From Bodo saltans (Eukaryota; Euglenozoa; Kinetoplastea; Eubodonida; Bodonidae): a stretch of 49,896 bases of DNA. Each line of letters begins with the position of its first letter. The first letter of the stretch is position 1. Shown here piece by piece: positions 1-49,896 of this stretch. The stretch covers positions 1-49,896 of the forward strand of contig CYKH01000544.1 in NCBI GenBank assembly GCA_001460835.1, given 5' to 3'. A model generated the notes under the pieces. The model ran no database searches, was not told the DNA's origin, and saw only the letters and a program-made list of their open reading frames with translations. Position numbers and translations under genes: made by a program.

Positions 1-207
1 ATTCCGCTCACCGTGACCACAATCAACGAAGTGGCGGACCTCGGGCTGACCAGCTCCCGCTCGTCGGCGAGCGAGGACGGCGTGCAGGCGTCGAAGGCAG
101 CAACCGCTGTGGAGGAAATGGCCTCGAGGAGCGCCAGCCCAACGCCCTCGAAAGCACATCCGGTGCCGCTGATATCACTTGACGACATCGACGATGTTGA
201 ACTGTAG
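1..207 (+). CDS. C-terminal end of an unidentified protein (5' end outside window)
   Basis: The frame is open from the first base and ends at TAG 205-207, so only the last 68 residues are visible. The GTG at 13 is just an internal codon. The visible tail is rich in Ser, Ala and Pro and ends in an acidic stretch (LDDIDDVEL), like a disordered C-terminus. No domain can be recognised, so no function is offered. A polyadenylation-type AT-rich spacer follows. Confidence 0.55.
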   Translation: MPLTVTTINEVADLGLTSSRSSASEDGVQASKAATAVEEMASRSASPTPSKAHPVPLISLDDIDDVEL

Positions 208-653
208 ACCTGCAAAAATAGAGTGTTTTTGAATGTTCGTTCCCTTTCTGTTTCATATCAATAAATAGTGAATACCTCGTGTGTCCTTGACAGGACCGTT
301 GCAAGTTGAAGTTGACATGTTTGAACCAACCCTCTTTTTATTTTTGTCCTTTTTTCGAGTATTGTGTCTGAAGAATCTCCTCACCACTGTTTGGCAGCAG
401 CATCTCTTTTTTCAAGACTCCTTTCACAGTGTGCCGCCGCTTCTCAACCTTGCTTCCTTGAACGGTTTTTTTTTTTGATTTTTTTTTGTGTGTAACTCCC
501 ATCGTACGCTCGATCCTTGCTCCGCCCACCCTCGAACAAAAACGCGTCAGTACTCCGCTAATTGCTAAGTATCTGCTCGTTCGTCGTCGCACGAGTTTAC
601 CTGCTGGTTTTGATGTGGCTGTTTGTTCGTTTGTGTATTCGTACACTGTGAAG
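208..653 (+). other. intergenic spacer with trans-splicing signals
   Basis: AT-rich spacer between the partial gene and the phosphatase gene. It holds a long T-rich tract (about 461-487) typical of a spliced-leader acceptor region. The first AGs after it precede the ATG at 654. The longer open frame that begins at TTG 486 is probably 5' UTR because it has no ATG before 654. I see no RNA gene here. Confidence 0.5.
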
Positions 654-1526
654 ATGGAGAAACTTAAGAAACTTGTTCTCCTAAAGCAAAAAAGAGATCG
701 GATCGACTGCGTGGGCATCCCGATTGCAGCAGCAGTTCGCCAACATGAAGCCTCCTCACTGCTGCCTGCGTTTCCATTCTTCTTCATTTCCAGTGCAGCC
801 GCCGCGTCGGTTGATAATATCAGCGAAACGTGGAGAAACGTAGGCTCGATCAGACTTGTTCTGATCACCGCAGCCACTCTTCCACTGCCTGCAAGTACTC
901 CCTGTCCCCTACCAACTGATCCCAGCTGTGCACGCAAGTTGCTCGCAGACGCCATTGTTCTCGAGAGTCCTGAAACGGTTCCTATAGATCCAGAAATGAT
1001 CACATCCTGGCTCGACTGCATTGCAAAACGAGAAGCGTTGTTTGAAGAGTCGCTGCAGCTGCAGCCCCCGTCGAATTGCGACGATGCTATCGTGGTGCCA
1101 GTGTACTTTCTCAGAATTCCAATGCAAGACAACGGCTCCCAGCGGCTTTCAGAAGTGATGCGAGGCATTACGGCATTCATCGACGGATGCTGCGCAAGAT
1201 CAGAAGGCTCGTTAGGCAACGTCTTGTCTAAGAATGCGAGAGCCCTTCGCGCCACTTGTTGGCCGGCAACCATGGCAATCGATGGGAATGGAGATGATGA
1301 TGAGGAGCAAGTGGGCATGTTAGTGCATTGCCTTCAAGGCATCTCAAGAAGTGTCTCGGTTGTCATTTGGTACTTGGTGGAGACTTTGTCAACGCTTCCC
1401 AACCCTCCCACTGTAGATGATGTGCTGCGGTGGGTGCGTAGTGAGCGTCGATGTGCGTGCCCAAACCTTTGTTTCGCCGCTGAGCTTTTTTCGATGGAGA
1501 AACGACTTCACAAAAATCGACTGTAA
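654..1526 (+). CDS. dual-specificity protein phosphatase
   Basis: A 290-residue protein starting at the first ATG in frame (MEKLKKLV). The C-terminal half matches the dual-specificity phosphatase fold. Asp159 in the IPMQDN segment sits where the family has its general acid. The signature HCLQGISRS carries the nucleophile Cys226 and phosphate-binding Arg232 (HCX5RS). It is followed by a helix (VVIWYLVE) and a final segment (VRSERRCACPN) that matches the usual 'kRp..nPN..F' end of the domain. The catalytic residues look intact, so it should dephosphorylate Ser/Thr/Tyr proteins, possibly MAP kinases, though the substrate cannot be read from sequence. The N-terminal ~110 residues are not recognised. 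A MAP kinase lies four genes downstream, but co-location means little in a polycistronic unit. Confidence 0.8.
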   Translation: MEKLKKLVLLKQKRDRIDCVGIPIAAAVRQHEASSLLPAFPFFFISSAAAASVDNISETWRNVGSIRLVLITAATLPLPASTPCPLPTDPSCARKLLADAIVLESPETVPIDPEMITSWLDCIAKREALFEESLQLQPPSNCDDAIVVPVYFLRIPMQDNGSQRLSEVMRGITAFIDGCCARSEGSLGNVLSKNARALRATCWPATMAIDGNGDDDEEQVGMLVHCLQGISRSVSVVIWYLVETLSTLPNPPTVDDVLRWVRSERRCACPNLCFAAELFSMEKRLHKNRL

Positions 1527-1706
1527 AATTGTTGAAATGTGTGGGGGTTTTATTTTTGCCTTGCTTTCGTTGCACATTATGCTGGTCATTCGTTGCCTGG
1601 TCATTCGTTGCCGTGATAAGGCCTGTTCTACAAACTCTTGCTTATTTCAACGACATTCTTGCTTTTTTCTTGGGTCATTGTCAATTAACAAGAATTCATT
1701 ATTTCC

Positions 1707-4700
1707 ATGGCGACGCTGAAAGTGACCATTCATGAAGGCCGAGATCTGCCTGTCATGGACCGAGCCACTGGTCTCGCAGATCCGTACGTTGTGGTGTCAC
1801 TGAACTCCGAATATTATAGAACTGGGATCGATACCGGCACATGCAACCCAGTGTGGAAATTTGACTGTCGTTTTGATGCCGCCAACTTGCTCACGTTGCA
1901 AGAAGATCCTGTGGAATTTCGTGTATTCGATCACGACATTGTGACCCGCGATGATCTTATCGGTATGCTGTACATTGATCTGAATTGCATTTTAGGGCGC
2001 GAGACACCAACACTCAGCGGGTGGTTTCCACTATTTGACACAATGGCGGGTTTAAGAGGAGAACTACGGGTGACACTCAAGGTGAAGTTTCATGCGGCAG
2101 AAAATCCGACAGCCCCTCGAGTCCCTAGTCGCGTGGTGCGTCATATGGGAAGTCAATCCGTCATTACAGAAACGTTGCGACGCTTTGCTGGCTTCCTGGG
2201 CGTTGGTGGTGGATATGCCACCACAGCAACCAGCTTTCACATGACAACAGACAACGCAGCAGAAGGCTCATCCGCTCCTATTATGCCTGCTGACCAGATC
2301 TCTCCCTTATCTCCTGCCGCCCTCTCTCCCGCTATTCAATACCAAGTAGATGCTGCGGAGCTGCAGCCCATTGGCTATCTCAGACCTAATCAGCCCTCCC
2401 TTACCACAGAGGAGGAGGGCATTCACATCTTCTCCATGTCACGCCTTGATCCCTCTATCTTCCGTGTGGAGTCCGTGTTACCTATGGTAGAGGAGCTCAT
2501 CGTGAAGGCTGATCCAGAGCATTCTAAATTTACGAATTTACGCAGTAGTCGTGCCACCAACGAGGCCAGAATGTTGCAATTGTTTAAGCTTAGTGGCAAG
2601 GTGCGGCGACAGCTCACCCGGAAGGTTCTCGAGCTGCAGTGCAACTGTGTGTTGGGCTACGAAGAGAGATACGACTTAGAGCCCAATGGTATCATTGTAC
2701 GTGCATATGGGACGCCCTGTGTCGTCTCCTCCGTGAAGTTTAGCCTTCATTCGATCGATCGATTCGCTGCTGTCACGGCCTCGGCTCTGCCACTCATCCC
2801 AGCACTTCCTCCCGCAACCGCAGCCGCTGCCACGCAACCGTCGACGCCCCAGTTCAGCGGAATGGTCCTCGCAGGCACAGGATCGTCTGAGGTTCTTCAA
2901 ACATCGCCCCGAGTTCCCCACACGAGCATCGTTTCATCGTCCGGACTAGGATCACCTACCTCAAACAAAATCGGAGGCGATGACTGCCCAGTAAGCGCGA
3001 TGACAAGCGCTCAACCAACGACGGATTTTCCGCATGGCCTACCCTCCACGCCAGTTGATCTTCTCGGAATGAGTGCCAATGTTGTCCTTGATAGCTCGGC
3101 AGCTGGTGGTACCATTATCTCTTCCATGATGCAATCAATCACCACTGTACCCACGACAGCAGCAGCCCCACCACCACCGCCTCTCCCGCTGGTGGATGAC
3201 ATTGATGCCAAGCTGATTCGTGTTACCAACCACCAGCACCAGCTGACCAACAACTCATCGGGTGGCGGTGGTCTCATTGGCGCGACGTCAGTGGTAGTCC
3301 CTGCGCATCATCAGCGCTCTGCTGTCATCACTCTTACCGTCTCGGATGTCCCATCGGGAATGTTGTACCACATTGGCGGCCTCGTCTCTGCTCGCTCCGT
3401 GAAGTTAGTCTCCAAGTTGAAAAACAAATTATCTATCTCCCAAGAGCGCGACGCATGGTGGAGTGAGCTGCGTGAGGAGGTGAAGTACAATGCCCGCAGC
3501 CTCCACTGCAACGCCATCATTGGATACGAAGAGGTTGCCATGTATGACCACGAAGACGTCGTGGTGCTCTCCATCTCTGGTACTGCCGTTGTGTTGGACA
3601 CGACGTGGCTAGCGATGAGGTGTGGCCCTGAGAATTTGTACCACAGATTGGCGCATCGCCTCATTACCGGGAAGTCGTGTGCGATTTTACATTTGTATCA
3701 AGGCCATCATCAGAGTCCTCATGGCAACCACCACAACCATGCTCGCCATCATCACGGCGGCACGCGTCGTGACGACGGAACGGTGTCAGGCTTTCTCTGC
3801 ACCCTCTGCCGTCGAAAGAGTGTTCCAGAAGTGATGTTGGCGTCGTGTGCCGTGCCGCTGGATATCGCTGTGGACGGGGCACCTGTTCTCATCCAAGCAG
3901 CCGTGTCGAAAATGAAACCAAATGTGAAGGGTGCTGAGCTTGCCTTGTGTCTCTCTCAGGCGTTGCCTTTTTTGGAGTTCAGCCTCCACAAGCAGCTTAT
4001 CTTCAAGCTGCAGCTGGAACGGATGAATGCTGCATTTGGTGTCAAGGTGGAGTTTGCTGTGGGGTCTGACGTCATCATCGCGACACTCTCCGCCACGGCG
4101 TTTCGTGTGGTTGGCCTGCCCGTGCCGCAAACACCAAAGTTGGAATTTTGGGAAATTGAGCGGCTTCCCCAAGGCGCCGTTCGTAAGTTGCAAGGGGCTG
4201 TGGAGCGGGCGAAGCAAGCGGCCATATCTCGAACATCGAAGCGACGGATGACGGCCGCCATGGGAATGTCTGGCAACGCCGCTATCTCCACTACGAAGCG
4301 ACGAAGTGCAGCGGACTCGATGCTTGTCCAACGATCCCCGCAGAGTGCTGGGATGCAGCAGCAACACGGCACCACCGACGGGCTGATGACAACCGACGTC
4401 TCTGAGCAGCGAAACAATGAATCGGATGGGACATCTAGCGATAGCGGTGGGTCTCATATTGACGACGGTGCATCGCACGACACGTGGGTCTCGTCATCAT
4501 CGTCGTCGGCAAGTGACGACGGTGAAGGGGGCGGTGGAGGAAACAGCGGTGGTGCTGGTGGCCCTGGATTTGGCTCCCCAAAGAAACACAATGACGTCAC
4601 CGAGTACACAGTTGTCATCGACGACGAAGAGGAGGCGGAACTGATGGTGGGTATGATCACTGGAGATGCGACTGACGACGTTGTGAGGTTGGATGACCTT

Positions 4701-6203
4701 GTCGTGACGGTGCCGTACCTTCCCATGGAGTCCAACCGCTACTCTGGAAGCCAAGAGCGTATTATCCTCTCACGGCGATACTCTGTTCACCACGACGCGT
4801 CGTCTGGCTCAAGCGGAGCACAAAACGGAGGACTTGGTGGCAGCGGTCACCACCACATTGAAATGAACACATCATTCTTAAATCAATGCTTCCTGAATGC
4901 ACGCCTGATGTTTCTGATGCGATTGAGGAGGCTGGCAGTGTGCTGGAAAGCCACCAGTATGCACGACCTGCGGGTGTTCAATTTTCACGTTCATTGCGTC
5001 TTTGAGCCGAACACCAATGACCTTCACATGGTCCTGGACGGCCTTGTGTGCGTTGCCCATGGAGACAGTGGTGAAAGTGACAAGCGACTGCTCAACACGA
5101 TGCAGAATCGCGCATTCGATGAATGTGAGTCGCTTCTCTTTACGTCTGGACTTCCAAACCGTCAAACGTCGCCCGTGCTCATCGGTCGCGAAGATCACAC
5201 GTTTGATGGCACAGATGACGCGATGATGAATATGGGAGGGTCCCTCGGTGAAGGCACCATGACACTTCACGGCACTGCAGGCTCGTATCACGACCTAACG
5301 AATGGATTTCAAAAGCGGTGGAGGCAGTACCGGAGGACCCGCAAAGCGACGTTTTCGCGTAGCAATGCGCCGTTTAACCTCCCCTTTGCATTCCGCCGTG
5401 AATCTCCTCTCTCTACAATGAGTCTTCCCCAAGACCCCTTTGCGTTGTTAGTGGGCCGCTCCTCTGGACCTTTGTCAGAGATGAGGCCCGGTGAACGCTC
5501 TGGCATCAATGAACAGGCAAAGCGTACAGGTATGGTCCACCGCCAGCTTGTCGCATTGGGAAGCCTTGCTTCAGCAACCTTAAGAAATTTTGCTGATCGT
5601 ATTGGTATTGGATCTGAAGTCGTCCCCATGCAACAAGGCGAAGATCCGCTGACCGCACCTGGCAATGGTGGACATTCCAAATCTCGCCACAGCAGCGATC
5701 GAGTTTCATCAGTGACCAACCATCGGAACAGTGGAAGCGGCAGCATTGGCCAACAACAACAGCAGCAGCTGCAGCACAAGCCTGTTGGCGCACTTCAACA
5801 ACTGCTACAACCATGTTCGCGTGTTCCCTCAGATCGTCGAGCGTTACTTGCCTACGACGACCCTTTTTTTATCACCCCCTTGTCGTATGTTGCTGGACAT
5901 GCCATTGTGCGCTACATTTCCCGAGTATCGCATCACTTCATCCGTGAGGCGTACGAAGTGTACAGCGCAGACGAGCTGGGAGAGTTCTTTACCAATACCA
6001 ACATGGAGATTCACGGCGTGGTTCGTGCGTTGGTCAAATCCCTTGGGGGCAACGCGTTGCTTTGTCACAACGTGCAGCTGCATGAAGTGTGGGACTCAGA
6101 TGGATCTGGGTGTGCGTTCTTATGCGTCACTATCACTGGGCATGTTGCAATGGTCACCAAAGAGCATGTTCTCGAAGAAAACGTGACGTCGTACGCTTCG
6201 TGA
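1707..6203 (+). CDS. C2 domain-containing protein 5 (CDP138)-like protein
   Basis: A 1498-residue protein. Residues 1-130 form a C2 domain with putative calcium-binding Asp18, Asp25, Asp75, Asp77 and Asp82/83 (VMDRATGLADPY; VFDHDIVTRDD), followed by the GWFPLFDT segment. The rest follows the animal C2CD5 order. A YbjQ-like block lies at about 254-342 (SNEAR-like RATNEAR, VLGYEE), a second at about 541-631 (GGLVSARSVKL, DAWWSELREE, IIGYEE), a CTLCRRKSVPEV cysteine segment near 695, an ALPFLEF...MNAAFGVKVEF block at 752-801, and further blocks near 1058-1117 and 1398-1485. Human C2CD5 acts in membrane fusion of GLUT4 vesicles, so a calcium/phospholipid-dependent trafficking role is inferred. 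It is longer than the animal protein (about 1000 residues) because of low-complexity Ser/Gly/His/Gln inserts. Confidence 0.85.
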   Translation: MATLKVTIHEGRDLPVMDRATGLADPYVVVSLNSEYYRTGIDTGTCNPVWKFDCRFDAANLLTLQEDPVEFRVFDHDIVTRDDLIGMLYIDLNCILGRETPTLSGWFPLFDTMAGLRGELRVTLKVKFHAAENPTAPRVPSRVVRHMGSQSVITETLRRFAGFLGVGGGYATTATSFHMTTDNAAEGSSAPIMPADQISPLSPAALSPAIQYQVDAAELQPIGYLRPNQPSLTTEEEGIHIFSMSRLDPSIFRVESVLPMVEELIVKADPEHSKFTNLRSSRATNEARMLQLFKLSGKVRRQLTRKVLELQCNCVLGYEERYDLEPNGIIVRAYGTPCVVSSVKFSLHSIDRFAAVTASALPLIPALPPATAAAATQPSTPQFSGMVLAGTGSSEVLQTSPRVPHTSIVSSSGLGSPTSNKIGGDDCPVSAMTSAQPTTDFPHGLPSTPVDLLGMSANVVLDSSAAGGTIISSMMQSITTVPTTAAAPPPPPLPLVDDIDAKLIRVTNHQHQLTNNSSGGGGLIGATSVVVPAHHQRSAVITLTVSDVPSGMLYHIGGLVSARSVKLVSKLKNKLSISQERDAWWSELREEVKYNARSLHCNAIIGYEEVAMYDHEDVVVLSISGTAVVLDTTWLAMRCGPENLYHRLAHRLITGKSCAILHLYQGHHQSPHGNHHNHARHHHGGTRRDDGTVSGFLCTLCRRKSVPEVMLASCAVPLDIAVDGAPVLIQAAVSKMKPNVKGAELALCLSQALPFLEFSLHKQLIFKLQLERMNAAFGVKVEFAVGSDVIIATLSATAFRVVGLPVPQTPKLEFWEIERLPQGAVRKLQGAVERAKQAAISRTSKRRMTAAMGMSGNAAISTTKRRSAADSMLVQRSPQSAGMQQQHGTTDGLMTTDVSEQRNNESDGTSSDSGGSHIDDGASHDTWVSSSSSSASDDGEGGGGGNSGGAGGPGFGSPKKHNDVTEYTVVIDDEEEAELMVGMITGDATDDVVRLDDLVVTVPYLPMESNRYSGSQERIILSRRYSVHHDASSGSSGAQNGGLGGSGHHHIEMNTSFLNQCFLNARLMFLMRLRRLAVCWKATSMHDLRVFNFHVHCVFEPNTNDLHMVLDGLVCVAHGDSGESDKRLLNTMQNRAFDECESLLFTSGLPNRQTSPVLIGREDHTFDGTDDAMMNMGGSLGEGTMTLHGTAGSYHDLTNGFQKRWRQYRRTRKATFSRSNAPFNLPFAFRRESPLSTMSLPQDPFALLVGRSSGPLSEMRPGERSGINEQAKRTGMVHRQLVALGSLASATLRNFADRIGIGSEVVPMQQGEDPLTAPGNGGHSKSRHSSDRVSSVTNHRNSGSGSIGQQQQQQLQHKPVGALQQLLQPCSRVPSDRRALLAYDDPFFITPLSYVAGHAIVRYISRVSHHFIREAYEVYSADELGEFFTNTNMEIHGVVRALVKSLGGNALLCHNVQLHEVWDSDGSGCAFLCVTITGHVAMVTKEHVLEENVTSYAS

Positions 6204-6351
6204 AGTAAAACAACTTTTTACGACTTCTGTGACCCTTGGTGGCCGCAATTCTCATCACACGTTTCCAATTCCTTTTGCTTTATTTTCCCACGATGTATTT
6301 CTATGAATCTTCTTTGTTTGCTGCCTTCACCAGAACACAAGTGCACCATCA

Positions 6352-7821
6352 ATGCCTCCTCCAGGCACCATTATTCCTGGCATTGTGTTGAAAGTGTTAG
6401 CGGTTGATGGAACCACTAAAGTCTACGTGAATGTCTGTGGGCATGACTCAGTCGGTCTACCTCTCACCAAAAGCATGGACACTATTCCGAATGCCACGTT
6501 TATGGACCACCATGGATTGGATAACCTCATCATTCCTATCTCCGTGGGTGATGCACAACATCACAATCGATCCTCCGAAGCAGAGGGTGGGGGTAAAATC
6601 ATCATCGTCGACGTGGTCATCCACACTCAGATCGTCAAGAGAGTCCTTCCCACACATTCACGATACGAAGAGTTTCTGCCCAAGGTATCGGAACTAGCGC
6701 TCGATTGGGTCACGCAAGAAACTGGGATTCAGCTGTCGAAAAAGACGTGCAAAATGGTGCCAAGCATTTCGTATAAAGATCCACCTGCAAGAAAAGGAAA
6801 GGGAGAGAACGGAGCCGATGACCACTTGAGCCCAGCAGAACGACGCCAACTGGAAGAGAACATCCGCAATCGAGCCAATTCTTTGTATGAGCAACTCTTA
6901 AAGGAGACTAGCGGAAAGGCTCCAGGCCCCTCAGGTCCTCCTGTGTCCTCGTCTGGCGCGACAATTCCCGATGCACTCAAACTTCCCACTCCGTCTGGGG
7001 CGCAAAAACCTGAAGCGCCTAAGAAATTGGTTCAGGAAATGCCGGGCCCCTCCGAGCCCGTCATTCGGAAGGGATTCCTAAACAACCCAGGCAAGCGGCT
7101 CTATGACGACAAGGGCTCGACGGAAGGCGTCCTGCCCGAAGGAGCTGGAGACCCCCTCGGATACCTTCCCAAAGGCCTACGAAACCGAGTGCAAGTCATT
7201 GACACTCGGCCTGAGGCACAACCACCAAAGCCCAAACCCTCACTCCCATTTACAGTGGGAAGTGCCGACGAAGTGACCGGTGCAGAGTTTCTGGAGCAGC
7301 TATCCATGATCGACAACGTCGCCTCCAATCGTGATCCCAACGCAATGGAGGAGATGACACGAATGCTGCAAAACGAACTGTTGAAGCAGAAGAAGAATGA
7401 CAACACGACGACCTATTCCTCTGAACCCACATCCTCGTCGTCGGTAGGGGGCAGCGCAGCAGCAGCAAGCAGTCACAGCACTGGCCCCACAGTTCCTCAG
7501 GTAAAAACGTCAGCGGAAATGACCGCAGTGTTGACTCAGTCTTCCCCTACCCACCCCTCCACGATGCCATCGTCGTCGGGGTGGACTGAGACTGTGTCTG
7601 TGGATAGCACCCAAAGCCCACCACTTATCACGATTCGGTTGCTCGCGCCTGCTGCTGTGGCTGGCATGAAGGATGTTGACCTGGCGGCAGAACCAGAGTA
7701 CGTTGACGTGAACGACCACCGTGTTGTGCTGCCGTGCAGATTAGATGTAGATTCTATCAAGGCAAAGTTTGTCAAGAGCACACGTACCTTAGTCGTCACT
7801 GGAAGTGCCCAGCAAGAGTAA
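6352..7821 (+). CDS. PIH1 domain-containing protein (R2TP/dynein assembly factor)
   Basis: A 489-residue protein. Residues 1-150 resemble the PIH1 N domain: PGIVLKVL, VYVNVCGHD, an IPISVGD segment, a DVVIHTQIV segment and a basic stretch before SYKDPP. The middle is disordered (Pro/Ser/Gly). The C-terminal ~70 residues (about 420-489, ITIRLLAP to LVVTG) resemble the CS-like domain that PIH1 proteins carry at this end. PIH1 proteins are HSP90 co-chaperones of R2TP-type complexes and help pre-assemble axonemal dyneins in the cytoplasm, which fits a flagellate. Which paralogue (PIH1D1, D2, D3 or kintoun type) cannot be decided by eye. A tract ending CTTCACCAG about 20 bases upstream supports this ATG. 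Confidence 0.82.
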   Translation: MPPPGTIIPGIVLKVLAVDGTTKVYVNVCGHDSVGLPLTKSMDTIPNATFMDHHGLDNLIIPISVGDAQHHNRSSEAEGGGKIIIVDVVIHTQIVKRVLPTHSRYEEFLPKVSELALDWVTQETGIQLSKKTCKMVPSISYKDPPARKGKGENGADDHLSPAERRQLEENIRNRANSLYEQLLKETSGKAPGPSGPPVSSSGATIPDALKLPTPSGAQKPEAPKKLVQEMPGPSEPVIRKGFLNNPGKRLYDDKGSTEGVLPEGAGDPLGYLPKGLRNRVQVIDTRPEAQPPKPKPSLPFTVGSADEVTGAEFLEQLSMIDNVASNRDPNAMEEMTRMLQNELLKQKKNDNTTTYSSEPTSSSSVGGSAAAASSHSTGPTVPQVKTSAEMTAVLTQSSPTHPSTMPSSSGWTETVSVDSTQSPPLITIRLLAPAAVAGMKDVDLAAEPEYVDVNDHRVVLPCRLDVDSIKAKFVKSTRTLVVTGSAQQE

Positions 7822-8050
7822 CACTTGAACGGGTCGCGGAAAGAACTCGCTCTCCGCATCGTACAATGCAATTGTTATTATTATTAAAGTAGACCACAAA
7901 GAAAGCCCTGTTACACCTTTTGCGTGTTGTTCATTAAAGTTGTGGGACTCCCCTTGCAAAAATGTTCACTCCTGCTGCATTTTTTAGTAACGAGAACTTA
8001 GTTCAACAGCACAAAACGAAAGTGAGAGGCGACAATCTACAAAAGTGACG

Positions 8051-9235
8051 ATGTCAGCACAGCAACAGCCTTTGAAGCCTCCCGTTCCTGCACCCGGCGG
8101 CAAGGTGACCTACACTCTCCAAGGTCAAAAATTTGAGATTCCAAAGCATTTTAGCGTGACAAAAGTTGTCGGCGCTGGTGCCTACGGCACTGTTTGTGCG
8201 GCTGTTGACGGCCGCACAAAGCAGCCTGTTGCCATCAAAAAAATATCGCGAGTCTTCGATGACCTGACTGACTGCAAGCGCATTGCGAGAGAGTTGCGTG
8301 TCCTATCCTTCATCAAGCACACCAATCTTCTTCGTCTCCGAGAATTTGTCCGACCAAACAATCGTGATGCATTTGCTGATGTCTACATTGTGACGGACTT
8401 GTATGACTCGGACCTTCATCGTATTGTCAAGAGCCAACAGCCCCTTACGGATGAGCACCTTCAGTATTTTATGGCGCAAGCATTCCGTGGACTGCACCAC
8501 CTCCACACGGCGAATATTCTTCACCGTGACTTGAAGCCTAGCAACATCCTTATCAACGCGAACTGCGACATTGTTATCTGTGACTTTGGTCTCGCTCGTG
8601 GAGAGTCGTCTGGTGAACTGACTGAGTACGTGGTGACTCGGTGGTATCGTCCGCCTGAACTGCTGTCCCTGTCCTCTCACTACTCTACTGCCGTTGATAT
8701 TTGGAGCATGGGGTTGATCTTTGCAGAGCTACTCTTTGGGCGTACACTGCTTCCCGGTAAGGACTACGTCGCACAATTGACACTAGTGGTCGACCTCTTG
8801 GGCACACCCAGCGAGGAAGACATGGAGTGCCTCAGCGAGCAGGCTAGGAAGTTTATTTGCGCCCAACCCACAAAACCCGCTCGCGACTTCCGCGTGTTGT
8901 TCCCTAAGGCATCTAGCGATGGTATCGACCTACTTCGGCAACTGCTGCAGTTCCACCCCAAGCGACGCCTCACGACCGCCCAGATTTTTGAGCACCCATA
9001 CTTATCGAAGTTCAGAGACGCTGCAGAGGAAGCGGGAGCTCCTGCAAAATTTGAGGCCAATATCGAATCGAACGAGGGCACAACTGTTGCCGAGTTGCGA
9101 ACACTTCTTTGGGACGAAATCGTGAAGCAATCCGATGAGATTGTCCTCACTCCCAGAAAAGAGGGAGAATCATCGACCCCAGCAGAAGCTGCTGTGGCAC
9201 CAGCCGCCACTTCTAATCCAAGCGAAAAGAAATAA
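8051..9235 (+). CDS. mitogen-activated protein kinase with TEY activation motif
   Basis: A 394-residue kinase starting at ATG 8051; an in-frame GTG six bases earlier is not a likely start. All catalytic motifs are present: Gly-rich loop GAGAYGTV (41-48), Lys63 in VAIKK, HRDLKPSN (158-165), DFG (178-180), and the activation motif TEY (Thr191-Glu192-Tyr193) followed by VVTRWYRPPE. It is therefore an ERK-type MAP kinase activated by dual phosphorylation. Most trypanosomatid MAPKs carry TDY (family knowledge), so TEY is a useful subtype marker. The C-terminal 60 residues are Ala/Pro/Ser-rich and probably disordered. Substrates and upstream MAPKK are unknown. Confidence 0.92.
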   Translation: MSAQQQPLKPPVPAPGGKVTYTLQGQKFEIPKHFSVTKVVGAGAYGTVCAAVDGRTKQPVAIKKISRVFDDLTDCKRIARELRVLSFIKHTNLLRLREFVRPNNRDAFADVYIVTDLYDSDLHRIVKSQQPLTDEHLQYFMAQAFRGLHHLHTANILHRDLKPSNILINANCDIVICDFGLARGESSGELTEYVVTRWYRPPELLSLSSHYSTAVDIWSMGLIFAELLFGRTLLPGKDYVAQLTLVVDLLGTPSEEDMECLSEQARKFICAQPTKPARDFRVLFPKASSDGIDLLRQLLQFHPKRRLTTAQIFEHPYLSKFRDAAEEAGAPAKFEANIESNEGTTVAELRTLLWDEIVKQSDEIVLTPRKEGESSTPAEAAVAPAATSNPSEKK

Positions 9236-9444
9236 TCCATGGAAGGGTAGCTTAGGGTGTGTGAAAATGCATAACCACGACAACACAACAAAAAAAAAAG
9301 AAGAAGAAATGCGTTCGGCAATTTTTGAATCTCTGTGGAATTTCATCATGCACACGGATGAGTCTCTGACAGAGCAACTCAACGACAACAGCAATAAGCG
9401 AGCTTTGTCACATCAACAAAAACAGGCGAGAGGGGACTAAAAAA

Positions 9445-9464
9445 CGAGAAAGGGATCATTCTCG
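9445..9464 (+). repeat. inverted repeat followed by T-run
   Basis: CGAGAA pairs with TTCTCG across an 8-base loop and is followed directly by CTTTTT. It sits 10 bases before a second, longer hairpin. It could be a 3'-UTR structure. No protein or RNA family can be assigned. Confidence 0.35.
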
Positions 9465-9473
9465 CTTTTTGCT

Positions 9474-9502
9474 GTTCCCCACACAAGAGAATGTGTGGGA
9501 AC
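9474..9502 (+). repeat. intergenic hairpin, 11-bp stem
   Basis: GTTCCCCACACA pairs with TGTGTGGGAAC over a loop AGAGAA, leaving one extra C as a bulge. It overlaps the start of the coding-like relic at 9481. Confidence 0.45.
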
Positions 9503-9588
9503 TAGAGGACGGCACCAAGAAGATCCACGACATCTGCAAGTACATTGACGAGCATTCCTATCAATGCTGGCGAGAAACACGTCACTTT
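9481..9588 (+). pseudogene. coding-like relic without a start codon
   Basis: In the frame beginning at 9481 there are about 36 codons with strong third-position G/C preference (GAG GAC GGC ACC AAG AAG ATC CAC GAC ATC TGC AAG), reading VWELEDGTKKIHDICKYIDE and onward to WRETRHF. Both sides are T-rich non-coding sequence. The frame has no ATG: it is open back to a TGA near 9367 and forward to TGA 9646. It could be a remnant of a deleted gene, a gene damaged by assembly next to the gap, or chance. I do not recognise the family. Confidence 0.3.
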
Positions 9589-10343
9589 TGCTTCTTTTTT
9601 CTTTTTCATGTGTTTTTTTTTTTAGTTTTTTTTCCTGGTGGTCAGTGAGTAGAAGGAAAGGCGGACTAAGATTAAATGCACTCACAAAGAAAGGGAGAGA
9701 AACTATTGCTTGTTTAAACAGCAGTCAGTTTCAAACGTTGAAAACTTTTGATGCACGTGCGTTGCATTTTTCGGAGGTTTGTTGTGTTTCGTGTGATTGA
9801 GGAAAGCAAATATTTTTAATGCTATTCTTGGTTTGTTGAGATGACTGAGCTTTAGCTGCGTTTGTTTCCTTGTTTCCTTTTTTTTCGCGTGCCTAACTTG
9901 GGAATCGCAACACGAAGCCGATTTCTTCCGTCCAACTATTTTTTTGGTGTGGTGTGCTTGTCACTCTTCCTGTTTGTTCACTTCTACCACTTAAACTTTA
10001 TTTGCTACAAAGTTCGTGTTTTTTTTTTGTGATTTAGTTTGTGATGTAGCCCCTTCACTTCATTTCTTTTTCTTTTTTAGTGTTTTTTTTTTTTTTTTGG
10101 TGCGTGCAACCCCCCACTTCAAACAATCCGTCGTATTTTGGTGACAACTTGTAAACGTAGTTTTGTTTCTTGTTGTCGCTACTCGGTTCTTTCTCGGTAC
10201 CTAAACAGCCCATTCACTTCACACGGACCTTGGGGGTTTCCCACATGCATGCACCCCTACGTTACGACGACACCGCTGCATCAAACATTTCGTTTAAGGA
10301 AAAAAAAACTAGACAGCACTTGCAACAAAAAAAAAAGTGAGGA

Positions 10344-10643
10344 NNNNNNNNNNNNNNNNNNNNNNNNNNNNNNNNNNNNNNNNNNNNNNNNNNNNNNNNN
10401 NNNNNNNNNNNNNNNNNNNNNNNNNNNNNNNNNNNNNNNNNNNNNNNNNNNNNNNNNNNNNNNNNNNNNNNNNNNNNNNNNNNNNNNNNNNNNNNNNNNN
10501 NNNNNNNNNNNNNNNNNNNNNNNNNNNNNNNNNNNNNNNNNNNNNNNNNNNNNNNNNNNNNNNNNNNNNNNNNNNNNNNNNNNNNNNNNNNNNNNNNNNN
10601 NNNNNNNNNNNNNNNNNNNNNNNNNNNNNNNNNNNNNNNNNNN
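10344..10643. other. scaffold gap (300 N)
   Basis: Exactly 300 undetermined bases. A round number like this is normally a placeholder, so the true length is unknown. It lies in a non-coding region. Confidence 0.95.
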
Positions 10644-10783
10644 TATGTGTTTGTTTCTATGTGAGAATTGCATCTGCTTGATCACTTCGCATTCACGTTA
10701 CCTCTGTTACTCTTTTCCCCCCTCAACGCAAGCAAAAGAGCGATCATATTTATTTTATTTCTTGAGTTTCTGGCGCCACGCAT

Positions 10784-11191
10784 ATGGAACCACCAGTTCA
10801 CCACACCGATGAGGCGAACATCCCAGCCGTTGTTGATGTTGCCCCTACTACGGACATCGATAAGAACTTGCCTCCGCCAAGTGCCTCCAAAACCATTGGT
10901 CCATTTCCGCTAGCACCCTCACAAGTTGATCAGGTGGTGAAACGAGCGACTCCCCAAGGCTATCAAGTCTCAAAAGATGCCAAGGCCGCGATCAACAAAT
11001 CTGCAAATGTCTTTCTTTTGTTCATGGAAGCCCTAATCTCGTCAGAAAAAGTCAGCGCACTTCACACCGGGAAGCGTCAACAGCCACCGAAGCGAGTGAC
11101 AATTTCCGCGGCAGATGTTAAGAACGCATTGCAAGATGCCGGAATGGCACATTTGCTTCCTCTTATGAGTGCAAATAAACGATCACGATAG
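10784..11191 (+). CDS. histone-fold protein of the POLE3/Dpb4 (NF-YB/CBF) type
   Basis: A 135-residue protein. A disordered N-terminus of about 45 residues precedes a single histone fold. The pattern LAPSQVDQVVKRATPQGYQVSKDAKAA, then ANVFLLFMEAL, then VTISAADVKNALQDAG, matches DNA polymerase epsilon subunit 3 and CHRAC-type proteins ('LP...V.RI.K.ALP.G..vSKEA', 'kTi.a.DV..Al'). Such proteins dimerise with a POLE4-like partner and bind DNA in replication or chromatin remodelling. Assignment within the NF-YB/POLE3/DR1 group is tentative. A short insert (HTGKRQQPPK) lengthens the loop before helix 3. The ATG follows a clear polypyrimidine/CAAG acceptor. Confidence 0.78.
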   Translation: MEPPVHHTDEANIPAVVDVAPTTDIDKNLPPPSASKTIGPFPLAPSQVDQVVKRATPQGYQVSKDAKAAINKSANVFLLFMEALISSEKVSALHTGKRQQPPKRVTISAADVKNALQDAGMAHLLPLMSANKRSR

Positions 11192-11302
11192 TTTGTTTGA
11201 TGGGAGAACAAGCCTCAACATAGAACAGTTAGCTTTGATCAATAATCACAAGAATTTCGCATACAGATTCTTCTTGTTATTTTATCAATTAGAATGTTTA
11301 GC

Positions 11303-11334
11303 ATTTTTTTTCTCCTATATTTTGTTCCTGCTAG
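11303..11334 (+). promoter_or_regulatory. trans-splice acceptor that fixes the next start
   Basis: A tract of eight T followed by CTCCTATATTTTGTTCCTG ends in CTAG (AG 11333-11334). It lies downstream of the ATG at 11294, so that ATG would be removed and translation should begin at ATG 11408. Confidence 0.6.
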
Positions 11335-11407
11335 CATAGATTATTCTTTAAAGAAAGAATACCATTTCGAGCGCGACTTTACTGAATCGTTTCACATCTC
11401 GTATTCG

Positions 11408-14400
11408 ATGATTCCCCACGCAAAGCGGTACATTCCGCCTTCAGAGCGCCCTCCAAACGCACCGACCAAGAAAGAGATTGACGACCTCGTTGCCGACCAT
11501 ATTGGAGGTTACACGAAGAGAGAAATCAAGCGCTTGGCAGAGATTCACAAGCATTTCGTCAACTTCCATTATGAGCCGAAAAATAGCGACGGCGGCCTCA
11601 TTGCAGACGACGGCACCGATCCGCTGTTTTATTATCAATCCAACTTACCATTGATTCAGCGCCTTATGGTAGCCCAGCGTGTGGGCCTTCCGCAGACTGA
11701 AGAAGTTGACGAATCCGATGACGAAAACGACCAAGATGTAGAGTCTCTCGCGATCGGTGTTGAACAACGGATGCAGGAGCTTAAAGATGGTGTTTCCAAC
11801 AACGCCTATGTTGCCATTGAAAAAGGTCGACTCTCGAAGCTAATTGCAATCCAGAAGAATGTTGCTCGCAATCTCCAAGACACAGGAGCTGTTGTTGAAC
11901 AGTTGCAAGACAACAAAGATGTGTTCGAACTCGATCCAGAAGATAGGATATTGGGACGTGGCACCACAAACTTGCAACTAGAACTTCTTCAAACGCTGTT
12001 GAAGTTCCGTAGAGATCAAGTGAATCAATTGAAGCGCTTGATGCAATGCATGTCTGTCAAAGTTTCAGATATGGCAACGGCCTTGGAGCAAGCGAGTCCT
12101 GCGCCGTCAGCGCAACGACGTGGTGGAGCGAATCGGGCAAGGCTTGCCGCTCACGCTGTCAGTGCCGCGTTGCGTACAGGCAACTCTGCCAGCAAGCCAC
12201 GCTCGGAGAATGAGAATGATTCTGCTGGAGATGTTGATTTGGAACTGTTAACAGAATTAGCAAATGAAGTGCAGTACCTTCGACGTGAGCAAGAATACAT
12301 GTACTTCCGCTTGTACGGCATTCAAAAGAGTCCAACCGGGGTGACCGGTCCAGGTGCATTGGGTAATGTGGACGCCAAGGGAGGAGCTGCATCGTCACCG
12401 GTGGCTAGGGGGCTCGCCGGGGCAATGAACGCTGCCAACGGGCCAGCAAGTCCAGTGAAAGGAGGAGCGAAAGGGCCATCACCAGCTCCCACTACTTCAT
12501 CGCAGCCCGCTCGAACTGCGACGAGTCCGCCACCGCCTCCTCGAGCAGCTGGTCGCGGCAACACCACTGCGGGTGATGTGCAACCCATCGAACAGCATCC
12601 TGATTATGGCAACTTCCTGCAGCGCACGGAGAAAAAGATGCGTCTTGAAATGGAAGCCATTTACCAATCCATGGTGGAGGCAGATAGTGCTAAGCTGTTT
12701 GTTCATTCCACGAAAGGCGCTGAGACGCTGAAGAGGCTCATGAAGGATGTTGAAGATCACAAAGCAATGATTGAGACGATGCACCATCACGTCGTGGGGA
12801 TCTTTGAATCCGGAAGGCAGGCGATCAAAACATGCCGCGTGTTAGAGGCACATGGATTGGAGCAGCACGATGTCACACGACTGACTCGGCCGATGGAGCG
12901 AGCAGTGGCCACCAGGGGAGTGAAGAGCCATGAAGGAGATCCCTCGCCTTTGGGCAAAGCCCTGTTAAGCTTGGAGTCGCGCGACTTTGCACCGGCACTG
13001 TTTTCTCAAGCGATTAATGCTGTCGAAGTGTTTACTGGTGAGCTTGTTCGTGTCGGTGATCCAATCTCCGAAGACGCCTTAGACAGATCGTCGTACTCGA
13101 TTGGGTATGCAACAGAAGCACTCCGGCACCTTGCCGTCAAATGTTGCGGTAGTATTCTGACCGTTGTGTCAAGCCTCGCTCCTCAAGGAGTTTCCACGGA
13201 GTGCGCTGAAGCGATCCTGAAACTACTTCGAGTGCTTATCCCACAATGGACAGAAGAAGCCATGACAAAACTTGCCATTGATGCGGCTGAAAAAAATGAC
13301 GATGCCCTCACCTCTCGCCTTTCTGGCGCTCTTACTGACATCAAAGAGCGAAATTTTGACCTTCGTCGTCTGTGTGCGCGCCAGAGTCGTGGGTCATCTC
13401 GTCACCGCTCTCGTAACACGTCGAGGGGTGCTGATAGTGGCGGTGATGTGTTCCTAGCGGGAGAACCCGTTCCTGAAGCTCAATCTGAAGAGGACTTGGA
13501 GGAGGATGACTCCCCGCGACTGATGTCTCGAGGATCGACTCGATCCAAACAAACGCCCACACCAACGTTCCTGCCTCCACCAGCAGCCATCGTGCTTTGT
13601 CATCAGGAAGTGCAATGTGAAATTGTTCGATGGCAGCCACCAAGCGCTCGAAGTGACGGATCCGACGATCGGACACTGCAACTGTCGCAGCGATCAGGTG
13701 CAGGGTCACCAAACGCCTCAAAGCGCCGGAGCTCAACGCCGCAATATGCTCGACATCACGAGGTAGGCGAGGATGCGTTTACACAAACCACCGTTGTCGC
13801 TCGTAAAGGAGAAGCATCGCAAACAGACGAGTCTTCGTTTATCGGCGGAGGCGCCGGGGCGTCACCCAACGCCAACACAGCGCTGGCATCTAGAGTGGGA
13901 AGTGCAAAGCCTCAAAATCCATCGCCATTGAGCTCATCACTCATGAGCCGTCCAGTCAGTGCGCTGCGATTTACCAATCCACTGGTGGAAAACGACAAAG
14001 GAGAAAAGTTGCCGATGATTCCCAAGCAAGGTGCACTCGTTGTCATTTCAATCGCTGGAATTCACCGATTGTGGCATGAATGCCCCAGTGTCATGCCCTC
14101 CCTCATGGAAGCATACATCACTCTGTTGAGAGACGAAATGAAGTCAAAGAGAGGGATCGAAATCAGAATGGAAGACGATGCGCTGCTGGCGGTGTTTCCG
14201 CTTGAAGTTGACGCATTGCAGTGGGCCGTAGCGGTCCAGCATCACTGCATGTATCTCCCGTACCCACCTGAATTACTGTCGTTGGCAGAAGCATCTGCAG
14301 TTCCGCATCCTTCGATGCTTGGTGGTGCAGTTCCAACGCCCTCGCCACTTGCCTTTGAGGAAGGGAGGGTGGCCTCCAACACGCTGGACACCGCCTACCT

Positions 14401-17400
14401 CCAGCAGTGGACCTGGAGAGGCTTCCGGCTTCGCATCGGGCTGCACTCGGGCAGCACGTGTGTCCCACGAGATGAGAGTGGTCCTCAAGCTCCTGGTCCG
14501 GATGAGATCGACGTTGGTGGCTCCCATGTCGCATTCGCGGCTAAGATGGGCCTATGGGCTCCTGCCGGGTCTATCGTTGCTTCCTCAAGCTTCACTCAAG
14601 CGGTAGAAGCGCAACTGGGAGCAAATGCGCATCTCCAATCTCTGGCAAGTACATTGTCCTTTATCAAGTGGGAAGAGGTTCCTGCGCCTTTGGACGACAG
14701 AGACATCGGTGACAACAAAACGAGCGATGCACTTGAAGCCATTGTCTGTGTGGTACCCGATGTACTCAAGCACCGAGGCGCCGTTGCTCTTACCGCTCTC
14801 GGGGAGGACGTGGACGACCAAAATCATGACGGTAAGGCAAGTGAACCGCATCCACCCCTTGGCTCAATGGTTCAGCGATGGGCGTGTGGCTTTATGGACC
14901 AAGTAAATAGTGTTCACCGTGGGCGGCTTGCTAAGCTTGCGTTTGTGTTGGTAGAAATTGAAACATCAAAGCATTTCCCACACTACAATGCCACAATGAT
15001 TGCAAACGCCTCCAAGCAGCTGATTGACCAAATTGTGAGCGTCGCAGAGAAGCGCGGCGGTGCTTGCTTTGCTGTGACCAACGCGACTGTGGTGGTCACA
15101 TTCGAGTCTCCTATTGTTGCTGCGCAGTATGCGCTGTATTTACAACTCGAGGCACTTCAATTCTCTGCGTACCCGCATGAACTGTTGCTCATTCCTGCGT
15201 GCAAAGAACTGTACGAAGACAGTGGGTTGACGTGGAGAGGGCTGAAAGTGCGTTCTGTCGGCCACTTTGGCCCCGCTGGCGTTGTGTTGCGACATCTTGC
15301 CAACCGTCAGCTAGAATATTTCGGCGAGTCGATGATCTGTGCAAACGAGCTTTCTCAATCCGCTCCGTTCGGTTGCTTCTCATGCAGCAACGCTTTTTTC
15401 AACGAAGTTGCGGTGTGTCTTGACGTCCTCGAGGATCCAGTTGTCCTCGAGTGTTCTACCGCTGAGCTCACCTTCGTTCTCCCCCGATTTCTGTTTCGCC
15501 GAGAGGCTGCCATTCGTGCATATCTTGAGTTTCCCGAGCGAACAAAGGCCACGCCCTCATTTCCAGGTCACACGTTCCAACTTGGCGGGTACGAAGAAAA
15601 GAAAACTCAGCCAGAGTACGCGACTGGTATCAAAACGAATGGAGATGTGCATGCGATGCGCAAAGGTGCGGATACCTACGGCATTCTCGCAGTGACACAA
15701 CACAGTCTTCTTGACCTTTGGAAAGAAGAAGAGAGCTTACGGGAAGCGTTTGAACTCCGCCTTGTAGCAGCGATAGAAGAAGCTGACGCTTCTGGTGGTG
15801 GTCGCGTCGGGAAGCGACTACCAACGCGTCGTGATTGCCGGAACGATATCCTCGCGTTGGCCTCGATGGCAACCTCCACCGTTGAGTCCATCGTCACCCA
15901 TCAGTATGGTGGTTTTGTTGCTGCAGAATCGAAGGCGGCCTTTCTTACCAACGTTTTCGTATTCCCCAACATGGGCAGTGCTTCGCTCTGTGCTATGCAC
16001 CTACAAGAAGTCGTCAGCAAGCAATTGCAGTCACATGTTCCAGACTCGTTGAAAGAGCGACTTGATCGGGTCTTCTCCGCTGAAACTGGACAGATTGTGA
16101 TGGAAGGCGTACGAGTGGGTTGTGCGCTTCACAGTGGTGCTGTCCACCTGGTCCATAGCGCTGGATGTCGGCAGTGGGCGTATTACGGCCCAGCGTTGCA
16201 TCAAGCTGCAGCGGTAGCGTCCACGTTTGCGTGCTCAGGTGAAACACTCATCACTTCGATGGGATTGAAGTCGTTGAAGCAATGTGGCCCCTCGGAGCTT
16301 GACGGTGCGGACTCCGAGTCTTACCTCTCAACGGAAGTCGTTGTTCAGCCTCTGCTTGCTCAGATGCTACCACCTGGCGACGATGCACCACGCCTTGTCG
16401 GCGAGCTTGCAGAAACCAATTTGACCAGCATTCTTCCCTCTTCTCACTCGGAGCGATTGATTTACTTCCTCCGTCGTTCCAACGGAAGTGAGGAATCTGC
16501 CGACGGGGCGAATGCTGCAAAGAGGCAGCCATCAGCGGCGGACAGCGATGAGCACCGGGCAAAACGGAAAGCACGCCAACGTCAAATGCAATCCAAGTAC
16601 GGTTTCCTTTCGCTTCATCAATTGCGCGACATTTCTTCATCTGCTGCTCGATTCCCAACTCTCGCCACCGATGCGAAGCTCGACGAACCCTCTTCCGACA
16701 AACCTGCATATTTGTGGAGCGCATCTCTTGCGCAGAAATTGTACCGAACTGCGTGGCGCGTGGTCACAAAAGCAAGCCGAGTGATGGGATATCCACTAGA
16801 CTTCGACATTGACCCAGTCTCGTTTGATGCACCCCTTCGTGAAGCAACGAATCAAACGTCGAAATTAGTGGCCGCTTTAGTAGCGGGTGACGATAGAGTT
16901 GATTTCTCTGATGTGTTGGACATGCGCTCTGTTCTTGATGATGCAAGCGCCGCCGTACTTCAGCGTTGCGACGAAAGCTTACAACAAGTACTTATCGCTC
17001 TGGGAACCAGACTTGACAAGCCACTTGCGATGCACCGCACCATGCAAAGCGCAATTATTATTCCCCCCAGCGAGAAGGACGACTCAGCGCTGTACAAAGG
17101 CACAGATGTTGGTCCAGGCAAACGCGTCACGCCGCTCGCCTCTGCATCATCAAGGCCAGCGAGCCGTGAGCGATCCATGACGCCAAACACCCCGACTTCT
17201 ATGACCCCCCTCGGAGGGCCCACCGGTGTCAGTGTCGGCACAGAAAACCCACGCTTTGTGTCTGCCGGTCGCCGCCCTAACAGCCGACAACGTGGATCCA
17301 CACCCGTTCTTCGATTGGAGCAAGGCACCCAGCCGAGCCCAGCGGATGTTCCTGCTATTGTTGCAATGGCTCTACCCAGCGCTCTCATGGTCCAGGAGCA

Positions 17401-18388
17401 CCACCATTGGGCTACCCCAGCGAGCTTGTTCCGCCCTGGAATTGGCGTTGACATTGCCACCATGCGCATTAAAGAACGACGCATCATTGAGTTGGAGAGA
17501 GAAGTAGAACGCTTGCATGATGAATCTCGAGCACTCATTGTGTCCTCTGCAAATACTGCGCTCGATCCAGCGCGCCTCTTCGGTGGCACCACTTCTTTTG
17601 CTGCCTTGGCGCGAGCAGCATCCGCCGGTGCTGAAGGAGGCCGCCTTACACCAACCACAGCAGAGGCTGAGCGGTCAGCGATGCTGCTTGGGAAGATGGT
17701 TGACTGGCAGCAGTCTCGTCGAGGAAATTCCAGCAAGCCCTTGTCGCTACCTCCCCTAGAGGCCACATCTGTTCTTCACTCTACCTCTCACTCTAGACCT
17801 CCATCCACTCTCGATCCCAATGTCAGTGGTGTTGGACTGATCGATGACGACGGTGTGGACTTTAGTGTCCAGGGACCACTCCCTGGAGCAGCGAAAGGAC
17901 TCTCAGTGGGAAAAACGCTGCAGCACGAGGGTGATCGGGCTCTCGTGGAAGTGGAAGGAGAGGGACAAAATCAGTCGTCGTATCTTTCGTCTGTTGCTGC
18001 AAATTACTCGAATGCTCAGCCGCAACATGGCACGATGTCATTCACCCGTCATATCCCCCCATCAAGTCGACAACACTGGCGCCACACATCGCCGCTTGCC
18101 CCGTTGCAATCAAGCTACACCACCACGTTCCAGCGGGATGGTGGTTTTCTCCTAAGTGGCGAGATGACCTCTAAAATGGACTTGGTTGCGCCGTTCTCCT
18201 CCGTTGCGGGTGCGATGAGAAAGCCCACGTCCAAGCCGAAGACCGCCACAATACCATCGCAAGGAAAACGCTCGTCGGCGTCTCATGCGACTCATATCCC
18301 CCCGCATTCAGCCGCCACCCCAGACCCATACACTCAGCATGAGTATGAAACAGCTCCGCAGGTGCAGCGGCCACAATCTGGAGATTGA
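11408..18388 (+). CDS. giant protein with three degenerate class III nucleotidyl-cyclase domains
   Basis: A 2326-residue protein starting MIPHAKRYIPPSERP; the ATG at 11294 lies upstream of an acceptor. Three tandem cyclase-homology domains are visible: about 874-1071, 1173-1334 and 1421-1621. They share a repeated plan: an I/V-rich strand plus LW, then a strand ending in VF or TF, then a helix with Q, P-x-E-LL, and a W/M-R/E-G-x-R/K-x-R/G-...-H-x-G motif (WRGFRLRIGLHSG; WRGLKVRSVGHFG; MEGVRVGCALHSG). In domain 1 the first metal-binding Asp position is Ser881, the second (Asp924) is kept, and the transition-state Asn/Arg positions read Ala and Lys (VAFAAKM). Domains 2 and 3 lack both Asp. It is therefore probably catalytically dead and acts as a scaffold or nucleotide sensor. 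No membrane segment is visible. Ser/Pro-rich linkers separate the blocks, and a short coiled coil lies near 2019-2042. Confidence 0.72.
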   Translation: MIPHAKRYIPPSERPPNAPTKKEIDDLVADHIGGYTKREIKRLAEIHKHFVNFHYEPKNSDGGLIADDGTDPLFYYQSNLPLIQRLMVAQRVGLPQTEEVDESDDENDQDVESLAIGVEQRMQELKDGVSNNAYVAIEKGRLSKLIAIQKNVARNLQDTGAVVEQLQDNKDVFELDPEDRILGRGTTNLQLELLQTLLKFRRDQVNQLKRLMQCMSVKVSDMATALEQASPAPSAQRRGGANRARLAAHAVSAALRTGNSASKPRSENENDSAGDVDLELLTELANEVQYLRREQEYMYFRLYGIQKSPTGVTGPGALGNVDAKGGAASSPVARGLAGAMNAANGPASPVKGGAKGPSPAPTTSSQPARTATSPPPPPRAAGRGNTTAGDVQPIEQHPDYGNFLQRTEKKMRLEMEAIYQSMVEADSAKLFVHSTKGAETLKRLMKDVEDHKAMIETMHHHVVGIFESGRQAIKTCRVLEAHGLEQHDVTRLTRPMERAVATRGVKSHEGDPSPLGKALLSLESRDFAPALFSQAINAVEVFTGELVRVGDPISEDALDRSSYSIGYATEALRHLAVKCCGSILTVVSSLAPQGVSTECAEAILKLLRVLIPQWTEEAMTKLAIDAAEKNDDALTSRLSGALTDIKERNFDLRRLCARQSRGSSRHRSRNTSRGADSGGDVFLAGEPVPEAQSEEDLEEDDSPRLMSRGSTRSKQTPTPTFLPPPAAIVLCHQEVQCEIVRWQPPSARSDGSDDRTLQLSQRSGAGSPNASKRRSSTPQYARHHEVGEDAFTQTTVVARKGEASQTDESSFIGGGAGASPNANTALASRVGSAKPQNPSPLSSSLMSRPVSALRFTNPLVENDKGEKLPMIPKQGALVVISIAGIHRLWHECPSVMPSLMEAYITLLRDEMKSKRGIEIRMEDDALLAVFPLEVDALQWAVAVQHHCMYLPYPPELLSLAEASAVPHPSMLGGAVPTPSPLAFEEGRVASNTLDTAYLQQWTWRGFRLRIGLHSGSTCVPRDESGPQAPGPDEIDVGGSHVAFAAKMGLWAPAGSIVASSSFTQAVEAQLGANAHLQSLASTLSFIKWEEVPAPLDDRDIGDNKTSDALEAIVCVVPDVLKHRGAVALTALGEDVDDQNHDGKASEPHPPLGSMVQRWACGFMDQVNSVHRGRLAKLAFVLVEIETSKHFPHYNATMIANASKQLIDQIVSVAEKRGGACFAVTNATVVVTFESPIVAAQYALYLQLEALQFSAYPHELLLIPACKELYEDSGLTWRGLKVRSVGHFGPAGVVLRHLANRQLEYFGESMICANELSQSAPFGCFSCSNAFFNEVAVCLDVLEDPVVLECSTAELTFVLPRFLFRREAAIRAYLEFPERTKATPSFPGHTFQLGGYEEKKTQPEYATGIKTNGDVHAMRKGADTYGILAVTQHSLLDLWKEEESLREAFELRLVAAIEEADASGGGRVGKRLPTRRDCRNDILALASMATSTVESIVTHQYGGFVAAESKAAFLTNVFVFPNMGSASLCAMHLQEVVSKQLQSHVPDSLKERLDRVFSAETGQIVMEGVRVGCALHSGAVHLVHSAGCRQWAYYGPALHQAAAVASTFACSGETLITSMGLKSLKQCGPSELDGADSESYLSTEVVVQPLLAQMLPPGDDAPRLVGELAETNLTSILPSSHSERLIYFLRRSNGSEESADGANAAKRQPSAADSDEHRAKRKARQRQMQSKYGFLSLHQLRDISSSAARFPTLATDAKLDEPSSDKPAYLWSASLAQKLYRTAWRVVTKASRVMGYPLDFDIDPVSFDAPLREATNQTSKLVAALVAGDDRVDFSDVLDMRSVLDDASAAVLQRCDESLQQVLIALGTRLDKPLAMHRTMQSAIIIPPSEKDDSALYKGTDVGPGKRVTPLASASSRPASRERSMTPNTPTSMTPLGGPTGVSVGTENPRFVSAGRRPNSRQRGSTPVLRLEQGTQPSPADVPAIVAMALPSALMVQEHHHWATPASLFRPGIGVDIATMRIKERRIIELEREVERLHDESRALIVSSANTALDPARLFGGTTSFAALARAASAGAEGGRLTPTTAEAERSAMLLGKMVDWQQSRRGNSSKPLSLPPLEATSVLHSTSHSRPPSTLDPNVSGVGLIDDDGVDFSVQGPLPGAAKGLSVGKTLQHEGDRALVEVEGEGQNQSSYLSSVAANYSNAQPQHGTMSFTRHIPPSSRQHWRHTSPLAPLQSSYTTTFQRDGGFLLSGEMTSKMDLVAPFSSVAGAMRKPTSKPKTATIPSQGKRSSASHATHIPPHSAATPDPYTQHEYETAPQVQRPQSGD

Positions 18389-18875
18389 AAGGCAGATTAC
18401 ATTTTGATAGATGTCCCGTGATGATGAACAGTTGTAGAATATCCGCTGCGAGCTTGTTTTTGCACTTTCGCAACGCTGTCTAGCAATCTTTCACCTGCTG
18501 GAATGTACGTTTCACCCTTTTTTCACACCAAATCGCCTCATTTAGGAAAGTGGGAACCTAGCAAGCTCGTTTAAGGGCAACAAAAAACTAGTAGTCGGGG
18601 AAGATTGCGCACCCAAGCACTCTCCCTCTTCTCGCTCTTCCTTTCCTTTTGTATATCACGTCGGCAAGGAAGTGTCCAACACCGCAGATTCTGTCACGCC
18701 GCTGTCAACGAGAAGCAGCGGTCCTAACTCGTCGAAAAGCTTCTCTCGCCAAGAATCTCGAGACGTGACTTTTCCTCCCGTGGAGCTTGAACTCTCTCAT
18801 CATATTAGTGAGACCACTGGGATTCTCGTAGCTCAAGCATTATCATCGCCAAAATCTCAAAATTCAACATCCACT
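18389..18875 (+). other. spacer with acceptor and possible lost N-terminal coding region
   Basis: The tract CTCTTCCTTTCCTTTTGTATATCACGTCGGCAAG ends with AG at about 18667-18668. From there to 18875 the frame of the next gene stays open (68 codons from GTG 18672) and reads like a Ser/Thr-rich cytosolic tail, but it contains no ATG. Either it is 5' UTR or the original ATG has changed to GTG. Confidence 0.45.
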
Positions 18876-19394
18876 ATGGCTCGGTTCGCACCTCGGCCTA
18901 ACAGTCTCCGTGAGCGCCTCAACGGAGTCTACTACACCGTGTACACCCCTCTCATGAACCGGCTTGTGCTGGTGGTGTCTCTCTTTCTTATTTTCCTTAG
19001 CTTCGTGGATCGTGGCAGTGTGGCAACCTTATGGTATCACACGGTGGAAGGTATCGTGACCCTCTTGTTTATTGGAGAGGTGGTGTTGCGTTTGCTCGTG
19101 ATGCGGAATGGGTTCTGGGAGTCCTCAATCAATGTTGCAGAGGCGGTGATGTGCTTCTTCTGTCTGCTGGTGTTCACCATTTTGACGTTTGCGCATCACA
19201 CGACGCGATTGGAGCACAACAGTCTCATCTTTCTGCGCTACTCGGCCCAAATACTTCGATTGAAGGGATTGTTCACGCGAGGTGGCGGTGGGAGCAGTGA
19301 CGTTGCTCAAGGAAGCAACATGGACGTTCACGCCCCTGGTCAGCAGTCCTCTGCAGGATCGTACAGTGTCAACGCTGCGGCCATGAACTTGTAA
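18876..19394 (+). CDS. voltage-sensor-like four-helix membrane protein
   Basis: A 172-residue protein from the first ATG after the acceptor. Four hydrophobic helices are visible: LVLVVSLFLIFLSFVD (S1-like), a second with the FIGEVVLRLLVM pattern typical of S2 in voltage-gated channels, a third beginning NVAEAVMCFFCLLVF (S3-like), and a fourth stretch with spaced basic residues (LIFLRYSAQILRLKGLF, S4-like). No pore helix pair follows; the protein ends about 55 residues later in a Gly/Ser-rich tail. It resembles a stand-alone voltage-sensor domain of the ion-transport superfamily. Proton-channel or regulatory function is speculation. The S4-like helix has few arginines, so voltage sensing is uncertain. 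Confidence 0.55.
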   Translation: MARFAPRPNSLRERLNGVYYTVYTPLMNRLVLVVSLFLIFLSFVDRGSVATLWYHTVEGIVTLLFIGEVVLRLLVMRNGFWESSINVAEAVMCFFCLLVFTILTFAHHTTRLEHNSLIFLRYSAQILRLKGLFTRGGGGSSDVAQGSNMDVHAPGQQSSAGSYSVNAAAMNL

Positions 19395-19452
19395 TGTTGT
19401 GTGAGTGAAAACATCAGATTACAGTAAGCCGACTCCATTATTCTGGTGCGAA

Positions 19453-19479
19453 TATTTATTTATTTATTTATTTATTTTT
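19453..19479 (+). repeat. (TTTA)n / AUUUA repeat in 3' UTR
   Basis: Six or so tandem TTTA units directly after the stop of the voltage-sensor-like gene form overlapping ATTTA pentamers, the core of AU-rich elements. Kinetoplastids regulate mRNA stability through U-rich 3'-UTR motifs, so this may affect the upstream mRNA. It could equally be a simple microsatellite. Confidence 0.6.
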
Positions 19480-19617
19480 GATTTCTTTCACATTCCTTCC
19501 TTGATCGAAGCCCTCATAAATATATTCATTTTCTCATGGAAATCAATTCGATGAGACTCCACTAGACGCGCAACACTTCCACAGCAATTCACGTAGCACG
19601 CACAAGTGCACTCACTC

Positions 19618-20970
19618 ATGGCTCTCCCCTGGACGATGTGGGTGGTCTCCAGCATCACTCTTGCAGTATCTGCAGTCTCGTTACCCACAATGTCAAATCA
19701 ACTCGACACGTCGCTTGTGTACGAAGATGAATACATCACAGGGACTCAGATTTTTGATGGATACGCACGAAACGTTTCACTGCTCTATAAAAACTGCACG
19801 TTCGACACTGGCTCGGACTATGGAATTTCTTTTGTACACACCAGCGGCTTCTCGCCTGCCAATGAAGACATTCAGAACACTACAATTGTTTTCGATCATT
19901 GCACGTTCGTGACATCCGTTGCAGCAGTGTATGCATCCAGGGCACACATTTCGCTGCTCCACATCGAATTTGTTTCCTCGCAGCTCCTCGGCGATAATGA
20001 GAGTTCCGATCCATGCGTTGATATCGAGATTGGCGCCATTCAAGCCGAGTACATGAACAACAGTCTCTTCGACCTCCGCGACCTCTCTATTGTGATGACA
20101 AATGCATCATTGACGTCAGCTGCACCGGTCGCATACATTTCAACGAACTCGAGCTTAATTCCAAGTGTCCCCGTCTCATTCATTGACGTGTCGTTTCTCG
20201 CGCAAGATTCATTTCTTAATCCAAATTTTGACCTCATCAATTCCGACTTCAGCATCGTCAACGTGACTCTCCTTCGCGTTACGCTGATTTCGAATCGGCT
20301 GCTTGGTACCTCTTCCGGTTGCAATAACATTACCGTCACCGTCATCGACTCCAACATCACCGAGACGTTCGACACCATCGTCCGTGTTCGTCCAGGGCGT
20401 CATCAGTTATTTCACTTTCACAACTCCAACTTGACTCTATCAGATCAGCGTTATTTCAACGACAGTGGCAGCGTGTTTACTTTTGTTTCAGGTGTGGATG
20501 TGTACGGATGCGCAGCAGTAGCAAATCATCAACTTTTGTGCGAAGGATGGGACTACTCTGTGAGCCCAACATCATCAGTCATCACTCCTTGCTCGTACGA
20601 GCGATTTATTTCAGATTACCCCTGTAGTGGACATTCATTTCATACGTGCAACACTGCTGTTGGGTCATGCACAGCATCCGCTGCCTTCAACACAACGATT
20701 GTTGGTCAGTTGTTGCTGAGCTCTCAAGGAGGCTTTGCCTCAACGCTGCTGAACGCATCGAGACTTGGAGGTGATTGCAGCCTTCAAAGTTTCCGACTGA
20801 TATTGCAGGCGGATGAAAGCGACGTGTTACGGCCATCTTTGCCCCCTGCTCAGGTTGGCTTCGTCGTGTGCAATGCAACTGGTTGCCACAACGATTGTTG
20901 GTCAGTTGTTGCTGAGCTCTCCAGGAGGCTTTGCCTCAACGCTGCTGAACGCATCGAGACTTGGAGGTGA
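19618..20970 (+). CDS. large surface glycoprotein, N-terminal fragment (frame broken)
   Basis: The first ATG gives MALPWTMWVVSSITLAVSAVS, a classical signal peptide. The mature part has many N-x-S/T sites, sparse paired cysteines and short beta-strand repeats, suggesting an extracellular beta-helix-like ectodomain. At 20887 a 196-bp tandem duplication starts. Because 196 is 3n+1, the frame shifts and ends at 20970 with about 27 unrelated residues. The gene continues in the next frame from the second copy. This piece, the next one and the one to 25193 almost certainly form one gene encoding an ectodomain, a mucin-like Ser/Thr stalk and a polytopic membrane region. It resembles the putative membrane-associated proteins abundant in Bodo (recollection, not checked). 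Confidence 0.6.
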   Translation: MALPWTMWVVSSITLAVSAVSLPTMSNQLDTSLVYEDEYITGTQIFDGYARNVSLLYKNCTFDTGSDYGISFVHTSGFSPANEDIQNTTIVFDHCTFVTSVAAVYASRAHISLLHIEFVSSQLLGDNESSDPCVDIEIGAIQAEYMNNSLFDLRDLSIVMTNASLTSAAPVAYISTNSSLIPSVPVSFIDVSFLAQDSFLNPNFDLINSDFSIVNVTLLRVTLISNRLLGTSSGCNNITVTVIDSNITETFDTIVRVRPGRHQLFHFHNSNLTLSDQRYFNDSGSVFTFVSGVDVYGCAAVANHQLLCEGWDYSVSPTSSVITPCSYERFISDYPCSGHSFHTCNTAVGSCTASAAFNTTIVGQLLLSSQGGFASTLLNASRLGGDCSLQSFRLILQADESDVLRPSLPPAQVGFVVCNATGCHNDCWSVVAELSRRLCLNAAERIETWR

Positions 20971-21082
20971 TTGCAGCCTTCATAGTTTCCGACTGATATT
21001 GCAGGCGGATGAAAGCGACGTATTACGGCCATCTTTGCCCCCTGCTCAGGTTGGCTTCGTCGTGTGCAATGCAACTGGTTGC
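20691..21082 (+). repeat. 196-bp tandem direct duplication (two copies)
   Basis: Copy 1 is 20691-20886 and copy 2 is 20887-21082. I count three mismatches (for example CTCAAGG/CTCCAGG). The unit is coding, and the second copy continues in register with downstream sequence. The 3n+1 length breaks the reading frame of the surface glycoprotein gene. It could be a merged-allele assembly error or a true mutation. Confidence 0.9.
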
Positions 21083-21991
21083 TCACCCGAACAGGTGCGC
21101 CGTGGAACCTGCGCTCCGTGCCCTTTATCGACCACCCTAGCATCATGGAATGTGAATGTTACGGCCCAAGGAAATCTGTTTTCATTGGTCAACGAGGAGA
21201 TTTTTTCCAATCTCGATAGCACAACGGTCATCACGCTTTTTATCGAAGCGCAAGATGGTTCGGACGCATTTGACGGCATTGACATCATGGTGCAACTACA
21301 AGCAAGTTGTTATGGTGCTTGTCTTGCGCCGTGCACCACCCGTGATGATATTGAGTTTCGTTTTACCGGCACAACGTTTCTTAATGTGCAGCATGTAGAA
21401 AACACCGAACGGGTCCTGACGCACGTCCAAGGCGCATCGAACGTTCGGTTCGTTTTTGACGGAGCCACCATCTACGGGGGACTTCCCATATGGGTCGATG
21501 ACAGCGTGATAGGAAACGTATCGGTCACTGCAACTTCTGCATCGCTCAACTTCGTCGATGACAGTTTTGTGCAAGTGTCGTCGCTGGCGAGAACTCCTCA
21601 CGGGGTAGTCAACGTCGACATGTCTGACTCAACGCTGCGACTTGAATTAAGTGGCACCACTCTCATTCCAGGAACGTCTCCTGTCAGTAGCGTGGTGCAA
21701 TGGAATCACCAAGGCGATGATGCCGTGTTCCAGATGTCCCTTGTTCGAGTGGAGGTGTTGGTCTCAGATCTACCATCACCGTTGATAGGAGACAAGGCCA
21801 CGTTTTCTCTGCTCTCCACGCAGCACACAGATCTTATTTGGAAGCAAAGCGTTACGCTGACGATGCGGCAGTCGTCGCTAGTGGACGCAGGGTCGATTGG
21901 CAACATCAATCCTGCAGGTGTCACTGTTGTCTGCTTCAACGACTCATCGATCTCTTTTTTTTTTCGCATCGAACGTTCGGTTCGTTTTTGA
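20813..21991 (+). CDS. large surface glycoprotein, middle fragment (frame broken)
   Basis: A fragment of the same gene. The ATG at 20813 lies inside copy 1 of the duplication in the wrong frame. Genuine coding begins with copy 2 at 20887 and reads in register with the N-terminal fragment. It continues the extracellular domain: Cys pairs (GTCAPCPL, CYGACLAPC), NVT/NMS-type sites and beta-rich repeats. It ends at 21989-21991, just after an abrupt run of T (21955-21964) joined to a near copy of 21433-21589. There is no membrane segment in this part. Confidence 0.55.
   Translation: MKATCYGHLCPLLRLASSCAMQLVATTIVGQLLLSSPGGFASTLLNASRLGGDCSLHSFRLILQADESDVLRPSLPPAQVGFVVCNATGCSPEQVRRGTCAPCPLSTTLASWNVNVTAQGNLFSLVNEEIFSNLDSTTVITLFIEAQDGSDAFDGIDIMVQLQASCYGACLAPCTTRDDIEFRFTGTTFLNVQHVENTERVLTHVQGASNVRFVFDGATIYGGLPIWVDDSVIGNVSVTATSASLNFVDDSFVQVSSLARTPHGVVNVDMSDSTLRLELSGTTLIPGTSPVSSVVQWNHQGDDAVFQMSLVRVEVLVSDLPSPLIGDKATFSLLSTQHTDLIWKQSVTLTMRQSSLVDAGSIGNINPAGVTVVCFNDSSISFFFRIERSVRF
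21433..21589 (+). repeat. 157-bp direct repeat, copy 1
   Basis: Almost identical to 21965-22121 (three mismatches seen), 532 bp apart. Both encode the segment SNVRFVFDGATI...IWVDD. It lies inside the surface glycoprotein gene. Confidence 0.88.
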
Positions 21992-22121
21992 CGGAGCCAC
22001 CATCAACGGGGGACTTCCCATATGGGTCGATGACAACGTGATAGGAAACGTATCGGTCACTGCAACCTCTGCATCGCTCAACTTCGTCGATGACAGTTTT
22101 GTGCAAGTGTCGTCGCTGGCG
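21965..22121 (+). repeat. 157-bp direct repeat, copy 2, abutting the gap
   Basis: It begins right after a T-run and ends exactly at the N block. The offset of 532 is again 3n+1, so the copy reads in a new frame. Position at a contig edge suggests a misjoined allele or a collapsed repeat. Confidence 0.88.
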
Positions 22122-25100
22122 NNNNNNNNNNNNNNNNNNNNNNNNNNNNNNNNNNNNNNNNNNNNNNNNNNNNNNNNNNNNNNNNNNNNNNNNNNNNNNN
22201 NNNNNNNNNNNNNNNNNNNNNNNNNNNNNNNNNNNNNNNNNNNNNNNNNNNNNNNNNNNNNNNNNNNNNNNNNNNNNNNNNNNNNNNNNNNNNNNNNNNN
22301 NNNNNNNNNNNNNNNNNNNNNNNNNNNNNNNNNNNNNNNNNNNNNNNNNNNNNNNNNNNNNNNNNNNNNNNNNNNNNNNNNNNNNNNNNNNNNNNNNNNN
22401 NNNNNNNNNNNNNNNNNNNNNATTTTTGCCGATGGTCACTTAGAAGTGTCTGATCTCCCAAGAACAACATTTCCAGCGCCTGGTCGACCGCTCGTCGTCA
22501 ATAGAATTCTCGCTGATGGCTGCGACTTCCTTCCGTGTACAGTGGAGGTTCACTACATACGTATCAACGTAACTGCTTCATGCGTGGCAGAGGCAGCGCT
22601 GTCAGCTAGTGCGATGATCAACTCAACCATCACCATGCACAATGTACTGAATGACCAAGGTGCTGCCATCGTCGTAGGCAACGCCTCCAACTGTGCAGTC
22701 ACTCTCCTATCGTCTTTCTTCTTGCAGCTGCCCAGTGCTCAACTCGCGTCATCAGGGGCCAATTTTGCTCCAGTGTGGATGCGGAATGCTACTGATGTCA
22801 CCGTGTGGTATGGCTGCCTTGACGTTTCCAAGACAGGGCAGTACCTTGTCGCACCGTTCAACACAACTGGTGTCTCCTTTCACCGAACGACAAGCTGTAC
22901 CCCATACTCAAGCGGTTGCAGCCTTGGACCGTCTCTGAGCTCATCGACCTCAAAGCCGCTCAGCGCAACATTTTCCTTTGAACAAACTCGCTCCCTCTTG
23001 TCGGCAACTCCTTCTCTGTCGCTTAGTCATATAACTCGTTCATCCAACACCCAATCCCACGCATCTCGCACGCGCACCTTCTCAAAATCCCCAACGAAGT
23101 CTGAAGATACCATGTCGCGCACCTCACCTCATCATTCCCCAACCGCCACGGCGAGCCACACCACAAAGCTTGCCTTCATTCCAACAGATCTGTTCGCGTC
23201 TGTGGATACGGTTTGCCCTGATGCAGTGATTGCAGTGGGTTTGACCGCTGTCACCATTCCTGTGCAGTACGTCCAAACGCACACGCTGTGGATTCGTTTT
23301 AATGTTTCCGAGGAGTATGCGTCAAGTCTATTCAGCTCTCCCCATGACATGAGTCTCACAGCGCAAGGAGATTCTTTGCTGACGAACACAAAACCTTTGT
23401 TGCAGAATGACGTTGGGAACCGCTGCGTGTGGCTGCGACTCGGGCCTATCGACTATAACCCATATGAGCCTCGTGCATTCGAGTTTGTGGTGGGGCCCAA
23501 TCCCCTCATTGTCAGCCCACTCGTAGGAACCATCAATATCCAACTGATCATCTCGCCTCGCACGACAACGGTTGCCCCTGCAGTGTCCAGTGGCATTGCC
23601 ACTGCGACTGGAGTTGTGTCTTTGATCACAATGAACACCATCACCTCTGGGTCTCAATCACGGGCGCAGATGCTTCTGTCTCTCACTGCCTGTACCTATG
23701 CAGCGGACAACGAGGCGTACAGTTTCCTTGGCATTGGCATCGGAGATGTTGCAGCGTACTACTACCGTGGTGCCATTGTGGGCAACAGTCTGTTGGTACT
23801 CCTGGTGTTGTGTGTGGGGCTGATTGTGATATTTGTGGTGTCGCTGAGCAGTGCTAAGAACAAACTTTCCTTTTGGACCGACGAATCGTTTCAGGCGGCT
23901 GGTGCAAAGCTATTTTCTACGGTGCACGTGCCCGGCCTCATGATGGTGCCCTTGACCTTGCTGCTCCAGCCGACGGTGTCTTCCAGCGTTGCGTTGTTTA
24001 TGGTCGGAGATGGTGACGCCGGCGACATTATCCTTGGAATTGTCGGTGTAGCAATCTGCTTGTGTGCGCTTGCATACGTCTCCTCCACCATTCTCTTTTT
24101 CCGGCCTCCATCCCAGCAACTGTTTGTTGGTGTCCGCCCAACAGGCGCTCCTCTAGACTCAGATGACGAGGAGAAAGGAGGGGTGAAAGGGCAGCCTCAT
24201 CATCGTAATCCTTCTCCTTATTACTCTTCCAGCAGAAGCCGCATGTCCACGATCGTTGACGAATGGATTGTGCCGCCGATCCACTGGGTCACGGTCACCC
24301 CATCGGCGAAGGCATGGAAGCGGCGGCATCTTCAAATGTTCTGTGACAACGATACCGCGTGGTTCACAGCACTGGGCGTGATATCGGACTTTAGTGTCGC
24401 TGTGTTTAACGGCATCGCGACGGGTGGGAACGGAAGTGTCTGTTTGGTCCAGCTTGTCGTGATGACCATCCTGTACGCTGTGCAAGGTGTACTCCTCGTG
24501 TTCAACGCGCCGACCCTTGGGCGCTTGGCGCATGTGCTGATCTCCTTCTCCTGCACCATGTCTCTGTTCTGTGCTGTCCTCATTCTAGCAGCAACAGCAA
24601 CGTCTGATCAAGCCTCCAAGACGGTGTGCATCGATGCAGCAAATATGCTTGGGACCATCATCAACGTGGCAGGGCTAATTCAGAACATGCCCCTGCTAGT
24701 GGAAGCAGGTCTTGGTGTGCCCAGGATGTTGAGGCGGCTGTGGAATGCAAGGAGGACGCTGGAGCGCCAACGTGTGCCACCGATGCTACACGTGATGTCC
24801 CTGAACGACGACATGCCAACGTCGACACCAGATGAGTTGCTGCTATCTCCCCAGCACGGTGTGCACCACAACGAGATGCTAGACACCGAGGACGCTGCGC
24901 TTGAAATGGTAAATCAGAACAGCGCAGCAGGTGGCGCTTCCCCTGTCGTTGAGCAGCTCACCACAACTGAACAAGAAACGCCCGAGGCGGCCCAAGCGCC
25001 TGTGCCACCACCACCAAAACCCTCTACAGAGTACTTCTACAACGAAAGTCTCGCTGGGGGGCTAGGACCAGCGCTGCGTGAAACAGAGAAGGCCAAACAA

Positions 25101-25193
25101 GCGATGGTACTAGGCGACGATGGATTGAATAGTGGATTGGACATGTTGCGCACGATGCGCAGCAACACCGACGACGACGTGATAGAGCTTTAA
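21965..25193 (+). CDS. large surface glycoprotein, C-terminal fragment with membrane domain (contains gap)
   Basis: This frame has no ATG near its start and is the continuation of the same gene. After the gap it contains more Cys/Asn-rich ectodomain, then a Ser/Thr/Pro-rich mucin-like stalk (about 22930-23160), a second folded region, and about seven hydrophobic helices between roughly 23760 and 24710 (for example SLLVLLVLCVGLIVIFVVSL and LVVMTILYAVQGVLLVFNA). A cytosolic tail of about 150 residues ends in DDDVIEL. This gives a surface receptor-like architecture: a heavily glycosylated ectodomain above a multi-pass membrane part. The ligand is unknown. The frame across the 300-N gap is an assumption. 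Confidence 0.6.
22122..22421. other. scaffold gap (300 N) inside a coding region
   Basis: Exactly 300 undetermined bases within the surface glycoprotein gene. True size unknown. It directly follows a duplicated segment, which points to a repeat-related assembly break. Confidence 0.95.
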
Positions 25194-25420
25194 CAAAAAA
25201 ACGTTGCATTTTGCGTCCCGGTTATGACTTTCTCCTTCTCTCCCTCGCTTTTTCTTTTCTTATTGACCCTCGGCCTTACATGCACAATTTCAAAATGCAA
25301 ATTCCCTTCCAAAAACACGCTTCCAATAAAGCGCAGTGCAATCTAATAACAAGAAATCTCTCGCTAGAACCTTTTGTGTGTTGTCATTGTCCTTCTTTAG
25401 GGAAGAGGTGAATTAAGCAC

Positions 25421-25780
25421 ATGGGTGGAGACACCTACTTTAGACAAACCATCAATTGGTTCTATGGCGACGACGCGTATTTACAGCGCAATGTACCACC
25501 AGAGCTCGGCAAGAAGCACGTTAATGAACTTCTCGGAAGGCATCCGTGGCACCCGTATGATCCGGAGCTTCCCCAAAATCATCCCTGCGCTGAAGCCAAT
25601 GCTCTGTTTGCGCAATGCATGGGGCACCCTGATAATGCTGAATTGGAGATGCACATGAAGCACGTGACATGCTACCACCCAATGAAGGTAGACCTTATGA
25701 AATGCCTTGTGCGTGAAAAGAAGCGTTTGAGAGAATCAACGCAAGTGCTGCCGTCATCAGGGACAGAAGAGTCAAAGTAG
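25421..25780 (+). CDS. twin cysteine-motif small protein (CX9C/CX10C), likely mitochondrial intermembrane space
   Basis: A 119-residue protein. The core has Cys56-X9-Cys66 and Cys84-X10-Cys95 flanking two predicted helices, close to the twin CX9C (CHCH/Cmc1-like) proteins imported by Mia40/Erv1 and used in respiratory-complex assembly. The second spacing is X10, not X9, which is unusual. The N-terminal 50 residues are rich in Trp, Tyr, His and Pro and are not recognised; the C-terminus is Lys/Arg-rich then polar. There is no cleavable presequence, as expected for this import route. Function in cytochrome oxidase assembly is inference only. Confidence 0.6.
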   Translation: MGGDTYFRQTINWFYGDDAYLQRNVPPELGKKHVNELLGRHPWHPYDPELPQNHPCAEANALFAQCMGHPDNAELEMHMKHVTCYHPMKVDLMKCLVREKKRLRESTQVLPSSGTEESK

Positions 25781-25813
25781 AATATGTGTGTCATTCTTAC
25801 CAATTCAGGTCCA

Positions 25814-25879
25814 ATGATGCCAGATGATGGATGCCCGCCGTTGGAAGCCGAGTACGCTGCGCTGCGTGGCTACCTTTGA
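25814..25879 (+). CDS. possible 21-codon micro-ORF
   Basis: ATGATG at 25814 opens a frame of 21 codons with GC-rich third positions and ends at TGA 25877-25879. It sits 5 bases after an AG that ends a pyrimidine-rich stretch, as a spliced-leader mRNA would require. It may be a real small peptide, an upstream ORF of the kinase mRNA, or the remaining N-terminus of a lost gene. The protein is too short to classify. Confidence 0.25.
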   Translation: MMPDDGCPPLEAEYAALRGYL

Positions 25880-25994
25880 GTGGCTGCCTTTGAGTTACTT
25901 TTGTTGTCATTATCATCACAAGCTCTAAATTGACATTCATGAGGATGCCGCCTATTGCTCTTTTAATTGAGTTGTGTATTTGCATTTGACTCGT

Positions 25995-26028
25995 GCCTCC
26001 ACCCTCGCTCTACTTTTGATGATAAAAG
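25995..26028 (+). promoter_or_regulatory. likely trans-splice acceptor of the FYVE-kinase gene
   Basis: CCTCCACCCTCGCTCTACTTTT followed by GATGATAAAAG, with AG at 26027-26028. If used, it removes the ATGs at 26019/26022 and makes ATG 26130 the start, which yields an N-terminal MGGVSS motif. Confidence 0.45.
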
Positions 26029-26129
26029 ACGAGCCCCCACCAAAGGAAAACGTAGTTCGTCTGCGTTCGACTGAAAGGACACACGGTCGCACACACACAG
26101 TCACCTTTACGCAACAACGTTTTTTTCTT

Positions 26130-27920
26130 ATGGGAGGTGTATCGTCACGAATTGAGGATGAGGAGCTGCTTCTCGCCGCACCACTTTGCACAAAGGTTGG
26201 AAAACGCCGCATGCTTGACACCGCCATGAGCGAGTGCAAGGTGTGCAAGACATCGTTTGGTTGCTGCAATAAGAAACACTACTGCCGTCGATGTGGCGGA
26301 ATTGTCTGCGAACTTTGTACCACCATGCGTCATTACCGTGAGCGCGTTGGCCGTGGATTTCGCGTGTGCGAACATTGCAACATTATCCCGGTGATTCACA
26401 TTGTACCCCAAAAAGTGTGGCACTTGATCCTCGCGTATTGCGGCAACGAAGCGCATCACCGCACCATGCAAGTGTGCCGCAAGATGCAAATCTCAGTGCC
26501 GCTTGCGTTTCCTTGGGGAGATTCTTGGGAGTATTTCTTTACCGAGGGACACTTCCTGTCAAAAGGGGCGAATGGATCCGTGTACAAGTCAACAGTGCGC
26601 GGTGACCCTAAGCGAACTCCTGTCGCAGTCAAAGTTATCCAAAAGAACACCATTTTTTCATTGCGAAAATGGCATCACATTCATCGAGAAATTGAGGCGA
26701 TGCGTGCCTGCAAACATCCCCATGTTGTGGAACTGATCAATGTGTACCAGAACCCTGAATGTGTATTTATCATTTTGCAGTTTGCTCAAGGCGGCGACTT
26801 GTTCGACTGGCTGATGTCGCGGAAGCATCCCTCTGAGATCGAAGTCAAGCCCATTGCGGTACAACTGCTGTCGACGCTTGCGTTCATGCATGAAGCGTGC
26901 GGTTGTGTTCATCGAGACATCAAACCTGAAAATATTCTCCTTGAGAAGCGCGTCAAGGGCAACGAGGTGCCACATATTCGCTTAGCAGATTTTGGCTTTG
27001 CCCGAGTATTTCCTCAACTCGCTCGTCCAATTGCTGGTCGTGGTGGTGTGCAAGTCGGAAGCATGTCGAGCAAGCGCCTCCTTGCTGAGAATGACATCTC
27101 GGTTGCTGCAACTCCGTGCGGCACACTTGGCTTCGCAGCGCCTGAAATCATCGTCGCCTACTCCACTCGAAAAGAGGCCATTCGTCAAGAAGAGGAGGAA
27201 TTGAGCAAAGATCATCACAACGGCAAGAAAAATAATCGAGAGGGATCACCAGGCTCTCCCAATAAAATCATCAACTCACCCATCACTCCAGTCGAGATGA
27301 TGAAGAAGATGGATATTTTTGCCACTGGCGTCACGTTTTGCATCCTCCTTACTGGATGCGAGCCATTTCCTTGCCACAGCAGCAAAGCCCACCTTGAGGC
27401 AGTTCAAGAAGGCGTCTCTTTTCATGGGCGGCAATGGGCCCACGTCTCGAACGAAGCAAAGGAACTGATCCGTCGAATGCTTCACCCAAACGCAGCGAAA
27501 AGGCCCACTGCGTCGGAGTGCCTTCAATCTCGATGGATGATGGGTGCGGCCGCTCCCGCCCCCACCTCAGCGCGATCAGGCGCCGCGCCTACCCACTCAA
27601 CGCAACTCCTTCATTCATCCAAGGACGAAGAAGAACTTGCCAAATCGTATCAGCAGTCGCTGCGTTCGCTACGCAAGCACGACGGAATGATGCTCGTAGC
27701 TGACAAGGCTACTGGTGCTGTGGTTCGAAAGCAGCGCCAAGAAATTGTGGAGGATACACTGCGCGACGAGCCTCCCGTTGCGCCGCCAGGTCCCAAGTTT
27801 GTCGTCAACACGAGCATGGGTACTCAACCCCCGCTGATGTCTGCACGTGGTACAGTGTCACCGCTGACATCTCCTAGGCTTGGGCCGGATGAAGATGGCA
27901 TTGACGGCGACATGGAGTAA
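26130..27920 (+). CDS. FYVE zinc finger-protein kinase
   Basis: A 596-residue protein from ATG 26130. MGGVSS is a good N-myristoylation signal. Residues 36-83 form a FYVE-type zinc finger with Cys36, 39, 52, 55, 60, 63, 80 and 83 and the basic patch KKHYCRRCG (family consensus R(R/K)HHCRxCG), suggesting binding to phosphatidylinositol 3-phosphate on endosomes. A Ser/Thr kinase domain follows with a degenerate Gly loop (SKGANGSVY), VAVKVI Lys, HRDIKPEN (261-268) and DFG (Asp287). CGTLGFAAPE is then separated from the next subdomain by an acidic/basic insert of about 45 residues. The kinase looks active and CAMK-like. The C-terminal 130 residues are disordered. Membrane anchoring plus PI3P binding suggests signalling at endosomes or the flagellar pocket (inference). 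Confidence 0.85.
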   Translation: MGGVSSRIEDEELLLAAPLCTKVGKRRMLDTAMSECKVCKTSFGCCNKKHYCRRCGGIVCELCTTMRHYRERVGRGFRVCEHCNIIPVIHIVPQKVWHLILAYCGNEAHHRTMQVCRKMQISVPLAFPWGDSWEYFFTEGHFLSKGANGSVYKSTVRGDPKRTPVAVKVIQKNTIFSLRKWHHIHREIEAMRACKHPHVVELINVYQNPECVFIILQFAQGGDLFDWLMSRKHPSEIEVKPIAVQLLSTLAFMHEACGCVHRDIKPENILLEKRVKGNEVPHIRLADFGFARVFPQLARPIAGRGGVQVGSMSSKRLLAENDISVAATPCGTLGFAAPEIIVAYSTRKEAIRQEEEELSKDHHNGKKNNREGSPGSPNKIINSPITPVEMMKKMDIFATGVTFCILLTGCEPFPCHSSKAHLEAVQEGVSFHGRQWAHVSNEAKELIRRMLHPNAAKRPTASECLQSRWMMGAAAPAPTSARSGAAPTHSTQLLHSSKDEEELAKSYQQSLRSLRKHDGMMLVADKATGAVVRKQRQEIVEDTLRDEPPVAPPGPKFVVNTSMGTQPPLMSARGTVSPLTSPRLGPDEDGIDGDME

Positions 27921-28517
27921 CAACCCATGCGTACTCATGTGGGTGTCGATAGAAAGAGGAGAGAGAAAAAAAAACGTCGCCGATCATTGTTGCGGTTCCA
28001 CCTCTTAAGAATATCATTATGATGTCGCCGCAGAAACATAATCGCACTTCACTGTTCTTCCCGTGCGAGTGCGGCTGCTGATGGGTAGCTCTTGGAGGAC
28101 AACAACACACCAAACGTGGCGGCTTGTGAACAAAAAAACAAGTGATAACGCTCTTAACAAAAGGAAAGGTGTCATTACTAAGTCGAAGCATGAGCTGGTG
28201 CAACCATTTTCACTGAAACCGTACAGCTGAAGACCACTCGATCAGTCCGAGGGTGATTTCAGCATAACGTCAATGAATCGGACACTATTCCTCTTGATGT
28301 CAGTTCGTCGATGATCACCGATTAATGCAATAACAAAAAAAGTTAATATCGACATACACACTCTCAGTTTAGTTGTTCTACACCCCCGCGTCGAACTCTC
28401 TCGAGTAGCTTAAGTACTCTTTGATTTATTTTGTTTTGTTGGGGGTTGAGAAGATGCTCTCAATTATTGTTTTTTTTTATCAAGCGGGTAAGTTAGAAAG
28501 GTGAGAATACCATCGTT
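27921..28517 (+). other. intergenic spacer
   Basis: About 600 bases with no convincing ORF or RNA gene. A T-run followed by ATCAAG and a further AG near 28499 provide the acceptor region for the eIF4E gene. A C-box-like ATGATG near 28020 and a CTGA near 28078 were considered for a snoRNA but no closing stem was found. Confidence 0.4.
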
Positions 28518-29399
28518 ATGGCCATTGCAATGAAAAGCTCGACCACTGCGCGACGGACTGAGGCTCAGCCACACTCACTAAGCGTGGACGAGGCAACGCC
28601 AGTCAAGCAACAGTACTCCCACATCGACATGCAGACACCAATGTCACTCGACGCCAACAACGTTCTTCGTGTTGGCACCACTGGTCTTTGGGGTGTATGG
28701 GAAATGTGGTGTGATTTTCCCTCCAAGCCAGCGATGATGGGTCGCCACAACAGCCATCACTCCTCTATGACGGAGAAACTCGCTCAGTATCAGCCGCCTA
28801 CGTGGCTTGATACGGTGAAGAGCATCGGTGTGTTTGATACTGCGGAGGGGTTTTGGGTCATTCACGATTGCACATTAGAGCCATCACGACTGACGAACGG
28901 ATCCAATTATTATTTGTTCCGACAGAACATCGCACCAATGTGGGAACACGAAGCGAATCGCCGCGGAGGTAAATGGGTCGCCCAGTTCTCTAGCGATCAG
29001 GGTGCCGACGTTGATCAAGCATGGATGAACGCTTGTGTTGCGATCATCGGTGAGCAGTTTCCAGGATTCGAAGAAGAAATCTGTGGCATTTGTGTCGCAA
29101 AAAGGAAATCTGGATTCAAGATTCTTCTATGGACTCGTAATGCTGAGAACGAAGAGGCACAAATTGCAATTGGGAAGCACTTAGCGCAGTGTCTTGGATC
29201 AAGACAACACGGGCAGCTGAAGTATCTTAGACACTGTGAGACTCTTGAAGCGTGCTGCTCTCCCTCCAACGTCAATCGTGGAGGATCACCTATGATGAAT
29301 AGTGCAGCGACATCATCCGCGGCCAATTCACCTACCAATGTGATCGACTCCACGGCTACTTTTGCGGCAAAGATCCCTGAGACGCTTTATGTTGTCTAG
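28518..29399 (+). CDS. translation initiation factor eIF4E (cap-binding protein)
   Basis: A 293-residue protein with a clear eIF4E core at about 55-235. The cap-sandwiching tryptophans are present: Trp96 (matching mammalian Trp56) and Trp142-Glu143 in IAPMWEHEANRRGGKW (matching Trp102-Glu103). Trp113 in the FDTAEGFWVI segment corresponds to the eIF4G-contact Trp73. An insert of about 25-30 residues rich in His, Ser and Gln lies between MWCDFPSK and Trp96, where kinetoplastid eIF4E paralogues often differ. The N-terminal 50 and C-terminal 40 residues are low-complexity. It should bind the mRNA cap (cap-4 in kinetoplastids). Which of the kinetoplastid paralogues it is cannot be told by eye. Confidence 0.9.
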   Translation: MAIAMKSSTTARRTEAQPHSLSVDEATPVKQQYSHIDMQTPMSLDANNVLRVGTTGLWGVWEMWCDFPSKPAMMGRHNSHHSSMTEKLAQYQPPTWLDTVKSIGVFDTAEGFWVIHDCTLEPSRLTNGSNYYLFRQNIAPMWEHEANRRGGKWVAQFSSDQGADVDQAWMNACVAIIGEQFPGFEEEICGICVAKRKSGFKILLWTRNAENEEAQIAIGKHLAQCLGSRQHGQLKYLRHCETLEACCSPSNVNRGGSPMMNSAATSSAANSPTNVIDSTATFAAKIPETLYVV

Positions 29400-29916
29400 C
29401 AGAGAAGGCTTCGGGAGACGATTTGATTTGGTCACATAACAGATTTCTTTTGTCTTGCCATTGACAGCAAAACTGATGGGATTTATTTTTTTGGAGATAG
29501 AGTGCGAGCGTTGTAAGAGCCCTTGACTCTTGCTGCTTCAAAAAAAAAAAAACTCTTCAATATAGATCAATTCTTTTCCGTCGTTTCTTTGGATTCAAAA
29601 TGATCATTTGTGCTTGCTGATGTGGACTTTGTATGGCTTAACGTAAGTTGAATTTTTTCTCCCACTTCATTTTTTTTTTCTCATCTTAACTCAAGAGGGC
29701 TGGAAATTGCACACCTTTTGAGAAGAAGGTGCGATATTTTCTTCAGCAGTCACACGAGCAAGAAATAGTGAGAACTACCTTCGAAATACGACTATCATCG
29801 CAGATACAAGTTCTTTTTCTTATTCTCTTACTGCGCTCTCGCTCGTGACGGCTGTCTAAACATTTATCATCAAAAACAGTTCAAACTATCTTTCTCACCG
29901 AGCACAATTCTGATCA
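29400..29916 (+). other. intergenic spacer
   Basis: About 520 bases with an A-run at 29540-29551 and several T-rich stretches. A pyrimidine-rich tract (29809-29840, TTCTTTTTCTTATTCTCTTA) precedes the ATG at 29917 and probably directs its splicing. No RNA gene or coding-like segment seen. Confidence 0.4.
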
Positions 29917-31692
29917 ATGGGTACCTGTGTTTCTTCGCAACCCCACAGCCCAGGTGCTGAGGAATTTGTCGCCTCCATCCCCCCCACTGCATCGTCAATT
30001 GTGTTCAGCACAACAGGTGGTCATCGGCTTCACGCCAGCCACGACGGTGATGATCGATCTCCGCCAGTCGACGACGTGAGTACGTCCGCACTGCACGGGA
30101 CTCATCATAACAACAACAGTCATCTTAGGATGCATCAGATCACGGCGACATCGACAAGTCACTCTCGCAACCTGCATAAAGCGAATCACCCAGAGCTTCC
30201 AACTTTTAGCACGCTGCAGCTTTTCGAGGAAGATATCCCGACAGGTGGCTCGTCGATCAGTCAAGAAATTACCGGGGGCAGCAAGCAACACATTCCCCGA
30301 ACACCATCCGCCGCACCTCGAAATCCGCTGCAAGCACCACGAGGAGCTAACGTCTTCTCAAGTGAGGTCCTTCTTCGTGTCGACAATGCAAAGCTTAATT
30401 CGCATCACTCGACTTCCTCCACATCCGGTGGTCCTGGCGACCGATCTACCAAAGAATCTGACCCTCTTGACACGACAGCGTCTGCGGCCGCAGCTCCCAC
30501 AGACGGTGCTGCGGCTGACTCCTTCCGTAATGAAGGTGGTCCCAACGCTGTAGGAGCAGCAGGGCTACATGGTAATTCGATGTCGGTGACGGATCATAAT
30601 GAAGGCCAAGGAATGATGAACACGTCAGTAGTTAGGGGCCTTGCAGGATTAGCTTCCTCGAATACGCCCATCTCTCGTGTAAACTCAACCAACTCCATGG
30701 GAAATCGCCATCCAGGAGACAACAACGTTGCAGCGGATAACAACGAGGACAGTCATCGTGATCCTCCCGCATCCGGGACTGCGCTGGACTGCAACATTGC
30801 CGAAGACGGTGCTCCTGGGGAGGAAACCGCAACGACGGCCACAACAGCAACTACAACAGCATCGTCAACTTCAACCATCTCATCGTCCGTTGTGCCTTGG
30901 ACTGCCATGGCACGTGCCGCTCGTCCGCCGCCTATTTTCATTGGGAATGCACATGCCAATCGTCCACCAACCTCTCCGCAAGCATCCACCGCACAGCCAC
31001 TTCTTCAACAAGAACAACAACAACTACACGCAACCCATTTGACTGCAGCGGTGCCCGAAACACCCATAGCGACGCTTGCTACTCCTGCTGAGCCGCAATT
31101 GGCACAGCAGCAACAGCAATTTCAGAACCGAGAACGCGATCCTCCGACTGAGACCTCGCAACAGCTTGAGTTCGTCAACAGCAACAGCAACCCAACAAGC
31201 ACGACTACAACTACGCCATCGGCTCCGATGTCTGCACTGTACCATCGCCGCGCCCCATCGAATACCGTTGTCACTATCCAGGAGCCTCTACATTCCGCAC
31301 CTCACAGGTCGAACACGCAGTGGGCTTCGGTGGAACAACGCAGCGCTAGCATGAACTCTGACGCGTCAACCGCAGTGCCCACCGCGCCGCGCCCACCGTC
31401 TGCCTCCAAAGAGGGGGTTCGTGGTGTCAATCGGCATCAGCTCGCGTATCCAACCCCCAAGCGAAGTGTTGTCATGGTTCCTCACGCATCACCAACGCAG
31501 CAGCGCCCTCAGCCCACTGACGCAGATATGGGAGGTCCACCACCAGGCCCTACACCGTTTGAGGCCGCCGCTGATTTTTTGCTGTTTGCCGATAGCATGG
31601 ACCTGCAACAGAAGGAGTTGGAATGGGAACGGCGAGTCCACGCATCCATTGCAGGGAAATGCTGGATTATCTCAAGCCATGGGTGGAAATAG
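29917..31692 (+). CDS. unknown low-complexity protein with dual-acylation N-terminus
   Basis: A 591-residue protein not recognised as any family. It begins MGTCVSS: Gly2 with Ser6 fits N-myristoylation and Cys4 fits palmitoylation, as in kinetoplastid flagellar or plasma-membrane proteins. The rest is Ser, Thr, Pro, Ala, Gln, His and Asn-rich with Gln runs (QQQQQ) and Thr runs, and is probably disordered. Only the last ~40 residues (FEAAADFLLFADSMDL then QKELEWERRV) look like a helix and may be the functional interaction motif. Membrane association is inferred from the N-terminus alone. Confidence 0.6.
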   Translation: MGTCVSSQPHSPGAEEFVASIPPTASSIVFSTTGGHRLHASHDGDDRSPPVDDVSTSALHGTHHNNNSHLRMHQITATSTSHSRNLHKANHPELPTFSTLQLFEEDIPTGGSSISQEITGGSKQHIPRTPSAAPRNPLQAPRGANVFSSEVLLRVDNAKLNSHHSTSSTSGGPGDRSTKESDPLDTTASAAAAPTDGAAADSFRNEGGPNAVGAAGLHGNSMSVTDHNEGQGMMNTSVVRGLAGLASSNTPISRVNSTNSMGNRHPGDNNVAADNNEDSHRDPPASGTALDCNIAEDGAPGEETATTATTATTTASSTSTISSSVVPWTAMARAARPPPIFIGNAHANRPPTSPQASTAQPLLQQEQQQLHATHLTAAVPETPIATLATPAEPQLAQQQQQFQNRERDPPTETSQQLEFVNSNSNPTSTTTTTPSAPMSALYHRRAPSNTVVTIQEPLHSAPHRSNTQWASVEQRSASMNSDASTAVPTAPRPPSASKEGVRGVNRHQLAYPTPKRSVVMVPHASPTQQRPQPTDADMGGPPPGPTPFEAAADFLLFADSMDLQQKELEWERRVHASIAGKCWIISSHGWK

Positions 31693-31819
31693 CAACATCA
31701 GGTCTAATAAGCACACAATTATGGTTGAGTATTTTTGTTTGTTTTGTTTTTTGTTTTTTTCGTGGAGAAAATATGTAGCGATTAACCTCCCACCATCGTC
31801 TCCGTTCGGATATTATGCG

Positions 31820-31853
31820 CCCCAGCAAGATTGTGAGACAATCTTGCTTGGGG
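31820..31853 (+). repeat. long intergenic hairpin
   Basis: CCCCAGCAAGATTGT pairs with ACAATCTTGCTTGGGG around a GAG loop: 15 base pairs with one unpaired base. It lies 128 bases after the stop of the MGTC protein gene, so it is probably in its 3' UTR. The perfect inner 11 bp and G/C clamp make chance unlikely. Function unknown. Confidence 0.65.
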
Positions 31854-32560
31854 ACTATACACCGCGCTACTTTTGGCGCAACATTCAACGGACACGATAT
31901 GGTCAGTGTGCTTAACAGCTTTTTATGAGAACATCGAGGGTTTGACCAAGAACACGTTACCACCTCACTTATCAGTTTGTTTGTTTTGTTTACTCGCTTA
32001 TTCCCCTTCTTTTCCTCACGCACTCGCTTATTTCCTTCTGTTTGTTTGTGTGTTTGTGTGTTTTTTATGTTTCGAGAGAGTTTGAGTGGAGTCTTTTTTT
32101 CTTTTGTCATTCATTCATTGAGCCCATCTCGTCCCAGTCAGCCCAACTAGCAAAGTGGTTGCCTCTAATGTGCTCTGCCGGAGCTGTAGAGAACCTTGCG
32201 CGTAAGTTGAATTGGGCCTTTATTCGCTAGTGTCGTTCCTGTTTTTGTGGTTTTAGTCAGTGAGCGTTGCATCTTCTTGTTTTCCTCTCAAACATGAAAT
32301 GCAAACGTTCCATTGCAAGACAAAAAAAAAGTTCGATGTGCTTAATGCACGAGACGAAAACTTGCGAACGATGTGGGAGATTAGAAGATAAAAGGAGAAC
32401 AAAACACATAATCGTTGCCGAGAATTGCAATTGACAAGAACTGATGTCATGCCGCCTCAAGAACTAGACAGCTTTCTGCATTCTGCCCCATAGACGTAAT
32501 ACAGTGGTTCAAACTCTATTAATTGAGAGCCCCCGTTGTTTGCCTCGCGTCGTATCACTC

Positions 32561-32608
32561 GTTTACCTTTCTGTTTCTTTTTCCTTTTTCTTTGCTTTTA
32601 CCCTTCAG
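32561..32608 (+). promoter_or_regulatory. strong polypyrimidine/AG acceptor without a gene
   Basis: An almost pure pyrimidine tract (CGTTTACCTTTCTG, then CTTTTTCCTTTTTC and CTTTTACCCTTCAG) ends in AG 32607-32608, immediately followed by ATG. That ATG opens only eight codons before TAA. A spliced-leader RNA starting here would be essentially non-coding. Confidence 0.4.
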
Positions 32609-32983
32609 ATGTTTTCCATTTCCCATCAGCTATAAAACTTCTTCAGTTCACTTTACGCTCTTTATTTATTTTTATTCTTTTCGGCTGAATTTGGGAACGT
32701 GTTAGCGTTTTTCATGGAGTAGCCAACAACCGTATTTTCTCCGTGTCTTTGTGTGAGATTTTCTCGTGTGTCTGTGGGAACTCATATATGATCGTTTCTT
32801 TAAATCGGCTCGATAACGACGGCAGAAAGCACGGGCAGAATCATCCAACCCAAAAAAAAATCTGTTCGAAACATTCAAGATGAAAATCTTGGCATGCTGC
32901 CACGTTAGTCGCTGTCCTTTTCTCTCCCCGCTGGTGGTTTGATTTGTTTCCTTTTTTTTTCTGTTTGATCGGACTGATAGTCT

Positions 32984-33229
32984 GTGTCTGTGAATTCTTC
33001 CCCCTCAACTCATTGCGATAAGAGACAAGCAGCTTCATCGATAGCCGCTCATATCCTTGCCGCTGTGCTGAAGGAGGACGACGTTGGATTATTGTGCGCG
33101 CTGTGTGTGGATGGCCTCCTCCTTTACCTTGTGACCTACGCGCGCCTATTTGTCCCGTCTCCTCTTTTTTCTTGCGCGGCTATCAGATTTGTGACTCGGT
33201 ATCTTGAGTGCATGCACTCTGCAACATGA
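32984..33229 (+). other. coding-like frame without ATG
   Basis: An 81-codon frame beginning at GTG just after a pyrimidine tract ending in GATAG. The central part (AASSIAAHILAAVLKEDD, then a hydrophobic stretch) has locally GC-rich third positions unlike the AT-rich surroundings. Its only in-frame ATG is four codons before the stop. It could be a pseudogene remnant. No family recognised. Confidence 0.22.
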
Positions 33230-33263
33230 ACGAAAGAGAAATTTTCAAAAAAAACACTATGGC

Positions 33264-33283
33264 CGCCCCCAGTTGCTGGGGCG
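33264..33283 (+). repeat. G/C-rich intergenic hairpin
   Basis: CGCCCCCAG and CTGGGGCG pair around TTG with one extra C. It is followed by AT-rich sequence. Same style as the other intergenic hairpins in this window. Confidence 0.45.
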
Positions 33284-33942
33284 TCCAATTGACAATGTTG
33301 CAAACCGGAGAAAAATGACCCTCCTTCGTTTCTCGTCTCCTAGATTATTTTTTGATTTGTTGTGATACCGCCCCTTCGCTATACCAAACTTTTCTTCCTT
33401 CCACTAATTCGTGCATATCAGTGTATTAATTTCCCACGCCTCGTTCAAGTGACTTAAAGTGCAGTGAAGTTTTGTTTCCTAAATTCATTATGTTTCATTC
33501 CCCCCTAGTGAAGCGGTTGTGTGTGCCGTCGTGATGTTCTCAGTGGTGCAATCCCAAACCTTTTTGAAAGCAAAATCAAAATACGCGTCGCAGAGCAAAG
33601 CAACGAACGAAATCATTGGAAACGGCGCACAAAGTAATCCGCGGGTTGCAATCTTCGGTTGTTGAAGAAACATATGTTTTCACTGTTACTTTCTAGTTTT
33701 GTTTCGTAGTTTTGGTTTCTATTTCTTTTGGTTATCTAGGCCTCCCTTTCAAGTTTCGTTTTACCCTCCTTTTTCCATTCCAATTCCTCCTCCCCATGAT
33801 CGCGACAATTGATTTTGTTTACGTTTCCTTTGTTTGTGAGTTTCGTTAATTTCAGCTCAAAATAATGTTGATCGAACCGATGCCGAAAAGAAATATTGAA
33901 AGAGATTTCAATCAGAAAAAACACAATTGCTAGAAGCCCACG

Positions 33943-34062
33943 ATGTTTTCGTCCAAGAATTCAGCAGTGGATGAGGCCACTACACATATTCACAAATTGT
34001 TGTGCCTCGTCCGTATTTTTTTTGAGGCGGGATGCCGAGCTGACATGACGTCAAATTTTTGA
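33943..34062 (+). CDS. possible 39-residue small protein
   Basis: ATG to TGA frame of 39 codons (MFSSKNSAVDEATTHIHKLL at the start, then CLVRIFFEAGC) with an amphipathic, protein-like composition. AG-ending sites lie nearby upstream (for example TTGCTAG at about 33932). It may be a genuine small gene, an upstream ORF of the coiled-coil gene, or a remnant. No family recognised. Confidence 0.28.
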   Translation: MFSSKNSAVDEATTHIHKLLCLVRIFFEAGCRADMTSNF

Positions 34063-34332
34063 AGTGTACTCCTTTGCAGTAAGTCCTTTCTCGAGAGGCG
34101 TGTCTGCGTGGTGGGCCGCTTTAAGAAACGTCCGCCAACATGCGTGTGATGGAGGAGCAGCGGTTGTGTCTTTTTACTAGTTGACGTTTCCCATGATTTG
34201 CTTCCCTCCTCATTCCCTTTCCATCTCGTTCGCCGCATCAAACTTTGAACCAGAAACATCTCAAACGCATGACGGTACGCGCACCTGATGCCTCCGGGAA
34301 ACACTGCGATTTCCCCTCTCCTCCCATTTACA

Positions 34333-34352
34333 TTTTTTTTTTTTTTTTGCAG
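34333..34352 (+). promoter_or_regulatory. textbook trans-splice acceptor
   Basis: Sixteen consecutive T followed by GCAG (AG 34351-34352). The ATG of the coiled-coil gene is only 14 bases downstream, so the 5' UTR would be very short apart from the spliced leader. Confidence 0.75.
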
Positions 34353-34366
34353 AGGGAGAAAATTAA

Positions 34367-35764
34367 ATGCAGGGAGACTCAGTCGAGTCAAGGCAGTTGT
34401 CGAGTATGACCAACGCCGAGCTTGTGGTCATTAAAAAGAATGCCAAGGCTCAAGTCATCAAGCTGCAGCAAGCACTGGAGTCGCTCAATCAATCTGCTAT
34501 TCAGCATTCACTAAAGAGTGTCCCCCCTGGCTCGACTGATGTCACAACATCTACAAGTGGCGCTGATCACTCCTTCACATTTGTGCCCCGAACGTCAACA
34601 ACAGAAGAACGAATTCAAGATGCGAAGCAATATATCGGGGCCATCGCGTTGATGCTGCATGATGCCGAGCAACAGCGTGATGCTGTGATTGCTGAAGAGC
34701 AGCGTCGATCCGATGCCAAGCGTCTGCGTGTAGCAACAACGCAAGCAGAATCTGCAACAAACCTTGATGGGCAAATCAAAAAAGATGTTCAGCGGCATTT
34801 GTCGAATGCACAATCGATGCAGTATGATACGTTGCAAGGAATTCAAGAAGGAAACCGGCGTCATCAAAACAAAGTGGCAGCAATTCGTAAAGCCGTAGAG
34901 GAACAGCGAGCGGAGCAACTTTCAAACATGAAGCTGCAAGAAAAGAAAGAACACGAACGCAACGAGCAGCGGCAATCACAGCTTCGCTCAGAGGCGGAAC
35001 AAAGAAGAGAGCGCAACGATGCCAAAGAAGCAAAGCTCAGTGAAAAACTAGCCGCATTCGACAAAGCACGAATGAAATCGCTTGAATCCGGCCCGCGTGA
35101 AGCAGGACACTTAGTGAGGGAACTCCAAAGTACTCAGTCAGCTGCAATCAAGGCAGAATCACGTAGACACCACAAAGCGCAATACGCTCAGCAACAGAGC
35201 AGCACAGGAGCCTCGAAGCCCGCAGTGGATCCGTATTCCGCCGGTGTGATGGACCGACTCACCAAACTCCCCCCTCGCGGTATCGGTATCAAGAATGACT
35301 TCGATTCTAGCCTTGAGAACCACGTCGCGCAGGCACAGCGTATGCTCGCGTACACCTCTGTGGAATGCAAAGATCGACGCGAGAAGAGTGAAAAGCGCCA
35401 CGACAAGAATTTTGATGAGCTGTACGACAAGAAAGAGCGAAAGTGGGCAGAAAAAGCACATCAGCAACGATCTGATGAGCAACGAATCAACACTCTAAAG
35501 AGTGCACAAATGGAACAACTGAGCCGCCTCACGTCGCAACGTGAAGAAATTCGTACACAAGCGTACATCAAAGCACAGCAACGGGCGGCGTTAGGTACAG
35601 TAGATCACTGGGCGGCGAGAGCCAGGAGACTGCTTGAGTCTGCATGCGTGTCAGCGATTCAATTGCAAGACGGAGGCAGTCGGCGAGGCGGGGCTGCGTC
35701 TTCACTCGACCATCAGCGGCGGCCGCAAGAAGGATTCGAAGGTCGCAGCAAGACGCCATTTTAA
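34367..35764 (+). CDS. coiled-coil protein of unknown function
   Basis: A 465-residue protein starting at the first ATG after a perfect acceptor. Two long coiled-coil regions are evident from Glu/Lys/Arg/Gln-rich heptad-like sequence: about 78-240 and about 312-405. A Ser/Pro linker between them contains the motif LPPRGIGIKNDFD. The C-terminal 40 residues are basic and Gly/Arg-rich. There is no membrane segment, signal peptide or catalytic motif. The composition suits a cytoskeletal or flagellar structural protein, but that is a guess and no family is recognised. Confidence 0.65.
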   Translation: MQGDSVESRQLSSMTNAELVVIKKNAKAQVIKLQQALESLNQSAIQHSLKSVPPGSTDVTTSTSGADHSFTFVPRTSTTEERIQDAKQYIGAIALMLHDAEQQRDAVIAEEQRRSDAKRLRVATTQAESATNLDGQIKKDVQRHLSNAQSMQYDTLQGIQEGNRRHQNKVAAIRKAVEEQRAEQLSNMKLQEKKEHERNEQRQSQLRSEAEQRRERNDAKEAKLSEKLAAFDKARMKSLESGPREAGHLVRELQSTQSAAIKAESRRHHKAQYAQQQSSTGASKPAVDPYSAGVMDRLTKLPPRGIGIKNDFDSSLENHVAQAQRMLAYTSVECKDRREKSEKRHDKNFDELYDKKERKWAEKAHQQRSDEQRINTLKSAQMEQLSRLTSQREEIRTQAYIKAQQRAALGTVDHWAARARRLLESACVSAIQLQDGGSRRGGAASSLDHQRRPQEGFEGRSKTPF

Positions 35765-35895
35765 TGGTTATTATTGCCAGCAAGAGCGATGCAAGTTGTA
35801 CAGTATTTGATAGGCAAGAAGCACTAACGCGTTACTTGTCATCAACAAGCTCCATTTCACATTTTTTGTCATTTTATTGTGTTCCTTGATTATTT

Positions 35896-35916
35896 TCTTA
35901 CTTTATTCATTGACAG
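35896..35916 (+). promoter_or_regulatory. trans-splice acceptor of the first family member
   Basis: CTTACTTTATTCATTGACAG with AG 35915-35916; the ATG follows after only four bases. The second family member has the same four-base spacing (AG 36631-36632, ATG 36637). Confidence 0.55.
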
Positions 35917-35920
35917 CGCA

Positions 35921-36259
35921 ATGTTTCACCGTCGAGTTGCCAGCAGCTGTGGCATCCCGCGTGCCATGTGGCACAGCATGCACATCATGAGCCAACGGCA
36001 AGCTTCACGCATTTTGCCGCCTCTTGTCTCCATGTCGAGCCAATCTGTGGTGCTGCCAGCCACTGGTGCGGCCCTTACGGTCCCTGCAAGCATGATGCTG
36101 GCGTCGTCAGAAGCTCTCAACAGTCTCGCTCAGTTGGGCATGTCTTCCAGCTGCGTTGCGCAGTGGATTAACGCCAATATCCTACTCTTACAGGTGCTGT
36201 CAGATACCATGTGCTTTTGTACTTATACTGTCGTAGAGCGCTCAACTTCTACGTCGTAA
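35921..36259 (+). CDS. small protein family member 1 (presequence-like N-terminus)
   Basis: A 112-residue protein from the first ATG after a clear acceptor. The N-terminal ~35 residues (MFHRRVASSCGIPRAMW then HSMHIMSQRQ) contain Arg but no acidic residue and could form an amphipathic helix, as a mitochondrial presequence does. The remainder is Ser/Ala/Leu-rich, with a hydrophobic helix near INANILLLQ. Bases 35933-36003 are almost identical to 36643-36713 in the next family member, while the remaining sequence is largely different. Function unknown; mitochondrial location is inferred from composition only. Confidence 0.55.
   Translation: MFHRRVASSCGIPRAMWHSMHIMSQRQASRILPPLVSMSSQSVVLPATGAALTVPASMMLASSEALNSLAQLGMSSSCVAQWINANILLLQVLSDTMCFCTYTVVERSTSTS
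35933..36003 (+). repeat. 71-bp N-terminal cassette, copy 1
   Basis: Identical to 36643-36713 except for one base (GCACAGC/GCACACC). It encodes the presequence-like segment. Similarity stops sharply at both ends at the DNA level. Confidence 0.88.
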
Positions 36260-36636
36260 TGAACAATTCACAATGCCACGTGCGGGAATGCGAGGAATCT
36301 GACAAAGGGTTTTTTTGCTGAAGGTTCCAGAAGGTCGTGTGCAGTTGAAATTGGAGTGTTGTTGTCAACTACCAAAAAGCTGCCACGCATTTGTTGGTGC
36401 TGTCTTCACCGGTCTTTTTTTGTCACACTTGTTTTTCTGTGCTCTCGATGCATCTTTACACGCGGGGGAAAAGTTGTTGAGCCGTCAACGACGAAATTGG
36501 TATGAAAGCGATTTAGTGGAAAGAATTAAAAAATCAACACTTACAAGTACAACGAATAATTCTACAAGACGAACTGAACTTTGCACTGGCAATTTTTTTT
36601 CTTATCTTTGTTGTCTCTATTTTTATTCCAAGACAA
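36260..36636 (+). other. spacer between two family members
   Basis: It contains a 20-codon ORF whose ATG overlaps the previous stop (TAATG), considered too short to call, and a longer ATG-less open frame from 36315 that runs into the next gene in another frame. The end is a T-rich tract (36593-36629) with AG 36631-36632, the acceptor for the next gene. Confidence 0.4.
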
Positions 36637-36948
36637 ATGTTCCGAGTTGCCAGCAGCTGTGGCATCCCGCGTGCCATGTGGCACACCATGCACATCATGA
36701 GCCAACGGCAAGCAATGCGCGTGCTCCCGCCTCTCGTTCCACTGTCACAGGGTGTCAGTATGACGAACATTCCTGATTGCAGTGCACAGCTTGCAGCGCG
36801 AGCGCTGGAGCTGCTGGATGATGTCGCTGGTGTCATCACTTATTTCGAAGGTATCCCGTTCGATTTCAAAGTTGTTGTTGGTCCATGCACCACGACAAGT
36901 TGCTGCATGGGAAAGAACAGGAAAGGCTATGATTGGCGTTTCAGCTAA
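36637..36948 (+). CDS. small protein family member 2 (presequence-like N-terminus)
   Basis: A 103-residue protein whose ATG lies four bases after an AG ending a strong pyrimidine tract. The N-terminus (MFRVASSCGIPRAMW, then HTMHIMSQRQ) is the same cassette as in the gene at 35921; after LPPLV the two sequences diverge. The rest has an Ala/Leu helix (CSAQLAARALELLDD), a short hydrophobic part and a Cys pair near the basic C-terminus. No known family. If the cassette is a mitochondrial presequence, about 35 residues would be removed on import. Confidence 0.55.
   Translation: MFRVASSCGIPRAMWHTMHIMSQRQAMRVLPPLVPLSQGVSMTNIPDCSAQLAARALELLDDVAGVITYFEGIPFDFKVVVGPCTTTSCCMGKNRKGYDWRFS
36643..36713 (+). 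repeat. 71-bp N-terminal cassette, copy 2
   Basis: Second copy, 710 bp from the first, with one mismatch. Synonymous sites are conserved too, which points to recent copying or gene conversion and not protein-level selection alone. Confidence 0.88.
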
Positions 36949-37152
36949 CATGTGCATTCTCTGCCTGGCGGCTATTTGATGATCTTGTTGGACAATGCTT
37001 TGATCTTTTCTTTCTCTTTGGGAAGAGACGTTGGTGTAAATCTCTCCCCTTGGTGACGCGAATGATCGATTTGCTCACCTCCCTGCATTCATTTTTTTTT
37101 TTTTTTGTGACTTGGTTCATGAGTTCGTTTCGCGTTTCCTTAAGATTTTATT

Positions 37153-37177
37153 GCTTCTCCCTTCCATTGTCAATCAG
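37153..37177 (+). promoter_or_regulatory. acceptor deciding the TTC38-like start
   Basis: CTTCTCCCTTCCATTGTCAATCAG with AG 37176-37177, nine bases before ATG 37187. The longer frame starting at 37112 lies before it and is probably not translated. Confidence 0.5.
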
Positions 37178-37186
37178 CAGCAAATC

Positions 37187-38911
37187 ATGAATGAATTATT
37201 CTCAGGGCTTCCGATGACAATGTCGTCCACGTCAACAACAATGGATGGCCGTCATTTCCAAGTGCGTCTCGAGCTGCTTCGGGGTGTCCTGATGCTGCTG
37301 CAGTACGATGGTAACACTATCGAACACTGCAATCGCGCTCAGCAGCTTTGCCAAGAACTCTCTGGGGAGGAGCGGAGTTGTTCCTCCCGTGAAGAAGAGT
37401 TGTTGCAAGAAGATGAACTTGCTTCGTCTCTTCCTCCCCATCACCACCACTGCATGATAGCGTACGCACTACAATGTCAAATTTTAGCGAGTATTGGGTA
37501 TCCCATTGACCTGAAGCCCCTTGAGCATGCAGTCGCATCATCGAAGGAAGACTCAGCATATCTCCTTCCGTGGGAACAGCGTCACATCGCTGCCGTGTTG
37601 ATGTTCTGCCGAGAACGTGACTTTAAGAGGACTGTGGACCTTGCCGTTGAAGCTTTGATGCTGGAGCCGCGAGATATCTTTTCCCTTCGACTGCTGTTCA
37701 TCTCAGTGTTTTTCTGTGGAGAGTACGTCGCGGCTCACAAAGCGCTGCATCAGCTGGTCTTCGCAGCAGTCCCTGGTGCAACAGATCGGAAGTCATATGC
37801 GGAAGCGTTGCAATCAATGCCAGTCAACTTGCCAATCGAGCACAGCTTGCCGTTGATGTTTCTCCCGTATGTGATCTCCTACTATGCCTTCACGATTGAG
37901 GAAATGGCCCAGATTTCTGGCTATGATGAGCATGCCAGAAGTGACTACCACGCGCAGATTGACGAGGCTGAAGCGTGGAACGATATCGCGATTGAACTCA
38001 TTCATCGCCTTAACATTGGTCGTCGTAGCAACCAGTTGCTGGCTATGTTGCCACCGTTTACGCATCCATACGCAATGCATGTGGTGTGCCATGTGTACGA
38101 GAGTCGCGGCGATCCGCTTGGTGGCATTGCGGCCATTGAGAATGTCTTCCCTCGAGAATTATGGATCGGGACGGCCCATCTTGTTGTCCATTGCTGGTGG
38201 CACGTGGCTCTTTTCCATCTTGATGCTCTCAACATCACCGAGGCGTTGCGCGTGTTTGATACGTATGTGATGGCTGCAGCTGTCAAATTCGATCCCTTTG
38301 GTCTCTCTGATGTGACGGCGTTCTTGACACGAGCGTTGATGAACGGCGACCTAGATCCCAAGAATGACCCACGATATGCAACCATTGAGGCACTGTGGGA
38401 GTACCACGCTGGTCATCCAGACCGCCGTATTACCCTCACAAGGTTCCCTTTCTTTCACGCTCACCTGTTTCTCACAAAATGGATGGTGGAGGATCACTCT
38501 GCCCTTCAATTTTTGTCTGGGAACCTAGAACATGAGTCTACTGTGCCAGTTGTTAGTGCGCTTTCCAACTGCCTTGTTCGTAACTCGTCATTACCTATTG
38601 TCGTAGGAGACGAGGAAGTGGATGATGGCAGCAGGAAGATGTACGCAGTGAATGAATTGCTCAAGGTTCGTGCCTCTGGATGGATTGAGATGGGAGGTAG
38701 CGCTGCCCAACGTGACATCCTACTACGCGTATGCCTGTACCTGGTCGCGCACTCACTTGACTCTGGCTCTTGTGCTGCGTCGCTGCGTTCCGCCCTTAAG
38801 GCCATCGTGCAGCGCATCGTTGAAGTGTTTCCAAAACAACCATATTACACAAATCTGTGGTCACGATTTGTTCAGCAATGGCGTGAGGAAGCCGATGCTG
38901 GCGAGTTGTAA
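37187..38911 (+). CDS. tetratricopeptide repeat protein 38 (TTC38) homologue
   Basis: A 574-residue helical-repeat protein. Several blocks match animal and bacterial TTC38: a RHIAAVLMFCRERDF segment then EALMLEPRDIFSLRLL; THPYAMHVVCHVYESRGDPLGG; the diagnostic HCWWHVALFHLDA followed by EALRVFDTYV; and near the C-terminus a WIEMGGSAAQRD block equal to the family's 'GGSnAQRD'. TTC38 proteins are cytosolic and of unknown biochemical role. The length fits, slightly longer than the human protein (about 470) because of an acidic Ser/Glu/His-rich N-terminal insert. It sits between the second and third members of the small cassette family. Confidence 0.8.
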   Translation: MNELFSGLPMTMSSTSTTMDGRHFQVRLELLRGVLMLLQYDGNTIEHCNRAQQLCQELSGEERSCSSREEELLQEDELASSLPPHHHHCMIAYALQCQILASIGYPIDLKPLEHAVASSKEDSAYLLPWEQRHIAAVLMFCRERDFKRTVDLAVEALMLEPRDIFSLRLLFISVFFCGEYVAAHKALHQLVFAAVPGATDRKSYAEALQSMPVNLPIEHSLPLMFLPYVISYYAFTIEEMAQISGYDEHARSDYHAQIDEAEAWNDIAIELIHRLNIGRRSNQLLAMLPPFTHPYAMHVVCHVYESRGDPLGGIAAIENVFPRELWIGTAHLVVHCWWHVALFHLDALNITEALRVFDTYVMAAAVKFDPFGLSDVTAFLTRALMNGDLDPKNDPRYATIEALWEYHAGHPDRRITLTRFPFFHAHLFLTKWMVEDHSALQFLSGNLEHESTVPVVSALSNCLVRNSSLPIVVGDEEVDDGSRKMYAVNELLKVRASGWIEMGGSAAQRDILLRVCLYLVAHSLDSGSCAASLRSALKAIVQRIVEVFPKQPYYTNLWSRFVQQWREEADAGEL

Positions 38912-39020
38912 TCAGAAGAGGATTTCATCATCAAAAACTTGTTTATTTGCACCGAAGTGATTTATTCTGCTAACAATGCGTTTTTTTTTCTCATGAGAAA
39001 TCACCTGTTCAGCATCGTTG

Positions 39021-39052
39021 TCACTTTTCTTTCCCCCCTCGCTCTTTTGGAG
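39021..39052 (+). promoter_or_regulatory. trans-splice acceptor of the third family member
   Basis: TCACTTTTCTTTCCCCCCTC then GCTCTTTTGGAG, with AG 39051-39052, 17 bases before ATG 39070. Confidence 0.55.
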
Positions 39053-39069
39053 TGAACCTAAGGTTGGAA

Positions 39070-39393
39070 ATGTTCCAGCGTCGCATGTTCTGCAGTTCGC
39101 AGATTCCACGAAGCATGTATGCGGCACTTCACATTCAGTCTGCCAAGCAAGCAACCAGTATGCTGCCGTCACTTGTGTCACTGCCGTCGCAAACACGTCT
39201 TATTGCTTCGGGTGTATCTCAAACAGCAATGGAGTCGATCCGTGGGAGTCAGGCGGCCCTCAACACAAATGTTGTGCTGGAGGACTTGATCGCCGTCATG
39301 ATGGCTGAACTAGGCTCATGCGCTTCGCTCTGGTGTAAACGCAATCTATCGTGTTTGGTCCAAGTACCGCGGATTTCAAAGGTGGCGTTGTGA
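39070..39393 (+). CDS. small protein family member 3 (divergent)
   Basis: A 107-residue protein starting MFQRRMFCSSQIPRSMY. Position by position it follows the pattern of the two upstream small genes: MF-x-RR, a Ser-Ser pair, IPR-x-M, then HI-x-S-x-x-QA and LP-x-LV-x-x-x-SQ. Its DNA is clearly diverged, unlike the near-identical first two. The rest is Ala/Leu/Val helix (VVLEDLIAVMMAELG) and a Cys-containing tail. Same inferred presequence, same unknown function. Confidence 0.5.
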   Translation: MFQRRMFCSSQIPRSMYAALHIQSAKQATSMLPSLVSLPSQTRLIASGVSQTAMESIRGSQAALNTNVVLEDLIAVMMAELGSCASLWCKRNLSCLVQVPRISKVAL

Positions 39394-39770
39394 TTTGTTT
39401 TTGAAACCGCACAAGATGTCAATCTCTGGTTGGTGTTGCCCCCCTTTCGTTGTCTGTCGCTCATTTTGAGGCAAGCGCAGAAATCAAACTCCTCTGTTCA
39501 GCAGCTCTTCACTACAACCTCCTTTTCACACAACAAACAAAAGCTCACAAATGATGTGTGACGCCAACACATCTTTCAACATAAGCTGATGGAATGAAAC
39601 AAACAAAACACATCAACAAAAGACGAAGTCAAAAAGAAAAACTCGGTAGGTGCAATGGAAACCTCGTAACTTCAATTGTTTTGTCTGTGTTTGATTCTTC
39701 CGTTTTCTTGATGATTATCGTAAGATGTCGCCTTGTGTTTTATTTTTATTGTCACCCTTTGAGTCAACCC
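39394..39770 (+). other. spacer before the epimerase gene
   Basis: An in-frame ATG at 39594 would extend the epimerase by 59 residues, including a hydrophobic stretch. That stretch is translated pyrimidine tract (CTTGTGTTTTATTTTTATTGTCACCCTTTGAG, AG near 39762), so the short start at 39771 is preferred. Confidence 0.45.
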
Positions 39771-40901
39771 ATGTCCGCTGCAACGTTACCAATTCGCCCT
39801 GGTGGGCCGCCAGTTTTAGTCACCGGTGCTGCCGGTTTTATCGGTTATCACATGACGATAAAACTCAACCAACTTGGCGTCAGTGTCATTGGTTTCGATA
39901 ACGTGAATGACTACTACGAGCAGAAGCTAAAAGAAGACAGACTGGATAAGTTATTTGGGACTGAGAACCGACTTCACGATGTTACGACCACCCCAATTTC
40001 ATCCACCTCCACTAGCTCGTTTGCTGCTACCAAGTCACAGGGGCCCAATCAACTATTCACGTTTATTCGTGCTGAGCTTGAGCAACTCGACGTCCTCCAA
40101 GCGCTTTTTGAGGAGCATACGTTCGAACTAGTGATCCACCTTGCCGCGCAAGCTGGTGTGCGTTACAGTTTGACCAATCCTTTGAGTTATATTCGCTCGA
40201 ACCTCGTCGGTTTTGAACACATTCTCGAGTGTTGCCGGCATCACCATGTCAAGCACCTGACCTACGCTTCTTCCTCCAGTGTTTACGGTGGCAACATGAA
40301 AACTCCTTTCTCGGAGCAAGACAACGTCGACCACCCAGTCTCGCTGTATGCTGCAACAAAGAAATCGAACGAGCTCATGGCGCACGCGTATGCCCACCTC
40401 TTCAATATGCCGTGCACAGGCCTCCGTTTCTTCACTGTGTACGGTCCATACGGACGCCCAGACATGGCCACTGCAATCTTCGCAGGTAACATTCTCAGAG
40501 ACAAACCTATCGATGTGTTCAACGACGGCAAGATGCAGCGTGATTTCACCTATGTGGACGACATCGTTGAGGGTATTTATCGCATTGCAGAGCGTCCCCC
40601 GCAACCGAACCCGCTATGGGACGCCACCAATCCAGATCCCTCCGTCAGCTCCGCACCATACCGCGTCTTGAACATTGGGAACTCTGATCCGGTGGAGCTT
40701 GGCGTATTTATCTCCACGCTGGAACGCGTCCTCGGTAAGGAAGCAGTGAAGAACATGAAACCGATGCAGCCCGGAGACGTGTTGGTCACAAGTGCGGATA
40801 CGAGCATGCTGGAAAGCATCACTGGCTTCGCCCCAAGCACACCGTTGGAGAGGGGGCTCGAATCTTATGTTGCGTGGTATCGCAGCTACTATGGTTTGTG
40901 A
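39771..40901 (+). CDS. UDP-glucuronate 4-epimerase (extended SDR family)
   Basis: A 376-residue enzyme with Rossmann motif GAAGFIG (19-25), substrate/cofactor segments FDNVNDYYEQ and HLAAQAGVRYSL, the YASSSSVYGG segment, catalytic Tyr193-X3-Lys197 (SLYAATKKSNELMAHAY), TGLRFFTVYGPYGRPDMA and RDFTYVDDIVEG. These match UDP-glucuronate 4-epimerases of bacteria (CapI-like) and plants (GAE), which convert UDP-glucuronate to UDP-galacturonate using bound NAD. A low-complexity insert (TTTPISSTSTSS) follows the first third. It lies directly upstream of glucuronokinase. The plant enzymes are Golgi-anchored; here an anchor exists only if the upstream ATG is used. Close similarity to bacterial/plant sequences raises lateral origin as a question. 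Confidence 0.88.
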   Translation: MSAATLPIRPGGPPVLVTGAAGFIGYHMTIKLNQLGVSVIGFDNVNDYYEQKLKEDRLDKLFGTENRLHDVTTTPISSTSTSSFAATKSQGPNQLFTFIRAELEQLDVLQALFEEHTFELVIHLAAQAGVRYSLTNPLSYIRSNLVGFEHILECCRHHHVKHLTYASSSSVYGGNMKTPFSEQDNVDHPVSLYAATKKSNELMAHAYAHLFNMPCTGLRFFTVYGPYGRPDMATAIFAGNILRDKPIDVFNDGKMQRDFTYVDDIVEGIYRIAERPPQPNPLWDATNPDPSVSSAPYRVLNIGNSDPVELGVFISTLERVLGKEAVKNMKPMQPGDVLVTSADTSMLESITGFAPSTPLERGLESYVAWYRSYYGL

Positions 40902-40954
40902 TCAAAAAAAATCATTTGACGGGAGAAAAAATAAGGAAACCGATTCCCCTTTGG

Positions 40955-41017
40955 TTTCTGTTTTTGTTTTTTTCTTTTTTCTTATTTTGCTCTGTTGAAT
41001 TTTCCTTCCCAAATCAG
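40955..41017 (+). promoter_or_regulatory. trans-splice acceptor deciding the glucuronokinase start
   Basis: A 60-base T/C-rich tract ends with TTCCTTCCCAAATCAG, AG 41016-41017. The first in-frame ATG after it is 41085; the upstream TTG of the longest frame (40995) lies inside the tract. Confidence 0.6.
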
Positions 41018-41084
41018 ACTGCAGCACGAAAGAAACAGTCTCGTGTCGAGTCACATCATAGCAAGAAGCAGATCGTATTGCTTG

Positions 41085-43184
41085 ATGCCCGCTATCCTTC
41101 TCTGCACCGGGCTATCTTCGTCACTGCAAAGTGCCATCGATGGTGTCGTTAACGAAATTGCCGGGCCACAGAACCACTTTCGGTACCTATCCCATCCCCT
41201 CCGTAGCGTCCCTCTACCACTCACCCCAGTAGTGGCATTGGGTAACTGTCACTCACTGCTAAGCGGGAATGAAGATGCATTTCTTGCTACCGGGCTCAGT
41301 GTCGTTCACCAGCGCAATCTCTTGGACGAGTGGCTCGACGCTGTCACTACGTTCGTCGCAGGCTCTGGACCGATTATCTTGGTCGTGGATGCCGTGTACT
41401 TCAAGTCATACGAACGGTGGGCAACATCGCGAGGTTTTCCGATGCACGACATCATCTCTAACGGTCGGACTCTAGACACGCAACCTCAAGCCCCAGTGTT
41501 GGACATCGATTTGGCGCTGCAGCACCTAAAGCGCCAAGGCACTTCACCACACACCAAGACACCAACCACGCCGCTTTCCTTTGTACCCACCAGTGGAGAT
41601 GTGACATCACAATGCGAAGAGTATCTCATCGGAATCGTTGGTCAAGGACCCGTTTGGTTTCACGGACCAAAACGATCCGCTGGATCATCCGTTGCTAGCA
41701 TTCTACTCGAAGAAATGAATCGACAACGCGCGGAACGACAAAAGCATGCATCAGTAGAGGCGGTTGTCGTCACAACTGGTGCCGACGAGGGCAAACTCTT
41801 TCTTGTGTCGCCTTCAGCGCTTCAACTCCTCGTTGACTCCGTCGACGCCGTCAACGGAAGCGAGGCCGCACTATCGTCCACAATTGTAGGCTCCTTAACG
41901 AAAGTGCTCAAGAAGGACGATCAAATCGTAGAATTGGCGCTGCTTCCTTCCTCGGCGGTTTCCAACTGCTCCGTGCTAGAAGATTACGTCGGCAGCGAGC
42001 CATCGCTTGAGCACCTTCGAACTTGTGAGCATGCTCGGCGCTCTCGTGGTAGTGAAAGAGTAGGCGTTGCTCGAACGAGGAGCTACGCTCGCGTTGGAGT
42101 GATGGGTAATCCGTCGGATCAACTTCACGGCAAGAGCATGGCCGTATCTATCGAAAACTTTTGGACCGACGTGCATATTTTTGAAAGCCCCTCTGTGCGC
42201 TTTATCCCCAACCCGATTACAGATCCCGTAGAGTTTGGCGGCTTGCAAGATGTGTTTGCCCTCTCTAGCGGAGATGGATATTCTGGAGGGTTGAGATTGG
42301 TGCAAGCAACATGCAAGCGCTTCTTTCAGTATTGCCAGAACAACAACATCTTTGCGAACACCGCCTCATCCACAACCTGGGCGCGCCGAGGCTTCACCAT
42401 CGCTTACGAAACGAATGTCCCTCGTCAAGTCGGTCTTGCTGGAAGTAGCTGTATCGTCACTGCTGTGCTGAAGGCACTGCTGCTCCACTTTGGCATCGTT
42501 GTGCTTCCAGAGGCGGAAGCTCAGGCGCAAAGCGGCACTGGCGTCCCCATTATCGCCAAAGAAGTTCTCCCATCGATCGCGCTAAGCGCCGAGATGGACG
42601 AGCTTGGTATTCATGCTGGCCTCATGGATCGTGTCATTCAAATGTACGGTGGCCTTGTTGCAATGGACTTCACCAACAAAGCTCAGATGGAGTTCAAGGG
42701 CTATGCAACCTATCGATCCCTAGATGCCAGAAGACTGCCCAAATTGCACCTAGCGTACGCAATTGACCCTTCGGACTCAGGCCGCAAGCATGCGACTGTG
42801 AAACAACGGTGGCTGAACGGTGACCAAGAAGTTCATGATGCGGCCAAGACTTGGGCATCGCTTGTAGATGAGCTCCTCGTAAACTTAGAAGGAGATGAAG
42901 GCACCAGCACGGTTTCGACTCCATCAACGCTTGGGACGAAGTTGGGTGAGCTGATGAATAGAAACTTCGACCTCCGCCGGAAACTTTATGGCGATGCGTC
43001 ACTTGGATGGAAGAATTTACGCATGATTGAAATCGCTCGCAGCTTAGGAGCCGCAGCTAAATTCCCAGGCTCCGGTGGTGCGATTTTGATCTACTGTGAT
43101 CCCGAAACTGTCAATACATGGAAGCTGAAGAAAGCAATGTACGCGGAAGGGTTTGTTCTCGTGAGCCTTCACTACCTCCCGTGA
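41085..43184 (+). CDS. glucuronokinase with N-terminal degenerate nucleotidyltransferase domain
   Basis: A 699-residue protein. The C-terminal ~370 residues are a GHMP kinase close to plant glucuronokinase: RVGVMGNPSD (336-345), FWTDVHIFES, DPVEFGGLQDVF, GYSGGLRLVQATCKRF, the ATP loop VPRQVGLAGSS (445-455), ALSAEMDELGIHAGLMDRVI then YGGLVAMDF, and a final SGGAILIY motif. It should phosphorylate D-glucuronate to glucuronate-1-phosphate. The N-terminal part (LLCTGLSSSL, then ILVVDAVYF, KSYERWATSRGFP and NGRTLDT) lines up with the sugar nucleotidyltransferase domain found in some animal-type glucuronokinases. However, the G-x-G-T-R loop and the usual catalytic Lys are not evident, so that domain is probably inactive. 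Next-door epimerase suggests a shared UDP-uronate pathway. Confidence 0.83.
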   Translation: MPAILLCTGLSSSLQSAIDGVVNEIAGPQNHFRYLSHPLRSVPLPLTPVVALGNCHSLLSGNEDAFLATGLSVVHQRNLLDEWLDAVTTFVAGSGPIILVVDAVYFKSYERWATSRGFPMHDIISNGRTLDTQPQAPVLDIDLALQHLKRQGTSPHTKTPTTPLSFVPTSGDVTSQCEEYLIGIVGQGPVWFHGPKRSAGSSVASILLEEMNRQRAERQKHASVEAVVVTTGADEGKLFLVSPSALQLLVDSVDAVNGSEAALSSTIVGSLTKVLKKDDQIVELALLPSSAVSNCSVLEDYVGSEPSLEHLRTCEHARRSRGSERVGVARTRSYARVGVMGNPSDQLHGKSMAVSIENFWTDVHIFESPSVRFIPNPITDPVEFGGLQDVFALSSGDGYSGGLRLVQATCKRFFQYCQNNNIFANTASSTTWARRGFTIAYETNVPRQVGLAGSSCIVTAVLKALLLHFGIVVLPEAEAQAQSGTGVPIIAKEVLPSIALSAEMDELGIHAGLMDRVIQMYGGLVAMDFTNKAQMEFKGYATYRSLDARRLPKLHLAYAIDPSDSGRKHATVKQRWLNGDQEVHDAAKTWASLVDELLVNLEGDEGTSTVSTPSTLGTKLGELMNRNFDLRRKLYGDASLGWKNLRMIEIARSLGAAAKFPGSGGAILIYCDPETVNTWKLKKAMYAEGFVLVSLHYLP

Positions 43185-43370
43185 AGCCCTCACACACTCT
43201 TGTGCGTAAATGAGTTTGTGTGTTTCCCCCCTACGTTTGTTCTCGATAGTGCTCACGTTTTACAGTTACACACTCCGATTTTGTTCCCATTTTGCTCGGT
43301 TGGATTCAGTCCTTTGTGGAGAAAAGAAGAGAAATAAAAAAGGAAAGTTGTCAGAATACATTTGCACCAT

Positions 43371-44264
43371 ATGTTTCCCATTCCAGCCGAAGACAGAAGC
43401 ATCAACCTACGATTTGGAAAGGCTGTGCGATTTAAGCCGTCGCTCATAGAAGGAGCTTACGATGGGAAAGCTGACGGTCGGCTTCGCGACAACCATGCAT
43501 CTCAGTTCGCTCGTCATCCCACGCACGTCCTGTGGAGCCACTTATCGAAGCCAGACTCGGACTACAACCCTGGAAGTCGAAAGCATGTCGCAGAGACTCA
43601 TCATGAGATGGCCGAGTCGAAAAAGCGCAGCAAGTATCAATGCGCACCCCTCCCTGACGAGTACTTGAAGAGCAGGATAATGCCCTCAGTTCCGCTCGAC
43701 CTCCTTAGCTGCAGCAGTGTAAACAATAGCCACAGCGGAGCTAACCTAGCTCAATCCAGTAGCCTTCTTGGGACTTCTGTTGTTTACGGACTGGCTGAGG
43801 GAAGACCTGAAATATCTCGCCTAGCCTCGCAGTTCGAACATCAGGAGTTCAAACTGAACATGGGTGAGCATCCGAGGAGTCGAATTGTGGCGAAGCCTCG
43901 AGATGTCGACCCGGTGCAAAAAGCCTCTTCGAATCCTCTTGTGATTGGAGACGACGTCGCCTCCATCAAAATCGCAATCGGGAAGCGCCCATTAGAACTC
44001 CCTCGATCAGTGTCGAGCCTGTCTGACAATCCGCCAACGTTTCGCAATAGTCCTTCTTTTGGAAAATACTCCGAAGCAGAGCGTCGTGGAGGTAAAAAGT
44101 TCGCCCCAAACGATGGCAGTGGAACAGCTGTATTTGATCCCTTATTTATTAAAGCAACAAACGCTGGACGTTCGATGGAGAACTGCCCACCGGATCAGCG
44201 TTCTTTGCATTTTATGGCTCAGCAAGAAGAACTTGTTTCGCGAATCCGCGACAAGCGTATTTAA
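43371..44264 (+). CDS. unknown basic protein
   Basis: A 297-residue protein starting MFPIPAEDRS, the first ATG in frame (three codons after an in-frame TTG). It is hydrophilic and basic with many Ser, His and Arg residues and no membrane segment, signal peptide or recognised domain. Segments such as HASQFARHPTHVLWSHLSKP and YNPGSRKHVAET look conserved-like and the last 30 residues are helical (QQEELVSRIRDKRI). Flagellar or cytoskeletal function is possible but unsupported. Confidence 0.55.
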   Translation: MFPIPAEDRSINLRFGKAVRFKPSLIEGAYDGKADGRLRDNHASQFARHPTHVLWSHLSKPDSDYNPGSRKHVAETHHEMAESKKRSKYQCAPLPDEYLKSRIMPSVPLDLLSCSSVNNSHSGANLAQSSSLLGTSVVYGLAEGRPEISRLASQFEHQEFKLNMGEHPRSRIVAKPRDVDPVQKASSNPLVIGDDVASIKIAIGKRPLELPRSVSSLSDNPPTFRNSPSFGKYSEAERRGGKKFAPNDGSGTAVFDPLFIKATNAGRSMENCPPDQRSLHFMAQQEELVSRIRDKRI

Positions 44265-44670
44265 GAACTGACCTGCGTCTGTGGATGACAAGGGGAGTTG
44301 TGAATACGGAGGGGAGTACATTGAATTTAGTGGTCCAGCTTTTGTTTTTGTTTCGCTGGAAAACCAACAGTTTGTGGTGTTTGTTGTGTTTTGATTTTGC
44401 TTCATTCCAACTGAGGCAACCAAATTGGATGTTTTGTCTAAACGTCAATGCGGTGCCTTGATTCGAGCAACCTTTTTTATTTGTAAAGTAACATCCTCGC
44501 GATGCAGCAGCGCACGGTCTCACCCGCCAAATAACTTCCAGAGACTTTTTTATGTATGTGTGTGCGCGCTTGACTGCTCATTGTCGTCATTTTTGTTGTT
44601 TTTGTTGTTTTCCTTCTGAGCTCCATCGCACTACCTTGGTAGGAGTTGTGTTGAAATCGTAACATTCACT
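44265..44670 (+). other. intergenic spacer
   Basis: T-rich and GTTTT-rich spacer of about 400 bases. The stretch TTTTTGTTGTTTTTGTTGTTTTCCTTCTGAG (AG near 44620) is the likely acceptor of the next gene. A GATTCGAGCAACC string near 44460 was checked as a tRNA B box but lacks the rest of a tRNA. Confidence 0.4.
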
Positions 44671-45261
44671 ATGGCTTCACGTAGTCTTTTAGGCTATCCC
44701 CTTAGAAAAGCTGCCCAGTCGGAGATGTTGCACGGTGGGGTGCGTCTCTCGTATTTGGTTGCTCGGCCTCCGCCAATGAAACTGACCAAATCGGAGGAGC
44801 TGGTCCTCCCAACCCCGCGACAGGAAAGAGAAGATATGGAGCTTGAATATACGCACGTAGGCCAACGCCTTCTGCCAGTGAATATTGGTCAGAGAATTCG
44901 TGTTGACATGGACGTGATTCGTGCCAAAGACGTGTACCGCCGATTCATGGAGAAGGAGCGTGGGCAGTCTTCGAAGTTCATTGCGAAAGCAAAAGATCTC
45001 AGCATCTTCCCCACCCAGCAGAAGGAAAGTATTGCCGCCGAGGTATTTGGTGCTGGAAAACGTTTCATGCCACTTCAAATGGTGAAGCCCAAGGCATCAC
45101 TCTATTCTGTGGCGACGCGTGGCACTGGTGTTCGCAGCACAAGAGGGCAATTATACCAAGAGCGACTTGACGGGAAGGGTTTCGGTTGGAAGCGAAAGGC
45201 GAGGTCACTGTGGCAACAGGACATCGATACCAACGGGTTCCGTCCTCATCGTTACTTCTAG
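44671..45261 (+). CDS. unknown basic protein, possibly mitochondrial
   Basis: A 196-residue protein with many Arg/Lys. The first ~30 residues (MASRSLLGYPLRKAAQSEML) have Arg, Ser and Leu with only one acid, compatible with a mitochondrial presequence. The body contains VGQRLLPVNIGQRIRVDM and a helical segment (RRFMEKERGQSSKF); the end is strongly basic (GFGWKRKARSLW then FRPHRYF). That composition is common in kinetoplastid mitoribosomal or RNA-binding proteins, but no domain is recognised and function is not assigned. Confidence 0.55.
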   Translation: MASRSLLGYPLRKAAQSEMLHGGVRLSYLVARPPPMKLTKSEELVLPTPRQEREDMELEYTHVGQRLLPVNIGQRIRVDMDVIRAKDVYRRFMEKERGQSSKFIAKAKDLSIFPTQQKESIAAEVFGAGKRFMPLQMVKPKASLYSVATRGTGVRSTRGQLYQERLDGKGFGWKRKARSLWQQDIDTNGFRPHRYF

Positions 45262-45403
45262 TTGTTTTTTTTCCTTCGAGGAACAAGAAACACCCTCAAT
45301 GGATGACGGTCCTTCACAAAAAAAAAAAAAACACGTAAGTTGACATTTGTGCAAGGAGACACATACTGCACTGATGTAATTACCCATTTTACCTGTTGTT
45401 TGT

Positions 45404-45423
45404 GTGTGCTTCTTTTTTGCAAG
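45404..45423 (+). promoter_or_regulatory. polypyrimidine/AG acceptor
   Basis: TGTGTGTGCTTCTTTTTTGCAAG with AG 45422-45423. It is upstream of ATG 45492. A GTAAGT string at 45335 lies 87 bases before it, so a cis-intron was also considered. Confidence 0.5.
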
Positions 45424-45491
45424 GAGAAGTTGACTTTTGCCCCCCAGACATCTCACAACTTGAAAATTTCGTCCGTCGTGTGTTGGTCCCG

Positions 45492-46145
45492 ATGGAACTG
45501 TCCCTCCAAACCTTTTTGTGGCTTCGTGACAAAGGCGGCCTTTCCTCACAAGCAGCAGTCCCGTCACAGTACAACAACGGCATGATGTCCGTCTCGCATG
45601 ACGGGATCCAAGACATTGCATCGGGTCTCCCTTTGGTACGTGTGTTGCATCATTACTGCTGCCATCGATTCGATGCCCCGCAAGAGCTCTTGCCGGTTGT
45701 GCCAACCTCAACCGTGCCCCAGTCATCTTCCAAAGTAGTTCACGCTCCACAGCAGCAACCTTACATTTCTCTTGTCGCCGCCAGAACGCATAATTGGCAG
45801 GTCGTCCAAAAAATTGTTCAAAGTGCTCTCGACTACGAGATTCCAGCTGATCAGCTAGATGCAGTGCAGAGGCTCGGGGATGCATTGGAAGCGCTGCTGA
45901 TTGTGAAGGCCATTTTTGATCTCGTGCGAACTCACCGGAGTAAAGAGAAACAAGCGCGTGAGCAGCACAAAAGCCTCATCAATGACGCCGGTGCAGTTGA
46001 AGTGAAGAAGCTCCTTGAAAGTAAGTCTGTCGCACCATCGAAGCAGATCAAAATTGCTTCGGCAGCACCTCCCGTAAAAGGCAGAAACTCTCCAAAAAGG
46101 TATCAAAGTCCGCTGAAGTCCAAAGCCTCTGCCGTTGCCAAGTGA
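45492..46145 (+). CDS. calponin-homology-like (SPEF1/CLAMP type) protein
   Basis: At least 217 residues from the first ATG after the acceptor. The segment DGIQDIASGLPLVRVLHHY, then HNWQVVQKIVQSALDYEIP, then GDALEALLIVKAIFDLV, follows the plan of the CH domain of SPEF1-like proteins (D-x-S-D-G...V..V...Y; NW..L...VL..L.f..P; ..VV..VL). Such proteins bind microtubules of axonemes. The C-terminus is Lys/Ser-rich. The open frame extends upstream another 32 codons that read like protein (DISQLENFVRRVL), so the true start may be earlier than this ATG or lie in a separate upstream exon. Domain assignment is by pattern only. Confidence 0.5.
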   Translation: MELSLQTFLWLRDKGGLSSQAAVPSQYNNGMMSVSHDGIQDIASGLPLVRVLHHYCCHRFDAPQELLPVVPTSTVPQSSSKVVHAPQQQPYISLVAARTHNWQVVQKIVQSALDYEIPADQLDAVQRLGDALEALLIVKAIFDLVRTHRSKEKQAREQHKSLINDAGAVEVKKLLESKSVAPSKQIKIASAAPPVKGRNSPKRYQSPLKSKASAVAK

Positions 46146-46923
46146 ACAAAGGGAATCGCAAGTTCAGACACATTGTATTGTAGATCTGCCCCCAAAGGGG
46201 AGAGAACAACATAAAATGTGACGTAACCTCATATTTACACTTGACGTACTAACTCGCTTAATCTCTTTTTTTCTTCTGCCGATAGAAAGCGCTAGAACCG
46301 CGGCAAACACGTCTCGTTGTCACAACAGGACTCAACAACTCACGCACCATCACATCCGACGTGAAGAAAATCACAAAAAAACAAAAAGAAATCAACAGGT
46401 GGGCTCGGAAAGAAACTCTCGCCATCCGTTTCTTTATTTTCGTTGATCACCTCCGCTATCCCTCACGACATCTTTTCTAAGCAACGATACAGCTATTGCC
46501 ACACCCTGTGGGCCCAGTAAAGTAGACGACGAAAAATCAAAAGATTCATTCCGTACGTAAGCACGCGAAGGGCAATTTTTCATTTAGCTCCTTTTCCAAT
46601 ACACTTCGGTCAACAGTAAGCGCTCACCCTCTCACGATTTCTGACGGGGACACGTAACACGATCACAAAGGCCTCCAACTCACACAAAGGAACCCCAATC
46701 GTCTCGCATCCTTTGACCTTGAGAAGAACTCTTTTGTTGTCATTCCAAAGTACACGAGAAAGAGAAAGAAAGCCCCTACGCATCTTCCTAAGAACAACCG
46801 AAAGCGAAGCCCATCCTCCCGTAATCACCGGTAAGCTTCCTCACTTCTGCCAGTTGCATTCTTCTCTCACTCGTTCACATCACCACACACCCTACACAGC
46901 GCATCTTTCATCAATTAGAATCC
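46146..46923 (+). other. 778-bp spacer or long 5' UTR of the RRM gene
   Basis: A small hairpin just after the upstream stop (46185-46203) is followed by a strong tract CTCTTTTTTTCTTCTGCCGATAG (AG near 46286) and later tracts near 46840-46920 (CTTCCTCACTTCTGCCAG; CATCTTTCATCAATTAG). If the first acceptor is used the 5' UTR would be over 600 bases, which is long for this window. No RNA gene recognised. Confidence 0.45.
46185..46203 (+). repeat. short hairpin after a stop codon
   Basis: TCTGCCCCC and GGGGAGA pair around AAA with G and C bulges, 40 bases after the stop of the CH-like gene. Possibly a 3'-UTR element. Confidence 0.35.
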
Positions 46924-48270
46924 ATGCTTCCCACTGGAAACGCTCCCACCTGGATCCCACCCCAGCAGCATCATCAGTATCAGCAGCCCTCTGCTCTTCC
47001 TCTTCACGCTCAGGCGTTATTTCACCAACCACCGCCGCCCCATAACATGATGCTGCATCATCCCCAGCAGCAGCAGCAGCAGCAACAGATGCAGCAGGCT
47101 GTTCAGTTTCATCACGTGCTTTCATCGCCACACCAATCGACCACAACGTTTGTCCCCTCACATGACCCTAACACGTATCTCTTTGCCTCTGCTGGATCTC
47201 AAGTCTCGAGTGAGCAAACCAGCTACATATCGATGAGCGGCACAGCTGGAACGAGTGGCGGCGGCGATGCGACGTACTTCTTTGCACCTCAACATCAGAG
47301 CGCGAACAGCATCAGCCAGGGCTCACTCCACGGTGGACAACCTTCGTTCATGATGGCCCCTCCCCCACAATCATCAGGTGTCACTCTTTCGTCTCTCCTT
47401 GGACAACCACCCAGTTCGCCTGCGCTTGCGTTTCCACCCCCGCAACAACAACAAGTGAATGCTAACGCAATGCCACGCGGTAGCTACGTAATTGTGCAAC
47501 AACTTCCGCCACATCAGCAGCAGTTGCAACAAGCCCCACCCCCACCATCGCCACCAGTCATGCAGTACAGCGGCACCCCACCGCAGCATGCAGCAGCAGG
47601 CGGCCCGGCGTCGCCAACTCAATACATCTTCCACAATGCGCAAAACTCAGGATCGGGGTCTGGATTCCTCGTTGCTGACGGAAACGTGAGTGGACATTTG
47701 CAACAACTCTCGCAGTCCCAATCCCCGTATCAACTCTCACCGCTGCATCAACAGCCACAACATCAGCATGCTGTGCCGACTGTTCAATATGTCTCCGCGT
47801 CACCGTTTCCTCCCACCGCCCAACAGAATGCCATGCAAGGAGGGATGTTTTCAGTTCCTCAGCTGCAGCAGGGCGGCCCTCAGGGTTTGATGATGCCCCC
47901 TCCTCCACCGCCCTATGCTGCGCAGCAGAGCCATCCATTTATGTATCACGCGACCTCCACTGACGGGAATCCTATTCAAGGGCAACTATCTGCTGGCGGA
48001 CCTCGAGCAGCCACTGCTGAAGTCAAGAAAACAAAGCGCTCCAAGAAGCGTAAGGATGTTGTGCTAACCCCACGGAGCCAAGCCCAGAAAGAGAAGGAAG
48101 CAAAGGAGCGTGAAGAAGCAACAAGCCCCACCCCCACCCTCGCCACCAGTCATGCAGTACAGCGGCACCCCACCGCAGCACGCAGCAGCAGGCGGCCCGG
48201 CGTCGCCAACTCAATACATCTTCCACAATGCGCAAAACTCAGGATCGGGGTCTGGATTCCTCGTTGCTGA
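46924..48270 (+). CDS. Q/P-rich RNA-binding protein, N-terminal part (frame broken)
   Basis: From ATG 46924 (MLPTGNAPTW) the protein is a prion-like, disordered sequence very rich in Gln, Pro, His, Ser and Ala, ending in a basic segment (KKTKRSKKRKDVVLTPRSQ). At 48118 a 592-bp tandem copy of 47526-48117 begins. Since 592 is 3n+1, the frame shifts and ends at 48270 with about 50 unrelated residues. Without the extra copy the frame would run into the RRM domain ending at 49129, so this and the next feature are one gene. Low-complexity N-terminus plus one RRM suggests a granule-associated post-transcriptional regulator. Confidence 0.6.
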   Translation: MLPTGNAPTWIPPQQHHQYQQPSALPLHAQALFHQPPPPHNMMLHHPQQQQQQQQMQQAVQFHHVLSSPHQSTTTFVPSHDPNTYLFASAGSQVSSEQTSYISMSGTAGTSGGGDATYFFAPQHQSANSISQGSLHGGQPSFMMAPPPQSSGVTLSSLLGQPPSSPALAFPPPQQQQVNANAMPRGSYVIVQQLPPHQQQLQQAPPPPSPPVMQYSGTPPQHAAAGGPASPTQYIFHNAQNSGSGSGFLVADGNVSGHLQQLSQSQSPYQLSPLHQQPQHQHAVPTVQYVSASPFPPTAQQNAMQGGMFSVPQLQQGGPQGLMMPPPPPPYAAQQSHPFMYHATSTDGNPIQGQLSAGGPRAATAEVKKTKRSKKRKDVVLTPRSQAQKEKEAKEREEATSPTPTLATSHAVQRHPTAARSSRRPGVANSIHLPQCAKLRIGVWIPRC

Positions 48271-48709
48271 CGGAAACGTGAGTGGACATTTGCAACAACT
48301 CTCGCAGTCCCAATCCCCGTATCAACTCTCACCGCTGCATCAACAGCCACAACATCAGCATGCTGTGCCGACTGTTCAATATGTCTCCGCGTCACCGTTT
48401 CCTCCCACCGCCCAACAGAATGCCATGCAAGGAGGGATGTTTTCAGTTCCTCAGATGCAGCAGGGCGGCCCTCAGGGTTTGATGATGCCCCCTCCTCCAC
48501 CTCCCTACGCTGCGCAGCAGAGCCATCCATTTATGTATCACGCGACCTCCACTGACGGGAATCCTATTCAAGGGCAACTATCTGCTGGCGGTCCACGAGC
48601 AGTCACCGCTGACGTCAAGAAAACAAAGCGCTCCAAGAAGCGTAAGGATGTTGTACTAACCCCACGGAGCCAAGCCCAGAAAGAGAAGGAAGCAAAGGAG
48701 CGTGAAGAA
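47526..48709 (+). repeat. 592-bp tandem direct duplication (two copies)
   Basis: Copy 1 is 47526-48117 and copy 2 is 48118-48709, about 98% identical (roughly ten substitutions, mostly silent, for example CTGCAG/ATGCAG). No spacer between copies. It breaks the RRM-protein frame. Confidence 0.92.
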
Positions 48710-49129
48710 GAGAAAGCCGGCCGAGGCGGGAAACCTTTTTCTGAAGAACCGTTTGAACTTGACAGCACGAAAAAGCAGCTCATTGTGAATTTTCTTTCGC
48801 ATGCAGTCACGGAAACAGAATTTACACAAATATTCTCGCAATTCGGCGTTATCTCAGCTGCTCGCATCATCTACGACAAGCACACGAACCGCTCTAAAGG
48901 TTATGGGTTCGTGTATTTCAAGAGCGGTGACGATGCAATCAAAGCCATTCTTGACCTGAACGGCATGGAAGTGCACTCAAAGTTTATTAAAGTCAGCTAT
49001 GCAACGCCGCAGCGCCCCACACCGCCAAATACGCCCCGTGGCGACGGAGCTGATGCAAGTATTACTGGAGCAGAGGATGATCATACGGATAGTAGCGATG
49101 AGGGATCGAACGACGAGCTTGAGCACTAA
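48118..49129 (+). CDS. single-RRM RNA-binding protein, C-terminal part
   Basis: The frame through copy 2 has no ATG of its own and leads into one RNA recognition motif of about 75 residues. RNP2 is LIVNFL (near 48779) and RNP1 is KGYGFVYF (48896-48919). The loop between reads FSQFGVISAARIIYDKHTNR. This resembles the single-RRM UBP/RBP proteins of trypanosomes, which bind U-rich 3' UTRs and control mRNA stability. The tail is Thr/Pro-rich then acidic (DDHTDSSDEGSNDELEH). It is the C-terminal part of the gene starting at 46924. Confidence 0.75.
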
Positions 49130-49243
49130 ATTTGTGTTTTTACGGCCTGGGAACATGCGCAGGCTAATCACTCACAACAAACAAAAAGGGCACAAAGGCA
49201 AAAGTAGCAGTGTGGAAAATTTCTTTCTTTTGAGAAGACTAAC

Positions 49244-49297
49244 TGGCGAAGTGAGAAAACCATCTGGCGAAGTGAGAAAACCATCTGGCGAAGAGTA
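49244..49297 (+). repeat. 21-bp minisatellite
   Basis: The unit CTGGCGAAGTGAGAAAACCA plus T occurs twice completely (49244-49264, 49265-49285), followed by a partial third copy beginning CTGGCGAAG. It lies about 115 bases downstream of the RRM gene, probably in its 3' UTR. Confidence 0.85.
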
Positions 49298-49784
49298 GAC
49301 AAAAATATGGCCGGATGAACGTAACGTGGCAGCAATGGCAGTCTGAGCGTGTTTGAGTGAGTTTTTTACTGTTTCCGCCTTTTTCAAGGTCAAACTGTAT
49401 TGTGTGGCACCAACTCAAAAAAAAAAACTACGATGTTTTATCGCCTCGCTCCTCATGTCGCTACTGCAACCCTTTCGATGAATCATGCTTTTAGATCTTT
49501 TTTTTCCACAAATTGTTATTTTTTGTTCGCTTTTGGTGTTACCCCTCGCGTGCACGTTGATGGCAATTGACATGGAGACGAACACCCTTATTACGCTGTT
49601 TTGATAATAAAGAAACAATTCACTAAATACAACATTTCACCAACACTCACTGGTGACACACGTTTGGAAAAGACAAATAGCAAAACAAAGACACACGTCG
49701 ACACAAAAAACAACACCTAAAGCAAAAGAAAAGCGTATCCATCGACAGAGCCGGGTTCCATGCTGTCTACTGTTGATTGTTAGG

Positions 49785-49800
49785 CGTCCTATAAAGGACG
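49785..49800 (+). repeat. perfect 6-bp hairpin
   Basis: CGTCCT pairs with AGGACG around ATAA. Short and of uncertain meaning. Confidence 0.3.
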
Positions 49801-49896
49801 AAACCAAACAAACGACAAAAGCTGTCTCGGCCCAAGTTGTGTTTCTTGTTTCTTTGTTTTTTGTTTGTTTGTTTCGTGCCGGTTTTGGGTTTTGTT

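Follow-up and report, generated by a model that had tools for sequence, protein, structure and literature searches.

A UDP-glucuronate 4-epimerase-like gene beside a glucuronokinase-type fusion gene in a kinetoplastid, and a possible glucuronate salvage route to UDP-galacturonate

The window, meaning the whole stretch of 49,896 nucleotides that was analysed, carries two neighbouring open frames on the same strand, P0001 and P0002, separated by 183 bases (Table 1). The gene pair named in the original prediction is real, and the large frames around it in the list of open reading frames share one direction. A polypyrimidine tract with an AG between the two genes is a likely trans-splice acceptor for the P0002 gene, leaving a 67-nt leader free of ATG, and the two genes probably give rise to separate mRNAs by trans-splicing. 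GC content at third codon positions (GC3) was 0.589 for P0001 and 0.543 for P0002, with P0001 slightly above the range of five other genes in the window (0.511–0.547). A kinetoplastid origin of the DNA is supported by the presence of KMP11 elsewhere in the same genome (E 1.1e-51).

Table 1. Positions of the features described, in window coordinates.
Feature	Position	Strand	Basis
P0001, UDP-glucuronate 4-epimerase-family protein, 376 aa	39771..40901	+	family, structure-relative, tree and residue evidence
Low-complexity insertion, ~30 residues, near P0001 residues 62-95	39954..40055	+	absent from 5u4q
Polypyrimidine tract (40944-41010) and AG (ends 41017)	40944..41017	+	sequence inference
P0002, 699 aa, whole gene	41085-43184	+	open frame
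Degenerate nucleotidyltransferase-like domain, ~residues 1-325 of P0002	41085..42059	+	weak profile match
C-terminal glucuronokinase-type GHMP kinase, ~residues 326-699 of P0002	42060..43184	+	Pfam, motifs, tree, structural alignment

P0001 matched the Pfam Epimerase model (PF01370, E 3.1e-53), and its best solved relative was PDB 5u4q (404 bits), which was named dTDP-glucose 4,6-dehydratase by its depositors and which we take to be a GlaKP-type UDP-glucuronate 4-epimerase. The start at 39771 approximately matches that of 5u4q, and an in-frame ATG upstream at 39594 is a possible alternative, giving 435 aa. The NAD-binding glycine motif (residues 19–25), Tyr193/Lys197 (YxxxK), Thr222 and Arg229 are kept; counted by hand in the printed alignment with 6zl6 (presumably BcUGAepi), Tyr193/Lys197 fall at residues 149/153 and Arg229 at residue 185 of that structure. 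The insertion is the unaligned stretch between P0001 residues 61 and 96, opposite residues 52 to 57 of the 5u4q chain. Three paralogues were matched in the same genome at 29–32% identity, and no second close copy was found there. A tree of 34 rows included 14 of 217 plasmid records, 17 matches from 38 bacterial genomes (part of the 80 genomes with kinase relatives) and two of the three paralogues, the short one on contig C368 being left out. P0001 was placed with close bacterial relatives in a clade of 21 rows (support 100/98), and the GalE and UDP-xylose synthase (UXS) of the same genome fell outside it on very long branches; none of the rows is an enzyme with measured activity, and 5u4q is near P0001 by sequence. 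P0001 appears to be UDP-glucuronate 4-epimerase-like, and not a GalE or UXS.

The GHMP fold and three motifs are present in the C-terminal half of P0002, which matched GHMP_kinases_N (PF00288, E 2.5e-7); the kinase motifs read GNPSD at residue 341, PRQVGLAGSS at 446, LGIHAGLMDRV at 507 and GSGGA at 662. The family names originally given to both proteins, epimerase and glucuronokinase-type GHMP kinase, were borne out by matches well outside the range of chance. P0002 was 45% identical to a provisional sequence of the Arabidopsis glucuronokinase and 16–19% identical to heptose kinases in structural alignments; the VIA-align structural rows span residues 279–699 only and are silent on the N-terminal domain. 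By profile search, the nearest solved families of the kinase were the heptose and mevalonate kinases, and a single-sequence search of the PDB gave no match up to E 1. The genome yielded no second close copy (self-match only, up to E 1). No relatives were found in viral contigs, by single protein or by profile, or in phages, and one plasmid record (Rufibacter) contained one. Eighty of 360 relatives of the kinase were kept, and the alignments took in 41 and 22 of these 80. Long branches were flagged in the kinase tree for P0002, for the provisional plant sequence and for row L018. A literature search for bacterial glucuronokinase found none by title.

The N-terminal domain of P0002, about 325 residues long, had been overlooked in the original prediction. 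No Pfam model recognised it, the sole line up to E 10 being unrelated (0.26). Against a profile of 15 bacterial relatives it scored a weak 8.1 bits, a value that no shuffle reached: among 2000 residue shuffles, 842 gave a score, at most 5.7, and among 300 block shuffles, 112 did, at most 2.6. Shuffled versions of this stretch scored up to 8.6 bits against a GalU-type profile, so that 8 bits alone is unimpressive; a GalU-type identity was itself rejected, as no match was obtained with a profile of 45 GalU-type neighbours. Homology to the nucleotidyltransferase type of bacteria and of the fusion protein GKUP is weakly suggested. In the alignment, which is unreliable past residue 150, the domain lacks the signature-loop Arg and Lys as well as AGDN and agrees with 15 of 48 nearly invariant columns; the catalytic residues of a pyrophosphorylase were not found. 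The single-sequence fold was uninformative (mean pLDDT 36.6).

Other UDP-sugar genes sought in the assembly were found, namely three of the UDPGP family, GalE and UXS. One of the three, on contig C79, encodes a UDP-sugar pyrophosphorylase (USP) homologous to the solved USP 3ogz over the catalytic part (393 bits, residues 8–504). UXS is fused to adenosine kinase on contig C420 and is predicted to draw on UDP-glucuronate as well. Two enzymes that would free the route from salvage were not detected in the assembly: UDP-glucose dehydrogenase, sought with two independent domain models (13/14 control genomes positive), and myo-inositol oxygenase (MIOX). A GH2-type glycosidase able to free glucuronate was found in 5/14 control genomes and not in this one (0/1). 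Mevalonate kinase, which L. major has (2hfs), was absent among the four GHMP matches of the assembly. The assembly comprises 29.3 Mb in 934 contigs; a genome of 39.9 Mb is given for Bodo saltans (PMC4728078, available in part), and if this size applies, roughly one quarter of the genome is lacking. The assembly is probably incomplete. As it is small and shows no mevalonate kinase, the missing UDP-glucose dehydrogenase may be an assembly gap, and the absence of this enzyme and of MIOX is unsafe as evidence.

The best-supported route leads from glucuronate via glucuronate-1-phosphate and UDP-glucuronate to UDP-galacturonate and UDP-xylose. Judged by family and fold, the C-terminal kinase of P0002 would phosphorylate free D-glucuronate at C1. 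The conversion of glucuronate-1-phosphate and UTP to UDP-glucuronate would then fall to the USP whose gene lies on C79, rather than to the eroded domain at the N-terminus of P0002. Close relatives and conserved residues suggest that P0001, with bound NAD+, would invert C4 to give UDP-galacturonate, and the UXS-adenosine kinase fusion would decarboxylate the same UDP-glucuronate to UDP-xylose. The path from glucuronate to UDP-galacturonate proposed earlier is kept in outline, with the addition of the intermediate pyrophosphorylase that it had omitted. Food or medium is the probable source of the glucuronate, because neither UDP-glucose dehydrogenase nor MIOX was detected; the proposed salvage origin is thereby favoured, with the reservation that these absences come from a probably incomplete assembly. 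We consider it probable that the pair represents two steps of glucuronate activation fed by salvage, for which adjacency is not required; both genes lie within one same-strand series, and their neighbourhood may be chance. This route is perhaps the sole source of UDP-glucuronate. The enzymes themselves are ordinary, and the cell may depend on scavenged glucuronate. A stronger version, which we put forward tentatively as a minority view, is that the cell makes no UDP-glucuronate of its own, so that UDP-galacturonate and UDP-xylose hang on the P0002 kinase and USP, and that the fused pyrophosphorylase, redundant beside USP, decayed in place, so that P0002 shows a bifunctional enzyme frozen midway through its loss. 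On the use of glucuronate-1-phosphate by kinetoplastid USP, PMC4722067 and PMC12584669 contain no mention of glucuronate.

A UDP-glucose dehydrogenase lost from the assembly would have P0001 work mainly on UDP-glucuronate made de novo, with the kinase a minor recycling enzyme and the functional link a loose one. The probable incompleteness of the assembly and the synthesis of UDP-glucuronate by T. cruzi (PMC5853035, available in part) give this reading real weight, but two empty domain models beside nearly uniform detection in the control genomes, and the recovery of the other UDP-sugar genes sought, leave it short of an even chance. That P0002 is truly bifunctional, its N-terminal domain still making UDP-glucuronate at a low rate as claimed for the zebrafish fusion DrGKUP, would fit the shared two-domain order (PMC3938481, available in part) and the retention of the domain as open frame; this is unlikely given the lost loop Arg/Lys and AGDN and the few columns kept (in an alignment unreliable past residue 150), the single unrelated Pfam line and the little product obtained in 70 h from the full zebrafish protein, according to the available part of the same paper. 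Somewhat less credit goes to a kinase whose substrate is a heptose or a sugar acid other than glucuronate: the substrate often varies among GHMP kinases and the nearest families by profile are heptose and mevalonate kinases, but identity is higher to the provisional Arabidopsis glucuronokinase sequence than to heptose kinases, and zebrafish glucuronokinase uses glucuronate alone among nine sugars (PMC3938481, in part).

The adjacency may equally well be accidental, which is compatible with the salvage-fed route preferred here. If the density of the window (~24 genes, counted by eye) held genome-wide there would be ~14,000 genes, and the chance of a given pair touching would be ~1.4e-4, or ~8.5e-4 for any pair of four pathway genes, the pair having been chosen post hoc. 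The genes for USP and UXS are carried by other contigs, and with the large frames all in one direction touching adds little shared control; on the other side, P0001 and P0002 act near each other in one route. Functional clustering, as first proposed, loses force with only two of the four pathway genes adjoining, which may be chance. Joint acquisition was also raised earlier; as a shared origin of the pair from bacteria it fares worse and is very improbable. Both families are common in bacteria, but none of 81 bacterial kinase loci had a close epimerase homologue in the available flanks, many of them short, and the search gave two matches only, at 22–25%; a bacterial operon origin was rejected on this result. 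Neither gene nests within one bacterial group, a donor is absent from both trees, the fusion layout of P0002 is that reported for eukaryotes (PMC3938481, in part), and GC3 is near that of other window genes, slightly higher for the epimerase.

Among known systems, DrGKUP likewise joins a C-terminal GHMP glucuronokinase to an N-terminal nucleotidyltransferase-like domain in one polypeptide (619 aa, against 699 aa for P0002), whereas the N-terminal domain of P0002 is without the signature residues and a separate USP is present; animals apparently lack USP, and trypanosomes possess it (PMC3938481, in part). The plant myo-inositol oxygenation pathway with its 4-epimerases shares kinase, USP and epimerase with this genome, but MIOX was undetected here, the plant kinase is without an additional domain (PMC3938481, in part), and tomato epimerases carry one or two membrane-spanning segments (PMC6032376, in part) where the P0001 frame starts near the NAD fold. 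P0001 resembles bacterial UDP-glucuronate 4-epimerases in its score to 5u4q and in the Tyr/Lys, Thr and Arg positions of 6zl6, and differs in its insertion and eukaryotic host. Galactose salvage in Leishmania major, by a putative galactokinase and USP (PMC4722067), follows the same logic of sugar-1-kinase and USP with the same USP family, although a uronic acid replaces galactose here and a UDP-uronate epimerase follows, whose product is unlisted for Leishmania in the available part of PMC4631452.

No literature on UDP-glucuronate 4-epimerase in kinetoplastids was found; PMC7052976 mentions neither glucuronate nor UDP, and none of five search terms is present in PMC8061765. The earlier view that neither step is a described part of trypanosomatid parasite metabolism agrees with sources in which UDP-glucuronate is absent or rare in the parasites: the Leishmania nucleotide-sugar list is without it (PMC4631452), and UDP-glucuronate and UDP-xylose are described as exclusive to T. 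cruzi (PMC5853035), both sources being available in part. If salvage is the sole source, a kinetoplastid would have a set of glycan building blocks based on uronic acids that Leishmania reportedly does not make, a candidate marker of losses en route to parasitism. A decayed fusion domain, if confirmed, would show a broader enzyme of the same cell taking over one step of a two-step enzyme. For UDP-glucuronate to arise by salvage alone would be unusual, and the idea is open to direct test; a CRISPR protocol has been reported for Bodo saltans (PMC9544060, in part).

The original prediction had placed two genes side by side on one strand, and this was confirmed: the open frames of P0001, a UDP-glucuronate 4-epimerase-family protein, and P0002, a two-domain protein with a C-terminal glucuronokinase-type GHMP kinase, are separated by 183 bases. 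Kinetoplastid trans-splice acceptors typically appear as a polypyrimidine tract and an AG, and the signals in this gap look like such an acceptor. Window GC content was 50.4%, close to the 50.9% given for Bodo saltans (PMC4728078), and KMP11 is encoded in the genome, which supports the kinetoplastid assignment. A 107-aa frame lies between a 574-aa gene and the epimerase gene and may be a small gene forming the latter's upstream neighbour.

Coordinates of the features in the window and at other loci
Feature	Sequence	Position	Strand	Detail
P0001 open frame	window	39771-40901	+	376 aa
P0002 open frame	window	41085-43184	+	699 aa
Polypyrimidine tract	window	40944-41010		long; within the P0001-P0002 gap
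AG	window	ending at 41017		followed by a 67-nt leader without ATG
Small frame	window	39070-39393		107 aa
Direct duplication	window	47560-48718		copies 47560-48127 and 48152-48718
Repeat-containing frames	window	19618-25193		successive
UDP-xylose synthase, then adenosine kinase	L009 (contig C420)	1288-3276		one 663-aa frame
Galactokinase-like gene	L001 (contig C260)	785-2502		two frames
Bacterial kinase and GalU-type pair	L010	9998-11933		example

The top solved relative of P0001 was 5u4q (404 bits), which we take to be GlaKP-type, followed by 6zl6 (152.8 bits), presumably the Bacillus cereus enzyme BcUGAepi. Among the 25 of 32 NCBIfam families listed, none reached its cut-off, and the genome's own GalE matched TIGR01179 over cut-off (409.9 bits). 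Active-site residues of P0001 were kept (glycine motif 19-25, Tyr193, Lys197, Thr222 and Arg229), with Arg229 aligned to 6zl6 residue 185 by hand count. Arg185 of BcUGAepi binds the UDP-GalA carboxylate according to PMC12338863, and Klebsiella GlaKP is a UDP-GalA epimerase by a title cited in PMC7984243. In a 34-row tree, P0001 fell inside a 21-row clade (support 100/98), its remaining 20 rows being bacterial proteins with 47-61% identity to P0001; the own-genome GalE and UDP-xylose synthase lay beyond this clade and had very long branches. Within the clade P0001 joins an unresolved fork, which points to no particular donor.

The N-terminal half of P0002 matched no Pfam model. Its domain order is that of the zebrafish enzyme, described in PMC3938481 as a nucleotidyltransferase domain of ~260 residues followed by glucuronokinase; the bacteria named there include Verrucomicrobium and Methylacidiphilum. 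A piece of the zebrafish N-terminal domain, used as bait, retrieved proteins of this type from 15 of the 288 genomes of the phylum to which L061, a Verrucomicrobia record, belongs. A profile of the 15 proteins scored 8.1 bits against residues 73-149 of P0002, a small score, because shuffles of the N-terminal stretch reached up to 8.6 bits with a GalU-type profile, which the real stretch did not match. With the 15-protein profile, 8.1 bits was out of reach of all 2000 residue shuffles, of which 842 scored (best 5.7), and of all 300 block shuffles (112 scored), and the P0002 part ranked top of 33 scored window segments (runner-up 0.5). Single bacterial sequences gave alignments at E 0.05 or worse only. 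The bacterial motifs AGYATRL, PK.LL, AGDN and EKP are absent, and P0002 retains 15 of 48 nearly invariant columns, in an alignment unreliable beyond residue 150. We infer that the domain is an eroded pyrophosphorylase, a reading drawn from sequence because the structure predicted for the domain alone was uninformative (pLDDT 36.6).

Assuming ~14,000 genes (from 24 per window counted by eye), chance adjacency was estimated at 1.4e-4 for the named pair and 8.5e-4 for any pair among four pathway genes, values that are suggestive only, because the pathway was assigned after the pair had already drawn attention. Of 81 bacterial kinase loci, 46 have a GalU-type pyrophosphorylase next to the kinase; among the 73 loci that extend 500 bases or more downstream the count is 45. 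The pair occurs in Bacteroidota as well as several further phyla and is a candidate glucuronate-activation operon. The eight loci grouped nearest P0002 (L011-L018) include six with room downstream (all but L012 and L015), none with an adjacent GalU-type gene. A close epimerase homologue occurred in none of the 81 loci within the available flanks. By these counts the kinase-pyrophosphorylase tie is widespread, not universal, and the kinase-epimerase tie was seen only at the P0001-P0002 locus; together with the lack of a nameable donor for P0001, they leave the suggested joint acquisition unsupported. Three of the bacterial kinases scanned (L012, L031 and L048) attained no NCBIfam cut-off, and the Rufibacter kinase is annotated only as 'GHMP kinase'.

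Elsewhere in the genome, a C79 protein scored 393 bits to the UDP-sugar pyrophosphorylase 3ogz, with two further UDPGP-family genes on C613 (435 bits) and C260 (142.5 bits). The C420 frame is an unexpected fusion of a sugar-nucleotide enzyme to a purine-salvage enzyme, both parts matching nearly end to end, at 356 bits for the UDP-glucuronic acid decarboxylase 1 structure 4gll and 393 bits for the adenosine kinase structure 2xtb. UDP-glucose dehydrogenase was not found in the genome by either of two domain models (positive in 13 of 14 prokaryotic control genomes), nor was myo-inositol oxygenase, by a search able to find the family, since 4 of 38 bacterial genomes gave hits above its cut-off. 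Many beta-glucuronidases belong to GH2, and no GH2 glycosidase was detected in the genome. An assembly gap could account for any one of these absences, given an assembly of 29.3 Mb (934 contigs) against the 39.9 Mb of B. saltans (PMC4728078), and a missing mevalonate kinase. Four GHMP genes were found, P0002 among them; the best NCBIfam match of the other three was diphosphomevalonate decarboxylase, over cut-off, for one, and galactokinase and phosphomevalonate kinase, both below cut-off, for the remaining two. None was a mevalonate kinase, which L. major has (2hfs), and this absence beside the other two mevalonate-type genes is a sign of assembly gaps. The two frames of the C260 galactokinase-like gene share a near-identical stretch (MATFVTAALIEAS...), which suggests that a short segment is duplicated, either in the genome itself or in its assembly.

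P0001 and P0002 look like known enzymes, in a lineage for which the open-licence literature searched gave no report of either; they may be annotated elsewhere. What appears new is the degenerate domain fused to the kinase in P0002, a UDP-sugar pyrophosphorylase that could take its place and, possibly, uptake as the sole route to UDP-glucuronate.

The near-identical copies of the direct duplication cover two glutamine/proline-rich frames, the second continuing into an RNA-binding-domain-like part (by eye). The successive Asn-x-Ser/Thr-rich frames with internal repeats have, by eye only, the look of surface glycoproteins.
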